Of a stretch of 64,000 bases of DNA, positions 1 through 64,000 are shown piece by piece. The position numbers were made by a program, and so were the translations under genes. Below the pieces are notes generated by a model that saw only the letters and a program-made list of their open reading frames with translations, did not search any database and was not told where the DNA came from. Position 1 is the first letter of the stretch, and the number at the start of each line of letters is the position of its first letter. The stretch is from Gracilimonas mengyeensis (GTDB taxonomy: Bacteria > Bacteroidota > Rhodothermia > Balneolales > Balneolaceae), in NCBI RefSeq assembly GCF_900182705.1, contig NZ_FXTP01000015.1:62001-126000 (forward strand). The letters are read 5' to 3'.

Positions 1-208
1 AAGGAGTACGTTTTATCAGTATTGGATAGCTTTTAGAAGTGTCTTTTGGAGCATAAATGGTAGTATGCAGCTTAATGCCATCCCGCATTTCAATTTGGAG
101 CTCCTGTTTGGTGTAATCCTCATTCGAAGGATTTTGAGCAAATGAAGGACTGGAATAAAAGGTTAGAGCAAGAAGAAAAGATAAGAGAAGTGACTTAGCA
201 TATAACAT
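1..208 (-). CDS. CocE/NonD-family hydrolase, N-terminus only
   Basis: The first 69 codons of a gene that runs out of the left edge of the window. Reading the minus strand from an ATG at 208 gives a signal peptide of about 24 residues ending SPSFA-Q, then QELQIEMRDGIKLHTTIYAP and a segment ending PILIKRTP. The MRDG-x-L-x-T-x-IY-x-P opening followed by P-x-L-x-x-RTP is the characteristic start of the CocE/NonD (X-Pro dipeptidyl-peptidase, S15-type alpha/beta hydrolase) family of exported peptidases and acylases. The catalytic serine would lie outside the window, so substrate class cannot be judged. It is transcribed divergently from the propeller gene at 431. Confidence 0.8.
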   Translation of the reverse strand, partial: MLYAKSLLLSFLLALTFYSSPSFAQNPSNEDYTKQELQIEMRDGIKLHTTIYAPKDTSKSYPILIKRTP

Positions 209-430
209 GGCGTTATTCTGTTCGTGAAGAGATTGTAGCTAAAGCAGGACACAAAATTCCTAAAATATCATAGGTAGGTACTCTTCTTTTGTGAAGAAGT
301 TATGAGGTCATCATGAGCTGGAGAAAGACTTTTTTGGAAAAATCTGGGCAAAATGAACTTTCTTAGTGGTCTCTTACGCATCTAAAGCAAAAGAACTATC
401 TAATCTAAATCAATAATTAATTTTTTTGCT

Positions 431-1612
431 ATGGATAAATCATTTACTATTGATAAAGGAAAAACCCATTTTTTCCTGACTTTTTTTATTTGTTTGATAA
501 CAGGCTGGTTGGTACAAACCAATCCGGTAAATGCCCAGATGTATTACGTTTCGGGCGATACACTTTGGGTGCAGGAGTCAGCCGATGCCGATCCGGTTTT
601 TATTGCTGATGGAACCACCAATCCCATATATGCGGTTGAGGCAGATGTTGACAATGGGTACCTGTACTGGTCGCAAGAAGCGTCTTTTGATACCGAGATT
701 TACCGGACTTCATTGGATGATTTCACCAGCGAGATGCTGGTAGACGCAGGTGGCAGTGTTCGGGGTATAGCACTGGATACTGAAAATGGAAAAATCTATT
801 GGGCCGATCTTCAAAACTCCGGCGCCATCGAAAGGGCCAATCTGGATGGTACGGAAATAGAAACCCTGGTATCCGGTGAAACCACCGAGGGAACCCTGGA
901 TATTGCCTTGGACATCGCTAATGGCAAAATGTACTGGGTAAAAACCGGCGCCGTGATGCGGGCAAATATGGACGGAAGCGAAGTGGAAACGGTTGCAGAG
1001 ATGGCATCCTATATTCAACCCCAAGGCATAACACTGGATACAGGCAATGGTTTTGTTTACTGGTCGGATACCAGCAGCGATGAAATCCTCAGAGCACCAG
1101 TATCAGGCGGAGATAGCGAGACATTTGTGGATGCCGACTCGCCTTCAGCTTTAGAACTGGATGCCGATGCGCAAAAATTGTATTGGATAGAGGATTACAC
1201 CTTTTCCGGTAATGGAGGAGCCATTTATCGCTCTGATCTGGATGGCAGCAATGTGGAGATAGTGATGGAACTTTCCTGGACGCGCAGTGCATTGGCTGTT
1301 TCCGGTTGGGGTTCTGCCGTTTCCGCGGAAAGAGAAACAGAAATGCCTTCTTCCGTGAAGTTATATGACAATTATCCCAATCCTTTCAACCCCTCTACAG
1401 TGATCAGTTATCAGTTACCAGTGAGCAGTGAAGTTTCCCTAAAGGTTTTTGATATGCTGGGGCGCGAAGTGGCAACGCTGGTGGATGGCAACGTGCCTGC
1501 CGGGGAGCATAATGTGCAGTTTGATGCGGCCGGACTTTCCAGCGGGATGTATTTTTACCGGCTCACAGTGGGCGATAAAATTCAAACCGGAAAAATGACG
1601 CTGCTGAAATGA
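431..1612 (+). CDS. Secreted YWTD-repeat beta-propeller protein with type IX sorting tail
   Basis: 393 residues. An N-terminal hydrophobic segment (about residues 14-35, ending VNAQ) is a signal peptide. The body holds at least five spaced repeats of the LDL-receptor class-B kind (LYWSQ, IYWAD, MYWVK, VYWSD, LYWIE), each near a DLDG/NMDG turn, which predicts a beta-propeller. The last ~85 residues begin NYPNPFNPSTVISY and end GKMTLLK, the conserved type A C-terminal domain for export and anchoring by a type IX secretion system in Bacteroidota-related phyla. The ligand is unknown. The only nearby gene, the hydrolase fragment, is divergent, so it appears monocistronic. No strong Shine-Dalgarno site precedes the ATG. 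Confidence 0.85.
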   Translation: MDKSFTIDKGKTHFFLTFFICLITGWLVQTNPVNAQMYYVSGDTLWVQESADADPVFIADGTTNPIYAVEADVDNGYLYWSQEASFDTEIYRTSLDDFTSEMLVDAGGSVRGIALDTENGKIYWADLQNSGAIERANLDGTEIETLVSGETTEGTLDIALDIANGKMYWVKTGAVMRANMDGSEVETVAEMASYIQPQGITLDTGNGFVYWSDTSSDEILRAPVSGGDSETFVDADSPSALELDADAQKLYWIEDYTFSGNGGAIYRSDLDGSNVEIVMELSWTRSALAVSGWGSAVSAERETEMPSSVKLYDNYPNPFNPSTVISYQLPVSSEVSLKVFDMLGREVATLVDGNVPAGEHNVQFDAAGLSSGMYFYRLTVGDKIQTGKMTLLK

Positions 1613-1640
1613 GGGCATGGTTAATCCATAATATCTGGTT

Positions 1641-1655
1641 CAAGCATCTTGCTTG
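1641..1655. repeat. CAAGC-N5-GCTTG hairpin repeat, copy 1
   Basis: Perfect 5-bp arms around five bases, in the context GGTT-hairpin-GACC, which lengthens the stem. One of six copies in the window (1641, 3265, 12357, 58902, 62396, 62427), all intergenic. Confidence 0.6.
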
Positions 1656-1690
1656 GACCCTTTTTTTGGTGAGATATTTCCCCGGGATCG

Positions 1691-1754
1691 CTTAAGTCTT
1701 AAGCGTGGCAAGTTTCTTTGATTGGGAATGATGTTTAACGAGCGGTGACTTAAG
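1691..1754. repeat. REP-like element, long-loop form (diverged copy)
   Basis: Begins CTTAAGTCTTAAGCG and ends CGAGCGGTGACTTAAG, so its ends are inverted (CTTAAGTC/GACTTAAG). The same ends bound the two direct repeats that flank the RAYT gene at 12401 and 13185; the middle ~35 bases differ. This places it in the same repeat family, away from the transposase. Confidence 0.65.
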
Positions 1755-2079
1755 ACCGCAAGCTGATTAGTTCTTTAATCGTCAGACCAATTCTTGCTTA
1801 GCAAAACGGCCTGCTTTATGGAGCTCTACAAATGACGCAAACGGTTGTTTCCATATCAGTGGTCGGACGAGTTTGGTCCTCTTTTTGAGTCCCTTACTTC
1901 TTCCGACGACTCCGGCTCGTCTGACAATTGAATCTTGCAAAAATGTTTTTTGGCTAAAACATTTCTCTTAGCACCTCAAAATAAAAACCTTCCCCTGTCT
2001 GAGCCTATTCGAAGTGATCAAAGCACGTATCTAAAAAACCTGACAGATCTTTACACAACACCGTAGCCTTGGCATAACA

Positions 2080-2811
2080 CTACACCAAACACTCCGCCAG
2101 GGCCAATAACATTCCATCCTGATTTTTAAGCTGATACGTGATTTTTCCTTCTTCCGGTTTGGCGTATTCGGCATGAATGGTATCGCCGGCGGTGCTTTCC
2201 CGAACAAAAACAATATCCATGCGGTTGATGGCTTCGGCCTCTTCTTCGGGCAGGGGCTCCATCATCCACTCCACGTAGCGGGCATTGTTGACATGGCGGT
2301 TCATATCCAGGTCTGATTTCCGTACGGTGAACTCCCGGGAATCATCAAATTCATCCATGGGGTTTAGACGGTCTGTTTTTATAGGCAGCACATGCTCTTC
2401 CGTTTCTAAGCCCATCTCCAGGATTTCTTTAGGCATCCGGGTAGGGCGGCGGGTTTCCAGGTTTATCATCATCCAATAGCTTAGGCAAGCCCCTATTTGA
2501 TTGCCTTCCTCATCGAGAATACGGTAGTCGCGGTAGGCACGAAGGGCATCTCCGGCCGCCGGCCAGGTTTCAATGGTGATGGTTTCCCGCCAATCCGGAA
2601 AGCGTTCAATATGGATATCCATCCGATGGAGCACCCAGGTCAGGTTTTGCTCATGTAGCTGCGTGATGTCAAAGTTGAGCTGCAGAGCGTTATTTCCGGC
2701 TACTTCTTGAAAAAGAGAACAAAGAGCAGGAAGGGTAGCTTTACCCCGTGTATCGACCTCACTGGCCCGGATTTTAAATGACTCGGAATATTTGGCGATG
2801 TGTTCTGGCAT
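2080..2811 (-). CDS. Acyl-ACP thioesterase (FatA/FatB-like, double hotdog)
   Basis: 243 residues, a normal bacterial length for acyl-ACP thioesterases (PF01643), which release fatty acids from acyl carrier protein in the cytoplasm. The first hotdog has the family run LTWVLHRMDIHIERFP and IETWP. The second carries DMNRHVNNARYVEWMM, matching the N-x-H-V-N-N-x-x-Y-x-W catalytic segment of plant FatA/FatB. The reading starts at MPEHIAKYSESF, which leads straight into the usual YSESFKIR-x-x-E-x-D opening, so the start is well supported. There is no operon partner. In this setting it could supply free fatty acid for lipid turnover or set chain length; which one cannot be read from sequence. Confidence 0.85.
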   Translation of the reverse strand: MPEHIAKYSESFKIRASEVDTRGKATLPALCSLFQEVAGNNALQLNFDITQLHEQNLTWVLHRMDIHIERFPDWRETITIETWPAAGDALRAYRDYRILDEEGNQIGACLSYWMMINLETRRPTRMPKEILEMGLETEEHVLPIKTDRLNPMDEFDDSREFTVRKSDLDMNRHVNNARYVEWMMEPLPEEEAEAINRMDIVFVRESTAGDTIHAEYAKPEEGKITYQLKNQDGMLLALAECLV

Positions 2812-3007
2812 GGTGGAGGTTGGTTTGATTTGGTCGCGACAAAGTTTAGAATATCAAGTTAAAGAAGATGAATGTGTAAAATACAAATAATCAGTTGGTT
2901 CTGAATACTGTTTATGCAAAAGATGCCGACGCGTATCTAAACATTCTTATAACAGAATGAAATAACCCTGAGCCAAAACTCAAGGTAAAAATGGGGAGAT
3001 AGTCAAA

Positions 3008-3211
3008 ACCCCGAATGGGGTAAAACCTTCGATATTATGGGGTGCTTACACGCAGATCATCTATCTTAATGTATTTGGGGCAAAATATAATTGAAGGGGC
3101 TTTTGATTGAACCCCTTGCGGGGTTCCGTTCAATCGAGACCTATCGTTTCTCCAGGTGTTACCTGGAGCTATTTTCATCATATATATGATGATTTTGACG
3201 CCGTTCGGCGT
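3008..3211. repeat. Cluster of five hairpins
   Basis: Five inverted repeats in about 200 bases: ACCCC-gaat-GGGGT (3008-3021); GATTGAACCCC with GGGGTT-ccg-TTCAATC (3105-3135); CTCCAGGT-gtt-ACCTGGAG (3150-3168); the palindrome CATCATATATATGATG (3176-3191); and ACGCCG-tt-CGGCGT (3198-3211). Several loops resemble one another in layout but not in sequence. No reading frame crosses them. This looks like a mobile or repeat-derived intergenic element, or a structured RNA. Confidence 0.6.
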
Positions 3212-3264
3212 TAGTTATAAGCTTATCTAAGTTTGGTGGTGTTGCTGAAATACTCACCGTGGTA

Positions 3265-3279
3265 CAAGCGAGACGCTTG
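3265..3279. repeat. CAAGC-N5-GCTTG hairpin repeat, copy 2
   Basis: CAAGCGAGACGCTTG with 6-bp arms (CAAGCG/CGCTTG) around three bases. Lies ~55 bases downstream of the hairpin cluster. Confidence 0.6.
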
Positions 3280-3457
3280 CACCAGACCGTGGAAATGTGT
3301 GAATAGATCCCGAGGTCTATTGGTGGTCATTCCCGGGCGGGCAGAAATCTTATTGTTGCGGATAAGTTAATGGCTGATGCCTGGAAAGAATTAGATTTCG
3401 GGCTTATCAAAACTACTGTTATGAATCGAACTCAGTTTTTAGCTCTATATCGGGTTT

Positions 3458-3493
3458 ATAAAAAAGCCTCGCCAATTTCACTTGGCGAGGCTT
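3458..3493 (-). terminator. Intrinsic terminator of the efflux operon
   Basis: A 12-bp perfect stem (3464-3475 with 3482-3493) and a 6-base loop, followed on the minus strand by a T-rich tail (TTTTATAAA). It lies ~58 bases beyond the stop codon of the RND pump gene, the last gene of the minus-strand operon. Confidence 0.85.
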
Positions 3494-3550
3494 AGGGGAA
3501 TACAAGTACAACTGTAACCATGATGGGCTACATTCTTACTTAGTGGTTTA

Positions 3551-6500
3551 CTACTTCAAACTCATTTTTTCTTTGAACCAGATTTTTGTATTCACACCGA
3601 TGTAGTACATGGATGGCACCAAAAACAGCGTCAGGAAGGTGGCAAAGCCCAGGCCGTAAATAATAGTCCAGGCCAGGGGACCCCAGAAGCTGGCGTTATC
3701 GCCACCGAAATAAAGGTTAGGTTCAAAGCTGGCAAACAGCCCGTAAAAGTCAATGTTCAGGCCAATGGCCAGCGGAATCAACCCGAGGATAGTAGAAGCG
3801 GCGGTCAGCAATACGGGATTCAAACGAGTGGCGCCGCCTTCAATCACAGCTTTCTTCAAATCGGCCCCATCATTCCGCAGAATATCGATGTAGTCAATCA
3901 GGATAATTCCATTCTTCACCACAATACCGGCTACGGCAATAATGCCCATCCCGGTAAGCACCACGGAAATATCCATACCAAAGGTGGAGAAGCCGATGAA
4001 TACCCCGATCAAGCTAAACAGCACCTGCGACATAATAATTAACGGTTTACCAATGGAGTTAAACTGGGCTACCAAAACCAGGAAGATTAACATGATGGCT
4101 GCAAGCAGAGCTACCATCAAGAATTGTCCGGTCTCAGCCTGTTCCTCCTGTTCACCGGTAAGGGAAACTTCATATCCCTGGGGGATTTCAAAGTCTTCCA
4201 AAGCCTGGCGAATCTGCGTGTTGATTTCGTTCGCATTATAGCCGGCCAGTACGTTGGATGAGAGCGTAGCCACTCGTTCCAGGTCAATACGGTTGATGGC
4301 CCCGTAGCTGTTTTCAAGTCGCGGAGTAGCTACGGCCGAAATCGGGATGTAGCCACCCGGGCTAGGAATTTCCATATTCATCAGGTCGGTGATGTTTGAA
4401 CGATCCGGTTTCTGCAGGCGAAGTGTTACATCGTATTCATCCTCATCTACGCGATAGGTAGACACCGGTTCGCCCAACAGCGCGGTACGGATGGTGCTCC
4501 CAATTTGCACATTGCTGATGCCATAGCTATTAGCTTTCTCGTTATCGATATCCACAATGATTTCTGGGTTGCTTATCTGCAGATCTGAACGCAGCTCTTC
4601 AATTCCCTCAATCTCTTGTTCCTGGATGAAGCTTTTCACCCGCTCAGTAAGGGCAATCAGCTGCTCGAATTCATCCCCGGTAATTTCAATATTGATGGGC
4701 TTGCCGGTAGGCGGGCCGTTTTGCTCTTTCTCAACCGTAACGGTAGTGCCGGGAATATCCTGCACGTTATCGCGGATTTCATTCAGAATTTCCTGGGTTG
4801 ATACCCCGTCACGATCCTGGTAATCCACAAATTCCACCGTCACTTTACTTTTGTTGGGTGATGGCGTTGGATCAATACTGTTGGGCGGGTTGGCGCCAAT
4901 AGCTACATTCGAAATCACGGACTTTACAATGGGATTATCCTGCCCAATCACTCCGTACACACGCTCTTCAATTTGCTGGTTGATACGCTGGGTTTCATCC
5001 AGGTCGGTGCCGGAAGGCATCTCGTTGTACACGTACACAAAATTGGGCTCGCTTTCTGGGAAAAACACTACTTTTGGCGAAGCCACTCCCAGCATAAGGA
5101 AGCTGAAAATCAGGAATACAAACGTACCGCCAAGTACAAACCAAGGCCGTTTACCTACCAGAATCCATTGGATAGAATCGTGGTAATAGCTTTGGATTTT
5201 TGGCAGGGTAGATTCATTAAATTTGCGGATTAAAGGCTTCAACACAAAGCGCTCCAGCAGCCACAGCAGGTAAATGAACACCAGCAGATTGGCTACAAAC
5301 ATGCCGCCGGTCAGGTAAAAGATAACGGCCAACACCCCAACTACAGCAGAGGCAATCCACAGAAAACGGTTGTCGTGATGTTCGTCGTCTTTCATGTGAT
5401 CGCCTTCTTCACTCATAAAAGAAACCGCAAATACCGGGTTCATTATAAGAGCTACCAGCAGGGAAGCCACGAGGGTCAAAATCAAGGTAATAGGCAGGTA
5501 CATCATAAACTTACCGATGATACCACCCCAGAACAGTAACGGCACAAAAGGCGCAATGGTCGTTAGCGTACCCGTAATCACCGGCAGGGCAATTTCGCCA
5601 GCAGCGCGCTTAGCGGCTACAATTTTGCTTTCGTCATTTTGGGTAACATGGCGGTAAATATTCTCAACTATTACGATGGCGTTATCCACCACAATACCCA
5701 GCCCAAGAATAAGGGCAAACAGTACTACCATGTTGATGGAAAAGTCGATGGTGGGCATCACCGCAAACGCGATGAGGGAGGAGAGGGGGATAGCCAATCC
5801 AACAAATACCGCATTCTGCACGCCCATGATGAACATCAACACCAGCACCACGAAAAAGAACCCGAGGATAACCGTGTTGAACAGGTTGGATACGCTGTCT
5901 TTGGTGTCCTGCGATTGATCGCCGGTAATAGTGACTTTAAGATCATCGGGAAACTGATTTTCCTGCAAATCTTGTATGATGGCCATGCTGGCTTCAGAAG
6001 TCTCAATCAGGTTTCCGCCGCTTTTCTTTTTCACGTTTATAGTGATAACCGGCTCACCGTTGAGGCTCGCATAACTTTCCCGGTCGGCAAAACCGTCCTG
6101 GATGGTGGCGATATTTTTCAGATACACTTCGTCACCAGCGTTATTCTTGATGATGAGGTCCTGCAAATCACCGGCCTCTTCAATCTCACCGTCAACCCGA
6201 ACGGAACGCTCCATAGAGCCCATATCCAGCTGTCCGGCCGATACGGTCATATTCTTACTCTGCACGGCAGTTCGGATATCATTAAAAGTAATACCTGCAG
6301 CCTGCATTTTGTGCAAGTCCACATTAATCTGGATTTCACGTTCCAGCGCACCTACAATTTCGGCTTCGTTTACATCCGAAAGGCTCTCAATCTGATCCTG
6401 GATTTCATCGGCAAACTTTTTCAGTTCTACCAAATCATAATTCCCGGAAAGGTTGATGTTCAGTATGGGCTGGTCATCCAGGTTAAAGTCATTTACTTGC

Positions 6501-6895
6501 GGTTCCTGGGTAAGCTGGGTTGGTAATTCAGCCCGTGCTTTTTCCACCGCGTCGTTTACTTCCTGCTGGGCAACCAGCTTGTCTTTTTCCGTGGTAAACT
6601 CAATGGTGATGATAGAGGTGGCCTGCTTCGACACACTGCTGATTTCGTCAATACCGTCAATCCCTTGCAGTTCCTGCTCAATGGGGCGGGTAATAACGTT
6701 TTCAATATCAGCCGGCGAGGCTCCCGCATAAATGGTTACCACGTTAAACACCGGGATCTCTACCTCGGGAAAAGACTCCTTGGGCAGGGTTATGTACGAA
6801 TAGACACCTATAATTGTGATCAAAACCGTTAACAAATACACCGTGGTGCGGTTGTTGATCGACAGGCTCGAGATCTTAAATTCTTTGAAACTCAT
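3551..6895 (-). CDS. RND efflux pump, HAE-1/AcrB type inner-membrane transporter
   Basis: 1114 residues, full length for an AcrB/AcrD/AcrF-family proton antiporter. It has one N-terminal membrane helix after SSLSINNRTTVYLL, a large periplasmic porter loop, a central bundle of membrane helices (about 335-540), a second periplasmic loop, and a C-terminal bundle. The proton-relay helix reads IVVDNAIVIVENI: one of the two adjacent aspartates of AcrB is Asn here. The relay lysine is kept in GIVVKNGIILIDY. A charged loop (EEGDHMKDDEHHDN, about residue 498) sits between two helices. It follows the adaptor gene by 29 bases, is last in the tetR-tolC-adaptor-RND operon, and ends before a strong terminator. 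Substrate unknown; drugs, bile-like compounds or lipids are typical. Confidence 0.93.
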   Translation of the reverse strand: MSFKEFKISSLSINNRTTVYLLTVLITIIGVYSYITLPKESFPEVEIPVFNVVTIYAGASPADIENVITRPIEQELQGIDGIDEISSVSKQATSIITIEFTTEKDKLVAQQEVNDAVEKARAELPTQLTQEPQVNDFNLDDQPILNINLSGNYDLVELKKFADEIQDQIESLSDVNEAEIVGALEREIQINVDLHKMQAAGITFNDIRTAVQSKNMTVSAGQLDMGSMERSVRVDGEIEEAGDLQDLIIKNNAGDEVYLKNIATIQDGFADRESYASLNGEPVITINVKKKSGGNLIETSEASMAIIQDLQENQFPDDLKVTITGDQSQDTKDSVSNLFNTVILGFFFVVLVLMFIMGVQNAVFVGLAIPLSSLIAFAVMPTIDFSINMVVLFALILGLGIVVDNAIVIVENIYRHVTQNDESKIVAAKRAAGEIALPVITGTLTTIAPFVPLLFWGGIIGKFMMYLPITLILTLVASLLVALIMNPVFAVSFMSEEGDHMKDDEHHDNRFLWIASAVVGVLAVIFYLTGGMFVANLLVFIYLLWLLERFVLKPLIRKFNESTLPKIQSYYHDSIQWILVGKRPWFVLGGTFVFLIFSFLMLGVASPKVVFFPESEPNFVYVYNEMPSGTDLDETQRINQQIEERVYGVIGQDNPIVKSVISNVAIGANPPNSIDPTPSPNKSKVTVEFVDYQDRDGVSTQEILNEIRDNVQDIPGTTVTVEKEQNGPPTGKPINIEITGDEFEQLIALTERVKSFIQEQEIEGIEELRSDLQISNPEIIVDIDNEKANSYGISNVQIGSTIRTALLGEPVSTYRVDEDEYDVTLRLQKPDRSNITDLMNMEIPSPGGYIPISAVATPRLENSYGAINRIDLERVATLSSNVLAGYNANEINTQIRQALEDFEIPQGYEVSLTGEQEEQAETGQFLMVALLAAIMLIFLVLVAQFNSIGKPLIIMSQVLFSLIGVFIGFSTFGMDISVVLTGMGIIAVAGIVVKNGIILIDYIDILRNDGADLKKAVIEGGATRLNPVLLTAASTILGLIPLAIGLNIDFYGLFASFEPNLYFGGDNASFWGPLAWTIIYGLGFATFLTLFLVPSMYYIGVNTKIWFKEKMSLK

Positions 6896-6924
6896 GTTCT
6901 GTTACTCGCTTCTGTTCAATTCAA

Positions 6925-7998
6925 TTAATTTTCCTGGATGGTAATGGCACTGCCGTCCGAAAGGTTGGCGTATCCTGTAGTGATCAGTAATTCACCGGCT
7001 TGTAGCCCTTCTTCAATTACCAGGTTGTTGGCGTAGTTGTACCCGGTGGTTACTTCACGATTGCGGGCTACCCAGCCGTTTTCCGTTTCTTCGGCCACAA
7101 ATACAAAGCTGACATTATTGGCTCGCTGCACGCTGTTTACCGGCACTACCATTTTATCTTGCAGGGTGATGTCGTTGATTTTCACCTTCGCCATCATATT
7201 TGGGCGAATATTTTCAATAGAATTTGGAATGAAAACTTCCACGCCAAATGTCCGGTTCGAGGGGTTGATGGCTTTGCTCACAACATCCAGTTTTTTGTTG
7301 ATGGATGCATCAAGCGTTGGGAAGGTGATTTCCACGCTGTCACTTTTGGTGATGCGGGTGATGTAGGCTTCCGAAACCTGTGCGGTTACTTTCAGCGCAT
7401 CGGAGTTGGAAATCTGGAACACCGGGGCACTGGGGCCAACGGTTTCTCCTACTTTCAAGTCCACGCGGTCAACCGTGCCGGGAATGGTGGCCCGGATGGT
7501 GTAATAATCGTACTGCTCTTTAAGGGTAGCCAGCTGACTTTTGGCCGACTCAAAGTTGGTTTTAGCTTGCAGTAATTCTATTTCCGAACCAATGTTCTGG
7601 TCGCGCAGGTTTTGCTGGCGTTCGTACACGGTTTTGGTCAGCTCAAGCTGTGTTTCGGCTTGTTGCAGCTGGCTTCGGGTTACTTCACCGTCAAGTCTGG
7701 CCAGTATGTCTCCTTTTTGTACATCATCCCCGGCGCGTACCAAAATCTCTTCCACTGTGGCCGATGTTTTTGGGGAGATCATGATGGTCTTATCAGATTC
7801 CACATCACCCTGAACACTTACATAGTGCCTGAAGGTGGAAGGTTGCAGTTCCTCTACAAAAACCGGGGTGGTTCGTTCGGTTCCGTTTTCGCCGTTTTCA
7901 TCCTGTCCGCCGTTTCCGCAGGCAGTAATCAATAAAAACAGCGCAAGTATCGAGATTTGAGATTTCATTTGAGTCGGGTTCATGTTATTTGAGTTCAA
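6925..7998 (-). CDS. RND efflux periplasmic adaptor (membrane fusion protein), lipoprotein
   Basis: 357 residues from the first ATG, though MKSQISILALFLLITAC (11 codons in) begins a compact lipoprotein signal with a LITAC lipobox and may be the true start. The mature protein has the adaptor pattern: biotinyl-lipoyl-like halves (about residues 70-100 and 165-185, with RAGDDVQKGDILARLDG and LKVGETVGPSAP), an alpha-hairpin coiled coil between them (QLQQAETQLELTKTVYERQQ), then beta-barrel and membrane-proximal domains. It would bridge the RND pump and the TolC-like channel. Its first codons overlap the end of the tolC-like gene by 14 bases, which supports translational coupling. Confidence 0.92.
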   Translation of the reverse strand: MNSNNMNPTQMKSQISILALFLLITACGNGGQDENGENGTERTTPVFVEELQPSTFRHYVSVQGDVESDKTIMISPKTSATVEEILVRAGDDVQKGDILARLDGEVTRSQLQQAETQLELTKTVYERQQNLRDQNIGSEIELLQAKTNFESAKSQLATLKEQYDYYTIRATIPGTVDRVDLKVGETVGPSAPVFQISNSDALKVTAQVSEAYITRITKSDSVEITFPTLDASINKKLDVVSKAINPSNRTFGVEVFIPNSIENIRPNMMAKVKINDITLQDKMVVPVNSVQRANNVSFVFVAEETENGWVARNREVTTGYNYANNLVIEEGLQAGELLITTGYANLSDGSAITIQEN

Positions 7999-9541
7999 TA
8001 TTTTCTTTGATGTCCTGGATGTCTTCGGCTACAAATGGTACCTGTCCAACCGCCTGATCATACTGTGCTTTGGCGGAGAGATAACCGGAAACCATTTGCG
8101 CATAATTAATTTCAGCCTGGCGTAGTTGCAGCTCGGCATCCATCAGTTCTTGTTGCGAGCTCACTCCATTCTGGTAGCGGGTTTTAGCCCGTTCATATCC
8201 TCTGTTTGCCTGGTTGAGGGCTTTTGTAAGTGCATCGCTGGTTTGCAGGGCTTCGCGGACACTTTGTCTTGCAGTAAAGATTTCTTTATTGGCTGTTTGT
8301 TTGGCTTGATAAAGCTGCAATTCCGTATCCTTAATCTGGATTTTAGCTTGCTGTACAGCCGCATTTCGGCTAAAGCCCTGGAAGATTGGAAGCTGTACGC
8401 TCAAGGATACTGTCTGTGATCGTGCCCTGGAATCTTCCGTCCCAAAAAACTGAGGAGTACCGGGTTGAGAGGCCGTCCAGTTGAGGCCGTAGTTGGCTAC
8501 TACGCTGGGTAAGAAAGTGCTAAGCTGTGCATCCAGCTGCTTGCCGCGCAATTCCTTTTGAATGTTAAGGGCACGTAAATCGCCGCGTAGCTTCAGGGCT
8601 CTTTTCAGGGCAACGGAATCTTCTTCCAACACCAATGGAGTAAGGCCGTCAATTTTCTTCAGTTCTTGATTCTCATCCTTTTCAGCATTCTGTGTATGTA
8701 TGTCGTAGGCACTCAGGTCTCCTTTGATATCAATAGAAAGCTGAACGGGTAACCCCATCACATCCAGTAATTCTTGTTTGGCTTCTTTTACGCCATATTG
8801 GGCTTGCACAAGTTGTGGCTCCAGGTTACTGAGCTGCACCTCCAGCTGAAGCACGGCATAATCGTCAGTGAAACCCTGTTCGTACATTTTGCGGGTGTCT
8901 TCCAGGTTTTGCTCTACCCGGTCAATTTGTGCTTGTATCAGCCGCAGTTGCTCTTTTGCTACCAATGCTTGGTAGTACGTTACCCGGGTTTGGGTTACGA
9001 TGCCCTGAGCTGTCGCGCGCATGCTTTCTGATTGGGCTGCTTTATACAATTCAGAACTGCTGATTCCTACAAAAGCCTGTCCGCTAAAAATAGTTTGGGA
9101 AACAGAAAATCCGCCCTGCCAGTTATTGTCGGTACCGAAGGCCACCGGCATCAATTCATTGGGATCGGCATCCGGGTCGAATATTATAGCCGGAATGAAG
9201 TTTACCGGTACTTCCAGATTGCGAGTGTAGGTGGCCGAAGCAGCAATATCCGGCATTACATTACTCCAGGCATTGCGTACCTGTTGGTCAGCATCCCGAA
9301 TGGAAAGCAAAGATCGCTTCATCTGGGTGTTGTTGGCCAGTGAAATTTGAATGGCCTGCTCCAGGTTAATGGTTTGGCTCAAGGTGTCTAAAGAGGTGTC
9401 CGTCTTCTGGGCATTAACCGTAGGAGCGGCAATACCGGCTAAAAGAATTATAATCCCGCAAAAGAGCAGGGGACGAGCAAAAAGTCGCTTCATAGCAAAC
9501 AATAGGATTTGTATTTGTTGTTTATGATTGGCTGTGGTCAT
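7985..9541 (-). CDS. TolC-family outer-membrane efflux channel
   Basis: 518 residues. The reading opens at an ATG overlapping the tetR stop codon (ATGA); an inner ATG 16 codons later (MKRLFARPLL) gives a tidier signal peptide ending TVNAQ. The mature protein has two outer-membrane-efflux-protein repeats: SLANNTQMKRS and long helices with heptads in the first half, and RGDLRALNIQKELRGKQLDA with further helices in the second. The C-terminal region (NAEKDENQELKKIDG and so on) includes a charged insertion between the halves. It forms the exit duct of the tripartite pump encoded by the next two genes. Confidence 0.92.
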   Translation of the reverse strand: MTTANHKQQIQILLFAMKRLFARPLLFCGIIILLAGIAAPTVNAQKTDTSLDTLSQTINLEQAIQISLANNTQMKRSLLSIRDADQQVRNAWSNVMPDIAASATYTRNLEVPVNFIPAIIFDPDADPNELMPVAFGTDNNWQGGFSVSQTIFSGQAFVGISSSELYKAAQSESMRATAQGIVTQTRVTYYQALVAKEQLRLIQAQIDRVEQNLEDTRKMYEQGFTDDYAVLQLEVQLSNLEPQLVQAQYGVKEAKQELLDVMGLPVQLSIDIKGDLSAYDIHTQNAEKDENQELKKIDGLTPLVLEEDSVALKRALKLRGDLRALNIQKELRGKQLDAQLSTFLPSVVANYGLNWTASQPGTPQFFGTEDSRARSQTVSLSVQLPIFQGFSRNAAVQQAKIQIKDTELQLYQAKQTANKEIFTARQSVREALQTSDALTKALNQANRGYERAKTRYQNGVSSQQELMDAELQLRQAEINYAQMVSGYLSAKAQYDQAVGQVPFVAEDIQDIKENIELK

Positions 9542-10188
9542 GAGGTAGCCGAGTAGTTAAATTGCGTTTGTAGAAACAATTCCATCAGTTCAGACATGGT
9601 TAGTTTATTTTCCTCTAAAACCTTTTCTACATAAGCATGTGACCCCGCTAACTTGGATTGCAACATGCCTTTCATTTGAAAGCTGATATTCAGGGCTAAT
9701 ACCTTTGGAGATACAGATGTTTTGATACTGCCATCCTGAATGCCAATTTGGATGGCATGAACCAATAGCATCAGGATGTCACCCTGAATGTTTTTGCACT
9801 TTTCTGCTACCGACTGGGGCTCGATCTCTTGTTCATTCAAATGCTCATAGATGAACATTGCTTTGGTAAAAGTGGCATTATGCGTAATGGTTTTTAAGAA
9901 GACTAAAACCATTTGGGTAACTAATTCTGAGCCTGGTAAATCCTGCCGGATAATTTGCAGAAAGTTCTCATGGATATGATTTAATCCACGCTTTTTGATA
10001 GCCTGATGTAGGGTGGCCTTGTCATTAAAGTAGAGATAAAGGGTTCCCTTACTTAGCTCGGCGCGATCAGCTATTTCGTCCATCGTGGTTTTTTCAAACC
10101 CTTGCTCCTCAATAAGTTCTATAGCAGCGGTCAGAATCTGATCCTTACGGCGTTTCCTTTCCCGCTCTTTTCGTTCCTTGATGCCCAT
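9538..10188 (-). CDS. TetR/AcrR-family transcriptional regulator
   Basis: 216 residues. A basic start (MGIKERKERERKRRKDQI) leads into the TetR helix-turn-helix at about residues 17-62: AAIELIEEQGFEKTTMDEIA, then LSKGTLYLYFNDKATLHQAI, a textbook recognition helix. The C-terminal ligand domain is helical and unassigned. It is first in the efflux operon and overlaps the tolC-like gene by four bases, so it very likely controls the pump and itself. Two palindromes lie within 65 bases upstream of its start (10202-10216 and 10237-10248), good operator candidates. The inducer is unknown. Confidence 0.92.
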   Translation of the reverse strand: MGIKERKERERKRRKDQILTAAIELIEEQGFEKTTMDEIADRAELSKGTLYLYFNDKATLHQAIKKRGLNHIHENFLQIIRQDLPGSELVTQMVLVFLKTITHNATFTKAMFIYEHLNEQEIEPQSVAEKCKNIQGDILMLLVHAIQIGIQDGSIKTSVSPKVLALNISFQMKGMLQSKLAGSHAYVEKVLEENKLTMSELMELFLQTQFNYSATS

Positions 10189-10201
10189 GCAGCTAACTCT
10201 T

Positions 10202-10248
10202 AGTCATATGTTGACTGGTGGTGATTTAATTTGTTCAGTAAGTTTACT
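10202..10248. promoter_or_regulatory. Candidate TetR operators
   Basis: Two dyads just upstream of tetR: AGTCA-N5-TGACT (10202-10216), 13 bases before the start codon, and AGTAAGTTTACT (10237-10248), a 12-base near-continuous palindrome. Dyads of this size beside a TetR gene usually mediate autoregulation. The binding assignment is inference. Confidence 0.5.
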
Positions 10249-10466
10249 AACTATTAAACAAAATAAATAGTCCATAATTCCAGCTTTTAAAATTCTTTTC
10301 AAAACTGATTGAATAGCGATTTAGCTGGTAGTGAGTGTGCTATATACTTGTTAAAAACCGGAAAAAGCGGTTTTTATATTCAGAAGAGAAGATTGAAGAA
10401 ATATGGTAGGAGGTGGGTAGTTAAAATAATTTTGAACGCGCAGTCATTTTTTGTGCGCGTGAATAA

Positions 10467-10937
10467 TCAAGAGTCTTCTTTTGTTTTGTACTCTTCCAGC
10501 AAGTCTTTGGTTTGCCGTGCCAAAAACCGATGGAAATCGTTGGCTTTTTTTAGTCTCCTGTGATCGGGTTGGCCTTCTTGTTTCACTAACTCAAGTCCTT
10601 TGGAGGTGATGGCTTCCAAATCCAGGGTAAGCTGAAGCTGACGCTCCATGAAATCTACCAGAGAACCTTCTTTTAGCTTGAAATAGATTTGGCGTTCTCC
10701 TTTGACCCGCACTTTCTCGATAAGGCCCTGCTCCAGCAGCATGCGGGTAGTATTGCTTACAGAGGCTTTACTGATGTCCAGGTTTTCCATAAAGTCGGGA
10801 AAGGACTGATGGGGAGGGTCACAAATGAGCAGCCAGCCTAATATTTGCCCATAAATACGGGGATGTCCCAGTTCTTCAATTTTAAGACTAAAAGCATCCA
10901 CAAAGGCATGCTTGTTTTTATAGGCAGATTCACTCAT
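10467..10937 (-). CDS. GbsR/MarR-like transcriptional regulator
   Basis: 156 residues. An N-terminal helix leads to ELGHPRIYGQILGWLLICDP, then a winged helix-turn-helix with the recognition stretch DISKASVSNTTRMLLEQGLI and the wing VRVKGERQIYFKLKEG. This pattern (G-x-P-R-x-x-G-R/Q-I-x-G-x-L) matches the GbsR branch of MarR-like regulators, which control osmoprotectant or efflux genes. The C-terminal half is a helical dimerisation region rich in Lys and Glu. It lies alone between tetR and mutY, with 50 bases to mutY; there is no partner gene to suggest its regulon. Confidence 0.85.
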   Translation of the reverse strand: MSESAYKNKHAFVDAFSLKIEELGHPRIYGQILGWLLICDPPHQSFPDFMENLDISKASVSNTTRMLLEQGLIEKVRVKGERQIYFKLKEGSLVDFMERQLQLTLDLEAITSKGLELVKQEGQPDHRRLKKANDFHRFLARQTKDLLEEYKTKEDS

Positions 10938-10987
10938 TGCTTAAAAATTTGGGTATGCTGTAAAATTGCGTTTGCAAGACAAAAATA

Positions 10988-12106
10988 TCAATTCTTATCG
11001 TTAATCAAACGTTCAGTTAAAACTTTATTGGCTTTGGGGAAGGGGTAACGTTCCAGTTCTTCCGTTTTAACCCATTTTATCTCCTGACTTTCTTTAGGAG
11101 ACGGCGTACCGTTTACCAGTTTACAAAACCAGGCATGCATGGTAATGGAAAAGTGAGAGTAGGCGTGTTTTAGGCTCATCAGCTCTTTGTAAGCTTTTAC
11201 TTCCACACCCAGCTCTTCGTGCAGTTCTCGTTCAACAGTCTCTGATATGGTTTCGTCTTCTTTCTGCTTCCCACCGGGAAATTCCCACAAGCCTCCCAGC
11301 ATGGCCTCTTCAGGGCGTAATGCAATCAGCACTTGGCCTTCTTCATTCTCCACAATACCAACTCCAATAATATGATGAGGCTTTTTCTTGGCAGGAGATT
11401 TATAGGGAATCACTTCCGTCTTGGACATTTTAGTTGCTATACAACCTGCCTGAACCGGGCAGTTCTCGCAATCCGGATTGGTAGGTGTACAAACCTCAGA
11501 ACCCAGTTCCATAAGCGCCTGGTTGAAGTCTCCGGGATGTTCAGGATCAATCAGCTCATCAGCTTCTTCCTGAATCATTCGGCTTGTTTTTGAGCTTCTG
11601 GTATCATCCTCAATTCCAAAATAGCGACATAACACGCGAATGACATTTCCATCCACTACGGCATTTGGCGCATTGAATGCAATACTGGTTACTGCAGCGG
11701 CCGTGTAAGGTCCAATACCTTTTAGCTTGATGATTTCATCGTAGCTTTCGGGTACTTTGCCATTATACTCTTCCACTACGGTTTTAGCTGCTGTGTGGAG
11801 GTTCCTGGCACGGCTGTAATAACCAAGTCCTTCCCAGGCTTTAAGCACTTGTTGTTGATCGGCATCGGCCAAATCATAAACGGTGGGGAACAACGAAATA
11901 AAATTCTGAAAATAGGGAGTGGCTTGATCAACCCGCGTTTGCTGCAACATAATTTCGGATACCCAGATTTTATAGGGATCCAGCTCCCCCCGCCACGGCA
12001 TTTCCCGTTTGTGATGCTGATACCATTGAAGCAGATTTCTCGAAAAGTCCGCGTTTTGCAAATGTCCTGTTTTTTTCGGGTTGATAGTGATGAACAGCCG
12101 CGTCAA
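10988..12106 (-). CDS. mutY: A/G-specific adenine glycosylase
   Basis: 372 residues. MutY removes adenine mispaired with 8-oxoguanine. The glycosylase domain holds the catalytic glutamate in WVSEIMLQQTRV, the helix-hairpin-helix LKGIGPYTAAAV, and the catalytic aspartate in VVDGNVIRV. The [4Fe-4S] loop is C-x6-C-x2-C-x5-C (VCTPTNPDCENCPVQAGC). After a linker the C-terminal Nudix-like domain (IIGVGIVENEEGQVLIALRP, then LWEFPGGKQ and RELHEELGVEV) recognises 8-oxoguanine. The first ~10 residues before LQNADFSRNLLQWYQ are extra and the start could be a few codons later. Transcribed in the same direction as the GbsR-like gene. Confidence 0.95.
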   Translation of the reverse strand: MTRLFITINPKKTGHLQNADFSRNLLQWYQHHKREMPWRGELDPYKIWVSEIMLQQTRVDQATPYFQNFISLFPTVYDLADADQQQVLKAWEGLGYYSRARNLHTAAKTVVEEYNGKVPESYDEIIKLKGIGPYTAAAVTSIAFNAPNAVVDGNVIRVLCRYFGIEDDTRSSKTSRMIQEEADELIDPEHPGDFNQALMELGSEVCTPTNPDCENCPVQAGCIATKMSKTEVIPYKSPAKKKPHHIIGVGIVENEEGQVLIALRPEEAMLGGLWEFPGGKQKEDETISETVERELHEELGVEVKAYKELMSLKHAYSHFSITMHAWFCKLVNGTPSPKESQEIKWVKTEELERYPFPKANKVLTERLINDKN

Positions 12107-12356
12107 AATAACTAACGGGGCTTCACGGAATCAACCTAAATAAGAAAAGAAACGTGCCATTTTACTTTTAACCATGGCAATGCATTCATAACCGAACAAC
12201 AACACATCTAATAAATAGAGTTGCTGCTAAGCATCTCTATCCTGGTGTTTTGATAACCTAAAACTTTTGCTATGTGCGCCACTAAGTCGATTGATGCTCA
12301 CCGCGTATTCGAATCACGTGTCACTGTTTCGATTATTACTCACCACTGACTTGGTT

Positions 12357-12371
12357 CAAGCGTACCGCTTG
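12357..12371. repeat. CAAGC-N5-GCTTG hairpin repeat, copy 3
   Basis: In the context GGTT-CAAGCGTACCGCTTG-GACC, almost identical in layout to the copy at 1641. It lies 30 bases before the RAYT-flanking repeat. Confidence 0.6.
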
Positions 12372-12400
12372 GACCGTGTTACTATCCACAGTGATCTCCC

Positions 12401-12501
12401 TGATCTCTTAAGTCTTGAGCGAGGCAAGATTATAGCAAAAGAAAAACTTGTTAACCGAGCGGTGACTTAAGAGTTCAAGCAAACCAACTCTCCAGACTTG
12501 C
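12401..12501 (+). repeat. REP-like direct repeat, left copy (101 bp)
   Basis: Matches 13185-13285 over 101 bases with 7 mismatches and no gaps by eye. Inside it are perfect inverted arms CTCTTAAGTC (12405-12414) and GACTTAAGAG (12464-12473). It ends CCAGACTTGC ~30 bases before the RAYT start codon. Paired flanking repeats with internal dyads are the usual substrate layout of RAYT transposases. Confidence 0.85.
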
Positions 12502-12531
12502 GTAAAATTTTCAAGCTGCTATATTTCAATC

Positions 12532-13083
12532 ATGGCGGGGTTCAAAATACATAATCATCAACAAGCACATTTTATCACTTTTGCGGTGATAGACTGGATA
12601 GATGTATTTAGTCGACTCAAATACAAAAAATTCATCACAGATAGTTTAATCTTTTGTCAAAAGAATAAAGGGCTTAAAATTCATGGCTGGTGCCTGATGA
12701 CCAATCATATGCACTTATTGATAAGTGCAAAACAAGGTTATGATCTTTCAGCCATTCTAAGAGATTTTAAAAAATACACGGCCTCATCAATACTAAATGA
12801 TTTAGAGACCAATCCGGAAGAAAGCCACAGAAAATGGATGCTTTGGATGTTTAAGCGAAAAGGAAGGTTGAATCCAAACAACATCAACTATCAGTTTTGG
12901 CAACAGGATAATCGGCCGATGGAAGTAGTCTCAAATAAGTTTTTTACGCAAAAAATGAACTACATACACTACAACCCCGTGAAGGAAGGCTTTTGTAAGA
13001 AGCCACAGGATTATCCTTACAGCAGTGCCCAATGGTATATTGACAAGACTGGAATAATTAGAATTGATGAGATATTAATTTGA
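12532..13083 (+). CDS. REP-associated tyrosine transposase (RAYT, Y1_Tnp family)
   Basis: 183 residues, intact. The HUH metal-binding motif is in WCLMTNHMHLLIS (H-M-H, about residues 60-62), and the nucleophilic tyrosine is in LRDFKKYTASSIL (about residue 84). The C-terminal part has the RAYT signatures FWQQDNRPMEV and MNYIHYNPVKEGFCKKPQDY ending YSSAQWY. This marks the IS200/IS605-related single-strand transposases that process REP hairpins in intergenic DNA rather than move themselves. It is enclosed by 101-bp direct repeats (12401, 13185). Related elements without a transposase lie at 1691 and 25812, so the protein is the probable mobiliser of the family. Confidence 0.93.
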   Translation: MAGFKIHNHQQAHFITFAVIDWIDVFSRLKYKKFITDSLIFCQKNKGLKIHGWCLMTNHMHLLISAKQGYDLSAILRDFKKYTASSILNDLETNPEESHRKWMLWMFKRKGRLNPNNINYQFWQQDNRPMEVVSNKFFTQKMNYIHYNPVKEGFCKKPQDYPYSSAQWYIDKTGIIRIDEILI

Positions 13084-13092
13084 TAGCATCAC

Positions 13093-13149
13093 GTAAGTCT
13101 GGAGACTTACATCACTTTAACTTTCCAGTCACCGCTTCGCTAAAGACTG
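13093..13149. repeat. REP-like element, short form, right flank of RAYT
   Basis: Two hairpins: the perfect palindrome GTAAGTCT-gg-AGACTTAC (13093-13110) and CAGTC-N14-GACTG (13126-13149), whose loop reads ACCGCTTCGCTAAA. The same two-hairpin arrangement with near-identical spacing occurs at 25812-25870. The reverse complement of the second hairpin (AGTCTTTAGCG...AGCGGTGACT) matches the ends of the long-loop elements. Confidence 0.75.
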
Positions 13150-13184
13150 AAAAGATCACCAAGAAGGTTGATTCTATTCCCAAA

Positions 13185-13285
13185 TGATCTCTTAAGTATT
13201 GAGCGAGGCAAGATTATAGCAAAAGAAAAACTTGTTAACCGAGCGATGACTTAAGAGTTAAAGCATCCCAAGTTTCCAGACTTGC
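13185..13285 (+). repeat. REP-like direct repeat, right copy (101 bp)
   Basis: Right partner of 12401-12501: same length, 7 differences by eye, four of them clustered near the 3' end. The inverted arms have one mismatch here (CTCTTAAGTA against GACTTAAGAG). It ends 17 bases before the stop codon of the minus-strand propeller gene. Confidence 0.85.
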
Positions 13286-13302
13286 TTGGTTTGGCAACCT
13301 GA

Positions 13303-14844
13303 TTAATCACCAGTATTTCGGCTGATATCACGAACCCGCAGCGTCACTTCCGTAGACGAGGCAGCTCCTTGGCGATCAGTGGCAATCACTTTGAACGTGG
13401 TTTCGCCGATTTGCCGCTCAGAGGGAGTCCAGCTAAATTCACCTGTTCGTTCATTCAGTTGAGCACCTTCCGGCATATCTACACCAATATAGCGCATCAA
13501 CGAACTTTGAGGATTCTCAGGGTCTGTAGCATGAAACTGGAAAGAATACGCCTCATTCACAGCAATGGTTGTACTGCGTACAGGCGAAAAGCGTGGGGGC
13601 GAATTAAAAGACCGGACATCAACCGTAAAGCGGGTACTGTCTATCTGGCCACGGGCATTGGTGGCGATAATGTTAAACCAGTGCGTGCCGGTTTGTGTGA
13701 CAGATGGCTGCCAGTAAAAACCCTGCTTGCGGATTTTGGCGTTATCTACATTGGATCGGTAAGAAAATTCAACTTCATTGCTGGGAGTGCCTCCTTCCAT
13801 CTTAAGAGAAAGAACCAGCGGGTTGGGATAGGCCACAACCTGGTTAGGAATATCCTTAAGCGAAAATGCACCGCTGGCAACAGCTTTTGTCGCAGTGCTC
13901 TCTGAAAGCAGGGTGATTTCGGAAATCTTATTGTTTTCAGCAATCCAAAGATGATCGATGCTTTTTGCTAAATAATTACCGGCATTGGTATCATTTTTCC
14001 AGCTTTTGAGATTATCATTTGGGGTGATCACTTCTACTTTTCCGGACCGGCTGCGAGCAAACAGGTGATCATTCCAGAGTACAATATTCTCTACCGGAGA
14101 TGATAGTGAGCCCAGGCGTTTTCCAATTCCTGAAGAAACCACTTCAAAAATATCTCCCCGCTGATTGCTTCCCCAAATATCATTGCCATCAATAAAAAGA
14201 TTTTGAAGCGGACGCTGCAGTGCTACACGATTTTCAAGTTGCAAGTTACCGCTATTGTTTTGAGAAAAAACAAACAACTCAGGGGCATTAGTGATTACAA
14301 AAAGCTGATTTCCTGCAGGATATGAGCGCAGATCCAGTACCGAAGCTTCGCCAATTACATCACGCATAACCGGCTTGACCTCAGAATCCACTGTTTCAGG
14401 TGATTCCAGAGACAGTTGTCCCAAGCCTGCTGTACCCATGGCCACATATAAATTATTATCAATGCGGGCGGTAGCTAGCGGGGTGGTGGGTAAAATTGTA
14501 GAAGAGTACACACCCAGGGCCGAAGTGGGTTCCAGCACGGTGAGCCGGCGCGAATTGCCGTAGAGATAGGCAAAACGAACATCTGCGCGAATGGTAATTC
14601 CTCTGCGCTGCATTCCGGATGAGGTATATAGCCACTGTAACGAATCCTGGTAAGTGCGGAAAACGGCTAATCCATCCTTTTCAGATAACACATACAAATG
14701 GGTAGGTGAAGCCTCCATCGCTACAATGTCCGGCACTTCCATGAGCTGCCTATAATCATGTGCCAGCGACATTTGGGCTTTCGCCGGCAGACTCATGAAT
14801 AGGATAGTTAAGAGAAACAGTACTGCTTTGTAGATGATATTCAT
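13303..14844 (-). CDS. Secreted propeller protein with cadherin/Ig-like repeats
   Basis: 513 residues from the ATG at 14844, chosen because it opens a clean signal peptide (MNIIYKAVLFLLTILF...AKAQ) and leaves 4 bases after the upstream epimerase gene; longer readings would overlap that gene. Residues ~30-330 carry short repeated beta-blade-like segments (HLYVLSEKDGLAVF, NLYVAMGTAGLG, HLFARSRSGKVEV), suggesting a propeller. The last ~170 residues hold two Ig-like domains of the putative-Ig/cadherin type; the second has YSFQFHATDPENP and GEFSWTPSERQIG. No type IX tail is present. Tight spacing suggests co-transcription with the epimerase; the function is unknown. Confidence 0.8.
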   Translation of the reverse strand: MNIIYKAVLFLLTILFMSLPAKAQMSLAHDYRQLMEVPDIVAMEASPTHLYVLSEKDGLAVFRTYQDSLQWLYTSSGMQRRGITIRADVRFAYLYGNSRRLTVLEPTSALGVYSSTILPTTPLATARIDNNLYVAMGTAGLGQLSLESPETVDSEVKPVMRDVIGEASVLDLRSYPAGNQLFVITNAPELFVFSQNNSGNLQLENRVALQRPLQNLFIDGNDIWGSNQRGDIFEVVSSGIGKRLGSLSSPVENIVLWNDHLFARSRSGKVEVITPNDNLKSWKNDTNAGNYLAKSIDHLWIAENNKISEITLLSESTATKAVASGAFSLKDIPNQVVAYPNPLVLSLKMEGGTPSNEVEFSYRSNVDNAKIRKQGFYWQPSVTQTGTHWFNIIATNARGQIDSTRFTVDVRSFNSPPRFSPVRSTTIAVNEAYSFQFHATDPENPQSSLMRYIGVDMPEGAQLNERTGEFSWTPSERQIGETTFKVIATDRQGAASSTEVTLRVRDISRNTGD

Positions 14845-14848
14845 TTCA

Positions 14849-15823
14849 CTATAACCAATTATGCATTTTATACCAGTGGATGGTGCGCGATATTCCCTCA
14901 GCAAGTGATACTTTTGGCCGATAATTTAATTCCTTTTCTGCCTTTGCGGGGCTGCAAGTCCATTCCAGTATTAATTCGCTCGCCTTTTCGCGATTAATAA
15001 CGGGATACTTGCCAAATAATGATGCAACGTTTTCAATTACACCAGCTACCTTTTTCACAATGTTCGGTTTAATTTTTATGGGGATGGCTTTTTTGCCCAA
15101 CACTCGTCCGGTGATGGCTTTGATTTCGTTCCAGCTATGCGTGCCTTCACCTGAAATAAAATAGGTATGAACGCCGGCTTCCTGTTTTTCAGCTGCCAGC
15201 ATGATGCCGTCTACCAAATCACTCACATACACCATGGATACGCGTGGATTGTTCCCGTCGCCCACTATGGGACAAATTCCTTTGGAAAAGGCCTGGAAGA
15301 AAGAAAATATTTGATCCTCTCGTGGACCGTAAACGGCAGGTGGGCGGATAATTTTGATGCTTTCCTCTTTACTGGCAGCCCTTGCTATGGCATCTTCCAT
15401 TTCTTTTTTGGATTCGCCATACATGCTCACCGGCTCCATGGGGTCGCGCTCTGTTTTGGGGTGACCATTACTGGGCCCTGCTGCAGCTAAAGAGGAGAGA
15501 ATGACCAGGTTTTTAACGCCCTTCTTCTGAGCCAGGCGCACCAGGTTTTCAGTAGCATCTACATTGGCCTGTGTGAATTCTTTTTTTGTGGGAGCCTTAA
15601 CAATACCGGCCACATGAAATAAAACATCCACTCCTTGCAGTCCGTCCCCGAGAGCGCTCAGATCATTCAAATCGCCGGAAATTTGTTTGAAATCATGGCC
15701 GGAGAGCCATTTCTCCTGGTTACGAACCAGACAGCGGACTTCGTCATAATCAGATGATTTTATCAGGGCTTCTACCAAGTGGCTTCCAATAAAACCAGTT
15801 CCACCGGTTACAAAGGCTTTCAT
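14849..15823 (-). CDS. NAD-dependent epimerase/dehydratase (extended SDR)
   Basis: 324 residues. The Rossmann dinucleotide motif GGTGFIGSHL (7-16), the acidic turn ISGDLND, catalytic serine in ILSSLAAAG (~110) and YGESK (Y135, K139) define an extended short-chain dehydrogenase. The substrate part (RPPAVYGPREDQIFSFFQAF) resembles dihydroflavonol-reductase/3-beta-HSD-like members. Divergently placed 96 bases from two glycosyltransferases, and near a serine palmitoyltransferase-like gene. In Caulobacter an enzyme of this annotation (CerR) reduces the 3-keto intermediate of ceramide, so that role is a reasonable hypothesis; nucleotide-sugar modification is the alternative. Confidence 0.85.
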   Translation of the reverse strand: MKAFVTGGTGFIGSHLVEALIKSSDYDEVRCLVRNQEKWLSGHDFKQISGDLNDLSALGDGLQGVDVLFHVAGIVKAPTKKEFTQANVDATENLVRLAQKKGVKNLVILSSLAAAGPSNGHPKTERDPMEPVSMYGESKKEMEDAIARAASKEESIKIIRPPAVYGPREDQIFSFFQAFSKGICPIVGDGNNPRVSMVYVSDLVDGIMLAAEKQEAGVHTYFISGEGTHSWNEIKAITGRVLGKKAIPIKIKPNIVKKVAGVIENVASLFGKYPVINREKASELILEWTCSPAKAEKELNYRPKVSLAEGISRTIHWYKMHNWL

Positions 15824-15919
15824 TTATTTGTTTATATTTGGTGATTATTTGAAAATCGAATAGATATCATCAAAAGTTACGCGCTGGCGCTAAGATACAA
15901 ATCTGCCATTTGCTTTTAA

Positions 15920-17086
15920 ATGTTTATGAAAGAATTAAGAGTCGCACTTTTTACCGGCAACTACAATCACATAAAAGATGGTGTTTCGCTTACGTTAAAC
16001 CGGTTAGTGCGATTTCTGGAAGCTCAGGATATCCCTGTATTGATATTCGGCCCAACCATTGAAGAACCAGAGCTGGATCATGCCGGCCGGCTGGTTTCAT
16101 TACCCTCGTTTCCCATTCCTTTTTCAAACCGGGGGGAGTATAGAATTGTGACAGGACTTTCGGATGAGGCAGAACGTGAATTGGAAGACTTCAATCCAAC
16201 GTTGGTTCATATTGCCACACCTGATGTTGGAGGATTAAAGGGCTTAAGATGGGCACAAAAAAATAACGTGCAGGTGGTGGCTTCCTACCACACGCATTTT
16301 GCCAGTTACCTTAAATATTATGGACTGACGCCTCTTGAGTTTCTGGCCTGGCGATATCTCAGCTGGTTCTACAATAGTTGCACGCATAATTATGTGCCAT
16401 CGCAATCTATGGTAGATGAGCTGGAATCGCATGGATTCCATAGTGATATGAAAATCTGGGCAAGGGGAGTAAATACCACCCTCTTTTCACCCCAAAAAAG
16501 AGATGAGAAATGGCGCAAGAAACTTGGATTTGCTGCTGATGATATCGTAGTTACTTTTGTCTCACGGCTAGTGTGGGAAAAAGCGCTGGACACCTATCGT
16601 GACAGTGTGCAAAGAGTGGCGGCGGTTAATCCTAAAGTGAAGGCACTGGTAGTAGGCGATGGTCCTGCAAAAGTGGAATTGGAGGAGCAGATGCCCGAAG
16701 CTCGTTTTACGGGTTTTCTTGAAGGGGAGGACTTGGCCCGGGCGTATGCATCCAGCGATGTGTTCTTTTTTCCGTCCCACACGGAAACCTTTGGAAATGT
16801 AACTTTGGAAGCCATGAGCAGCGGATTACCCTGCCTGGTGGCAGATGCAACAGGGAGCCGCTCATTGGTAATAGACGGTGAAAATGGCTTTTGGGCCGAA
16901 CCTGAGAACAAAAAAGATTTTACCGGAAAACTGGAACAAATTGTTGGAAATCCGGAACTGCGACAGAAGATGAAAGAGGCTTCGCGCAAGAGGGCACTGG
17001 AATTTGAATGGGATGCTATAAATGGCCGGCTGGTTGAAAATTACCGCGAGGCTCTTGCTCTGCCTGTGCCCCAGAATCACTATTAA
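15920..17086 (+). CDS. GT4 glycosyltransferase, MgtA/SqdX-like
   Basis: 388 residues, GT-B fold. The N-terminal acceptor domain has FTGNYNHIKDGVSLTLNRLV, HIATPDVGGLKGL and VASYHTHFASYLKYYG, close to the pattern of the mannosyl- and sulfoquinovosyl-diacylglycerol synthase branch of GT4 (NxxxDGVxxTL; SYHTxF). The donor domain has VSRLVWEKALDTY, VVGDGPAKVELEEQ and the E-x7-E segment in HTETFGNVTLEAMSSGLPC. No membrane helices or signal peptide, so a cytoplasmic or membrane-surface enzyme. It is followed after 14 bases by a second GT4 gene. A lipid acceptor is likely; the sugar is not readable from sequence. Confidence 0.88.
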   Translation: MFMKELRVALFTGNYNHIKDGVSLTLNRLVRFLEAQDIPVLIFGPTIEEPELDHAGRLVSLPSFPIPFSNRGEYRIVTGLSDEAERELEDFNPTLVHIATPDVGGLKGLRWAQKNNVQVVASYHTHFASYLKYYGLTPLEFLAWRYLSWFYNSCTHNYVPSQSMVDELESHGFHSDMKIWARGVNTTLFSPQKRDEKWRKKLGFAADDIVVTFVSRLVWEKALDTYRDSVQRVAAVNPKVKALVVGDGPAKVELEEQMPEARFTGFLEGEDLARAYASSDVFFFPSHTETFGNVTLEAMSSGLPCLVADATGSRSLVIDGENGFWAEPENKKDFTGKLEQIVGNPELRQKMKEASRKRALEFEWDAINGRLVENYREALALPVPQNHY

Positions 17087-17100
17087 ATAGAAGAATTTTT

Positions 17101-18273
17101 ATGAAGATTATTGACGTAGCCGAATTTTACACCGACCAGGGCGGAGGGGTGAAAACCTACATCAACCAAAAGCTGCAGTTTGGTGCCCAAATGGGCCACG
17201 AAATTGTGATTGTGGCTCCCGGCAAAGACTGGGGCGAAGAAGAACGCTATGGCGGCAGGGTGATTTGGGTTAAAGGTCCGCGCCTGCCGGTTGACTGGCG
17301 GTACTATATATTATGGCGTGAAAGTGCCGTGCATAAAATCCTGGACCGTGAACAGCCCGATGTGGTTGAAGGTTCATCGCCTTGGACCGGAGGCTGGTTT
17401 GCTGCCCGCTGGAAAGGGGAAGCCCTTAAGTCATTCATTTTTCATCAGGATCCTGTGGCCGCTTACCCGCATACTTTCTTGGGATCGGCCATGGGGTTCG
17501 AGCGGGTGGATAGCTTTTTTGGTTTCTATTGGAAATACCTTCAAAAGCTTAGTAAAAAATTTGATACAACGGTGGTAAGCGGTGAGTGGCTGGCCGACCG
17601 TATCGATAATCATGGCGTGCACAATCCCATCCCGGTACCTTTTGGGATTGATAAGGATTTCTTTTCCCCCAAAAGAAGGGATGAAGAATTGCGGGCAAAG
17701 CTACTGTCTGAGCACTTTGGTCTGCCGGAAGATGCCCACTTGATGATTGCGATAAGTCGACATCACCCCGAGAAAAGACTGGGTACGGTCATTGATGGCT
17801 TTGCCGATGCGGCTGCTGAAAAGCCGATGGGGCTGTTAATTTTTGGTGATGGTCCGATTCGAAAATATGTCCATTTTAAAGCCGGGAAGTCAAAGTATGT
17901 GAAGATTATGGGCTTCACAGACAACCGGGATCAACTGGCCGATATCCTGGCTTCCAGCGACTACTTTGTGCATGGTTCAGCTGCAGAGACCTATGGCATT
18001 GTGGTGGCAGAGGCAGTTTGCAGCGGCTTGCCGGTTGTGGTACCCGAAAGAGGAGGGGCTGCCGATATTTCCAAGCCCACTTTTGGGGAAACCTATACCC
18101 CTGGTGATGCGTCATCATTCAAAAAATCGTTGCTGAGAATTATTCAGCAAGACCGAAAACAGCTGGTAGAGGCTACCAAAAAAGCTGCTGAAAATGACAT
18201 AGTAACCATGGAACAACACTTCGAAATGCTGTTCGATACCTATCAAGAATTACTTGACCAAAAAGGGAGGTAA
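17101..18273 (+). CDS. GT4 glycosyltransferase
   Basis: 390 residues, GT-B fold, a second GT4 paralogue distinct from its neighbour. N-terminal: DVAEFYTDQGGGVKTYIN (acceptor glycine loop), EGSSPWTGGWFAARW. C-terminal: AISRHHPEKRLGTVIDG, IFGDGPIRKYVHF and the E-x7-E segment AETYGIVVAEAVCSGLPVV. Its GT partner at 15920 lies 14 bases upstream and a serine palmitoyltransferase-like gene lies 221 bases downstream, so it may add a second sugar to the same lipid. It is a single domain with no obvious targeting signal. Confidence 0.87.
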   Translation: MKIIDVAEFYTDQGGGVKTYINQKLQFGAQMGHEIVIVAPGKDWGEEERYGGRVIWVKGPRLPVDWRYYILWRESAVHKILDREQPDVVEGSSPWTGGWFAARWKGEALKSFIFHQDPVAAYPHTFLGSAMGFERVDSFFGFYWKYLQKLSKKFDTTVVSGEWLADRIDNHGVHNPIPVPFGIDKDFFSPKRRDEELRAKLLSEHFGLPEDAHLMIAISRHHPEKRLGTVIDGFADAAAEKPMGLLIFGDGPIRKYVHFKAGKSKYVKIMGFTDNRDQLADILASSDYFVHGSAAETYGIVVAEAVCSGLPVVVPERGGAADISKPTFGETYTPGDASSFKKSLLRIIQQDRKQLVEATKKAAENDIVTMEQHFEMLFDTYQELLDQKGR

Positions 18274-18354
18274 GTAATTTGCAGTAACCTTGTTACCATA
18301 ATGCCGCCTCACAAAGGCTGGCTAATAAATTCAGTAGCGAACGGATATATTTAT

Positions 18355-18362
18355 TATATTTG
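18355..18362 (+). promoter_or_regulatory. Candidate Bacteroidota-type -7 box
   Basis: TATATTTG, an exact match to the TAnnTTTG -7 element of Bacteroidota-related sigma-A promoters, 133 bases upstream of the palmitoyltransferase-like start. A clear -33 TTTG was not found, so only this half is supported. Confidence 0.35.
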
Positions 18363-18494
18363 CCGCAATAAATTACTATAAAGAAAGTAAGTCAGCAGCC
18401 GGTAGTTTTATGCTATCTTTTCCAGAATTTGATTGAAAACTTATACTGGCTATATTTCGATGTTTATTTAGAATCTTTGTTAAGGAATCACCGA

Positions 18495-19736
18495 ATGGCC
18501 GATCAAAAGTCCAGCGCCACTAAAAAATCAGACATTTTTTCAAAAGCTTATAACTTCACTAAGGCGGAAGAAATTAAAGAACAGGGGCTCTATCCCTATT
18601 TTAAGCCACTTCATGCAACCGATGGTACTACCGTCAAAATTGAAGGAAGAAAAGTAATCATGGCAGGCTCCAATAATTACCTGGGGCTTACCAACGACCA
18701 ACGTACCATCACGGCCGCACAAAAAGCCCTCGAAAAGTACGGGACCGGCTGTACCGGCTCGCGCTACCTGAACGGTACACTCGACAGTCATCTTGAGTTG
18801 GAAGACAAGCTTGCCGAGTTTATGAACAAGGAAGCCTGTGTACTTTTTAGTACCGGGTACCAAACCAATGAAGGTTCTATTCAGACTATCGCAGGGCGTA
18901 ACGACATTATCTTTTCTGATAAGGATAATCATGCCTGCATTGTGGTAGGAACGCTGGTATCCAATGCCAAAACAGTTCGCTATCAGCATAATGATATGGA
19001 TCAGCTGCGCAAGCTATTGGAACGCGCCGATCCCGATGCCGGTAAAATCATTGTAACCGACGGGGTCTTTTCCATGTCGGGTACGCTGGCCAATGTGCCG
19101 GAATTAGTGAAGCTGGCTAAAGAATTTGATGCCCGCCTTTATTTAGATGACGCTCATGCTGTGGGTGTTGTAGGTGAAGGTGGACGTGGTTCTGCCTCTG
19201 TTTTTGGTCTTACTGACCAGGTGGATCTAATCAGCGGTACTTTTTCTAAATCATTTGCCTCGCTGGGTGGTTTTTTAGTTGGTGATAAGCAAGTAATTGA
19301 GTTTATCCGTCACAATTCTCCCGCACATATTTTCAGTGCTTCCATGCCGCCGGCCAATGTGGCGACGGTGCTCAAGGCGCTCGAAATCCTGCAAGAAGAA
19401 ACCTGGCGATTAGATCGTCTGGAAGAGATTGCAAACTACATGCGCAAAGAATTGCGGGCACTTGGTTTCAATGTTTGGAGTAGCCAAAGTCCTATCATCC
19501 CTGTTGTGATTGGCGAAATGATGAAGTGTTTTGAGTTTTGGAAAGATCTTTTTGAAGAAGGCGTATATGCCAATGCGGTAGTGCCGCCTGCTGTACCCCA
19601 GGGACAGTCATTGCTTAGAACCAGTTACATGGCCAGTCACACCGATAGCCATTTGGATCAAATTTTAGAAGCCTTCCGTAAAGTTGGTCTCAAACACGGC
19701 ATTATCGACCGCAACGGCCATTCAACCATTGACTAA
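18495..19736 (+). CDS. spt: Serine palmitoyltransferase-like alpha-oxoamine synthase
   Basis: 413 residues from the ATG at 18495, which follows AAGGA; the longer reading upstream adds an unconserved stretch. PLP-dependent fold I: K252 in SGTFSKSFASLGGF is the Schiff-base lysine, D218 in YLDDAHAVGV contacts the pyridine N and H146 in DNHACIV stacks on the ring. KYGTGCTGSRYLNGTLDSH is characteristic of bacterial serine palmitoyltransferases, which condense serine and an acyl thioester to 3-ketosphinganine; KBL and BioF share the fold but usually read differently here. Followed after 10 bases by a GNAT acyltransferase gene. Family assignment is firm, the exact substrate inferred. Confidence 0.85.
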   Translation: MADQKSSATKKSDIFSKAYNFTKAEEIKEQGLYPYFKPLHATDGTTVKIEGRKVIMAGSNNYLGLTNDQRTITAAQKALEKYGTGCTGSRYLNGTLDSHLELEDKLAEFMNKEACVLFSTGYQTNEGSIQTIAGRNDIIFSDKDNHACIVVGTLVSNAKTVRYQHNDMDQLRKLLERADPDAGKIIVTDGVFSMSGTLANVPELVKLAKEFDARLYLDDAHAVGVVGEGGRGSASVFGLTDQVDLISGTFSKSFASLGGFLVGDKQVIEFIRHNSPAHIFSASMPPANVATVLKALEILQEETWRLDRLEEIANYMRKELRALGFNVWSSQSPIIPVVIGEMMKCFEFWKDLFEEGVYANAVVPPAVPQGQSLLRTSYMASHTDSHLDQILEAFRKVGLKHGIIDRNGHSTID

Positions 19737-19746
19737 GCGGGATAAA

Positions 19747-20871
19747 ATGAATAGTTCCGGTGTTACCTTCGTATCCAATCAGGAAGAGAAAGAGCGGTTT
19801 ATACATTTTATTTATCCTTTTTATGAGGGCACGGAACACTGGGTGCCCCCGCTCAGAATGGATCAGAAAAAACTGGTAGATCAAGAGAAGAATCCTTTCT
19901 ACGAGAATGCAGAGATAGCCATGTTCCTGGCTCAAAAAGATGGCAAGGATGTTGGCCGGATTGCAGCCATTATTGATCATCGCTTCAACGATTTTCACGA
20001 TACCCAAACCGGTCATTTCGGTTTTTTTGAATGCATTGATGACCAGCATACCGCCGACCTGCTATTCCGGGTTGCCAGTGATTGGCTGCGCGACAAAGGT
20101 ATGAATAAAGTGTTGGGTCCGGCCAGTCCCAGCATGATGGACACGATTGGCGTGTTGATTGATGGCTTCGATAAGGATCCTTATATCATGATGCCGTACA
20201 ACTTCGATTACTACGATAAGCTTATCCAGAATGCCGGGCTTGAGAAAGAAATGGATATGTACGCTTATATCGTTGATCAAACTACGGTTTCTACCGAGCG
20301 AATGGATCGTGCTATGAGCATTGTGCGACGCAGGTTACCGGATTTGGAAATTCGTCCCGTTAACCTGAAGAAAATGAAAGAAGAGATTCAGGTAGTTCGA
20401 AAGATTTATAATGAAGCCTGGAAAAATAACTGGGGCTTCATCCCGCTTACCGAAGCGGAATTTGCGGCGGCCGGCAAGGATTTGAAGATGATACTGGATC
20501 CCAAGTATGCGCACGTGGCTGAAATTAAGGGCGAACCGGTAGCATTTTCTATTGGTATTCCCAACATCAATGAGATTTTAAAAGACATGAATGGAAAGCT
20601 TTTTCCATTCGGTTTCCTGAAACTGCTGTTCAAGAAAAATAAAGTAAGTGGACTGCGCACGGCCCTGATGGGGGTTTTACCTGAGTGGCAAGGCAAAGGC
20701 ATCGATGCCCTGCTGCACCAGCGCTCCATACAAAATGGACTGGATGACGGTATCAAGCAAGAGTCCGAATTGAGCTGGATCCTGGAAAGCAATGCCGAGA
20801 TGATCCGCGTAGCTGAACGCATCGGCGGCAGTTTGGACAAGACCTATCGTATCTACTCGAAGGCGCTTTAA
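19747..20871 (+). CDS. GNAT-fold acyltransferase (possible ceramide synthase)
   Basis: 374 residues from the ATG at 19747; an upstream reading would overlap the palmitoyltransferase-like gene in another frame. Conserved features of this large GNAT subfamily (often mislabelled dATP pyrophosphohydrolase) are HWVPPLRMDQKKLVD near residue 30, KDVGRIAAIIDHRFNDFH, HFGFFECIDD, GPASPSMMDTIGVLIDGFD and MMPYNFDYY. The C-terminal acetyl-CoA-fold stretch reads LMGVLPEWQGKGIDALL. In Caulobacter a GNAT-type enzyme (bCerS) N-acylates the sphingoid base; placement directly behind an spt-like gene supports that role here, but the family also occurs in bacteria without sphingolipids. Confidence 0.8.
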   Translation: MNSSGVTFVSNQEEKERFIHFIYPFYEGTEHWVPPLRMDQKKLVDQEKNPFYENAEIAMFLAQKDGKDVGRIAAIIDHRFNDFHDTQTGHFGFFECIDDQHTADLLFRVASDWLRDKGMNKVLGPASPSMMDTIGVLIDGFDKDPYIMMPYNFDYYDKLIQNAGLEKEMDMYAYIVDQTTVSTERMDRAMSIVRRRLPDLEIRPVNLKKMKEEIQVVRKIYNEAWKNNWGFIPLTEAEFAAAGKDLKMILDPKYAHVAEIKGEPVAFSIGIPNINEILKDMNGKLFPFGFLKLLFKKNKVSGLRTALMGVLPEWQGKGIDALLHQRSIQNGLDDGIKQESELSWILESNAEMIRVAERIGGSLDKTYRIYSKAL

Positions 20872-21454
20872 CTTAGTTGTTAGTATTAGGTTTTAGGTGT
20901 TAGTTATTTGATGGTTGGAGTAGGGTGGAAATAATGCTTTCGTCGCGCTGCTCTGCTGCGCAATGCCTGTCAGAATCTTTGGTTCCAAGATGTTGTATTA
21001 GATCTCGTTTCTGAGGACCTCATTTGATGCATTGGCCACATCCACACTCACCTTTATCCATCTCCCTCCGAATGCTCGGAGCAGGCAGGGAGAGGAAACT
21101 CATTAGTTAGTTCCTGCAATGAGAATAACACCTCACCATTAGCTAATTTCTTTGATTCGGAATCTCAAGCCTCCAAAAACTTCCCCCGACAGAGGGAGTC
21201 GGGGGATTGAGGGGTGGGTAAAAGTAGCCAGTGTTACTATTCTTTTGATCTGGTATAAAGCTCTGAAACTATCTGTTCGATGGTCTTCCTTTCGAAATCA
21301 TATAGTCCCCAATTTTAACAACCATTTCACAACATCTACACAGTTTTTCCTTATCTTTTTAAGGCTTTGTACCAAAGCTTCCTTATTTAGCTTGAAGAGC
21401 ACGGGGCTTTGTTAGCAGCTAATAAATCATCAACCAAAAAAGAGTATAAAAAAG
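20872..21454. other. Intergenic region with hairpins
   Basis: 583 bases with no supportable gene. Visible are a degenerate TTAG-rich tract (20876-20910), an imperfect hairpin at 21061-21092 (CTCCCT/AGGGAG with inner CCGA/TCGG), a strong hairpin at 21183-21205 (CCCCCGAC/GTCGGGGG) and a palindrome at 21361-21380 (GCTTTG-tac-CAAAGC). The last lies ~75 bases upstream of fumC and could be an operator. Confidence 0.5.
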
Positions 21455-22846
21455 ATGAGCGAATATCGTATTGAGAAAGACTCCATGGGCGAAGTGAAAG
21501 TTCCAAAAGACGCACTGTACGGGGCCCAAACCCAGCGGGCACACGATAATTTCCCGGTAAGCGGGATTAAGTTCAGCCGGGAGTTTATTGAAGCATTGGG
21601 ATTTGTGAAAAAATCAGCTGCAGCAACTAATGAAGAACTGGGGCTGCTGGACTCAGGCGTATCCACGGCCATACAGGCAGCGGCTCAGGAGGTGATTGAC
21701 GGGCTGCACGACAAAGAATTTGTAATTGATATTTTTCAGACCGGCTCCGGTACTTCCACCAACATGAATGCCAACGAAGTGATGGCGCACCGGGCCAACG
21801 AGCTTAAGAAAAATCTGGATGTCACCATCCACCCCAACGATCACATCAACTACGGGCAAAGCTCGAACGATGTGATTCCTACCACCATCCGCGTAGCGGC
21901 CGTAAAAGCCGTAAATAACAAACTGATTCCGGCGCTGGAACACCTCCGCAAAACCTTCCTGGAAAAAGGAAAAGAATATGCCGATGTAGTTAAAACCGGT
22001 CGCACCCACCTGATGGACGCCATGCCGGTAACTATTGAGCAGGAATTCAGTGGCTATGCACGCCAGGTTGAACTGGGTATCAAGCGCGTTGAGGCTGCTC
22101 TGGAACGCGTAAGTGAGCTTCCGCAGGGAGGAACCGCCGTGGGTACCGGTATCAACACACACAAAGATTTTGGGAAGAAATTTGCCGCCAAGATTTCTGA
22201 ATTGACCGGCGAAAGTTTTACCGAAGCTGAAAATCACTTTGAAGCCCAGGCCACGGTAGATGCTCCTGTTGAACTCAGTGGACAGCTAAAAACTATTGCC
22301 GTTGGAATGATGAAAATCGGTAACGACCTGCGCTGGATGAATTCAGGTCCTAATAGTGGTATCGGAGAAGTGGAACTGGCTGCGCTACAACCCGGTTCTT
22401 CCATCATGCCCGGGAAAGTAAATCCGGTGATTGAAGAATCACTGACAATGGTAAGCGCCCAGGTAATTGGTAATGATGCCACCGTAACTGTAGCCGGACA
22501 GGCAGGAAACTTTGAACTTAATGTGATGCTGCCCGTAGTAGCTCACAACTTGCTGCAGTCTATTGATATTTTAGCTAATGCAGCACGGAACCTTGCCGAC
22601 CGATCGGTGTCTAAACTAAAAGTGAAGAAAGAAGCGATTGCCGATATGGTTGGACGTAATCCTATCCTGGTAACTGCGCTGAACCCGATTATCGGCTACG
22701 ACAAGGCGGCAAAAATTGCCAAGAAAGCTTTTGCTGAAGGACGTCCGTTGAAAGAAGTGGCCAAAGAGATGACGGATTTATCCGATGAAGAACTTGATAA
22801 TGCCCTTGACCCAATTAAAATGACCAAGGGCGGTTTTACTGAATAG
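21455..22846 (+). CDS. fumC: Fumarate hydratase class II
   Basis: 463 residues, standard length for the tetrameric, iron-independent fumarase that hydrates fumarate to malate in the TCA cycle. It carries the superfamily signature GSSIMPGKVNP (about residue 310) with the flexible substrate loop, TGRTHLMDAMPVT near 180, NYGQSSNDVIPTT (B-site side) near 130, and the N-terminal YGAQTQRAHDNFPVSG. The catalytic histidine of TGRTHL is present. It is monocistronic: a terminator follows directly and the next gene has its own leader. Confidence 0.96.
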   Translation: MSEYRIEKDSMGEVKVPKDALYGAQTQRAHDNFPVSGIKFSREFIEALGFVKKSAAATNEELGLLDSGVSTAIQAAAQEVIDGLHDKEFVIDIFQTGSGTSTNMNANEVMAHRANELKKNLDVTIHPNDHINYGQSSNDVIPTTIRVAAVKAVNNKLIPALEHLRKTFLEKGKEYADVVKTGRTHLMDAMPVTIEQEFSGYARQVELGIKRVEAALERVSELPQGGTAVGTGINTHKDFGKKFAAKISELTGESFTEAENHFEAQATVDAPVELSGQLKTIAVGMMKIGNDLRWMNSGPNSGIGEVELAALQPGSSIMPGKVNPVIEESLTMVSAQVIGNDATVTVAGQAGNFELNVMLPVVAHNLLQSIDILANAARNLADRSVSKLKVKKEAIADMVGRNPILVTALNPIIGYDKAAKIAKKAFAEGRPLKEVAKEMTDLSDEELDNALDPIKMTKGGFTE

Positions 22847-22858
22847 AGTATGAGAAGA

Positions 22859-22895
22859 TCGGTCGGGCAATAAAGCCCGACCGATTCCTTTTTTA
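22859..22895 (+). terminator. Intrinsic terminator after fumC
   Basis: CGGTCGGGC-aataaa-GCCCGACCG, a 9-bp perfect stem, followed by ATTCCTTTTTTA. It starts 12 bases after the fumC stop codon. Confidence 0.9.
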
Positions 22896-23215
22896 GTAGT
22901 AATAATATACTTTGCATAACCTGTGTCCATATTGTCACTAAAAAGAGGTTTGTGACAGGACAGGTTTATATTATTTATTAACAGATAATATCTGGTATTA
23001 TCCGTATTTCGATTGTGATGAGTGCAATCGAAACAATTTAAAAGTGTCGGTATAAGAGGTAGATTCAAAATCATTTTTAATGAAATCATAACCGCAATTT
23101 AATGTAAAACAGTATGGTTTGATGTGAATGCCGTTTCATAAAAAAGCGCTTTTTTCTTATACTATCGCCCCCATTGAAAGGGCGCTTTCCTAACTTTCAA
23201 CACTAACATCACATA
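22896..23215. other. Leader region of the E1 gene with nested inverted repeats
   Basis: 320 bases without a gene. Two nested inverted repeats lie at 22918-22966: AACCTGT pairs with ACAGGTT (960-966), and inside them TGTCAC (933-938) pairs with GTGACA (952-957). A further hairpin, GATAATA-tctgg-TATTATC, sits at 22984-23002. These could be operators or a structured leader for the dehydrogenase gene; no consensus promoter was identified. Confidence 0.45.
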
Positions 23216-25636
23216 ATGGCTCAAGTAAAAGAAAAGAAGAAGAAAAGCAGGTTCTCCGCTGCTCAGAAAAAAGAAATCCTTGCTGATTTTAAACTGGGTT
23301 GGGTGAGCCGGTATATCTCACTGATTGGCCGCAAAGAAGTATTAACCGGGAAAGCCAAATTCGGAATCTTCGGAGACGGCAAGGAAATTCCGCAGATTGC
23401 CATGGCCAAACAGTTCCAAAATGGGGATTTTCGATCGGGCTATTATCGTGATCAGACCTTTATGCTGGCCATTGGCGGCATCACTCCGCAACAGCTTTTT
23501 GCACAACTCTATGCCCATACCGATCTGGAAGCGGAGCCCAATTCCGGCGGACGCCAGATGAACTCGCATTTTGCCACTCGCCTTGTTGATAATGAAGGCA
23601 ATTGGATCACCCAAACAGAAAGCAAAAATACGGCCTCTGATATCTCACCGACGGCCGGACAGATGGCGCGCCTTCTGGGGCTGGCACAGGCCTCTAAAGT
23701 GTATCGAAATGAAGAAGCACTGAAAGCCAAAGATTGGGAGAAATTTTCAAAAAATGGCAATGAAATTGCTTTCGGAACCATCGGGGATGCGAGTACTTCG
23801 GAAGGGGTGTTCTGGGAAACCATCAATGCCGGGGGGGTATTGCAAGTTCCCATGGTGGTGTCAGTATGGGATGATGGCTATGGCATTTCGGTGGCAAAGA
23901 AATATCAAACTACCAAAGAAAGTATCTCTGATGTGCTGAGCGGTTTCCAGCGTACAGATGAACAAGATGGATATGAAATTTTGAAAGTCAGAGCCTGGGA
24001 CTACACCGGCCTGATTGAGACCTATGAAAAAGCTGCAAAGATTGCCCGCGAAGAGCATGTACCTGTTCTAATTCATGTAACCGAAGTAACGCAGCCTCAG
24101 GGGCACTCAACCTCAGGTTCTCATGAACGCTATAAGCCGGAAGAGCGCTTGAAGTGGGAAGAAGAATATTGCTGCCTGGCTAAATTCAGAGAATGGATTC
24201 TGAAGAATAAAATTTCCGATGAAGAAACTCTAAGTAAGCTGGAATCGGAGGCTCATGATGAGGTGAACGACGCCAAGAATAGAGCTTGGAAGGCTTTCAC
24301 CGACCCTATCAAAAAAGAGAAAAAGAAAGTTATTAAACTTATCAATACACTGCGGGATGAATCCGGAGTTGAAGAGGTTGGTAAGTACGCTCAGAAAATT
24401 AAAAATTATCCAAACGCCATCCGGAAAGATATTTTAGGGGCTGCACGCAAAGCACTGGTTGCTACGGCCGGTACGGAAAGTGCCGCTCGGAATGAGGTTT
24501 TGGAGTATATAAAGGAATCAGAAGCGGAAAACCGTGAGCGTTATAGTTCTCATTTATATAGCGAAACGCCCAAGTCTCCGCTGAATATTGAAGAGATTAA
24601 ACCGCAATACGATGAAGATGCCAAACGGGTAGATGGTCGTTTGGTTATTCGCGACAATTTTGACGCTTTATTTAAGAAATATCCCAATACCCTGATTTTT
24701 GGGGAAGACTCCGGCCAGCTGGGTGATGTAAATAAAGGTCTGGAAGGCATGCAGGAGAAGTATGGAGAAATACGGATTAGTGATACCGGTATCCGCGAAG
24801 CTACCATTTTGGGGCAGGGTATCGGGATGGCTATGCGCGGTTTACGACCTATTGCCGAAATCCAATACCTGGATTACCTGTTGTACTGTTTCCAGGGGAT
24901 TAGTGATGATTTGGCAACTTTACGCTACAGGACACGTGGCGGACAGGCATCGCCTCTGATCGTTCGCACACGCGGACATCGTTTGGAAGGTATATGGCAT
25001 TCCGGCTCACCAATGGGTATGATTTTGGGAGGCGCACGTGGCGTACACTTATGCGTACCACGTAACCTTACCGAAGCGGCTGGTTTTTACAATACGCTGC
25101 TTCAGGGTGATGACCCCGCTATTATTATTGAGCCGTTGAACGGTTACCGGTTGAAGGAAGATATGCCTTCAAACCTGGGTGAGTTTACCACACCGCTTGG
25201 AGTACCCGAGATTGTAGAAGAAGGATCCGATATTACTATTGTATCCTATGGATCCACTTTTAACATTGCGCATAAAGTAGTTCACGAGTTATCCGATCAT
25301 GATATTTCTGCAGAACTGATAGATGTGCGGACCTTGATGCCTTTTGACTTGGATCATGTAATTGGTAAATCGGTAGAAAAAACCAACCGCCTGCTGGTGG
25401 TTGATGAAGATGTTCCTGGTGGTGCTTCCGCTTACATTCTCAACAAGGTTCTTCAAGAACAGAGTGGATATTTTAAGCTGGATTCTGCTCCTAAATGCTT
25501 GTCGGCCAACAATCATCGCCCGGCTTATGCCTCGGATGGTGATTATTTCAGTAAGCCCAATGCCGAAGATATTTTCGAAACGGTTTATGGTATGATGAGC
25601 GAGGTTAATCCCGATAAATACCCACCTATTTATTAA
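23216..25636 (+). CDS. 2-oxoacid dehydrogenase E1, alpha and beta fused
   Basis: 806 residues combining both halves of a thiamine-diphosphate E1. The alpha part (to ~390) has FRSGYYRDQTFMLAIGG, SPTAGQMARLLGLAQA and the ThDP stretch IGDASTSEGVFW...WDDGYGIS. The beta part (from ~450) has FGEDSGQLGDVNKGLEGM, EATILGQGIGMAMRGLRPI, QASPLIVRTRGHRLEG and the C-terminal transketolase domain DVRTLMPFDLDHV. Such fused E1s are common in Bacteroidota-type genomes and serve pyruvate or branched-chain 2-oxoacid dehydrogenase complexes; E2 and E3 are not adjacent, so the substrate is open. The lysine-rich N-terminus (VKEKKKKSRFS) is an extension. A clear own leader precedes it. Confidence 0.88.
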   Translation: MAQVKEKKKKSRFSAAQKKEILADFKLGWVSRYISLIGRKEVLTGKAKFGIFGDGKEIPQIAMAKQFQNGDFRSGYYRDQTFMLAIGGITPQQLFAQLYAHTDLEAEPNSGGRQMNSHFATRLVDNEGNWITQTESKNTASDISPTAGQMARLLGLAQASKVYRNEEALKAKDWEKFSKNGNEIAFGTIGDASTSEGVFWETINAGGVLQVPMVVSVWDDGYGISVAKKYQTTKESISDVLSGFQRTDEQDGYEILKVRAWDYTGLIETYEKAAKIAREEHVPVLIHVTEVTQPQGHSTSGSHERYKPEERLKWEEEYCCLAKFREWILKNKISDEETLSKLESEAHDEVNDAKNRAWKAFTDPIKKEKKKVIKLINTLRDESGVEEVGKYAQKIKNYPNAIRKDILGAARKALVATAGTESAARNEVLEYIKESEAENRERYSSHLYSETPKSPLNIEEIKPQYDEDAKRVDGRLVIRDNFDALFKKYPNTLIFGEDSGQLGDVNKGLEGMQEKYGEIRISDTGIREATILGQGIGMAMRGLRPIAEIQYLDYLLYCFQGISDDLATLRYRTRGGQASPLIVRTRGHRLEGIWHSGSPMGMILGGARGVHLCVPRNLTEAAGFYNTLLQGDDPAIIIEPLNGYRLKEDMPSNLGEFTTPLGVPEIVEEGSDITIVSYGSTFNIAHKVVHELSDHDISAELIDVRTLMPFDLDHVIGKSVEKTNRLLVVDEDVPGGASAYILNKVLQEQSGYFKLDSAPKCLSANNHRPAYASDGDYFSKPNAEDIFETVYGMMSEVNPDKYPPIY

Positions 25637-25671
25637 TCTGATTACAGGGCATTAATTTGCCCTCTATTCTC

Positions 25672-25694
25672 GCTCCTACGCTCTGCGTTGGAGC
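25672..25694. repeat. CTCTGCG hairpin repeat, copy 1
   Basis: GCTCC with GGAGC, with inner ACG/CGT, around CTCTG. Other copies with the same loop are at 43578 and 62329. The centre C(T/A)CTGCG is kept while the stem ends vary in compensation. Confidence 0.6.
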
Positions 25695-25811
25695 GGAGCG
25701 ATGGTGGTAGGATTAGTTATTAAGAATAGTTTTCTTCCCGAGCGGAGATTTAAAAAAAGATCCGAGCACTGTAAGTCTGTTAACTTATTATAGCAATTTG
25801 CCTCTTTTAGC

Positions 25812-25870
25812 ATGCGAGTCGGGAGACTCGCATTACTTGTACTTTTCAGTCTCCGCTTCGCTAAAGACTG
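25812..25870. repeat. REP-like element, short form, without transposase
   Basis: Perfect stem ATGCGAGTC/GACTCGCAT (25812-25833) followed by CAGTC-N14-GACTG (25847-25870). It is aligned base for base in layout with 13093-13149 beside the RAYT gene, with compensatory changes in the first stem. It lies 20 bases upstream of the NamZ-like gene. Confidence 0.75.
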
Positions 25871-25890
25871 AAAAAAACCTTTAATGTTAC

Positions 25891-27141
25891 ATGAATACCA
25901 ATAATCTATTATCAAGCATGAAGGTGTTACTCCCCCCAGTTCTGTTAGCTTTTCTTTGGGGAGGATGTTCAGCTCAGGAAGCATTATCCCCAAAAACTAT
26001 ACAGACAGGTGCTGAAGTTTTGGTTGAAGAGCATTTGGCAGAGCTTGATGGCCAGCGGGTAGGACTGCTGATGAATCCAACCTCTCGCGTAGATGGCGTG
26101 CATATGGTGGATACGTTGCTCAACCTTGGAGTGAATGTAACTGCTCTTTATGCTGCGGAGCATGGATTCAGAGGTGAGGCGGGAGCAGGAGAGGTGATTG
26201 AAGACGGGGTGGATCAGGAAACAGGCTTGCCGGTGCATTCCCTCTATGGCAAAACTAAAAAGCCAACCTCTGAGATGTTAGAGGATATCGATATACTACT
26301 TTTTGATCTGCCTGATATGGGCGTTCGGTTTTACACTTATAATGTGACACTTGGGCTCGCGTTGGAAGCTATTGCTGAAAACGGCAAGGAACTTTGGGTG
26401 TTGGATCGGCCCAATCCATTAGGCGGCGAGTCTGTAGCGGGTTGGATACTGCAGGATCAATACAAATCATTTGTGGGGGCTTATCCCATACCCATTGTCT
26501 ATGGACTTACAATGGGGGAAATTGCACACATGGCGGTTGGCGAGGGCTGGCTAAGTTTACCAACTGAACCTGATTTCAAAGTGATTAAAGCCAAAGGCTG
26601 GAAGCGGGATATGCGCTGGCCGGATACCGGACTTGAGTGGGTTGCACCTTCTCCAAATCTACCTTCTTTCGAGCATGTTTTTGCCTACGTGGGTACGGTG
26701 ATATTTGAAGGAACGAATATATCAGAAGGGCGGGGTACCAGCGACCCTTTTTTGCAGATAGGTGCTCCAGGGATGAATTTTCAGGCTGATGAACTGGAAA
26801 TTCTGGAGCAAAGACATAACGTCCAGCTTGATTCTATCACTTTCACCCCAAAATCAATCCCCGGAAAAGCAATCTCTCCAAAGTTTGAGGGAGAGATTTG
26901 CCAGGGAATCCGGATTTCATTCGATGGAAACTATCAGCAAACAGATCCTTTAATGCTGGGTTTAGATCTGCTGCTTTTTGCGCAGGATCACACCAAAGAT
27001 TTCGCAATCAAACCTTTTGCCAGCAACTTGTTTGGTATCGATCTTAAATCAATCATCGAAAAAAAAGAAAGCATTCCGAGCTGGGAGAATGATGTACAAA
27101 CCTTCCGGCATCAACGAGAGGCGTATCTCTTGTATAAATGA
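25891..27141 (+). CDS. namZ: NamZ-like exo-N-acetylmuramidase (DUF1343), lipoprotein
   Basis: 416 residues. The lipoprotein signal is MKVLLPPVLLAFLWGGC, so the start may be the ATG nine codons in (25918) rather than 25891. The mature part follows the DUF1343 (PF07075) family: GQRVGLLMNPTSRVDGVH, TALYAAEHGFRGEAGAGE, LPVHSLYGKTKKPT, DLPDMGVRFYTYN, LDRPNPLGGESVAGWIL, and TNISEGRGTSDPFLQIGAP. Characterised members (NamZ, GH171) cut N-acetylmuramic acid from the end of peptidoglycan fragments, for wall recycling. The protein would be lipid-anchored in the periplasm. Flanked by a REP-like element upstream; no recycling partners are adjacent. Confidence 0.87.
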   Translation: MNTNNLLSSMKVLLPPVLLAFLWGGCSAQEALSPKTIQTGAEVLVEEHLAELDGQRVGLLMNPTSRVDGVHMVDTLLNLGVNVTALYAAEHGFRGEAGAGEVIEDGVDQETGLPVHSLYGKTKKPTSEMLEDIDILLFDLPDMGVRFYTYNVTLGLALEAIAENGKELWVLDRPNPLGGESVAGWILQDQYKSFVGAYPIPIVYGLTMGEIAHMAVGEGWLSLPTEPDFKVIKAKGWKRDMRWPDTGLEWVAPSPNLPSFEHVFAYVGTVIFEGTNISEGRGTSDPFLQIGAPGMNFQADELEILEQRHNVQLDSITFTPKSIPGKAISPKFEGEICQGIRISFDGNYQQTDPLMLGLDLLLFAQDHTKDFAIKPFASNLFGIDLKSIIEKKESIPSWENDVQTFRHQREAYLLYK

Positions 27142-27160
27142 TTGCTAAACATCAGTTTTT

Positions 27161-27188
27161 ACCAGCAACCAGCAACCAGCAACCAGCA
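27161..27188. repeat. Four tandem copies of ACCAGCA
   Basis: Four exact 7-base copies running into ATTAG, in the 48-base gap between the convergent NamZ-like and rlmB genes. The array ends right at the rlmB stop codon. Confidence 0.8.
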
Positions 27189-27189
27189 A

Positions 27190-27936
27190 TTAGCCCATCT
27201 TACGCCGTTTCCATTCGTAACTAACCAGCGCGGCACTTACGGAGGCATTCAGTGATTCCACTTTGTGCTCCATGGGGATAGATACCGTGGCATCACAACG
27301 CTTCAATTCACTTTTCCTAATTCCTTTACCTTCGTTGCCAATCAAAAAAGCTACGGGTCTATCGAAATCAGCTTCCCAAAGGGTTTGGTCCGCATTGCCG
27401 TCTAAGCCTACAATGGAAAATCCGGTAAGTTGTAAATCTTTAAAAGCCTGGTTAGTATCATGCACTCGAATAACAGGAATGCGTCCAGCCGTACCTGCTG
27501 AGGTTTTAAATACCGTCGCATTGACCGGTGCCTGGTTTTGCATGGGGATAATAACGGCACTGATGCCTGCTGCAGCAGCAGATCGAAGGATTGCTCCAAA
27601 ATTATGCGGGTCTTCAATACCATTCAAAAGTAAAACGGCGGGGTTTTCAGATAGTATCAGAGTTTCTGCCCAATCATAAAAATCAGTGTATTTGGCAGCG
27701 CTCATCTGCGCTACAAAGCCCTGGTCGTTAACTTTACCCACCAGATTGTAGAGCTTCTGGCCGGGAACCCTGACTAAAGGAACCCCGTTATCGTTAGAAA
27801 GTTGGAGAATTTCATTAAAAGTGCTATTTCTTAATGAATTCTTGACATAAATTTTGTCTATTTCGTCAGGACGAGTTTTTAAGGCTTCCTCAACTGGATT
27901 TTTACCATATATAAATAAATTATCAGAGGTGGTCAT
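27190..27936 (-). CDS. rlmB: 23S rRNA (guanosine-2'-O)-methyltransferase, RlmB-type
   Basis: 248 residues, SpoU/TrmH-type SPOUT methyltransferase. The N-terminal substrate domain reads FIYGKNPVEEALKTRP. The trefoil-knot catalytic domain has LLLNGIEDPHNFGAILRSAAAAG (motif 1, AsnPheGly-x-x-x-Arg), FLIGNEGKGIRKSELKRCD (motif 2) and IPMEHKVESLNASVSAALVSYE (motif 3). It methylates 2'-O of G2251 in 23S rRNA using SAM. Divergent from the small membrane protein gene at 28021. Confidence 0.93.
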   Translation of the reverse strand: MTTSDNLFIYGKNPVEEALKTRPDEIDKIYVKNSLRNSTFNEILQLSNDNGVPLVRVPGQKLYNLVGKVNDQGFVAQMSAAKYTDFYDWAETLILSENPAVLLLNGIEDPHNFGAILRSAAAAGISAVIIPMQNQAPVNATVFKTSAGTAGRIPVIRVHDTNQAFKDLQLTGFSIVGLDGNADQTLWEADFDRPVAFLIGNEGKGIRKSELKRCDATVSIPMEHKVESLNASVSAALVSYEWKRRKMG

Positions 27937-28020
27937 GAGATTAAATTCGAAGAAAAAACTTTTATTATTAAAATTATTTAATATTTTATGTAAACGTTAG
28001 CTTAACATAAAGGGAAGGAT

Positions 28021-28371
28021 ATGTACAAAGAGAAGAAATATACGTCAATCGTTGGTGAAACCGTAAATAAGCAGCTAGAATCTACAGACTGCCTGCCTAA
28101 AGATATTTCTGCCTGGACCAATAAGATGGATACGGTAAACCGGCTGCATCTTACATCGGCAGGAATGGGAGTTCTTTTAGGACTATGTGTGGTAGCGCTT
28201 TCACTTACTAATCTTATAGAACCTCTTTGGTTCGCCAGTTTTATGACTGTGTTTGGCAGTATGGCCACTGTAACCGGTTTTTATTTTCTATATGAGCTGT
28301 TTACCTATTCTGGAACATTCGATTCCTTAGTTCATAAGGCCATAAAGAGGGCAGTTACCGACAGGAACTAA
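28021..28371 (+). CDS. Small membrane protein of unknown function
   Basis: 116 residues. A good Shine-Dalgarno (GGGAAGGAT) lies just before the ATG, which supports a real gene. The soluble N-terminus (MYKEKKYTSIVGETVNKQLE) ends in a DTVNRLHLTSAG segment, then two hydrophobic spans at about 48-68 (MGVLLGLCVVALSLTNLI) and 70-95 (WFASFMTVFGSMATVTGFYF). A charged tail (VHKAIKRAVTDRN) follows. I recognise no family. Cytoplasmic termini with a membrane hairpin is the likely topology. Confidence 0.7.
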   Translation: MYKEKKYTSIVGETVNKQLESTDCLPKDISAWTNKMDTVNRLHLTSAGMGVLLGLCVVALSLTNLIEPLWFASFMTVFGSMATVTGFYFLYELFTYSGTFDSLVHKAIKRAVTDRN

Positions 28372-28437
28372 TTCGGATGTTAACATAGCATTTATTTTGC
28401 CATCAAGGATAATGCGTATGTTAGGCAAATAATCATC

Positions 28438-29337
28438 GTGACTAAACTGTTTGCCTGTATAATGCGCAATAAAATTATATTCGGCTTTGTACTTATCGTA
28501 ACTTCTCTGCTAACATCGGTTCTTATGGCTCAACCATCAACTCAACTGCCTGTTAAGCTTTATAATGATAATGGGGATAATTTTGTAGTGATAGCGCATC
28601 GGGGCGCTAGTGCCTATCATCCCGAAAATACCATGAGCGCATTTCGTGCTGCCGTAGATATGGGTGCAGAAATGATAGAATTAGATGTTTTGCTCAGCAA
28701 AGATGGGGTACCTGTCGTAATCCATGATGAAACCCTTGAGCGAACAACCGATGGAAGGGGGAAAGTGGAAGATTATAACTTAAGGGATTTAAAAAAACTG
28801 GATGCGGGTAGCTGGTTTAGCAGTGGTCACAAAGGAGAAGGGATACCCACCCTGGAAGAGGTACTTAACTTTGCAAAAGGTCGTATTGCCGTAAACATAG
28901 AAATTAAGACGGAGGCGGTTACTGACAGTCTCAATGGAGGCATTGAAGAGAAAGCACTAAAGTTGGTATATAAGCACAAGATGCAGGATTACGTTCTCTT
29001 TTCGAGCTTTGATTACCGGGCTATCGCTCATTTGAGAGAGTTGGATGTGGACATATCTACCGCTTTGTTATACGAAAAAAGTCAATCTGAGAAGAGAGAG
29101 CCCAAAGAGTTGGTGAGTGATTATAAGGCAAATGCTTTTAATTGCAGTCAACGTCAATTTTCAAAAAAATGGGCTGAGCAGCTAAATGAGCAAGGGATTC
29201 CTGTTTTTATTTACACGGTTAACAAAACACAGCAAATGAGAAAAGTGATTGAGCTTGGTGCTTCGGGAATTTTTTCTGACAAACCGGACGTGCTAAAAAA
29301 GCTTGTGGATAATTTGTGGAAAAGAAAGGAAGGATAA
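28438..29337 (+). CDS. Glycerophosphodiester phosphodiesterase, exported
   Basis: 299 residues from a GTG at 28438; the ATG at 28462 (MRNKIIFGFVLIVT...MAQ) begins the signal peptide more directly and may be the true start. The GDPD TIM-barrel has IAHRGASAYHPENTMSAFRA (HRG, E-N-T), EMIELDVLLSKDGVPVVIHD (E-x-D metal site and second His) and LERTTDGRGKVEDYNL. These are the catalytic His pair and metal ligands. It hydrolyses glycerophosphodiesters such as glycerophosphoethanolamine to glycerol-3-phosphate and an alcohol, in the periplasm. pyrG starts 72 bases downstream. Confidence 0.9.
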   Translation: MTKLFACIMRNKIIFGFVLIVTSLLTSVLMAQPSTQLPVKLYNDNGDNFVVIAHRGASAYHPENTMSAFRAAVDMGAEMIELDVLLSKDGVPVVIHDETLERTTDGRGKVEDYNLRDLKKLDAGSWFSSGHKGEGIPTLEEVLNFAKGRIAVNIEIKTEAVTDSLNGGIEEKALKLVYKHKMQDYVLFSSFDYRAIAHLRELDVDISTALLYEKSQSEKREPKELVSDYKANAFNCSQRQFSKKWAEQLNEQGIPVFIYTVNKTQQMRKVIELGASGIFSDKPDVLKKLVDNLWKRKEG

Positions 29338-31490
<2,153 letters not shown>

Positions 31491-31687
31491 AGATTTCCAT
31501 TTCGCAACTCGTTCATCGGTTCATCGATCTATCGCAGACCTGTTGGTAGTAGCTCCCAACTTGGACGGGAAAAACCTGGAAATGAGATAAGATCAAACTG
31601 GGAGCCTGTGAGGCATATTTACGAATAACCTTCAGGCCAATTAATGGATTTAAGATTGCACTTCTGACGGCACAATCTTCCTTAAAA

Positions 31688-32518
31688 TTACCCAAGCGCT
31701 ACATCCAGTACCATCATCACGCAAAAACCAACCATTGCTCCAACGGTAGCCAAGTCGGTATTACCGTGCATCTGGCTTTCGGGGATTAATTCCTCAATCA
31801 CCACATAGATCATAGCGCCAGCCGCAAAGGCCAGGGCATAAGGCAGCATGGGCTGCACAAAAATGACTGCTGCAGCCCCAATTACCGCTGAAATAGGCTC
31901 AACGATACCTGATAACTGTCCATAGTTGAAACTTTTCCAAACGCTAACGCCATCGCGCCGCAAAGGCATGGAGATGGCCACTCCTTCCGGGAAGTTTTGA
32001 ATCCCAATACCCAATGCAAGTACAATAGCAGCTGCTACGGTAGCGCCCCCGGCTACATCAAGTCCCAGGCTGGCTGCCCCAAAAAGAACGCCTATGGCAA
32101 GTCCTTCCGGAATGTTATGCAAGGTAATGGCCAGTACCAGTAAAGTGGTTCGTTTCCATTTGGTTTCAACCCCTTCGGCGGCATCACGAGGTAAGCCAAT
32201 ATGTAGGTGAGGCAAATAGTAATCACAAATACGGAGAAACAATCCGCCCAGTAAAAAACCGATTACTGCAGGTAACCAGGGTATGATGCCTTGCGCTTCG
32301 GCCATATCAATAGATGGAATGATCAGGGACCACACGCTGGCTGCGATCATAACTCCGGCTGCAAAACCCATCATACCGTCCAGTAGTTTATTGCTTACGG
32401 TGCGTGTAAAGAAAACCAAGGCAGCCCCAAGGGATGTCACGCCCCATGTGAAAAGTCCACCGATCAAAGCTTGAATAACAGGATTGAGTTCAAAAAACCA
32501 GGCAGGTATTAAGTCCAT
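31688..32518 (-). CDS. ZIP-family divalent metal transporter
   Basis: 276 residues with eight predicted membrane helices. The two signature ZIP helices carry LHNIPEGLAIGVL (helix 4) and IQNFPEGVAISM (helix 5), whose His/Asn/Glu line the metal path. The last helices include IYVVIEELIPESQMHG. There is no long His-rich loop, which resembles the ZupT/GufA branch that takes up zinc and iron broadly. It stands alone, convergent with the Nudix gene; no metal regulator is adjacent. Confidence 0.9.
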   Translation of the reverse strand: MDLIPAWFFELNPVIQALIGGLFTWGVTSLGAALVFFTRTVSNKLLDGMMGFAAGVMIAASVWSLIIPSIDMAEAQGIIPWLPAVIGFLLGGLFLRICDYYLPHLHIGLPRDAAEGVETKWKRTTLLVLAITLHNIPEGLAIGVLFGAASLGLDVAGGATVAAAIVLALGIGIQNFPEGVAISMPLRRDGVSVWKSFNYGQLSGIVEPISAVIGAAAVIFVQPMLPYALAFAAGAMIYVVIEELIPESQMHGNTDLATVGAMVGFCVMMVLDVALG

Positions 32519-32762
32519 TTTGTTGAATCCGTTGTGAAAAAATGTTTGTTAAACTTAAAAAAAATTTAGCTATGTCTAAAAATTTATTTTCTGTAACTGT
32601 GTGTCTCAATATGACACTTTAAATTCAAGACTGGTGTGCAATAAAACCCGTTTTTATAAAAAAATTATGAACCGATTATGTTTATTCCTGATATTTTATG
32701 ATAATTAAGTTACCGATTAAGTAAATCGGAAATAGAGTTATTAAAATGAATAAATAGATTGA

Positions 32763-35249
32763 ATGACCATGCGGATTAGAGTTATAGCTGGAATACTTGC
32801 GATGATGTTTTTAACAGTCTTGGATGTGATGGGGCAAGATCCAGCTGCGGTACACTGGCCATTAACTGATCCGTCATTAGGGGGTACTGAATTTTCTGCG
32901 GTGATTGAGGGCCCGTTGGAGGCAAATGAAATGCAGTTGAATAATATGGAAGTTAATCAATATTCGGGGCCCAATAACAGCCTGCGTATTCGAATAGAAG
33001 GCAATAGCTGGCCGGCTAATCAAACCACAGAAATTGACGATGTGTACCTGGAGTTTTCTGTTAGTCCGAGGGCAGGAGCCACCTTTTTTGTGGACACTCT
33101 TTCGCTGGATATTGCCGGAGTCAGTATTGACGGGATGAAAGCCAGTATCTATTATTCTACAGATGCAAGTTTTGCAGATCGTACTCCAGTGGAATATACT
33201 ACCGAAGATGAATCTGGTAATAACTACCTGCCCCGTGACAGCCTGCAAACCATTACGGCTTTCCCGGATTTAGAGCTTTCAGAAGATCAGTCTTTGTTTT
33301 TAAGGATTTACCCGTGGGTTGATAATGATCCCAATGAACGCACAGGCAAGTACATTGCCCTGCAAAATGTGATGCTGGCAGGTACTACAGTAGGTGGCAT
33401 GGCAACACTGCCCGAAGTTGCAACCTACAATCCTGGAAATGTTTCAACCGATTATGCCTTTGCGGGAGGGAATGTTTCATCGGATGGGGGGGCACAAGTA
33501 ACGGCCAGGGGAGTGGTTTGGAATACAGCGGGAGAACCAGTTATCTCTGACTTTAAAACAGAAGACGGCACCGGTTCGGGCTCTTTTGAAAGCCAGATGA
33601 CCGGACTGGAGAATGGAACTATCTACTATTACCGGGCTTATGCCACCAACGAAGCTGGTACGGCTTATGGGCGCGAAGTTAGCTTTACAACGCTTGATGA
33701 GAAAACCGTTCCTGAAGTTGAAACCGGAGATATTACCGAAGTGATGGTAGAAACAGCCTTGGGAAGGGGTGAGGTAACTGCCTGGGGCGGATCAGAAGTT
33801 ACCGCCCGTGGTTTGGTATGGAGTACTGAGGGTGAACCAACCATAGAAGATTTTAAATCCGAAGCAGGCAGCGGTTTAGGGGAGTTTGTAAGCACCATGT
33901 ATCCGCTTGAGGCTGAGAGCCGCTATTATGTACGGGCCTATGCAACCAATGAAACTGGTACCGGTTATGGACCGTTGCGCATGTTTCTCACCCAGGAACC
34001 GGCTCCGGATATAACCAAAGTGGTAGCAAAAGATGGCAGCGGAGATTATACAAAAGTACAGGACGCTTTTGATGAGATACCGGATAACTACACCGGTCAA
34101 TATACGATCTTTGTTAAAAAGGGAGAGTATTACGAGAAGCTGGTGCTGGAGGAGAATAAAGTGAATGTGAAGCTGATAGGCGAGCATCGCGATAGTACCG
34201 TGTTGTGGTATGATGATTATGCGGGTATTGCGGGAGGGACCAGCCAGTCGTACAGTGTGGCTATTAATGCCAATGATTTTGTGGCTGAAAACATCACTTT
34301 CCAAAATGTGATTGAGAATGACAAGTCAGTTAGTGGACAACAGGCTGTGGCATTAGTAACCAATGGCGACCGACAGGCTTATTACAATGTAAACATCCTG
34401 GGTTTTCAGGATACCTTTTATGCCAGGGGATCAAATGGGACAGGAAGAATTTATATCAAGAATAGTTTAGTGGAAGGTTCGGTAGATTTCATTTTTGGGA
34501 GAAATATTGTGGTGTTCGATAGCACTGAAATCAGGATCAATCGTGATGGCGGAACCCTGACGGCTGCGGCGACGGATCCGGAATCCAAGTATGGTTTTGT
34601 GTTTTTGGATAGCAGGATAACCGCCGATTCCATTGGTTTCGATGGCGATCCGATAGAAGAATTCTACTTGGGACGGCCCTGGCAGGGAGCTCCCAGAACG
34701 GTGTTTATTAATACCTGGTACCATGAAGTTCTGGCCCCACAGGGATGGCTGGCGTGGAATGTGCAACCGGCTTTATATGGCGAGTACAATTGCTCTGGCC
34801 CCGGTTGTGTACATCCGGATCAACGGGCAGGATTTTCAACCCAACTAAGCAGCGAAGAGGCCGAAACGTACACACTAGAAAATATATTCTCTAAAGAAAG
34901 TAACCCAAATTTTGGCCGCGATTGGATGCCCAGTCCTGAACTCACCCCGGTAAGTATTAATGAAGCATCAAATATAAATACTCCCCATAAATATGAATTG
35001 CAGCAGAACTATCCGAACCCATTCAATCCGGCAACAAAGATTGGTTTTACATTGCCATCAGCTACGCATATATCCCTAATTGTATATGATTTGCTGGGGC
35101 GAAAGGTGGCTACTTTATTGGATGAAAAAAAGCAAGCCGGTCACTTTACCGTGCAGTTTGATGCAGGTCCGTTATCAAGCGGAATCTATCTGTACCAGAT
35201 GAAAACCGATAACTTTACCAGAGTGAATAAAATGACGTTAATAAAATAA
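32763..35249 (+). CDS. Secreted pectinesterase with two FN3-like repeats and type IX sorting tail
   Basis: 828 residues. A signal peptide to about MGQ (24) is followed by an unassigned beta-rich region (25-~210) and two homologous FN3-like repeats (each with GGxxVTARGxVW...SGxxFxSxM...YYxRAYATNE) at about 215-310 and 312-405. The pectin methylesterase beta-helix starts at VAKDGSGDYTKVQDAF; catalytic features are QQAVAL, FQDTFYARG, SVDFIFG and LGRPWQG. The last ~85 residues are a NYPNPFNPATKIGF sorting tail. It would demethylate pectin at the surface, indicating use of plant or algal polysaccharide. No polysaccharide-utilisation partners lie nearby. Confidence 0.93.
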   Translation: MTMRIRVIAGILAMMFLTVLDVMGQDPAAVHWPLTDPSLGGTEFSAVIEGPLEANEMQLNNMEVNQYSGPNNSLRIRIEGNSWPANQTTEIDDVYLEFSVSPRAGATFFVDTLSLDIAGVSIDGMKASIYYSTDASFADRTPVEYTTEDESGNNYLPRDSLQTITAFPDLELSEDQSLFLRIYPWVDNDPNERTGKYIALQNVMLAGTTVGGMATLPEVATYNPGNVSTDYAFAGGNVSSDGGAQVTARGVVWNTAGEPVISDFKTEDGTGSGSFESQMTGLENGTIYYYRAYATNEAGTAYGREVSFTTLDEKTVPEVETGDITEVMVETALGRGEVTAWGGSEVTARGLVWSTEGEPTIEDFKSEAGSGLGEFVSTMYPLEAESRYYVRAYATNETGTGYGPLRMFLTQEPAPDITKVVAKDGSGDYTKVQDAFDEIPDNYTGQYTIFVKKGEYYEKLVLEENKVNVKLIGEHRDSTVLWYDDYAGIAGGTSQSYSVAINANDFVAENITFQNVIENDKSVSGQQAVALVTNGDRQAYYNVNILGFQDTFYARGSNGTGRIYIKNSLVEGSVDFIFGRNIVVFDSTEIRINRDGGTLTAAATDPESKYGFVFLDSRITADSIGFDGDPIEEFYLGRPWQGAPRTVFINTWYHEVLAPQGWLAWNVQPALYGEYNCSGPGCVHPDQRAGFSTQLSSEEAETYTLENIFSKESNPNFGRDWMPSPELTPVSINEASNINTPHKYELQQNYPNPFNPATKIGFTLPSATHISLIVYDLLGRKVATLLDEKKQAGHFTVQFDAGPLSSGIYLYQMKTDNFTRVNKMTLIK

Positions 35250-35341
35250 TAGGGGCCAATGGGATAGAAAGATTAAAAAATCCCAAACGAGATTGTCATT
35301 CTTTTTTCGCTAATTTGGAGGGAATCTAAATAAACCGAGTT

Positions 35342-36061
35342 ATGGAAGGCAAAGGTACCCCATTTTCATCCCCTATTGGCGAGGGGCTTGTTCGAATTCT
35401 TATTAAAATACACGGTATCGAGTGCGAAGTTGAAAATGATGCCCCTGAATTTGTAGATCCTTTTGAGGATGAACCCAATTTAACACTTTGTCCTGATGTA
35501 GATGTTTCAGGAATAACCAATGCTTTTAAAAAAAGCTATAAGCTCCGGTTGAATAAAAAGGAGAGCAATGAGGAATCTATTGTTTGGGAGCTAAGTGACA
35601 AAGGAGTTTGGTTCGATATCAAAATGGATCAGGTAAAAGATATTTGGTTGGCAGATTATCATTTTCAGATAGAAAGTTCTAAACCACGATACCTGGCGTA
35701 TTATATCAGTAATCTTGAGCACCGTATTGAATGGCTTCAAGTTCATGAGAAAAGCGGTGAAATTCGTTCATTGAGTGAATTTAACAAGAAGTTTAGCCCC
35801 GCACCTATTGCAGAAAAGGACACTTATACGGGATCGGATATTTTAAAATGTTGCGAGATGCTGGCCCGTGCTGCTAAAAGAATTGACCTGCGGACTAAAA
35901 GTGCGATGGTGAAATTTAACACAGAAAAAGGGCGATTATATTCTCTTCTAAAAGGGATGGCGGAGAAAATGGGCTATGATATTAATCCCCTGGATAAAGA
36001 AACCGTATTAAAAAAGGAACAGAAAGGGGAGATGGTAAGTCACCTAATCACCCTGAAATAA
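35342..36061 (+). CDS. Hypothetical protein, unknown family
   Basis: 239 residues, no signal peptide or membrane segment, acidic N-terminal region and basic C-terminal region (LRTKSAMVKFNTEKGRLYSLLKG...LKKEQKGEM). Aromatic-rich strands in the middle (ESIVWELSDKGVWFDIKMDQ, DIWLADYHFQIES) suggest a beta-sheet core. The last 60 residues are helical and lysine-rich. I do not recognise the family. It lies alone between the pectinesterase and a convergent propeller gene, with 92 bases upstream. Length, codon use and the full reading frame support a real cytoplasmic protein. Confidence 0.6.
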   Translation: MEGKGTPFSSPIGEGLVRILIKIHGIECEVENDAPEFVDPFEDEPNLTLCPDVDVSGITNAFKKSYKLRLNKKESNEESIVWELSDKGVWFDIKMDQVKDIWLADYHFQIESSKPRYLAYYISNLEHRIEWLQVHEKSGEIRSLSEFNKKFSPAPIAEKDTYTGSDILKCCEMLARAAKRIDLRTKSAMVKFNTEKGRLYSLLKGMAEKMGYDINPLDKETVLKKEQKGEMVSHLITLK

Positions 36062-36080
36062 ATATTAAAACTACTTCTTT

Positions 36081-37205
36081 TTAATCAAGATTCTCCTGTT
36101 TCCAAAAAATGATGCCTCCGGCCTGCTTGCCGGTTTCTACCACATCCACACGTTCCAGTTTTTCCAGGTTGATGATATCTACAGAGCCTGGTTCGCCACC
36201 AATGCCTTCCACTGAGATAAAAGCGTATTTGTTATCGGCAGAAATGGCTACACCGTGGCTCACCTTACGGCTGTTTTTAATTTTCGCCAGTTCTTTACCG
36301 CTTTCTAAATCCCAGACACCTGTTGCCCCTTCGCCTTTATATGTTACCACCAGCAATTTGCCGTCATGGCTTACTTCCAGGTTATAGGGGGCTTTGCCGG
36401 TATCCCAGCGGTTGGTGATTTCCCATTTTTTGGTATCTATTACTATGATTTCATCTGAACCATTGCCTGCTACATATACCAGTGGTTTGGTTGGATGAGG
36501 ATCGGCCCAGGTGGGTTTTTCTACAGGTTTGGGGTGATGTACTTCAGAGCGCTTCATTCCGGAATGATCCATATTTGAACTGGCATGCATGCTTTGCGAG
36601 CCGTTCTCAGAAAGTTTAAGCCGGCGCTGAACTTCCAGTGTTTTAGTATTGATTTCCATCAGCTCGTCCGTCATCATAGAAACGTGATATTGCCGGGTTC
36701 CTTCATCATTTACTCGGGAGCCATGGGGCATAATACCGGTTTCGATATCGGCCAGGCGCATCATAGATTCCGGGTCAATAACCGAAACGGTACTGGGCTC
36801 CATATCTCCGTGCAAGTTAAAATTCACCACATACAAGAGCCCCGTGGAAGCGGAAATGTCCATAGTGGCCGGAAACATACCGAGCTCCACTTCTTCCACG
36901 AATTCATTAGTGCCGGTTTCGTATTTCCAGAGCTTACCATAGGGCTGTCCGTGGGCGATACTTACAAACCAGTGCTTGCCATCGGGAGAAACAGTAAGCC
37001 CATGGGGACCTTCATTTTCCTGTGGCCAGGTGCCTACTTCAATGGTTTCTGCAATATTGCCTTTTCCGGTTTCACCGTCAAAATGTATTAGCGAAACCTC
37101 ATCATCCGATTCTGCGGCTACATACACGTAATAGTCTTGGGCAACCAAGGCTTGGTTGCAAAGAAACATCAACCCGTAAAACAAAAGGAATTTTAAGTAT
37201 CTCAT
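36081..37205 (-). CDS. Secreted YncE-like beta-propeller with a His/Met-rich loop
   Basis: 374 residues from the ATG at 37205, which opens the signal peptide MRYLKFLLFYGLMFLCNQAL...AQ; the longer upstream reading is unconserved. Repeated blades (LYVVNFNLHGDMEPSTVSVI, PHGLTVSPDGKHWFVSIAHG, NLEVSHDGKLLVVTYKGEG, YAFISVEGIGG) mark a YVTN/NHL-type propeller. Between blades a loop holds HASSNMDHSGMKRSEVHH, with five His and two Met, resembling metal-binding loops of copper proteins. It lies 103 bases downstream of the LVIVD protein gene on the same strand, so both may be made together. The function is unknown. Confidence 0.82.
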   Translation of the reverse strand: MRYLKFLLFYGLMFLCNQALVAQDYYVYVAAESDDEVSLIHFDGETGKGNIAETIEVGTWPQENEGPHGLTVSPDGKHWFVSIAHGQPYGKLWKYETGTNEFVEEVELGMFPATMDISASTGLLYVVNFNLHGDMEPSTVSVIDPESMMRLADIETGIMPHGSRVNDEGTRQYHVSMMTDELMEINTKTLEVQRRLKLSENGSQSMHASSNMDHSGMKRSEVHHPKPVEKPTWADPHPTKPLVYVAGNGSDEIIVIDTKKWEITNRWDTGKAPYNLEVSHDGKLLVVTYKGEGATGVWDLESGKELAKIKNSRKVSHGVAISADNKYAFISVEGIGGEPGSVDIINLEKLERVDVVETGKQAGGIIFWKQENLD

Positions 37206-37308
37206 GATGATCTGATATTTATTGCTGTAAAGGCACGAGCTTACCAAAGTTCGCATTGTGTGCATATGTTGCTTCGGTTCGTCGTGCCTTAAGGTCTATT
37301 GGTTTTCT

Positions 37309-39303
37309 TTAGTTGGATGCCTGCTGAGGATTTTCTTTCAACTTCAAAGCCCAGATACCGGAGTTCCAGTCAGACACAAAAATGTGGCCTTTATAAGGCT
37401 GTGGACCCCAGGTAAAAGGTGCGTTAGGAACGATGGCATCCGGATGATTGGGAGCGAAACGTGCAATTTCGCGTCCCTGGTCGTACAGGTTGCCCATTAG
37501 TTCACCGGAGATATCCACGATGCGCAGCCCGGCATTGTAGTAGGCTATATACAAAGTGTCTCCAACTACCCAAAAGTTGTGGGTGCCGGCTTCGGGAACC
37601 TGGTAGCGTGCTACTTCTTCGGGGTTGTCCCAGCCATCAAATTTCACAAAGTGAATCCAGCCGGCAGCGCCTACAGGATTGTCGCGTGAAGGCAGTCCGT
37701 ATGGAAAGGCTTCATCTCCGGCAATTACATAGAAGTCACCAGTAGATTCGCTTTTGAATGGGAAAGCGGCATGATTCCAGCCACTTGGGTAAGTGTAGCT
37801 TCCCAGCTTCACCGGGTTGGCGGGAGAACCACCAGCATCGGCCAACTCACTGTTTTGGCTGCCGATATCCACGGCCACCACGCCATCGCTCCAGTTGCTT
37901 GAGTAAGCGATCCCATCTTCAATCCACACATCATGAATAGCATGGCCGGGGGTATCCAGTTCAAAACGACCAACGGTTTCCGGGTTAGCCGGGTCTTCAA
38001 TATTGATGATATCGTAGCGTCGGCCATTATTCACGGCATAAACGTGCCCTTCGTAAATAAAAGCATTGTGTACACCACCGGTTAGTCCCTCGGTGTATTC
38101 AGAAATAACCGAAACATTGTGAGGATCAGAAACATCCAGAATCACGATGCCGTTTTTGCGATTGGATGCTCCTTCGCGGGTAAGAATGCCCACTTTGCCA
38201 TCTTCAGAAATCTTTACGTCGTTTACGGTTCGGGCATCAACACGCACGGTATCGATGGTATGCATGTTGGCCGGATCGGTTACATCCCAGAAATAGGCGT
38301 CGCCGTTGGCGCCCCAGGTGCCGGTGATGGCATAATCGCGTCCGTCCACTCCTTCCCAAACCCAAAGGTCGGAGGTGTGTACGTCCAGCACTTCACCATG
38401 GCCGACCACTTCCAGGTCTTTGGCTACGTCACGTTGGTTTACGCGAATCACCTGTTGCCCGACCGCACTGCCGGATTTTGCAATCAGCGTATACACGCCG
38501 GGCAGGTTGGCTACAAATTTTCCTTTTTGTGATACTTGTGCTTCAGCAGCTTGGCCCAGGTTGTCATCGGGTTGAGCTACATACGAATAGGTGATGGGTA
38601 CATTTACTGAGCTACCTCCACTGCTTTTGGCAACTGCTTCAAAATGAACCACGTCACCGGTAAGGATAGTGGTTTCGGTATTACCGATTTCAATGGCCGT
38701 AGCAGGATTTTTCTTAACATTCACGTTCCAGGTAGTGCTTTTGCCCTCCGAAGTGGCTGTAATAGTGGCCGAGCCTTCTTTTAGGGCAATGAGTTTGCCA
38801 TGACTTACGCTGGCAACATCAGAATTACTGCTGGATATGGATAATTCCGGGTTTTCGCGGATCAGGTCCATTTCATCGATTACATCCACGCTCAGGTTTA
38901 CAGTGGTACCGGTGTATACATTCGCCGGTTTGTTGATGAATTTTACAGCGGCAATGGGTGGGTAAGGTACCTCCACGTCAAAACGTTTTACCACCCGTTG
39001 GTCGCGCGGGCCCGATCGCAGGGCAATTACATTATATGTTCCGGGCTTATTGGCTTTCAGGTATCCGGTGCGGCTAACTTCCAAGTCGCCGCCATTGCGG
39101 GAGTAAAAAAGTATGGTATCTGGCAGTGCCTCTCCCTCAGCGCTCATCAGGGTGGCTTTAAGCTGTAATTCCGAACCCACTTGCAGGCTTACCGGATCGG
39201 GTTCAATTTCAATCTTCATGGAGTCGGTAGATTCCGACTGGGCAAAAACACCGGCTGTTCCCCATAGTAATAGAACAGCCGCGAGGGCTAATAACTTTTT
39301 CAT
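37309..39303 (-). CDS. Secreted protein with bacterial Ig-like and LVIVD repeats
   Basis: 664 residues. Signal peptide MKKLLALAAVLLLWGTAG...FAQ. The N-terminal half has three Ig-like (Big) domains with calls such as GTYNVIALRSG, EGSATITATSEGKSTTWNVN and GVYTLIAKSGS. The C-terminal half carries LVIVD-type repeats (NGIVILDVSDPHNVSVIS, YDIINIEDPANPETVGRFEL, LRIVDISGELMG) that form a propeller-like fold, ending GIWALKLKENPQ. No type IX tail is present. Such proteins are surface or periplasmic with uncertain roles. Paired with the YncE-like gene downstream. Confidence 0.82.
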   Translation of the reverse strand: MKKLLALAAVLLLWGTAGVFAQSESTDSMKIEIEPDPVSLQVGSELQLKATLMSAEGEALPDTILFYSRNGGDLEVSRTGYLKANKPGTYNVIALRSGPRDQRVVKRFDVEVPYPPIAAVKFINKPANVYTGTTVNLSVDVIDEMDLIRENPELSISSSNSDVASVSHGKLIALKEGSATITATSEGKSTTWNVNVKKNPATAIEIGNTETTILTGDVVHFEAVAKSSGGSSVNVPITYSYVAQPDDNLGQAAEAQVSQKGKFVANLPGVYTLIAKSGSAVGQQVIRVNQRDVAKDLEVVGHGEVLDVHTSDLWVWEGVDGRDYAITGTWGANGDAYFWDVTDPANMHTIDTVRVDARTVNDVKISEDGKVGILTREGASNRKNGIVILDVSDPHNVSVISEYTEGLTGGVHNAFIYEGHVYAVNNGRRYDIINIEDPANPETVGRFELDTPGHAIHDVWIEDGIAYSSNWSDGVVAVDIGSQNSELADAGGSPANPVKLGSYTYPSGWNHAAFPFKSESTGDFYVIAGDEAFPYGLPSRDNPVGAAGWIHFVKFDGWDNPEEVARYQVPEAGTHNFWVVGDTLYIAYYNAGLRIVDISGELMGNLYDQGREIARFAPNHPDAIVPNAPFTWGPQPYKGHIFVSDWNSGIWALKLKENPQQASN

Positions 39304-39653
39304 AGGTGGTTAAATTAATTCGTAGAGGTTTCTATTTGTACCTGATTACCAATAAACCAAAAAAAGGTGAAAAAGGGTATTCCCGCAATAAGAAAGGGAA
39401 GCTGTTAAAGGGATATTTTGCGTCATTTTACGATTTTAATATGTGATCTGCAGTGGGAGATAATGCTCAGAATTGGGGCAGAGGTTGCACAGACGCTAAA
39501 CATGGCAGGGGTGCCAAAGAAGGTTATATAAAATGCATCTAAAGGAGATATGGTGTAATGTGAGAGTAGTAAAGATGGATTAAGAGAGATTTTTAAGCTT
39601 TTCCTCTTTCTTCAAAAAATGACGGGTATCTTTTAATTCTAATGCTTACCAAT
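39304..39653. other. Intergenic region, nothing supported
   Basis: 350 bases between divergent genes (LVIVD protein and GIN-domain protein). I see no hairpin, repeat or reading frame that stands out, and no clear promoter consensus. Confidence 0.5.
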
Positions 39654-40385
39654 ATGAAAAAGCTAGCCTCTTATACCCTGTTGGGTTTGGTAATTGTAGC
39701 TCTTGTAGCATGTGAGGAAACCACAAATAGCGGGAATGGTGATTGTATTCGTGGTTCCGGCGATATCGTAACGAGGGACTACTCCATCTCAGATTTTAGC
39801 AAGGTCAGTGTTTTTGCAGTTACTGATGTAACGATTACAAAGGATGAAAGCACGGCATTACGGATTAAAGGACAAAGAAGCGTGATGGATGTGCTAAATG
39901 TAGAAGTGTTTGGACCTGAGCTCAGCATAGGTCATGATAATTGCTTCGAAGATATTGAGCCTCTGAAAATTGAAGCTTCTACAGCAACCCTTAGCCGGGT
40001 GCAACATTTCGGGGTAGGGCGCATCAAGGGCAATGGGATTTTTAACGGAGATGATTTCGAAGCGGTGGTATCGGGAGTCGCAGATATGGATTTCGACCTG
40101 AATGTGGAGCATACATCTTGTGTCATCGGCGGAACGGGAAATATTACGATTCGCGGCAGGGCAGAGCATCAGGATTACGTTATTAACGGGGCCGGAGATA
40201 TCAATGGCTATAACCTTGAGGGGCAGGACGCCAGGGTGCTGATTAATGGGGCAGGTAATTGCAGAGTAAATGTTGAAGAGGAACTGGAAGTGCTGATCAA
40301 CGGTACAGGGCATGTGTATTATCGGCAAAACCCGACACTGAGTCTAAGCGTAAACGGAGTTGGATCTGCGGTCGCCGTTGAATAA
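39654..40385 (+). CDS. GIN-domain (DUF2807) lipoprotein
   Basis: 243 residues from the ATG at 39654 (a second ATG lies four codons upstream). The lipoprotein signal is MKKLASYTLLGLVIVALVAC with lipobox LVAC, so it would be anchored to a membrane facing the periplasm. The rest is a right-handed beta-helix-like run rich in GxGxI/V turns (VINGAGDINGYNLEGQ, LINGAGNCRVNVEEE, LINGTGHVYYRQ, SVNGVGSAVAVE), typical of head-GIN/DUF2807 proteins common in Bacteroidota. The function is unknown; a structural or adhesive role is plausible. Confidence 0.85.
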   Translation: MKKLASYTLLGLVIVALVACEETTNSGNGDCIRGSGDIVTRDYSISDFSKVSVFAVTDVTITKDESTALRIKGQRSVMDVLNVEVFGPELSIGHDNCFEDIEPLKIEASTATLSRVQHFGVGRIKGNGIFNGDDFEAVVSGVADMDFDLNVEHTSCVIGGTGNITIRGRAEHQDYVINGAGDINGYNLEGQDARVLINGAGNCRVNVEEELEVLINGTGHVYYRQNPTLSLSVNGVGSAVAVE

Positions 40386-40443
40386 ATACAGTATAATCAG
40401 AGGAATAAAAAATTGTGAAAAAGGGTATTAAATGATGATTGGG

Positions 40444-40468
40444 AAATGCCCATTTTCGGGCATTTTTC
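40444..40468 (+). terminator. Intrinsic terminator after the GIN-domain gene
   Basis: AAATGCCC-attttc-GGGCATTT, an 8-bp perfect stem followed by TTCCTTATTTT. It lies 59 bases after the stop codon. Confidence 0.7.
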
Positions 40469-40470
40469 CT

Positions 40471-40569
40471 TATTTTAGCGCATCCGGTTTTTAGGATGTT
40501 TGCCGGGGAATGTCAAGCCTCCCCGCACTGTTATGCCAACAATAAATAACCCCTCATTTATCCACTTTA
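40471..40569 (+). promoter_or_regulatory. Structured leader upstream of gcvP
   Basis: Two hairpins lie between the terminator and the gcvP start: CATCC/GGATG (40481-40498) and GGGGA/TCCCC (40505-40524), the latter followed by GCACTGTTATGCC. The string GGGGAA...CCCCGCACTG partly resembles the P4-P6 core of cobalamin riboswitches, but a full B12 box was not found and gcvP is not a usual B12 target. GATGTTTG (40495-40502) is also one base off the -7 promoter consensus, so it may simply be a promoter. Confidence 0.3.
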
Positions 40570-43464
40570 ATGCCCATTAATTTCGATAAAGAAGTATTTG
40601 CCCGCCGCCACAACGGACCCAATCCCCAAACTACCCAAGAGATGCTTGATGCCGTACAGGCTGGTTCCCTGGATCAGCTAATGGATGAAACCATTCCGGA
40701 AGGTATCCGCCTGAAAACGCCATTGAACCTGCCCGAGGCCTTAAGTGAGCAGGATTTTCTGGAGGCGATTAAAATGCTGGCATCTAAAAACAAAATCAAT
40801 AAATCATATATCGGCATGGGCTATTATGATACGCTGATGCCCAATGTGATTAAACGGAATATCCTGGAAAATCCGGGCTGGTACACCGCTTATACCCCTT
40901 ACCAGGCTGAAATTGCCCAAGGACGTTTGGAAGCCCTGATCAATTTTCAAACCGTGGTTACTGATTTAACCGGCATGGAAATTGCCAATGCTTCTTTGCT
41001 GGATGAAGGAACTGCCGCCGCCGAAGCCATGAGCATGCTGCATTCTCAGCGAAAAGGAAAAAAGCGTAAGCAGGCCGAGGTGTTTTTTGTTTCGAAAAAC
41101 TGCCATCCCCAAACCATTGAAGTGCTGCAAACCCGCGCCGAACCGATGGGGATTGAAGTGAAAGTAGGGGATCATTCCGATCTGGATGTGACCGATGCCG
41201 AGTTGTTTGGTATCCTGTTACAATATCCCGGAACGGATGGAAGTGTAGAAGATTTTTCGAGTTTAATTGATGCGGCCCACGAAAACGATGTGTACGCTGT
41301 AGTAGCGGCCGATCTGTTGAGTTTAACCCTGCTGAAAGCTCCCGGTGAAATGGGTGCGGATGTAGTGGTCGGTTCCAGCCAGCGCTTTGGTGTGCCGATG
41401 GGGTATGGCGGACCGCATGCGGCTTATTTTGCAACCAAGGAGAAATTTCAGCGCAAGATTCCCGGACGCATTATTGGGGTAACCCAGGATGCAGAAGGAA
41501 AGCCCGCTTACCGAATGGCGCTTCAAACCAGAGAACAGCACATTCGGCGTGAGAAGGCTACCTCCAACATTTGTACGGCACAGGTACTGCTTGCAGTAAT
41601 TGCCGGCATGTACGCCGTTTATCACGGTCCTGAGGGCTTGAAGAAAATTGCTTCGAAAGTGCACGGACTTACCAAACTGGCTAAGACCGGATTGGAGAAG
41701 CTGGGAGTAAAAGTAGAAACTGAGACCTATTTTGATACCATCACGGTACAAGCCAATGCTGCTAAAGTAAAAGCAGTCGCCGAGAAACATGGCACGAATT
41801 TCCGTTATGTGGATGAGCAGCATGTGGGCATTTCTTTTGATGAGGCCAAAAACCTGGAAGATGTGGGGCAGGTGCTGAACATCTTTGCCGAAGCGCTGGA
41901 TTTGAATAACGATTTTGATGTAGAGAGATCTGCAGCTTCTGTTGAGGTAGAAATGCCCGAAGCTCTGGAACGTAAAACCGAGTTTCTGGAGCACCCGGTA
42001 TTTCACCTCTATCATTCCGAGCATGAGATGCTGCGCTACATGAAACGCCTGGAGAGTAAAGATCTCTCGCTGGTGCACTCCATGATTTCGTTGGGCTCCT
42101 GCACCATGAAGCTCAATGCCACAGCCGAAATGATTCCGTTGACCTGGCCAGAGTTCGGACAAATCCATCCTTTTGCTCCCCGTGAACAGGCTGAAGGATA
42201 TACGCAGCTTTTTGATGAACTGAACGAATGGCTTTCGGAAATCACCGGTTTTGATGCCGTTTCCATGCAGCCTAATTCCGGCGCCCAGGGTGAATATGCC
42301 GGGTTGATGACCATACGGGCTTACCACAAAAGCCGGGGTGAAGGGCACCGAAATGTGGCCTTGATTCCTGCTTCGGCTCACGGAACCAATCCCGCCAGTG
42401 CCGTAATGGCGGGGATGGATGTTGTGGTTGTAGATACCGATAAACACGGAAATATCTCCAGTGATGACCTGGAGGCCAAAGCCGAGAAATACAGCGATCG
42501 TCTGGCTGCCCTGATGATTACTTATCCATCAACCCACGGAGTGTTTGAGCACCGTGTGAAGGATTTCTGTGAAATCATTCATAAGCACGGCGGACAGGTG
42601 TATATGGATGGCGCCAACATGAATGCGCAGGTTGGACTTACGAGTCCCGGTGAGATCGGAGCCGATGTTTGTCACCTGAATCTTCATAAAACCTTTTGTA
42701 TTCCCCACGGCGGGGGCGGACCGGGTATGGGCCCCATTGGTGTTGCCAAACACCTGACGCCTTTCCTCCCATCCCATTCCGTAGTAAAAACGGGTGGTGA
42801 AAAAGGCGTGGATGCTATCTCTGCAGCTCCCTGGGGTAGTGCCAGTATCCTTACTATTTCTTATGCCTACATCCGGCTGATGGGCGCTAACGGACTGACC
42901 GATGCTACCAAATATGCCATCCTCAATGCCAATTACCTTAAAGACCAGCTCAAAGATCATTACGAAATTCTTTATACCGGCAAAACCGGTCGCTCTGCCC
43001 ACGAGTTTATTGTGGATTTACGTCCGTTTAAGAAATCTGCCGGTGTTGAGTCGGTAGATGTAGCCAAGCGTCTGATGGATTATGGTTTCCATGCGCCAAC
43101 AATGAGCTTCCCGGTCCCGGGTACCTTAATGATTGAGCCTACCGAAAGTGAATCAAAGGAAGAACTGGATCGATTTGTGGAAGCCATGGTTTCCATCCGC
43201 AAGGAAATACAGGAAATCGAAGACGGCGTGGCTGATAAAGAAGACAATGTGCTGAAACATGCCCCGCATACCCAACGCGTGATTGCCGCTGATGAATGGA
43301 CGCGCAGCTACTCTCGTGAAAAAGGAGCCTTCCCAATCGAAGAACTCAAGTTCGATAAATTCTGGCCTGCCGTTTCCCGGGTTGATGATGCCTACGGTGA
43401 CAGAAATCTCGTCTGCTCTTGTATCCCAATGGATGCGTATGAGGAAGGGATTGAAGCGGTGTAG
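40570..43464 (+). CDS. gcvP: Glycine dehydrogenase (decarboxylating), P-protein
   Basis: 964 residues, the single-chain form of the P-protein with fused N- and C-terminal aminotransferase-fold halves. The start [17 protein letters not shown] is the family opening. The PLP lysine lies in [20 protein letters not shown] (about residue 706). Supporting segments are [40 protein letters not shown] and [13 protein letters not shown]. It decarboxylates glycine and passes the aminomethyl group to the H-protein. gcvT and gcvH are not in the window. Long, intact and well conserved. Confidence 0.97.
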
Positions 43465-43481
43465 AATATCGAACAAGGAAA

Positions 43482-43502
43482 ATTCAACATTGAATGTTGA
43501 AT
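43482..43502. repeat. Palindrome after gcvP
   Basis: Perfect 10-bp arms around a single G, centred at 43492, starting 18 bases after the gcvP stop. No T-tract follows; its GAA-rich sequence resembles the inverted repeat at 51854-51926. Confidence 0.5.
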
Positions 43503-43577
43503 GTATCACTTCGTCTGACGGCTCCAAGTCCGTCTAACGAATGGTGGTATTAGGTAAGATGCTTAATATTCGACTCG

Positions 43578-43599
43578 CTCCGATCGCTCTGCGTCGGAG
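43578..43599. repeat. CTCTGCG hairpin repeat, copy 2
   Basis: CTCCGA/TCGGAG around a loop containing GCTCTGCG; same centre as copies at 25672 and 62329, with a different but compensated stem. Confidence 0.55.
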
Positions 43600-43791
43600 T
43601 GGTGTTTGTTTTTGAGCTCTTTGATTCATTGCTGCCCGTATTCAGGACCCCTTTCTCTCTTTCAGTGATGGTTACCGGCATTCGCAACCCCTCTTTGTTT
43701 CTCCCCTAACTTTAGGGGAGAAGACGCTTTAGGAAAATGATGAGTTTAGGCTGACTAAGTGGTACTACTGGTACGAATATTATAATAGATC

Positions 43792-43811
43792 ATTCCTGCG
43801 GAGGCAGGAAT
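43792..43811. repeat. ATTCCTGC hairpin
   Basis: 8-bp perfect stem ATTCCTGC/GCAGGAAT around GGAG. Single copy seen in this window. Confidence 0.45.
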
Positions 43812-43939
43812 CTAAATATTGATTAGGAATAGAAACTATACTACCTCAACAGCATCAAATAAAAGAAGAAAATTACTTAACGTTTGAACGTTGATGTTAG
43901 GACGATGAGTTGTTTCATCCTGCAGAAGGAAAAGCAAAA

Positions 43940-44746
43940 TCAATCCAAACTCACTACATCTACACTCTTCAAATCCCGGCCCAAAAAGCGTTCGGCCAGT
44001 TCGTGGAATCGTTGAGGGCGGTCGCTTACAAAGCAATGAAAATCACCGCCGTCCTTATTTAGAAGATTAAGTTCTTGCAGTTTGGTTTTGGCAGAGGCAG
44101 CGATAGATTCGGCCGAGTCGATAATTTCCACGCCTTCTCCATTCATCACTTTGGGGATCACTTCTTTAAAAAGGGGATAGTGGGTACAGCCTAAAATCAG
44201 GGATTGGATGCCGCTGCCTTTAAAAACATCAAGGTAATGATGCAGCGTTTGTACAGCTACATCGTTGTCTATCCAGCCTTCTTCGGCCAAAGGTACCAAC
44301 AGGGGGCACGCTTGCTGGCTTACCTCAATGGACCCATCGTGAGATTGGATAGCTTTCACATAAGCCTGGGAGTTTACCGTACCCAGCGTTCCTATCACCC
44401 CAACATGTTGGTGATTGGGTAAGGACACTGCTTTTTGAGTGCCGGAGGTAATTACATCCAAAACCGGTACCTCGCCGGCTGCTTCAATAATCTCTTTTTT
44501 AGCGGAGGCGGAAACGGTATTGCAGGCAATGAGAATCATCTTAACCCCACGCTTCAGTAAAAAGCGTGTGATCTCCAGCGCATAAGCCCTGACCGTTTCT
44601 TCGGATTTGATCCCGTAGGGGACCCGGGCGGTATCTCCAAAATAAATGATGTCTTCGTTGGGTAAAGCTTCAATAACGGCCTTGGCTACGGTGAGCCCGC
44701 CAATGCCGGAGTCAAAAATGCCGATGGGTTGTGATTTTGTAATCAA
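43940..44746 (-). CDS. murI: Glutamate racemase
   Basis: 268 residues, cytoplasmic enzyme making D-glutamate for peptidoglycan. The N-terminal signature IGIFDSGIGGLTVAKAV carries the substrate-loop Asp-Ser. The two catalytic cysteines are in ACNTVSASAKKEI (~73) and LILGCTHYPLF (~185), and the segment FGDTARVPYGIKSEETV follows the family. Start MITKSQPIGIFDSG is well placed. It is alone on its strand, divergent from the permease gene at 44943. Confidence 0.95.
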   Translation of the reverse strand: MITKSQPIGIFDSGIGGLTVAKAVIEALPNEDIIYFGDTARVPYGIKSEETVRAYALEITRFLLKRGVKMILIACNTVSASAKKEIIEAAGEVPVLDVITSGTQKAVSLPNHQHVGVIGTLGTVNSQAYVKAIQSHDGSIEVSQQACPLLVPLAEEGWIDNDVAVQTLHHYLDVFKGSGIQSLILGCTHYPLFKEVIPKVMNGEGVEIIDSAESIAASAKTKLQELNLLNKDGGDFHCFVSDRPQRFHELAERFLGRDLKSVDVVSLD

Positions 44747-44942
44747 ATAAAGACGATTTATTTCCTGTGAGGAAGGAAGGTAATAGTATTGTCTTGGATT
44801 TAACAGAGCGAGCTTATGGAAGTTCCGCTCTTATGTGAATGATATATCGAAAAATATTTTTAAGTAAGTGCTAAGCTGCTATTACAATAGACTTGAAGAA
44901 ACTAATATTGGAATTCGAGAAGTCATCAAAGATTACTTTTAG

Positions 44943-47048
44943 ATGAGCCAGCAGTCACAACAGAGCCAGAAAGGGGAACTTGAACGCACATTGGGGTTAG
45001 GGCCGGCAATGGCCATAGGCATTGGGACTATGGTAGGAGCAGGTATTTTCGTATTTCCAGGCATTGCCGGTGGAGATGCAGGGCCCGCTGCCATGATATC
45101 CTTTCTGCTCGCCGGCACCATAGCCATGTTGGTTGCTTTATGTACTACAGAGTTGGCAACAGCGATGCCTCAAAGCGGGGGCGGTTACTATTTTGCTTCT
45201 CGTACTTTCGGGCCATTTGCGGGTACTCTTATTGGTATCGGGCAATGTGTGGGCTTAGTATTTGCCAGTTCTTTTTATTTGATGGGATTTGGTGAATATG
45301 CCGGAGATTTGATGAACCGCCTGGGATTCTCGCTGGGAGACCCGGTAGTCCTCATTGCATTAGGCACTGCATTATTTCTCACGGTGGTAAACCTGATAGG
45401 TACGGAAGGGGCCGGTAAGTTACAGAACGGGGTGGTAATTGTGTTGACGGGTATTTTAACTGTTTTATTTGGGTATGGGGCCCTGGAAGCGTTGGGTGTT
45501 ATCGGTTCTGCAAATATGCCCGAGCCATTTGCGCCAAAAGGATATTTCCCGATTCTGACGACCACTGCACTCATTTTTACCTCTTATTTGGGATTTGTGC
45601 AAATAGCCACGGTAGCCGGTGAGATCAAAGAGCCTCAAAAGAACCTTCCCAAAGCGCTTATTGGGAGTGTTGCCATCGTTACAATCCTCTACATCTTAAC
45701 TTTGTTTGTGAGCACCAGTTTGTTTGACGCAGAGAAATTATCATCGTTTGGAGAGACCGCCACGGTAGAAGTGGCTCAAGCCATCATTGGCAATGTGGGA
45801 GGTATTGTAGTGATGGGAGCCGGCTTGCTGGCTACCTTGTCTTCCGCCAATGCTTCCATTCTGAGTTCTTCGCGTGCTATCTATGCTCTCAGTGCCGACA
45901 GTTTGGTTCCTTCCGGTATCAGTAAAGTTAATGCAAGCTTCGGTACTCCGCATCGCGCTCTTTTCATCGTGGGACTTTCTATTGCAACGCTTACTTTATT
46001 TGGGCATATCGAGGTTTTAGCGGAGGTGGCTTCTCTGTTGCATTTAGTATTATATGGCACTATTTGCCTGGCTTTGATATCCCTGCGCAAGAAAAATCCT
46101 GTCTGGTATGCGCCAACATTTCGCATAAGTGGGGCGCCACTTTTACCTTTCATGTGTGCTTTGTCCTGTTTTGGGTTGATAGCATTTATGCAACCTATCT
46201 CTATCATCATTGGGGCTGCAGTGCTGGCTGTTTCAGCGCTTTGGTATCTTTTGTATGCCCGGGGCTCTTCACTGGAACGCCCAAAACCGCCTCATATTCA
46301 GCCGGAACTTCGTAAACCCAAAATCCTGATTCCGGTTGAGCTGCCTGATCCTTCTTCCATTCCCGAAGCTCTGCTGAAACCTTTCAAAGATCTGGAGATA
46401 ATCTTGTTGGGTTATAAAAAAGTAACCGAACAAACCAGTCCCGAGCAATCCCGTGAAGAACTGGACGAAGAAGTGAAGGAAGATCTGAAAACCATAGAGG
46501 AAGGCATTCGCAAAAGAGGGTATCAGATTGTAGAGAAAACGGTATTCACTCCGGATTTGGCGCAAAGCATTGACCGTTATATAGCTGAAAAAAGTTGTAA
46601 TGCCGTGCTGACCGTGAAACCCATTCAGGAAATAAAGCGTTTGTTGGTACCTCTGTATTCACAAGATCAATTAAATAAACGGCTATCAACAATTTTATAC
46701 GATCTGTCCAGGACCAGTAAATTGCCGGTAACACTTATAAACATGTCAAGCCAGGAGATAGAATCTGAAGAAATAGACTCGGAAAAAGATCTCCAGGAAA
46801 TGGCAAAACAGCTATTGAAAGAAGCAGGACTTAAAGACGATCAAATTTATTCCAAAAGCGTGCAGGTGACCGATGTGGCGGAGGCTGTTGAACAGATATC
46901 CGCGGAAGATGACTTGGTAGTGCTGGGCGAATCCAGTTCTTCTGATCGGAAAAGCTTTTTCGATACACTGCATAACAAAATATCAGCTGCCGTATCTTGC
47001 CCGGTATTAGCCATAGTGAAGCCAGAATCATCAAATGAACAGGATTAA
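44943..47048 (+). CDS. APC-family amino acid permease fused to universal-stress-protein domains
   Basis: 701 residues. The first ~440 residues hold about twelve membrane helices of the amino acid-polyamine-organocation superfamily. Helix 1 is GLGPAMAIGIGTMVGAGIFV with the unwound GTMVGAGIF motif, followed by ELATAMPQSGGGYYFASRTF. A cytoplasmic tail (~455-701) has universal-stress-like segments: KILIPVELPDPSSIPEALLK, IKRLLVPLYSQDQLNKRLS, and AISCPVLAIVK-type endings (AAVSCPVLAIVKPESSN). Permeases with Usp tails are known, and the tail probably senses nucleotide or stress state. Substrate uncertain. A TonB receptor follows after 18 bases. Confidence 0.88.
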   Translation: MSQQSQQSQKGELERTLGLGPAMAIGIGTMVGAGIFVFPGIAGGDAGPAAMISFLLAGTIAMLVALCTTELATAMPQSGGGYYFASRTFGPFAGTLIGIGQCVGLVFASSFYLMGFGEYAGDLMNRLGFSLGDPVVLIALGTALFLTVVNLIGTEGAGKLQNGVVIVLTGILTVLFGYGALEALGVIGSANMPEPFAPKGYFPILTTTALIFTSYLGFVQIATVAGEIKEPQKNLPKALIGSVAIVTILYILTLFVSTSLFDAEKLSSFGETATVEVAQAIIGNVGGIVVMGAGLLATLSSANASILSSSRAIYALSADSLVPSGISKVNASFGTPHRALFIVGLSIATLTLFGHIEVLAEVASLLHLVLYGTICLALISLRKKNPVWYAPTFRISGAPLLPFMCALSCFGLIAFMQPISIIIGAAVLAVSALWYLLYARGSSLERPKPPHIQPELRKPKILIPVELPDPSSIPEALLKPFKDLEIILLGYKKVTEQTSPEQSREELDEEVKEDLKTIEEGIRKRGYQIVEKTVFTPDLAQSIDRYIAEKSCNAVLTVKPIQEIKRLLVPLYSQDQLNKRLSTILYDLSRTSKLPVTLINMSSQEIESEEIDSEKDLQEMAKQLLKEAGLKDDQIYSKSVQVTDVAEAVEQISAEDDLVVLGESSSSDRKSFFDTLHNKISAAVSCPVLAIVKPESSNEQD

Positions 47049-47066
47049 TTTTAGAATAGACATTAC

Positions 47067-49172
47067 ATGAGTTTTAATAATGCGTTGCGCACTTTTTTAA
47101 CCATCATAATCGTAGCTTTTTTTGCAAATGGCGTCCAGGCTCAAAACGAGGCAGAGTTGGATACCCTTCAGGGAGATTTAGGGGAGATTTTAGTAACCGG
47201 CTATGAAGGCAACCGCAGCCTGATGGAGACGCCCGGCGCCATCACCAATATTGAGCCGGAGCGGGTAAGCGGTTTTGATGAAAGTTCATTGGTGTATGGC
47301 TTAAATACCGTGCCGGGGGTGCGAATCGAACGCCGGGCCGTGGGGAGTTATCGTGTAGCCATTCGCGGAAGTTCGTTGCGTGCTCCGTATGGAGTTAGAA
47401 ATGTCAAAATCTATTGGAATGGGATCCCCTTTACCGAACCCTCGGGGAGTACGCCTTTGAACCTGCTGGATGTTATCAATATGCAGGAAGTAGAAGTGAT
47501 TAAAGGTCCGGCCGGCAGTATTTACGGAGCCGGTACCGGCGGGGCTATTTTGATGGAAAGCCGCCAGTCCTCAGCGAATGAAGTCGGGGCCGGAACCGTG
47601 GTAGGTTCCTACGGCCTGCAGCGCTATACAGCCTATGCACAGCAGCAATATGAAAATGGAAGCCTCCGGTTTAACTACTCCAACCAGCACACCAACGGTT
47701 ATCGCCAGCAGAATTTTCTCTATCGCGAAACAGCTGAGCTTTCCGGTCAGTTTCAGCTGAACGACCGGCAGATCATCAAAACCAGTTTTCTGTATTCCGA
47801 TATATTTTACGGGATTCCGGGACCGCTGACTGCAGAGCAGGTGGAACAAAATCCAAGGCAGGCGCGGCAGGGCAATCCTTTTGCGCTGGGCAGTGTGGAA
47901 GCAAATGCCAGCATCAACCAGGAAATGTTCCTGGCCGGTTTAACGCATGATGTACAGATAACCGAGGGCATCTCCAACCTCACTACGGTTTATGGCAATT
48001 TCAGCACTTTCGATCATCCCTTTAACCTGGATTACAAAAAAGACAGCCGCAAGACCGGAGGCGGACGTACCCGTTTTTATTTTGATACGGATATCGGAGA
48101 GGTTCGAACCCGGTTTACCCTCGGCGGTGAATATCAGGCGGCAGCAAATGCAGCGCGTAATTTTGAGAATGATACGACCCAGGTGGGCGCTTTAAATTTT
48201 GATGATGAAATCAGGATTCAATCGTCGCTGCTGTTTTTTAATACGGAAGTAGATCTGCCCTATAATTTTTACCTGACTGCGGGGCTCAGTTACAACCGCC
48301 TGGAATACCGGCTCGACCGGCTGGTTACCAATCTTGAAGGGGACACGGCAGGCGTAGCGCAAAAAAGTTTTGAGCCGGAAATTATACCTCGCGTTGGCTT
48401 GGTCAAAAAGTTCTCCCCAGAGCTTTCGCTGCATGGAAGTGTGAGCTACGGATTTTCTCCCCCCACTATCGAAGAATTCCGAACCAATGAAGGCAGTATT
48501 GCCCTGAACCTGGAAGCCGAACAGGGTACTAATTATGAAATTGGTGCCCGTGGCGGATTCCAGAATCTGAGACTTAGCTACGATGTAACGGCGTTTTACT
48601 TTAAGCTGGATGAAACCATTGTGCAACAGGAGCCCGAAGATCCAACGAGGGATACCTATGTATTTCGCAACACCGGTGCTACCGACCAATACGGGCTGGA
48701 GGCGGCTACAAGCTGGCGGATCATTCAAAATCCGGTGGGCTTTTTACAGCAACTGGATTGGGATTTATCCTACACCTACCATGATTTTGAATTCAAAAAC
48801 TATGTGAAAGAAGGTCAGGATTTTTCCGGAAATGAATTAACGGGAGTGGCACCGCATATTTTTGTAACTAACCTGCGCGGAGAGACAAGTCCGGGCATTT
48901 ATACGACGGCCAATTACACCTTCACCGATAAAATTCCTTTAAATGATGCCAACACGGTGTATTCGGATGCCTATCACCTGCTGCAAACCAAAATCGGGTA
49001 CCAAAGAACCATAGCCGAAAATTTTGTGGTGGATCTGTTTGTGGGAATTGATAATGTGCTAAATGTAGATTACAGCCTTGGCAATGACTTGAACGCCTTT
49101 GGGGAACGCTATTATCAACCCGCACCGCCAAGAAACTGGTTTGGCGGAGTGAAAATGAATTATGTTTTTTAG
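47067..49172 (+). CDS. TonB-dependent outer-membrane receptor
   Basis: 701 residues. The signal peptide ends GVQAQ; a TonB-box-like segment and GEILVTGYEGNRSLMETPGA lead into a plug domain (VYGLNTVPGVRIERRAVGSY, VAIRGSSLRAPYGVRNVKIY, VEVIKGPAGSIYGAGTGGAI). The ~550-residue barrel follows, with alternating aromatic strands, and ends in the aromatic C-terminal KMNYVF. No carboxypeptidase-like N-terminal extension, so it is not SusC-like; the layout is closer to FecA-type siderophore or metal receptors. It follows the permease by 18 bases, but functional linkage is unproven. Confidence 0.92.
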   Translation: MSFNNALRTFLTIIIVAFFANGVQAQNEAELDTLQGDLGEILVTGYEGNRSLMETPGAITNIEPERVSGFDESSLVYGLNTVPGVRIERRAVGSYRVAIRGSSLRAPYGVRNVKIYWNGIPFTEPSGSTPLNLLDVINMQEVEVIKGPAGSIYGAGTGGAILMESRQSSANEVGAGTVVGSYGLQRYTAYAQQQYENGSLRFNYSNQHTNGYRQQNFLYRETAELSGQFQLNDRQIIKTSFLYSDIFYGIPGPLTAEQVEQNPRQARQGNPFALGSVEANASINQEMFLAGLTHDVQITEGISNLTTVYGNFSTFDHPFNLDYKKDSRKTGGGRTRFYFDTDIGEVRTRFTLGGEYQAAANAARNFENDTTQVGALNFDDEIRIQSSLLFFNTEVDLPYNFYLTAGLSYNRLEYRLDRLVTNLEGDTAGVAQKSFEPEIIPRVGLVKKFSPELSLHGSVSYGFSPPTIEEFRTNEGSIALNLEAEQGTNYEIGARGGFQNLRLSYDVTAFYFKLDETIVQQEPEDPTRDTYVFRNTGATDQYGLEAATSWRIIQNPVGFLQQLDWDLSYTYHDFEFKNYVKEGQDFSGNELTGVAPHIFVTNLRGETSPGIYTTANYTFTDKIPLNDANTVYSDAYHLLQTKIGYQRTIAENFVVDLFVGIDNVLNVDYSLGNDLNAFGERYYQPAPPRNWFGGVKMNYVF

Positions 49173-49360
49173 TTTTAGGGAGCACTTGAAAGACCGATCG
49201 AATTGCTGAATCAGGGGAGTTGACGACTAAAAACGGGGCCAGATCACCCCAAAAAATGAAGAAGCCGACACATTCATTAGGCGATTCGTTTACATTATGT
49301 GTATTTTCAGCGCCTCATTAATCAAAAAGCAAGTTTTCACTCTACGATTCATCGATAAGA

Positions 49361-51145
49361 ATGACCCTTAAAAGAACACATACGTGCGGAGAATTAACCG
49401 CAGAACAGATTGGCAGAGAAGTAATTTTAAACGGATGGGTTGGTCCCCGGCGCGATCTCGGCGGCGTAATTTTTATTGACCTGCGCGACCGCTATGGCGT
49501 AACACAGGTTGTTTTTACCGAAGAGGATGAAGCGCTGCATGAGAAAGCTGAGCATCTGCGTGCTGAGTATGTGATTGGCATCAAAGGCAAGGTGATTGCC
49601 CGCGGGGAAGAAAATATCAACTCGAACCTGCCTACCGGCGAGATTGAGATCGAAGCTACCGATCTGGTAATTTACTCTGAGGCTGAAACCCCTCCTTTTG
49701 AAATTAAAGACGGTATCACTACTAATGACGAGGTGCGCCTGAAGTATCGCTACCTGGATCTGCGTCGCCCTGAAGTGCAGGAAAAGTTGATGCTGCGTTC
49801 CAAGTTCTATCAATCGGTGCGCGAATTTTATCACAACCTGGAATTTGCCGAAGTGGAAACACCGGTGTTGATGAAAAGTACCCCGGAAGGCGCCCGTGAT
49901 TATCTAGTGCCAAGCCGTGTGAATCCCGGCAAGTTTTTTGCGCTGCCACAGAGCCCACAAACTTACAAGCAGCTGTTGATGGTTTCTGGTTACGATCGTT
50001 ATTTCCAGATTGTAAAGTGTTTCCGCGATGAAGATTTGCGGGCCGACCGTCAGCCTGAATTCACCCAGATTGATGTGGAGATGAGCTTTGTGGACGAAGA
50101 AGATATTTACGCTACCCACGAAGGGCTGATGAAAAAGGTATTCAAAGATACCATTGGCTATGAGGTGGAAACGCCGTTCCCACGCATGACCTACGAAGAA
50201 GCCATGAACACCTATGGTTCCGATAAGCCGGATACCCGTTTTGGCCTGGAATTCAAGGATTTCTCCGAGATTGTTAAAGATGCTGAGTTTAAAGTGTTCT
50301 CAGGTACGGTAAAAGATGGTGGTGCCGTAGTAGGTATTACCGTTCCCGGACAGGGAGATATGGGGCGTGGAGCAATCGACCGATTGACCGACCGCGTGAA
50401 GAAAGAAACCGGTGCCGGTGGTTTGATTTACATTAAGATGCAGGATGATGGCCCGCTTTGTAGTGTAGCCAAGTTTCTGACTGATGAGATTGTTGAGCAA
50501 ATGGTGGAGAAGTCAGAGGCAGAGCAGGGAGACTTGGTACTGATTCTGGCCGGACCTAAGCCTGATGTACTGAAACAGCTGGGACAGCTGCGCCTGATGA
50601 TGGGTAAAGATTTTGATTTGATCGACGAATCGAAGTACAACTTCCTATGGGTTACGGAATTTCCGCTGTTGGAGTGGGATAAAGAAACCCGCCGCTATCA
50701 TGCCATGCACCATCCCTTTACTTCTCCCCGTGAAGAAGACATGGAACTGCTGGACTCCGATCCCGCAAAAGCCAAAGCCCGCGCCTACGACCTGGTGCTG
50801 AATGGCAATGAGCTGGGTGGCGGATCTATCCGTATTCACAATAGTGATGTACAAAGCAAAGTATTTGAACTGTTGGGTATTGGCGAAAAAGAAGCGGAAG
50901 AGAAGTTTGGCTTCCTGCTGGATGCCTTTAAATTCGGTGCACCTCCACATGGTGGTATTGCCTTTGGAGTTGACCGTGCCGTGATGTTGTTGACGGGTGC
51001 CAAGAGTTTGCGTGATGTGATTGCCTTCCCTAAAAACCAGAAGGCGCAAAGTCCTATGGATGAAGCACCCGCTTCCGTGGACGAAGAACAGCTGGAAGAG
51101 CTGCATATTGATATCAGAAAAAGCATTAAAGACCAACTATCGTGA
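49361..51145 (+). CDS. aspS: Aspartyl-tRNA synthetase
   Basis: 594 residues, full bacterial class-II AspRS. The N-terminal OB-fold has RTHTCGELTAEQIGREVILN and WVGPRRDLGGVIFIDLRDR. Motif 2 is in YFQIVKCFRDEDLRADRQPE, then the bacterial GAD insert, and motif 3 is GGIAFGVDRAVMLLTGAKS near the end. Whether the enzyme is discriminating or nondiscriminating cannot be told. The DUF429 gene starts inside its stop codon (GTGA overlap). Confidence 0.97.
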   Translation: MTLKRTHTCGELTAEQIGREVILNGWVGPRRDLGGVIFIDLRDRYGVTQVVFTEEDEALHEKAEHLRAEYVIGIKGKVIARGEENINSNLPTGEIEIEATDLVIYSEAETPPFEIKDGITTNDEVRLKYRYLDLRRPEVQEKLMLRSKFYQSVREFYHNLEFAEVETPVLMKSTPEGARDYLVPSRVNPGKFFALPQSPQTYKQLLMVSGYDRYFQIVKCFRDEDLRADRQPEFTQIDVEMSFVDEEDIYATHEGLMKKVFKDTIGYEVETPFPRMTYEEAMNTYGSDKPDTRFGLEFKDFSEIVKDAEFKVFSGTVKDGGAVVGITVPGQGDMGRGAIDRLTDRVKKETGAGGLIYIKMQDDGPLCSVAKFLTDEIVEQMVEKSEAEQGDLVLILAGPKPDVLKQLGQLRLMMGKDFDLIDESKYNFLWVTEFPLLEWDKETRRYHAMHHPFTSPREEDMELLDSDPAKAKARAYDLVLNGNELGGGSIRIHNSDVQSKVFELLGIGEKEAEEKFGFLLDAFKFGAPPHGGIAFGVDRAVMLLTGAKSLRDVIAFPKNQKAQSPMDEAPASVDEEQLEELHIDIRKSIKDQLS

Positions 51146-51849
51146 AAACAGCCGGATTAGACGGATGCCAGGCCGGGTGGGTTCTCATCTCTTTTGATGA
51201 AGGGGATGAGGTCTACAAAATCCTGCGCGACCGTGACGCCCTGAAAGAGGCCTTTGAAGAGTACGACCGCATATTTATCGATATGCCCATTGGCCTGGAA
51301 GATGAGGAATACACGCGTACCTGTGATGAACAGCTGCGTAAGAAATTGGGCGGAGAGTATGCCTCAAGTGTATTCAGTCCTCCAATTCGTCCGGCCCTGA
51401 CGGCGCCTACTTACGTGGAAGCCACAATGATCAGTCAGGAGTACACCGATAAGAAAATTACCCTGCAGGCCTGGAACATCACTCCAAAAATACAGATGGT
51501 AGATGAGCTGCTTAGGGCAGACGACAGCCTGAAAGAAAAAGTACTGGAAAGCCATCCCGAGTTTTTATTTCAGGATTTGAATGGTGGAATGATCTATCAA
51601 AAGAAAAACCTGAAAAAAGGCATTAAACACCGCGTTGAATTGCTTGAGGCTCAGGAACCTATTGTGGATGATTTTTTCCGGGATATCAAAGAAGAGTTCC
51701 GCCGCAATGAAGTAGAAGAGGATGATATTGTAGACGCAATGGTGTTAGCGCTGTACGCTAAACGCTCCGTAGAACAAGGTCTTAAAACGCTCCCCGAAGA
51801 AGTCGAGTACGATTCCGAAGGCCTCCCCAAAGCGATACACTACGTTTGA
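51142..51849 (+). CDS. DUF429 protein (predicted RNase H-fold nuclease)
   Basis: 235 residues, starting with GTG and overlapping aspS by four bases. DUF429 (PF04250) features: AGLDGCQAGWVLISF at the N-terminus, IFIDMPIGLEDEEYTRTCDE, SVFSPPIRPALTAPTYVEA, VLESHPEFLFQDLNGG, and a C-terminal acidic helix DDIVDAMVLALYA. The acidic residues fit an RNase H-like metal site. The function is unknown. It is likely co-translated with aspS, which may only reflect operon packing. Confidence 0.82.
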   Translation: MKTAGLDGCQAGWVLISFDEGDEVYKILRDRDALKEAFEEYDRIFIDMPIGLEDEEYTRTCDEQLRKKLGGEYASSVFSPPIRPALTAPTYVEATMISQEYTDKKITLQAWNITPKIQMVDELLRADDSLKEKVLESHPEFLFQDLNGGMIYQKKNLKKGIKHRVELLEAQEPIVDDFFRDIKEEFRRNEVEEDDIVDAMVLALYAKRSVEQGLKTLPEEVEYDSEGLPKAIHYV

Positions 51850-51853
51850 ATAA

Positions 51854-51926
51854 CGAATATTGAACATTGAATATCGAATCGTGATTTCTTTCACTTCGAC
51901 ATTCAATGTTCTGAAATCAATATTCG
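51854..51926. terminator. Inverted repeat between convergent genes, possible bidirectional terminator
   Basis: AACATTGAAT (51863-51872) pairs perfectly with ATTCAATGTT (51901-51910), and outside it CGAATATTGA (51854-51863) pairs with TCAATATTCG (51917-51926), a six-base insertion on one arm. The long hairpin separates convergent DUF429 and sthA genes. It lacks a clear T-tract. Confidence 0.5.
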
Positions 51927-51933
51927 ATATTCC

Positions 51934-53391
51934 CTAGCTTTTCTTGAGGATTTTCTTGTACTTAACGCCGGCTTTGTATACTCGGTTCATGCCATTAAAA
52001 GCAGCGATTCGATATGCCTCGCTGTAGGTGGGATAGTTGAGCACATGGTTGATGAAATAGCGGATATCCCCGCCAAAAGCCATCACTGACTGGCCAAGGT
52101 GAATGAGGTCGCTGGCACGCTCTCCGATAATGTGGATACCCAACAGTTTCAGGGTATCGGTCTCAAAAACCAGTTTCAGTAATCCATCTTCCTGCTTGCT
52201 GATGTCGCCCTGCGTGATGTTTTGGTAGTAGGCACGTCCTACGGTGACATCCAGGTTTCGTTCGCGGGCTTCTTGTTCCGTTAAGCCGATATCGGCAATT
52301 TCCGGAATAGAGTAAATGGCGAAAGGGATGTCGGTGGTTACATTATCTGCCTCAATACCAAACATGTGACAGGAAGCTATGCGGCCTTCCGAGAAAGAAG
52401 AAGAAGCCATGGCTGGATAGCCGATTACATCTCCGCCGGCGTAAAGATGCGAGACAGAGGTTTTGAAATCTTCATCAACTTTGACATAACCTTCCTTGTC
52501 TGTGTTAACGCCTACATTTTTCAGACCAAGGTTTTCCGTATTAGGTTGTTTCCCTCCTAAGTATAAAACGTGCTCGGTTTCGATTACATGGGCGCGTCCG
52601 TTTTCTTTATCGTTGCGCAATTGGTATTTAACTTCGGTAGTGTTCCGCAGGGTGTTTTGTTTGATCTCAATTTTCTCAGCATTTGAAAACACTTCAATTT
52701 TCTGTTTCTCAAGAACTGTTTTTAATTGATCGGTGATCTCATGATCCAGAAAAGGGAGAAAAGAATCATATTCGTTGAGAATGGAAACACGGCTGCCAAG
52801 GTTAGAGAAGGTAGTGGCGTATTCAAGAGCTCGGACTCCGCTGCCAATCACAACCAAACGGCGGGGTATATGACTGAGCGAAAGCACCGAGGTGTAATCC
52901 ATGATCTTGTCATGATCAACTTTAAAGCCTTTGGGTTTTATTGGTTTACTGCCGGTAGATAGCATGACGAATTCAGTGGTAAACTCCTTTGTTTCGCCTT
53001 CACTGGTTTCTACTGCAACCGTGTGGTCATCCTTAATTTTACCAAATCCACGGATGGTATCTATTTCATTTTTGCGGAAATCATTTTCAATCTTGTCGTT
53101 TTTACTCCGCAGGATCTTGTTTTTGTAAAGCAGAAGGTCGGCCATTTGGTGATGCTCGTAAGCTTTTTCTTTGGCCAGGTCCTCAAATTGATTTTGAAAG
53201 CGTTGGATGATGCGGGCCGTTTCACGGAGGGCTTTGCTGGGGATCGTTCCGGAGTTAATCCATGTGCCGCCAAAGGTATCCTCACTGGCTTCAACCACCA
53301 ATACCTTTTTGTCGAATTTTGAACTTTGCATGGCACACGAAAAACCAGCGGGGCCGCTTCCGATAATTATAACGTCGTAATCGTATTTCAT
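51934..53391 (-). CDS. sthA: Si-specific NAD(P) transhydrogenase, soluble
   Basis: 485 residues of the flavoprotein disulfide-reductase superfamily. The FAD motif is VIIIGSGPAGFSCAMQ. Where reductases have GGTCxNxGCIPSK this reads FGGTWINSGTIPSKALRE, with no redox cysteines; the GTIPSKALR form is that of soluble transhydrogenase SthA (E. coli WGTIPSKALR). The NAD-binding part reads VVIGSGVRALEYA, and HLYAGGDVIGYPAMASSSFS is the second FAD signature. The C-terminal dimer domain is intact. It exchanges reducing equivalents between NADPH and NAD. Single gene, divergent from sodA. Confidence 0.92.
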   Translation of the reverse strand: MKYDYDVIIIGSGPAGFSCAMQSSKFDKKVLVVEASEDTFGGTWINSGTIPSKALRETARIIQRFQNQFEDLAKEKAYEHHQMADLLLYKNKILRSKNDKIENDFRKNEIDTIRGFGKIKDDHTVAVETSEGETKEFTTEFVMLSTGSKPIKPKGFKVDHDKIMDYTSVLSLSHIPRRLVVIGSGVRALEYATTFSNLGSRVSILNEYDSFLPFLDHEITDQLKTVLEKQKIEVFSNAEKIEIKQNTLRNTTEVKYQLRNDKENGRAHVIETEHVLYLGGKQPNTENLGLKNVGVNTDKEGYVKVDEDFKTSVSHLYAGGDVIGYPAMASSSFSEGRIASCHMFGIEADNVTTDIPFAIYSIPEIADIGLTEQEARERNLDVTVGRAYYQNITQGDISKQEDGLLKLVFETDTLKLLGIHIIGERASDLIHLGQSVMAFGGDIRYFINHVLNYPTYSEAYRIAAFNGMNRVYKAGVKYKKILKKS

Positions 53392-53553
53392 AAATTAAGC
53401 TGAGTGAGAAATATATATTGAATAAATTAATACAGGCTAAAGATACTTCAATTATAACAGTAAATCAGTGCTTCATTTGGTGATAGTGTTAACAAATCCA
53501 AAAGATAGAGGCTATAGATGAGGGGCGGGAACGAATTTTAGTAGCATAATGCT

Positions 53554-53561
53554 TACGTTTG
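53554..53561 (+). promoter_or_regulatory. Candidate -7 box upstream of sodA
   Basis: TACGTTTG, an exact match to TAnnTTTG, 75 bases upstream of the sodA start. A clear -33 element was not found. Confidence 0.3.
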
Positions 53562-53628
53562 AGAACGATAAACTAAAGGCGCCCAAGTTTTAAGCGCCAA
53601 TTAATCTGAAATTAAACTGGAGATAAAA

Positions 53629-54237
53629 ATGGCTTACCAACTTCCCGATCTATCATATGATTACGATGCATTGGAACCACATATCGATGCGCGTACGATG
53701 GAGATTCATCATACCAAACACCATCAGGGTTACACCAATAAAGTAAATGCTGCACTTGAAGGTCATGATTTTGCTGACCTGGAAATTGAAGAAGTGCTTA
53801 GCCGGATTGATGAAGTACCGGAAGATAAGCGTCAAGCTGTTATCAACAGTGGCGGTGGTTATGCTAACCATAACCTGTTCTGGAGTATTCTTTCCCCAAA
53901 TGGCGGAGGAAGTCCGGATGGAGAATTGGCCGAAGCTATCGACGACGAATTTGGAAGCTTCGATAAATTTAAAGAAGAATTTACTGCTGCAGCCGGCGGC
54001 CGTTTTGGTTCCGGATGGGCATGGCTTTCAGTTGACGACAGTGGAAACCTGAAAGTACACTCTACAGCAAACCAAGATAGTCCTTACATGGAAGGCTTAA
54101 CGCCTATCATGGGTATAGATGTGTGGGAACACGCGTACTATCTGAACTATCAAAACCGTCGTCCCGATTACATTTCCGCTTTCTGGAATGTATTGAACTG
54201 GGACCAGGTAGCTGAAAATTATAAAGCAGCTAAGTAA
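53629..54237 (+). CDS. sodA: Superoxide dismutase, Fe/Mn type
   Basis: 202 residues. The ligands are the His in [17 protein letters not shown], the His in NHNLFWSIL, and the Asp and His of [35 protein letters not shown] and the segment MEGLTPIMG follow the family. Fe versus Mn use is not settled by these motifs; the overall profile resembles Mn-type enzymes. No signal peptide, so cytoplasmic. It lies next to sthA (divergent) and a bacilliredoxin, and a hairpin terminator follows. Confidence 0.95.
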
Positions 54238-54290
54238 TTACAGCCCTATACGTTGAGCAGTTTTAAGCTCAATACAGTTTCATTATTTTG

Positions 54291-54324
54291 TCAAGGCTTC
54301 CCGTTGTGGAAGCCTTGACTTATT
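54291..54324 (+). terminator. Intrinsic terminator after sodA
   Basis: TCAAGGCTTCC-cgttgt-GGAAGCCTTGA, an 11-bp perfect stem, then CTTATTTT. The T-tract is modest. It lies about 54 bases after the sodA stop codon. Confidence 0.75.
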
Positions 54325-54385
54325 TTGGATGAAATTATTTGTATTTTTATTAGTCAATAATTCAAAAAACAAAACGAATACTATT

Positions 54386-54844
54386 ATGCAATTTGGATTT
54401 GGAGTAGGACCCGATACTTCATGGATGAGAGAAGAACTGACGCAATTTGGCGTTGAGGAATTAAAAACCACCGACGATGTGGATCGTGCCATGAAAGAAT
54501 ATAAAGGCACCATGCTGATGGTGATTAACTCGGTATGTGGTTGTGCGGCCGGTAATGCACGTCCCGGTTTAGGCATTGCGCTCGAGCAATCCGATACCAA
54601 GCCGGATCACATGGTAACCGTGTTTGCCGGACAGGATAAAGAAGCCACCGCACATGCCCGTGCATATTTCAGTGAATATCCACCTTCTTCACCGGCTTTT
54701 GCCTATTTTGTAGACGGCGAAATTAAAGCTATGATTCCACGGCACCGCATTGAAGGGCGAACCAAGGATGAAGTAGCATCTGACCTGAAAATGGTTTTTG
54801 AGGCATTTCCTGAAAAAGAAGATGAAAAGGAAACTGCTGAATAA
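54386..54844 (+). CDS. BrxA/BrxB-family bacilliredoxin-like protein
   Basis: 152 residues from the ATG at 54386, preferred because the conserved region starts soon after; the upstream ATG at 54329 adds 19 low-complexity residues. The thioredoxin-like fold has the family motif INSVCGCAAGNARPG (CGC active site), plus TVFAGQDKEATAHARAYF and PSSPAFAYFVDGEIKAMIPR. Bacilliredoxins remove bacillithiol from proteins or serve as YphP-type disulfide isomerases. Downstream of sodA, it fits an oxidative-stress context. A terminator follows. Confidence 0.88.
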   Translation: MQFGFGVGPDTSWMREELTQFGVEELKTTDDVDRAMKEYKGTMLMVINSVCGCAAGNARPGLGIALEQSDTKPDHMVTVFAGQDKEATAHARAYFSEYPPSSPAFAYFVDGEIKAMIPRHRIEGRTKDEVASDLKMVFEAFPEKEDEKETAE

Positions 54845-54883
54845 TCAGTGACCTTCGGGTTGGCTGATTTTGAGATTTTATAG

Positions 54884-54913
54884 AAAAAGCCGGCTTATAG
54901 TCGGCTTTTTTTG
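54884..54913 (+). terminator. Intrinsic terminator after the bacilliredoxin gene
   Basis: AAAAAGCCG-N9-CGGCTTTTT, followed by TTTTG; the arms are 54884-54892 and 54902-54910. Starts 40 bases after the stop codon. Confidence 0.85.
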
Positions 54914-55232
54914 TTGATGCGATATCTGTCAATGACAGGTTCTGGCGCCTTTCTTCAAAAAGAATCGTCTTCCCCGTTAAGATGGAGCACAGCGGAATCG
55001 CAGAGCCGGGATCTGCAAACATATGGCGTACTACTCACTATTGTGACGTTGTTGCCCTGTGTTGCCAGTAGTAAGGAGATCGCGGGTCTGGGCCCGCGAT
55101 GACTACTTTCACATGTTATTGTTCATCTTCAATGGTGTTGTCCAACTTCGGTCAAGATTACCAGGTTGCATTGACGAGCTTTATCCCGAACTGAGATTAA
55201 ATACGAATTCGATTTAACTAAAACCTATTGCT
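54914..55232. other. Intergenic region
   Basis: 319 bases with no supportable gene. It holds a palindrome near 54927 (CTGTCA-a-TGACAG) and a strong hairpin, ATCGCGGG-tctggg-CCCGCGAT (55079-55100), both resembling other intergenic repeats. Confidence 0.5.
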
Positions 55233-55691
55233 ATGTCTTTACTACCATCGAAAGAAATACTGAAGCATCTATCCGATATCATTCATGCGGACACGCAGCA
55301 ACATGAATTTAATATCGATCTAACGGTCTCAGAGGTTCATCTTATAACCGGGTCTGGATCTTTGGATTTTGGAGGAAGCGAATTTCACGCTGCAGAATCT
55401 GTGCCGGTAAAGCCTGAGAAAGAAAATCCGGATGACGACTATGGCTGGTGGAAGCTTAAGAAGGGAACGCACCGGCTACTTTTTAACGAATCGCTGGAAG
55501 AAATCCCCAACGGGATTGCTCTCATTTCCCCGCATTCTCACGCTCAGCAAGCCGGTTTGATCACCAACTCCCGGATTATCACAGCCAGTGAGGATACGGA
55601 TCAACTATTTATGAATATTGTGGTGCCTGAAGCTGGATGCCGCATCAAAGAAAATGCGCGTATAGCAAGCTTGATAATACTGGAAGGGTAG
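55233..55691 (+). CDS. dUTPase/dCTP-deaminase-like fold protein
   Basis: 152 residues, cytoplasmic. The C-terminal half has LLFNESLEEIPNGIALISPH, SHAQQAGLITNSRIIT and VVPEAGCRIKENARIASLII, which follow the pattern of the dUTPase/Dcd beta-barrel (entry loop after a Pro-x-G strand, SLAR-like segment, then a late IAQL-like strand). The family's catalytic Asp/Tyr motif is not clear, so enzymatic activity is doubtful. The N-terminal half (MSLLPSKEILKHLSDIIHAD) is unassigned. Fold assignment is by pattern only. It is alone, convergent with the ohrR gene. Confidence 0.5.
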   Translation: MSLLPSKEILKHLSDIIHADTQQHEFNIDLTVSEVHLITGSGSLDFGGSEFHAAESVPVKPEKENPDDDYGWWKLKKGTHRLLFNESLEEIPNGIALISPHSHAQQAGLITNSRIITASEDTDQLFMNIVVPEAGCRIKENARIASLIILEG

Positions 55692-55739
55692 AAAATAACC
55701 TGCGTGTTTTGAGGCTTGAATTCCTTATGGCGAGTTAGT

Positions 55740-56198
55740 CTAATCCTTTGATTCTTTCTCTTGCAAAAACTCTATGAGCTGCTCGAGCTTCTCTTTCATG
55801 TCAATCAGCTCGTTTATGTTCAGTTCATCGCCGGATGAGAGTCCCTCAGTTAGAGACCGTGGAATGTGTACCGCCTGCTCCTCCATATCTTTACCCTCTT
55901 GGGTCAGATATATCAGTACTTTCCGTTGATCTTCTTTAGATTTTTTTCGCTTGATAAGTCCCTGTTTCTCCATTCTTTTCAACAAGGGAGTTACGGTATT
56001 GGTATTCAATACCAGTCTTTCGGTGATGCGATTGATGGAGATCCCTTCTTCTTCCCAAAGAACCAGCAGTACCAGGTATTGTGGATAGGTAATGTTTAGT
56101 TCATCCAGATAAGGTTGGTACTGTCGGATAATCAATCGTGACGCAGCATAGACTGGAAAACAAATCTGGTGGTCGAGTTTAAGTTCTTCCGTACTCAT
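55740..56198 (-). CDS. ohrR: MarR-family peroxide regulator OhrR
   Basis: 152 residues. The opening LDHQICFPVYAASRLIIRQY matches OhrR proteins, with the reactive cysteine near residue 12, followed by YQPYLDELNITYPQYLVLLV. The winged helix is in NRITERLVLNTNTVTPLLKR with the wing LIKRKKSKEDQRKVLIYLT. One-Cys OhrR proteins repress ohr until oxidised by organic hydroperoxide. It is third in an ohr-doxX-ohrR operon, 74 bases after doxX, on the minus strand. Confidence 0.92.
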   Translation of the reverse strand: MSTEELKLDHQICFPVYAASRLIIRQYQPYLDELNITYPQYLVLLVLWEEEGISINRITERLVLNTNTVTPLLKRMEKQGLIKRKKSKEDQRKVLIYLTQEGKDMEEQAVHIPRSLTEGLSSGDELNINELIDMKEKLEQLIEFLQEKESKD

Positions 56199-56272
56199 AA
56201 GACTGAAAGGTGATTAATTCCAAATTTTCGTTGGCATGCACCTAAGTAGACAATCAGGTACCAAGGTGGAAT

Positions 56273-56725
56273 TTAACCATTCTTTTGCAGTTTTTTCCAA
56301 TATTGCCAGGCACCGGTACTCCATAGGGCCCAAACGACTAACACGGGTTGAAAGAACAAACGAATGAGCCGTGCCCGGTCGGTATCAAGGCCAAATGCAT
56401 CAATACCATTTACGTATTGAGATATATTACCGGGAAATATAAGCACGAAGAACAAAGCGGTAACCCAGCCTGCATAAACCCGGTATTTTTTTAAGAAGAT
56501 GAGAGAGAATCCCAGAGCTAACTCCGCAATGCCCGAAAGTACAACCACCAAATCACCCGACAGTGGGACCCAGTTTGGAACCTGGGCCAGGAATTCTGTT
56601 CGAGCCCAGGTAAGATGTCCAGTACCGGCAAGAATCAGGTTAATTCCCAGTAGAATCCGGAAAATATGGTGAACCAGTTTGTAGTTAACAGTTGGGGATT
56701 TTTCAGAAATATCTCCGAGATCCAT
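56273..56725 (-). CDS. DoxX-family membrane protein
   Basis: 150 residues with four predicted membrane helices (about 15-35, 60-85, 90-110, 128-145). The DoxX-like pattern includes LVHHIFRILLGINLILAGTG and VVLSGIAELALGFSLIF, ending LVVWALWSTGAWQYWKK. DoxX proteins associate with redox or hydroperoxide systems. It is in the middle of the ohr-ohrR operon, 8 bases after the ohr stop, so a membrane-linked part in peroxide stress is likely. Confidence 0.85.
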   Translation of the reverse strand: MDLGDISEKSPTVNYKLVHHIFRILLGINLILAGTGHLTWARTEFLAQVPNWVPLSGDLVVVLSGIAELALGFSLIFLKKYRVYAGWVTALFFVLIFPGNISQYVNGIDAFGLDTDRARLIRLFFQPVLVVWALWSTGAWQYWKKLQKNG

Positions 56726-56733
56726 TATTCTGG

Positions 56734-57150
56734 CTACTTAAGATTTACGGTAACATCCACATTGCCATCCAGTGCCTTGGAATAAGGACAGGTTGCATGT
56801 GCTTTTTCGAGCAATTTCTGGGCATCGTCTTTGTCTACGCCTGAAATCTCTATGTCCAGTGTTACCTCAAGGTCTAAGTCAGTCGCCGACTGTGCATTTA
56901 ATCCTACGGTAGCGGTGGTTTTGGATTCTATTTCTTTATCAGCAGCCTTGGCTACATAATTGAGGGCACTATCAAAACAGGCCGCATAACCAGCCGCAAA
57001 CAGTTGCTCCGGATTCGTGAAAGCCCCGCCCGAGCCACCCATCGATTCTGGTACGGCAACTTGCAGGTCTAGTACACCGTCTTCGCTTTTAACTTTTCCT
57101 TCTCGTCCGCCTTCAGCTTTTGCTGAGGTTTTATAAATCATCTTTCCCAT
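56734..57150 (-). CDS. ohr: Organic hydroperoxide resistance protein
   Basis: 138 residues from the ATG at 57150, the standard Ohr length; longer upstream readings add unconserved residues. OsmC/Ohr fold: IYKTSAKAEGGREGKVKSED, PESMGGSGGAFTNPEQLFAA, then the two catalytic cysteines in GYAACFDSAL (about 60) and HATCPYSKALD (about 125). It reduces organic hydroperoxides by a dithiol mechanism with lipoamide. First gene in the ohr-doxX-ohrR operon. Palindromes at 57176-57189 and 57214-57225 upstream are operator candidates. Confidence 0.95.
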   Translation of the reverse strand: MGKMIYKTSAKAEGGREGKVKSEDGVLDLQVAVPESMGGSGGAFTNPEQLFAAGYAACFDSALNYVAKAADKEIESKTTATVGLNAQSATDLDLEVTLDIEISGVDKDDAQKLLEKAHATCPYSKALDGNVDVTVNLK

Positions 57151-57175
57151 TGGTTTGATTGTTAAGTTAAATTTA

Positions 57176-57225
57176 TATCGTTCACGATACAATTTAAGGA
57201 ATCACTAATTAACATCGCAAGCGAT
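57176..57225. promoter_or_regulatory. Candidate OhrR operator region
   Basis: Two perfect palindromes: TATCGT-tc-ACGATA (57176-57189) and ATCGC-aa-GCGAT (57214-57225), 26-75 bases upstream of the ohr start on the minus strand, with TACAATTT between them at 57188-57195. OhrR dimers bind AT-rich dyads, so autoregulation by OhrR is plausible, but the binding site was not established. Confidence 0.45.
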
Positions 57226-57548
57226 ATATTTTTTTGAGAGGGAAGAAAATCCCTGAGATAAAAAAATCGCGCACAAGAAGGGTTTGATCAGAAGCAAATA
57301 TGTAGTTGAAAATTCTTGTAAATGAATATTATGAGACTGAATATGATGCTTTTTTAGAAAATATTTGAGCAGAAAATTGGCGGTAAAAAAGCGCTTTTCT
57401 AATGATTTAGATATGATTGATTTTTCCTTTAAAGAATAAATATGAAGAAGAGTTGAATTATTTTTTGATTAGCTGTTGATATGCATCGTTATCCTTTTTA
57501 ATGTATGGGCCGAGCGAAGAACTAAATCGCTGAACCGAAAAAAATACG
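57226..57548. other. Promoter-proximal region of the sulfur leader
   Basis: AT-rich stretch between divergent ohr and the leader peptide. No strong promoter consensus; TATTTTTTG (57454-57462) is one base long for a -7 box. No supportable gene. Confidence 0.4.
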
Positions 57549-57668
57549 ATGAAAACTCAGAATTACATTCAAACTACTACCGCTGCTACTGAGCAAGCAA
57601 TGAACTGCTGCTGTATGTGTATGTGTATGATGTGTAACACTCCGACGGTAGTGGATGTAATGTGCTGA
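57549..57668 (+). CDS. Cys/Met-rich leader peptide, 39 residues
   Basis: A 39-codon frame from ATG (57549) to TGA (57666). It begins MKTQNYIQTTT and holds seven Cys and seven Met; residues 19-29 read NCCCMCMCMMC and residue 39, the last, is Cys. The pattern cannot be a normal folded domain. Its stop codon lies 22 bases before an intrinsic terminator and 160 bases before a sulfurtransferase gene that opens a sulfur-assimilation cluster. A leader peptide whose translation reports cysteine (and methionine) supply is the natural reading. No strong Shine-Dalgarno precedes it, as is usual in this phylum. Whether the frame is translated is inference. Confidence 0.75.
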   Translation: MKTQNYIQTTTAATEQAMNCCCMCMCMMCNTPTVVDVMC

Positions 57669-57707
57669 TGATTTAAGATAATCAACAACAAAGCCCGCTA
57701 CCTGTCG
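57643..57707 (+). promoter_or_regulatory. Candidate antiterminator pairing
   Basis: CGACGGTAGTGG (57643-57654), inside codons 32-36 of the leader, can pair with CCGCTACCTGTCG (57695-57707): 12 pairs, one G-U (652-697), one bulged T at 703. This uses 57695-57699 of the terminator 5' arm, so it excludes the terminator. A ribosome held on the Cys cluster (57606-57635) leaves the first strand free; one at the stop codon (57666) covers part of it. Confidence 0.65.
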
Positions 57708-57725
57708 CAGGAAGCGGGCTTTTTT
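57691..57725 (+). terminator. Attenuator terminator of the sulfur cluster
   Basis: AAGCCCGCT (57691-57699) pairs perfectly with AGCGGGCTT (57713-57721), with inner CCT/AGG (701-703 with 709-711) and loop GTCGC, then TTTTT. It is a strong, G-C rich intrinsic terminator located before, not after, the coding genes. Confidence 0.85.
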
Positions 57726-57828
57726 GTGTTTTACGGTTCATAAAAATTCTCCCCGCCTCTCTGCTTCAGCGTAGCGCTTTGTGAAAATTTTGCTAAAACA
57801 AACAATAAACACACAAAGCTAAATAATC

Positions 57829-58671
57829 ATGTCTGAAGTATTAACTCAAAAGAAAACCTTAGTCACAACCGACTGGGCTGCCGAACATCTCAACGATGAA
57901 AGCACCCGGTTTGTAGAAGTAGATGTAAACACTAAATCCTATGACTCGGGACATATCCCGGGTGCAGTAGGCTGGAACTGGAAAGAGCAATTGCAGGACC
58001 AGCTGCGACGCACTATCGCTTCCAAAGAAGATTTCGAAAATCTGTTAGAGGAGTCCGGCATTTCCAATGATACCACCATTGTGCTCTATGGCGATAATAA
58101 CAACTGGTTTGCCGCATGGGCCTATTGGCTGCTGAAGTATTACGGCCACGAAGATGTGCGTATTCTGGACGGGGGACGTAAAAAGTGGGAAGCCGAGGAC
58201 CGCGAACTCACCACAGATGAGCCTTCTTATGATTCCGCTGAATACACCATCGGGGAAGTAAAAGATGAGTACCGTGCATTCCGCGATGACATCCTGCCTA
58301 AATTAAACGCCGATGACTTTGGCCTGGTAGACGTACGTTCACCCGAAGAATTCCGAGGAGAAATTCTTGCACCTCCAGGACTTAACGAACTTTCCCAGCG
58401 CCCTGGCCATATTCCCGGAGCCTCTAATATTCCGTGGAGTAAAGCTGTGAATGAAGACGGCACCTTCAAATCCAAAGAAGAGCTCGAGAAGCTGTATGCG
58501 GATGAAGGTATCACGCCTGATAAAGAGATCATTGCTTACTGCCGAATCGGAGAGCGCTCTGCTCATTCCTGGTTCGTACTCAACGAGTTACTCGAATTCC
58601 CGAATGTACGGAATTACGACGGTTCCTGGACGGAATGGGGTAATCTCATCGACGCACCTATTGACCGGTAA
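57829..58671 (+). CDS. Thiosulfate sulfurtransferase (rhodanese)
   Basis: 280 residues, two rhodanese domains. The N-terminal one (about 10-130) is inactive, with FVEVDVNTKSYDSGHIPGAV. The C-terminal one has the active-site loop IIAYCRIGERSAHSWFVL, with catalytic Cys near 237; CRIGERS is typical of CysA-type thiosulfate sulfurtransferases. It moves sulfane sulfur from thiosulfate to thiols or cyanide. First gene behind the Cys/Met leader and attenuator, so its expression should respond to sulfur amino acids. Whether downstream genes share this transcript is unclear because 334 bases separate it from the sulfite reductase. Confidence 0.9.
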   Translation: MSEVLTQKKTLVTTDWAAEHLNDESTRFVEVDVNTKSYDSGHIPGAVGWNWKEQLQDQLRRTIASKEDFENLLEESGISNDTTIVLYGDNNNWFAAWAYWLLKYYGHEDVRILDGGRKKWEAEDRELTTDEPSYDSAEYTIGEVKDEYRAFRDDILPKLNADDFGLVDVRSPEEFRGEILAPPGLNELSQRPGHIPGASNIPWSKAVNEDGTFKSKEELEKLYADEGITPDKEIIAYCRIGERSAHSWFVLNELLEFPNVRNYDGSWTEWGNLIDAPIDR

Positions 58672-59005
58672 CTGCCAGATGTAAAGGCCAGATTCCAATT
58701 CTTGGATCAACTGGCAATATAAATCTACCAACGATTGGTTATCCGGGGCACATTCACTCATATCGATGTTGCCCCGGTGACACCAATAACGTTCAAAAAT
58801 CACCCAACAAATACAGCCTTAGTATGGGATGGAATAAGTGAAAGCGACAAACGCGGAATAATTAATAAGGCTTAAAACAAGATTAAATGCCAAACCTGAT
58901 TCAAGCGTCCCGCTTGGAACAATTAGTTTCTGAAGGTGAGACGGTTGAAACGGGCATTGGTTTTCGAAACGATCAAAAGATATTTAGACGGTACAAAGCA
59001 AATCA
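58672..59005. other. Intergenic region inside the sulfur cluster
   Basis: 334 bases with a CAAGC-N5-GCTTG hairpin at 58902-58916. I see no supportable gene and no clear terminator, so read-through from the sulfurtransferase gene or a separate promoter are both possible. Confidence 0.5.
58902..58916. repeat. CAAGC-N5-GCTTG hairpin repeat, copy 4
   Basis: CAAGCGTCCCGCTTG in the context ATT-hairpin-GAAC, 90 bases upstream of the sulfite reductase gene. Confidence 0.6.
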
Positions 59006-60679
59006 ATGAGTAAAAAGAAACTGAGTAAACTCGAAAGAATTAAAGAAGAAAGCGCCTATTTGAGAGGCCCGTTGGATGTTGAAGTCACAAACGATGAAGA
59101 TCATTTTAGCAAGGATGCCATACAGGTATTGAAGTTCCACGGTACCTATCAGCAGGATGACCGTGACCTGAGAGATGGCCGGGACAGGCATTATATGATG
59201 ATGATCCGCAGCCGCACGCCCGGGGGTAAATTAACGCCCGAGCAGTACCTGGCTGTTGACAAGATTGCTGATGAGTATGCAAATAGTACCATTCGTGTAA
59301 CCACACGTCAGGCTTTTCAATACCACGGAATCATTAAAAATGAATTGAAAAAGACGCTGCAGGAAGTAAATGACGCACTCATAACTACGCTCGGGGCCTG
59401 CGGGGATATCGTGAGAAATGTGATGGCGACCCCGGCACCGGATATTGACGGGCGTCAGGCGCAGGTACAAAAATTTGCCGATGAGCTTTCCGATATTTTG
59501 CTGCCGGCCTCCAAGGCCTATCACGAGATCTGGCTGGACGGTGAAAAAGTATATTCCGGGAAAGAAGAAGTGGAAGTGGGGGAGCCGTTGTATGGCGACA
59601 CGTACCTTCCTCGGAAATTCAAAATTGGGGTGGCACTACCCGGAGATAACAGTATTGATGCGTACACCCAGGATATTGGTTTAGTAGCCCTGTTTGATGA
59701 CAATAAAGACATTGAGGGGTTTGATATCATTGTAGGAGGTGGTATGGGTATGCACCATCGCAAGCCGGAGACTTTTCCAAGGCTAGGTGATCATCTTGGG
59801 TACATCCCCAAAGAAAAAGTGGTGGAAGTGGTAAAAGCTATCATTGGGATCCAGCGCGATCACGGAAACCGAAAGAACCGCAAGCAGGCCCGCATGAAGT
59901 ATTTAATTCACGACTGGGGGCTGAAGAAATTCAAAGAAGAGCTGGTGAGCCGGCTTGGGTATGAACTGGAACCTTGGCGTGAACTGCCCGAATTTGAACT
60001 GGATTTATATCTCGGCTGGAACAAGCAATCGGACGGGAATTGGTTTTTGGGGCTTTCAGTCGAAAACGGTCGCATTAAAGACGAGGGAGAATTACAGCTG
60101 AAAACAGCGCTCCGCAAAGTGGTGGAAAAGTACCATACGGAAGTGCGCATGACCCCGAATCACAATGTGTTGCTCACCGACATCAAGGAAGATAAAAAAG
60201 AAGAAATTGAAGCCTTATTTCATGAGCATGGGGTGTTGCTGGATGATGAGATTCCCAACCTGGTGAAGTTTTCTATGGCTTGCCCGGCGCTACCCACTTG
60301 CGGATTGGCCATTACCGAATCAGAGCGGGCACTGCCGGATGTGATTCGGGATTTAAACGATGTGGTAGAAGAACTGGGATTACAGGATGAAAAATTATCG
60401 GTACGGATGACCGGCTGCCCCAATGGCTGCTCAAGACCGTATGTAGCCGATATTGGTTTTGTGGGACGGTCCCTGGATCAATACTCTATTTTTATAGGGG
60501 GAAATCCTTCGGGCACCCGGCTCAACCAAAAATATAAAGACATGGTTTACCGGAAGGATCTGGTGGAGGAAGTTCGTCCGTTGTTGGAGCACTACAAACA
60601 GGAAAGAACGAACGGCGAATCTTTCAGTGATTTCTGGAACCGTGTCGGTATTAAAGAAGACTTCCAAATCCCTGCATAA
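59006..60679 (+). CDS. Sulfite reductase (ferredoxin-type, siroheme and [4Fe-4S])
   Basis: 557 residues, single-polypeptide NirA/CysI-like reductase. The two parachute domains start GGKLTPEQYLAVDKIADEYA and ELQLKTALRKVVEKYHTEVR. The cofactor cysteines are CPALPTCG (C-x5-C, about 430) and MTGCPNGCSRPYVADIG (C-x3-C, about 480), the layout that bridges a [4Fe-4S] cluster and siroheme. It reduces sulfite to sulfide. A nitrite reductase of this family reads similarly, but the genomic setting (APS reductase, siroheme synthesis, sulfurtransferase) favours sulfite. No flavoprotein subunit is present. cobA starts two bases after its stop codon. Confidence 0.9.
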   Translation: MSKKKLSKLERIKEESAYLRGPLDVEVTNDEDHFSKDAIQVLKFHGTYQQDDRDLRDGRDRHYMMMIRSRTPGGKLTPEQYLAVDKIADEYANSTIRVTTRQAFQYHGIIKNELKKTLQEVNDALITTLGACGDIVRNVMATPAPDIDGRQAQVQKFADELSDILLPASKAYHEIWLDGEKVYSGKEEVEVGEPLYGDTYLPRKFKIGVALPGDNSIDAYTQDIGLVALFDDNKDIEGFDIIVGGGMGMHHRKPETFPRLGDHLGYIPKEKVVEVVKAIIGIQRDHGNRKNRKQARMKYLIHDWGLKKFKEELVSRLGYELEPWRELPEFELDLYLGWNKQSDGNWFLGLSVENGRIKDEGELQLKTALRKVVEKYHTEVRMTPNHNVLLTDIKEDKKEEIEALFHEHGVLLDDEIPNLVKFSMACPALPTCGLAITESERALPDVIRDLNDVVEELGLQDEKLSVRMTGCPNGCSRPYVADIGFVGRSLDQYSIFIGGNPSGTRLNQKYKDMVYRKDLVEEVRPLLEHYKQERTNGESFSDFWNRVGIKEDFQIPA

Positions 60680-60681
60680 TT

Positions 60682-61503
60682 ATGAAAACCTATCAACCTA
60701 AGAAAGAAGGAAAAGTATACCTGGTAGGGGCTGGCCCCGGAGATCCCGGATTAATAACGGTGAAAGGAGCCGATACCCTGCGCCAGGCTGATGTGATTGT
60801 GTACGACCGGCTGGCCAATCCCGAATTGCTGGATTACACTCCAGAAGATTCTGAACATATTTATGTAGGAAAGAAGCCGGGGAAGCCATCCGTATCACAA
60901 GAACAAATTAATACCATTTTGGTAGCGAAAGCACAGGATGGGAAAACCGTGGTCCGGCTAAAAGGGGGAGATCCCTTTGTGTTTGGGCGCGGAGGAGAAG
61001 AATGCGAGGCTTTGAAAGCGCAACAAGTAGCTTATGAAGTGATTCCCGGCATCAGCAGTGCTTTATCGGCGCCGCTGTTTGCGGGAATACCAGTCACTCA
61101 TCGCAAAGTAGCCCGCTCGTTTACCGTAGTAACCGGTCATACCATAACCGGAACCAATGCCTTTGACAACTGGGGACATCTGGCCCATGCCGATACCCTG
61201 GTTGTACTAATGGGTGTTAAAAATCTGGCTAAGATTACGGATTTACTCATTGGGCTTGGCAAGGATCGTAGCACCCCTGTTGCGGTAATCGGGAAAGCAA
61301 CGTACAAGGACCAGCAAACGGTTTTAGGTACGTTGGAAAACATAGCTGAAAAGGCCTCGCATTCCACTCCTCCGGCAACCATTGTAATTGGTGAATTGGC
61401 CGCCAAGGCTGATGAGCTGGCGTGGTTTAAAGAGAAACAAACACAATTGCTGGGATCACAAGCTAAAGAATCAGCATCAAAACTGGCACATTTTGCAGGA
61501 TAA
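60682..61503 (+). CDS. cobA: Uroporphyrinogen-III C-methyltransferase
   Basis: 273 residues. SUMT/CysG-C family: KVYLVGAGPGDPGLITVKGA, DVIVYDRLANPELL, VVRLKGGDPFVFGRGGEECE, VIPGISSALSAPLFAGIPVT and HRKVARSFTVVTGH are all conserved. It methylates uroporphyrinogen III at C2 and C7 to give precorrin-2, the siroheme precursor needed by the sulfite reductase. It is two bases behind that gene and 13 bases ahead of cysH, an operon. Confidence 0.95.
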   Translation: MKTYQPKKEGKVYLVGAGPGDPGLITVKGADTLRQADVIVYDRLANPELLDYTPEDSEHIYVGKKPGKPSVSQEQINTILVAKAQDGKTVVRLKGGDPFVFGRGGEECEALKAQQVAYEVIPGISSALSAPLFAGIPVTHRKVARSFTVVTGHTITGTNAFDNWGHLAHADTLVVLMGVKNLAKITDLLIGLGKDRSTPVAVIGKATYKDQQTVLGTLENIAEKASHSTPPATIVIGELAAKADELAWFKEKQTQLLGSQAKESASKLAHFAG

Positions 61504-61516
61504 AAAGCGGGAGAGC

Positions 61517-62275
61517 ATGCAGGAAGTACCGGAAAAAATACCACTCGATTTTGAACCAACAACAGAGAACCTGGATCAACTAAATGCCTATTTCGAAAAG
61601 CAGGGCCATACTGCTTTGTTGAAATGGGGATTTGAGACCTTCGGGGAAAAGATGGTGCTGGGAACAGGCTTTGGACCATCCGGGGTATTTCTGATTCATC
61701 AGCTACAGCAGCACGAGATTGATATCCCGGTTTTTTATATAGATACCCACCTGTTATTTGATTCTACTTATGAATTGAAAGAAGTACTGGAACAGAAGTA
61801 TGGTATTGATATCACCCGAATTGGTACCGACTTGACGGTACGGGAGCAGGCTAAGAAATACGGAGACGAGTTGTGGAAACGAAATCCTAACCGGTGCTGC
61901 TATATACGCAAAGTGCTACCTCTCAAGAATTACCTGGAAGATAAAAAAGCATGGATCACAGGAATCCGGCGCAGCCAGTCTGATTCCCGCAAAAGTGCCA
62001 GGATGATTGAATGGGATGCAGAAAATGAAGTCGTTAAAATAAACCCGCTGGTGCAATGGAACGGGGAGGAGATCTGGTATCACATCGATCGGCTGGACCT
62101 GCCTTATAATCCAATGCATGATGAAGGCTATCCGAGCATTGGCTGTATTCCCTGCACCAGTCCGGTCTATGTTTCCAAGGAAAGCGACGACCGTAACGGG
62201 CGCTGGGATGGCCAGCAGAAAACAGAGTGCGGTATTCACATGCCGGCTAATGTATTGAACGGCAAAGAGGAATAA
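61517..62275 (+). CDS. cysH: Adenylyl-sulfate (APS) reductase, CysH family
   Basis: 252 residues from the ATG at 61517, which follows GGGAG; longer readings upstream lie inside cobA. CysH fold: LGTGFGPSGVFLIHQLQQHE (PP-loop start), YIDTHLLFDSTYEL, then RNPNRCCYIRKVLPLKNYL and GCIPCTSPV, the CC...C-x2-C ligand set of a [4Fe-4S] cluster. The catalytic Cys is in TECGIHMP near the C-terminus. The four-cysteine layout marks thioredoxin-dependent APS reductase rather than PAPS reductase. It supplies sulfite to the reductase encoded two genes upstream. Confidence 0.92.
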   Translation: MQEVPEKIPLDFEPTTENLDQLNAYFEKQGHTALLKWGFETFGEKMVLGTGFGPSGVFLIHQLQQHEIDIPVFYIDTHLLFDSTYELKEVLEQKYGIDITRIGTDLTVREQAKKYGDELWKRNPNRCCYIRKVLPLKNYLEDKKAWITGIRRSQSDSRKSARMIEWDAENEVVKINPLVQWNGEEIWYHIDRLDLPYNPMHDEGYPSIGCIPCTSPVYVSKESDDRNGRWDGQQKTECGIHMPANVLNGKEE

Positions 62276-62328
62276 TTGGAAGTTAGCTGTCAGGCTTCAG
62301 CTTTTAGCCTTTGAAAATAGCGATCTTC

Positions 62329-62352
62329 GTTCCAACGCAGAGCGTGTGGAAC
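62329..62352. repeat. CTCTGCG-type hairpin repeat, copy 3
   Basis: GTTCCA/TGGAAC with inner ACGC/GCGT around AGA; the strand-reversed form of the copies at 25672 and 43578. Confidence 0.55.
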
Positions 62353-62395
62353 GAGAAAAAGTGGAAAAGAAAGGCCAAAATCACGGTTTCTGGTT

Positions 62396-62441
62396 CAAGC
62401 GTCTCGCTTGGTCCTAACTGTTGCCACAAGCGGGACGCTTG
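62396..62441. repeat. Pair of CAAGC-N5-GCTTG hairpins, copies 5 and 6
   Basis: CAAGCGTCTCGCTTG (62396-62410) and CAAGCGGGACGCTTG (62427-62441), 16 bases apart. Both have 5- or 6-bp perfect stems. This is the only place where the family occurs as a pair, in the gap between cysH and the siroheme synthase gene. Confidence 0.6.
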
Positions 62442-62523
62442 CGTCAGGTGAAGCTTTCAGCCCCTGGAACGAGGGAAACAGCCGAAATCACTATATCACC
62501 ATATCATAAAATTACCCAACACT

Positions 62524-63261
62524 ATGTCATCAGCATTAAACGTATACCCGATTTACCTGAGAAGATTAAATGAGAAGCGAACCGTTATCATTGGCGGCAA
62601 TGAGGAAGCGGAGGGTAAGGTCCGTGATTTCCTGGATCGTGAAGCAAAGTTGACGGTTATCAGTCCAAAGCTAAATTCAAACCTACAGAAATGGGCTGAT
62701 AAAGGCCGGTTTGAATGGATTTCCAGAGAATATCGCTATGGAGATTTAGCCGGTGCTTTTGTGGTGATTGTGGCGGAGTATGAAGGGGACGTAAATGAAC
62801 GGGCTTACCAAGAGGCAGAAGAACGCAACCTGCTTATTAATGTGATGGATGACATTCCGCATGCCAATTTTGCTTTTGGCTCGATTGTAAAGCAAGGTCC
62901 GCTGACTATTTCTATTTCTACCGGAGGGGCTGCACCGGCACTTGCGGTACGCCTGCGGCAGCGTTTTGAGCAAGAGTTTGGCGAGGAATACGGCCATTTC
63001 CTGGAGTTCATGCAAAGCTTGCGAAAGCCCATGAGCCGGCATCATAAAAGTTTCCAGGTGCGCCGAAAGATTTGGTACGAACTCATCGATTCGGATATAC
63101 TCACACTCTTCCGTGAAAACAGGAAAAAAGATGCCTACAAGAAAGCTTCGGAGATTGCAGGGGAGAAAGTTGTGAATGATGCTTTGGGAAATGGCTCTGA
63201 AGAGAAACGTGTGGGTCTTATCGAGAAGTTATTTGGGAAGCTGCCGTTGGTGAGGAATTAG
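62524..63261 (+). CDS. Precorrin-2 dehydrogenase / sirohydrochlorin ferrochelatase
   Basis: 245 residues. CysG-N/Met8-like: VYPIYLRRLNEKRTVIIGGN (Rossmann entry), VISPKLNSNLQKWADKGRFE, LLINVMDDIPHANFAFGSIV, ISTGGAAPALAVRLRQRFEQ, and the C-terminal RKPMSRHHKSFQVRRKIW. It oxidises precorrin-2 and inserts iron to give siroheme, completing the cofactor path begun by CobA. It follows cysH by 248 bases that include hairpin repeats, so it may be a separate transcript. The C-terminal helix is basic (SEEKRVGLIEKLFGKLP). Confidence 0.9.
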   Translation: MSSALNVYPIYLRRLNEKRTVIIGGNEEAEGKVRDFLDREAKLTVISPKLNSNLQKWADKGRFEWISREYRYGDLAGAFVVIVAEYEGDVNERAYQEAEERNLLINVMDDIPHANFAFGSIVKQGPLTISISTGGAAPALAVRLRQRFEQEFGEEYGHFLEFMQSLRKPMSRHHKSFQVRRKIWYELIDSDILTLFRENRKKDAYKKASEIAGEKVVNDALGNGSEEKRVGLIEKLFGKLPLVRN

Positions 63262-63406
63262 GTAATAGCTTTCAGACTTCAGCTGTCAGTTTATTACAAG
63301 AACTTTTCTAAGTGGGTCTCTTAAGTTACCACTTTGTTCACGACTGAAAAATCTCTGATAGCTGAAGCCTGAAAGTTAAAAGCTGACAGCTATCATCTAC
63401 TGCCAA

Positions 63407-64000
63407 TCACACATGAAAGCCTTCCTGCATTTTCTCATCTACCAGTTTGCCGTCAAATAGATTAACCACTCGCTTGGCATAACCGGCATCGTGCGGAGAG
63501 TGGGTCACCATTACAATGGTGGTACCAGCGGCATTGAGTTCGGCCAGTAATTTCATCACTTCATCGCCGTGGTCACTATCGAGGTTTCCGGTAGGTTCAT
63601 CGGCGAGGATGAGTTTGGCATCGGCTACCACAGCCCGGGCTATGGCAACGCGTTGTTGTTGTCCACCGGATAGCTGTTGGGGAAAGTGATTGCGGCGATG
63701 CATCATGCCCATGCGCTCAAGGGCGGCTTCGGCTTTTTGTTTGCGTTCGGTAGCATTCACCCCGAGATAAAGAAGGGGCAGCTCTACATTCTCGTACACC
63801 GTCAGTTCATCAATAAGATTAAAGCTCTGAAAGATAAAACCAATATTTCCCTTCCGAAGCTGGGCGCGTTCCCGTTCACTGTATCCCGATATCTCATTAT
63901 CCATAAAGTAATATTCTCCGGCAGTGGGATTATCTAAAAGACCAATAATATTTAAAAGGGTTGATTTTCCACATCCTGAAGGCCCCATAATCGCAACAAA
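63407..64000 (-). CDS. ABC transporter ATP-binding subunit, MacB/LolD-like, N-terminus outside window
   Basis: 198 codons of the 3' part, reading in from the right edge (minus strand). It starts FVAIMGPSGCGKSTLLNIIG (Walker A at the edge), then the Q-loop FIFQSFNLIDELTVYENVEL, the signature LSGGQQQRVAIARAVV, Walker B KLILADEPTGNLDS and the H-loop IVMVTHSPHDA, ending KLVDEKMQEGFHV. The NLDS and FNLIDELTV text resembles MacB/LolD/YvrO-type ATPases that power lipoprotein release or peptide export. The first ~30 residues and partner permeases are outside the window. Frame is open to base 64000. Confidence 0.92.
   Translation of the reverse strand, partial: FVAIMGPSGCGKSTLLNIIGLLDNPTAGEYYFMDNEISGYSERERAQLRKGNIGFIFQSFNLIDELTVYENVELPLLYLGVNATERKQKAEAALERMGMMHRRNHFPQQLSGGQQQRVAIARAVVADAKLILADEPTGNLDSDHGDEVMKLLAELNAAGTTIVMVTHSPHDAGYAKRVVNLFDGKLVDEKMQEGFHV

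Follow-up and report, generated by a model that had tools for sequence, protein, structure and literature searches.

Attenuators of the trp, his, thr and ilv type in enterobacteria have a leader ORF containing runs of codons for the amino acid product of the operon, together with mutually exclusive protector, antiterminator and terminator helices. Leaders that read two or three amino acids are known for thr and ilv. A poly-Cys leader of mycobacteria reportedly responds to cysteine, as the title of Canestrari et al. 2020 has it.

The uORFC-8-2 motif is located before cysS in Rhodobacterales and has a Cys uORF and a terminator-like stem with a U run; ribosome-mediated attenuation is proposed for it computationally (PMC8632094). 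Poly-Cys leaders are also described for mycobacterial and other actinobacterial cys operons, and that report finds no conserved terminator hairpins in the mycobacterial regions (PMC1262725). Another paper cites mycobacterial cysteine genes as being under translation attenuation (PMC13236596). In Flavobacterium psychrophilum, leader-peptide attenuation of amino-acid operons was proposed from transcriptome data (PMC9723704), and premature terminators were surveyed in a 2010 paper (PMC2965389). In open-licence PMC text, there was no Cys or Cys plus Met attenuator in Balneolota among the matches listed.

Here we describe a leader in Gracilimonas mengyeensis that is very probably, judging from its sequence, a ribosome-mediated transcription attenuator of a sulfur-assimilation operon. 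It has in common with enterobacterial attenuators a codon-run ORF, three mutually exclusive helices and a biosynthetic operon downstream, and differs from them in that its codons are for Cys and Met and lie between the protector strand (E0) and the antiterminator strand (E1), and in that its host belongs to the Balneolota. Like uORFC-8-2, it combines a short Cys-codon uORF with a terminator-like stem and a U run. However, that motif has two tandem Cys codons and is found before cysS in Alphaproteobacteria (PMC8632094), whereas the genes downstream here are for rhodanese, CysI, SUMT, CysH and CysG, with no cysS. As in the mycobacterial poly-Cys leaders, there is a run of Cys codons in a short frame before sulfur genes; unlike those leaders, there is an intrinsic terminator (15/15 leaders) and an alternative pairing. 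The F. psychrophilum leaders are similar in being a case of leader-peptide attenuation in the wider Bacteroidota group, and no cysteine leader is named in the available part of that report (PMC9723704).

Results

A Cys- and Met-rich leader frame is followed by a terminator and overlaps two RNA strands that can pair with each other. The window, the whole 64,000-nucleotide stretch of DNA that was analyzed, had been reported in an initial annotation to contain a 39-codon frame with seven Cys and seven Met codons and the core NCCCMCMCMMC. We found this frame again at 57549-57668 on the plus strand (39 codons plus a stop codon; the Met count includes Met1), with the translation MKTQNYIQTTTAATEQAMNCCCMCMCMMCNTPTVVDVMC. 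No other frame of 8-70 codons, on either strand of the window, has at least five Cys in 12 residues. The regulatory codons, TGC TGC TGT ATG TGT ATG TGT ATG ATG TGT (CCCMCMCMMC), are at 57606-57635 (plus strand) and are supported by residue retention and by their spacing to E1.

The RNA strands, all on the plus strand, were defined by pairing and folding. E0, the protector strand, is within the ORF (57561-57583; core CTACTACCG, 57574-57582) and pairs with E1 in the minimum free energy fold and in duplex and swap tests; it was absent from the initial annotation and was added in this analysis. E1, the antiterminator strand (57643-57654; conserved core GGTAGTGG, 57647-57654), was defined by its pairing with E2 over 15 leaders. 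E2 (CCGCTACC, 57695-57702) is inside the 5' arm of the intrinsic terminator, which consists of this arm, a 3' arm (E3) and a U-tract. The strong terminator that had been described after the leader frame is indeed present: pairing and folds place the hairpin from 57690, 21 nt past the leader stop codon, with the U-tract ending at 57725, and a separate terminator scan also called a terminator-like site. The alternative pairing that had been pointed out was likewise found: CGACGGTAGTGG (57643-57654) and CCGCTACCTGTCG (57695-57707) can form 12 pairs, counted by eye, leaving a single base bulged. This E0/E1/E2/E3 arrangement is the classical trp-type layout.

The region folds more stably than expected from its composition. 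The fold of the 182 nt from 57549 to 57730 had an energy of -58.4 kcal/mol, compared to -41.95 for shuffled sequences (z = -4.58), and 0/200 shuffles were as good. The E1:E2 duplex of the window had an energy of -14.9 kcal/mol, compared to a shuffled mean of -7.5 (p = 0.004), and the E0:E1 duplex was also better than shuffles (p = 0.008).

A promoter-like element is found upstream of the leader. TTGAT-N18-TAATGT (57476-57504, plus strand), which was not in the initial annotation, recurs in relatives: TTGA[CTA]-N18-TA was present 52-82 nt before the ATG in 14/15 leaders, with a mean of 0.97 and a maximum of 5 in letter shuffles. This position suggests a 5' UTR, and the transcript perhaps starts near 57511. 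A scan for E. coli-type consensus promoters gave 0 promoters.

The genes downstream of the terminator are for sulfur assimilation. Protein profiles agreed with the sulfurtransferase and sulfur-assimilation genes that had been listed there, all on the plus strand. The predicted first regulated gene (57829-58671) encodes a two-domain rhodanese resembling 3-mercaptopyruvate sulfurtransferase, with a profile match below that model's cut-off. It is followed by genes for an assimilatory sulfite reductase hemoprotein of the CysI type (59006-60679; NF010029, 794 bits, cut-off 457), uroporphyrinogen-III C-methyltransferase (SUMT/CobA; 60682-61503; NF004790, 310 bits, cut-off 198), phosphoadenylyl-sulfate reductase CysH (frame 61388-62275, with the true start probably inside it; NF002537, 240.7 bits, residues 57-286), and a siroheme synthase/CysG N-terminal domain (62524-63261; TIGR01470, 156.4 bits, cut-off 62.3).

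There are additional features nearby. An inverted repeat, GCTTTGTG...CACAAAGC (57776-57819), is located between the terminator and the rhodanese start and is possibly a protein site or an mRNA-stabilizing hairpin; CTTTGTG/CACAAAG is found downstream of the terminator in 10/15 leaders, the window's among them. On the minus strand (55740-57192), genes for an Ohr-family peroxiredoxin, a protein with a weak DoxX match and an OhrR-like MarR regulator adjoin the leader divergently, and a BrxA/BrxB-type bacilliredoxin gene is at 54329-54844.

The leader is conserved in relatives that have CysI. A peptide search of 57 genomes with the 39-aa leader convincingly found only itself (best other E 0.02). 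The leader is too short for such a search, and we therefore looked for relatives via the downstream genes. A search of 116 related genomes found CysI in 18, and 18/18 of these had a short Cys-codon frame and a terminator before the cysI-containing operon. There were two families. In the window's family (14/18 genomes) the leader is before rhodanese, the linkage of rhodanese and CysI being assumed in G059 because the two genes are on different contigs. In the other family (4/18) it is directly before cysI, with only 2-3 Cys per frame. The initial annotation had named a lack of conserved Cys codons and of conserved alternative pairing in close relatives as grounds for giving up its proposal; a Cys-codon frame with a terminator was present in 18/18 genomes, and the alternative pairing was kept in the 15 leaders that were aligned. 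Eight of eight named Balneolaceae loci, including those of Fodinibius salsisoli, F. sediminis, F. roseus (G116, which joined the set later) and Rhodohalobacter sulfatireducens, have the leader; these loci overlap the main set and are not independent cases. Nine genomes of the same genus had neither rhodanese (E<=1e-30) nor CysI (E<=1e-50) and therefore cannot be used to test leader conservation.

A Cys-rich frame was upstream of 4 of 72 other rhodanese loci, and the reverse-strand control gave no fewer (4/80 loci). Among these four loci, only L128 and L146 (Acidobacteria, according to their titles) had a terminator, and their E1-type pairing was weak (p 0.04-0.26). G094, of the same class as the window, has three Cys frames that are each followed by a terminator; a test for an E1-like strand on the whole leaders gave p = 0.014, 0/500 and 0.008, and a second test, on the sequence after the last Cys codon, found no E1-like strand (p = 0.78, 0.91 and 0.34). 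Because of these results, we claim nothing firm beyond the Balneolales.

One rhodanese copy appears in a different form. The leader of the first rhodanese copy of G078 (L051, ~2490-2667) matched the covariance model described below (8.3e-7) and kept E1 and the terminator; it had no frame with at least 4 Cys, and the next gene is not cysI. It may be an attenuator that has lost its sensor.

Cys codons, and less strictly Met codons, are retained along with the RNA strands. Between close relatives, 72/76 Cys, 60/75 Met and 200/339 other residues were retained (counted on 7 of 8 close pairs, with the pair G067/L098 dropped). Codon changes over all 8 close pairs of leaders comprised 82 replacement and 16 silent changes, and as a coding test the leader frames showed no third-position excess (changes 47/42/50). 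E1 is retained as RNA although it is read in two frames, giving VV in the window, G072 and G027, and a GSG-like sequence in most other leaders. We conclude that the Cys codons, to a lesser degree the Met codons, and the RNA strands are what is conserved.

The competing helices are supported across 15 aligned leaders, that is, those of the 14 CysI genomes of the window's family plus one more rhodanese leader (G089). The p-values that follow are guides, because the species are related. E1:E2 was better than shuffled sequence at p<0.02 in 14/15 leaders and at p = 0.061 in G075. Standard pairs made up 98.3% of E1:E2 cells and 95.2% of E2:E3 cells, with changes on both sides at 2/8 and 4/14 pairs, respectively. 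For E1:E2, the number of pairs changed on both sides is weak evidence, because 85/500 column shuffles reach it; the covariation score was reached by 2/500 column shuffles for E1:E2 and by 0/500 for E2:E3. The initial annotation had suggested looking for covariation of terminator and antiterminator in relatives, and paired substitutions were present in both helices. The clearest case was G028, GATAGCGG with CCGCTATC, and a further variant, GGCAGTGG with CCGCTGCC, was found in G107 and G059. The E1:E2 swap test gave p = 0.009.

For E0:E1, the duplex test gave p<0.05 in 10/15 leaders and was not significant in the other 5/15 (G026, G107, G059, G016 and G089). When partners were swapped among leaders, own partners averaged -19.0 kcal/mol and swapped partners -14.3 (permutation p = 5e-5, also with 11 representatives); ranks of the own E1 ran from 1 to 12, it was best in only 3/15 leaders, and the window's own partner was 6th of 15.

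Spacing and predicted folds fit a switch that depends on the position of a ribosome. The last Cys codon upstream of E1 started 12-21 nt before E1, and the leader stop codon was 7-22 nt past E1, in 15/15 leaders; a few leaders, including that of the window, have a further Cys codon beyond E1. In folds of the full-length RNA, the terminator formed with P(E2:E3) of 0.86-1.00 in 15/15. Folds of only the RNA that lies 3' of a ribosome positioned on the Cys codons gave E1:E2 with P of at least 0.86 in 15/15. For a ribosome-free transcript ending at E2, at equilibrium, E1 preferred E0 in 9/15 leaders, E2 in 5/15 (the window included), and neither in G016. Termination in the five leaders in which E1 prefers E2 would therefore depend on the order in which helices fold or on a ribosome.

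A covariance model of the leader RNA finds a wider family with different codons. We built the model from E1 to the terminator of the leaders and ran it on 244 genomes from the class and on 394 from the phylum, two sets that overlap. There were matches in 89/244 genomes at E<=0.01 and in 28/394 at E<=1e-4. Beyond the leaders already read, 94 matches were opened (28 + 59 + 7), and the unopened ones comprised further weak matches, some matches in the trpE range, and matches on the reverse strand of known leaders, which arise because the terminator is a palindrome. The downstream genes of the 94 were typed by tblastn with nine query proteins: 35 TrpE, 8 DASS-type transporter, 7 SUMT, 6 rhodanese, 5 CysI, 5 SusC, 3 CysH-like (27-31% identity), 2 SfnG (dimethylsulfone monooxygenase) and 23 with none. 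Thus 36/94 are Cys or Cys/Met leaders located before a sulfur gene or a gene for a SusC-type receptor. The 23 untyped matches were one Ile/Val leader (G463) and 22 that look like chance, two of which seem by eye to be over the 3' end of a tRNA; the matches outside the class were one Ile/Val-codon leader and two that look like chance. The profiled examples were one transporter (DASS/CitMHS-type; above the Pfam and below the NCBIfam cut-off), one SfnG, one trpE and two SusC-type genes.

The trpE leaders are an internal positive control, with Trp codons on the same RNA layout. WW was present in some frame in 34/35, which alone is a weak flag because WW in any frame also occurs in some non-Trp leaders. 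The window's own genome has a trpE leader at C1:142769, MKTKNAQINNWWWPVISNNSGPAT, before a gene above the TIGR00564 cut-off, and its E1 and E2 pair likewise (-15.2 kcal/mol). The same genome has a second Cys/Met leader (G000:C11:77068-77150; L203, L222) with E1:E2 of -17.8 kcal/mol, before genes for SusC, a sub-threshold SusD match and an M14 carboxypeptidase, an arrangement that suggests sulfur-amino-acid control of peptide import. The Ile/Val leader of G463 (L282; MRLNQINTVVNSFLAIIIVVVVIIPVTHGGGYGL), from outside the class in the same GTDB phylum, has the same E1/terminator layout, and the gene after it looks by eye like ilvD.

A second leader type was found in five genomes. It has Cys runs (CCCCCCS or CCCYCCCS) before the stop codon and a hairpin without a U-tract, and is divergently placed (L051:6789-6682, L053:2204-2109, L086:3695-3612, L077:3281-3195 and L078:3909-3989). 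In 3/5 genomes it is followed by genes for a CysM-like synthase, a JAMM-like protein and a small ThiS-type carrier; in the one genome in which this operon was profiled, a ThiF/rhodanese protein comes next. This gene order resembles the CysO/Mec route of mycobacteria. This type is possibly a translational or Rho-linked cysteine leader.

Met content separates the leader classes. In 18 rhodanese leaders, Cys was 16.1% and Met 15.7% of the residues after the start. Met was 13-21% in the five sulfur-supply or SusC classes (rhodanese, SusC, SfnG, transporter, and other cysI/SUMT), and 1.8% in trpE leaders, 1.9% in CysH-like leaders and 1.4% in the second leader type. These figures are for leaders entered by hand, with the start codon chosen by hand where the frame was longer; they include 24/35 trpE leaders and 18/22 rhodanese-operon leaders (G117, G121, G125 and G136 are out), and leave out the SUMT leader of G038 (3 Cys). 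Because Met is rare in the trpE and Cys-only leaders, the chassis does not need Met; by composition, Met accompanies the genes that bring sulfur in.

Discussion

The frame, its codons, the three mutually exclusive helices and their conservation can be read directly from the DNA. The region has the features of a ribosome-mediated attenuator: pathway-matching regulatory codons in a short ORF (of predicted translation), an intrinsic terminator that separates the leader from the first gene (15/15 leaders), a conserved antiterminator that excludes the terminator, a protector helix that excludes the antiterminator (p = 5e-5 in the swap test, with the duplex test not significant in 5/15), and spacing of E1 to the codons and to the stop codon that fits a ribosome footprint (15/15).

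We infer from these features a model that covers the transcript start, translation of the leader, stalling of the ribosome, the efficiency of termination, the response to cysteine and the sensing of Met. Transcription would start near 57511, and the 39-codon leader would be translated. With ample charged tRNA-Cys (and tRNA-Met), the ribosome would pass the Cys/Met cluster and reach the stop codon, where E1 would be covered or re-paired with E0, leaving E2 free for E3, and the E2:E3 terminator would halt RNA polymerase ahead of the rhodanese gene. Under a shortage of cysteine (or methionine), the ribosome would stall on the cluster between E0 and E1, with its 3' edge ending at about the start of E1; E1:E2 would then pair, the terminator would be blocked, and the operon would be transcribed. 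A ribosome covers ~13 nt past the first nucleotide of the codon in its A site, and with this footprint a stall at any of the clustered Cys codons would leave E1 free or nearly so. A ribosome at the stop codon would cover most of E1 in the window and little of it where the stop codon is 16-22 nt away; in those leaders, E0 would have to sequester E1. During transcription the E0:E1 helix would be made first, unlike in the equilibrium picture.

We considered other explanations for the same features. The leader could be a metal- or thiol-binding peptide, with metal on the nascent chain, and not tRNA charging, arresting the ribosome. Interleaved Cys and Met are generally like metal-binding motifs, but this explanation seems improbable given that residues outside Cys and Met are poorly kept (the excess of replacement over silent changes in the 8 close pairs), that E1 is read as VV or as GSG-like residues, that sister leaders on the same RNA have Trp codons before trpE, and that no metal genes are among the profiled downstream genes, which encode sulfur-related proteins or SusC-type receptors. 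It is also very unlikely that the region is no more than an intrinsic terminator following a small gene or small RNA that has nothing to do with the operon, with the operon under some other control and the alternative pairing a by-product of the repeated arm of the terminator. E1 does resemble E3, and part of the E1:E2 pairing follows from this similarity, because both pair with E2. However, E1 is at a constant distance from the Cys codons and the stop codon and co-varies with E0, and several other sulfur genes are preceded by the element as well.

Operons of this kind often have a riboswitch or a protein-bound leader RNA ahead of them, and the Cys-rich frame could have arisen by chance in a metabolite-binding riboswitch or a protein-bound leader. 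We find this hardly credible: a covariance-model search of the window for Rfam families gave 0 matches at the gathering score, and relatives would not have retained a frame of chance origin. We set aside the metal-binding peptide, the plain terminator and the riboswitch on the evidence given for each.

If the leader is a ribosome-mediated attenuator, its Met codons could still be incidental, reflecting favored unpaired sequence or extra AUG starts, with cysteine alone being sensed. This has a substantial chance of being correct, although short of even: Cys is better kept than Met (72/76 versus 60/75), and leaders that have Cys runs but hardly any Met occur on the same chassis before CysH-like genes, and also as the second leader type. 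On the other side are the 13-21% Met in the five sulfur-supply and SusC classes versus 1.8% in trpE and 1.4-1.9% in Cys-only classes, and the existence of SusC leaders in which Met predominates, such as MTSRNYQINMCIMPFGMLMSMCSMMMTYTGWDDSGSMKAT, which has 2 Cys. From these compositions, Met is likely sensed as a second input beside Cys. A broader proposal, which we regard as evenly balanced between right and wrong, is that the Balneolales have one attenuator chassis with exchangeable codons (Trp for trpE, Cys plus Met for sulfur supply, and Cys only for CysH-like genes), and that the Cys plus Met version is a two-amino-acid sensor that would run a whole regulon by translation speed alone, comprising uptake of an anion (probably sulfate), sulfite reduction, sulfone use and peptide import.

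The mechanism proposed here is a known one, in a form that would probably sense Cys plus Met for a sulfur regulon in Balneolota; within the scope of the literature covered, the pair of amino acids, the regulon and the phylum all seem to be new. Attenuation by this leader would provide a testable account of how sulfur amino acids are sensed in a little-studied phylum, via how fast Cys and Met codons are translated. Should Met prove to be a genuine second input, the leader would be a sulfur analogue of the Thr plus Ile and the Leu/Val/Ile attenuators. The trpE layout with its codons swapped would constitute a natural experiment on how the specificity of an attenuator changes, and the family leads to predictions of regulation for genes whose role is unclear, among them the SusC/carboxypeptidase locus, which may function in sulfur scavenging.
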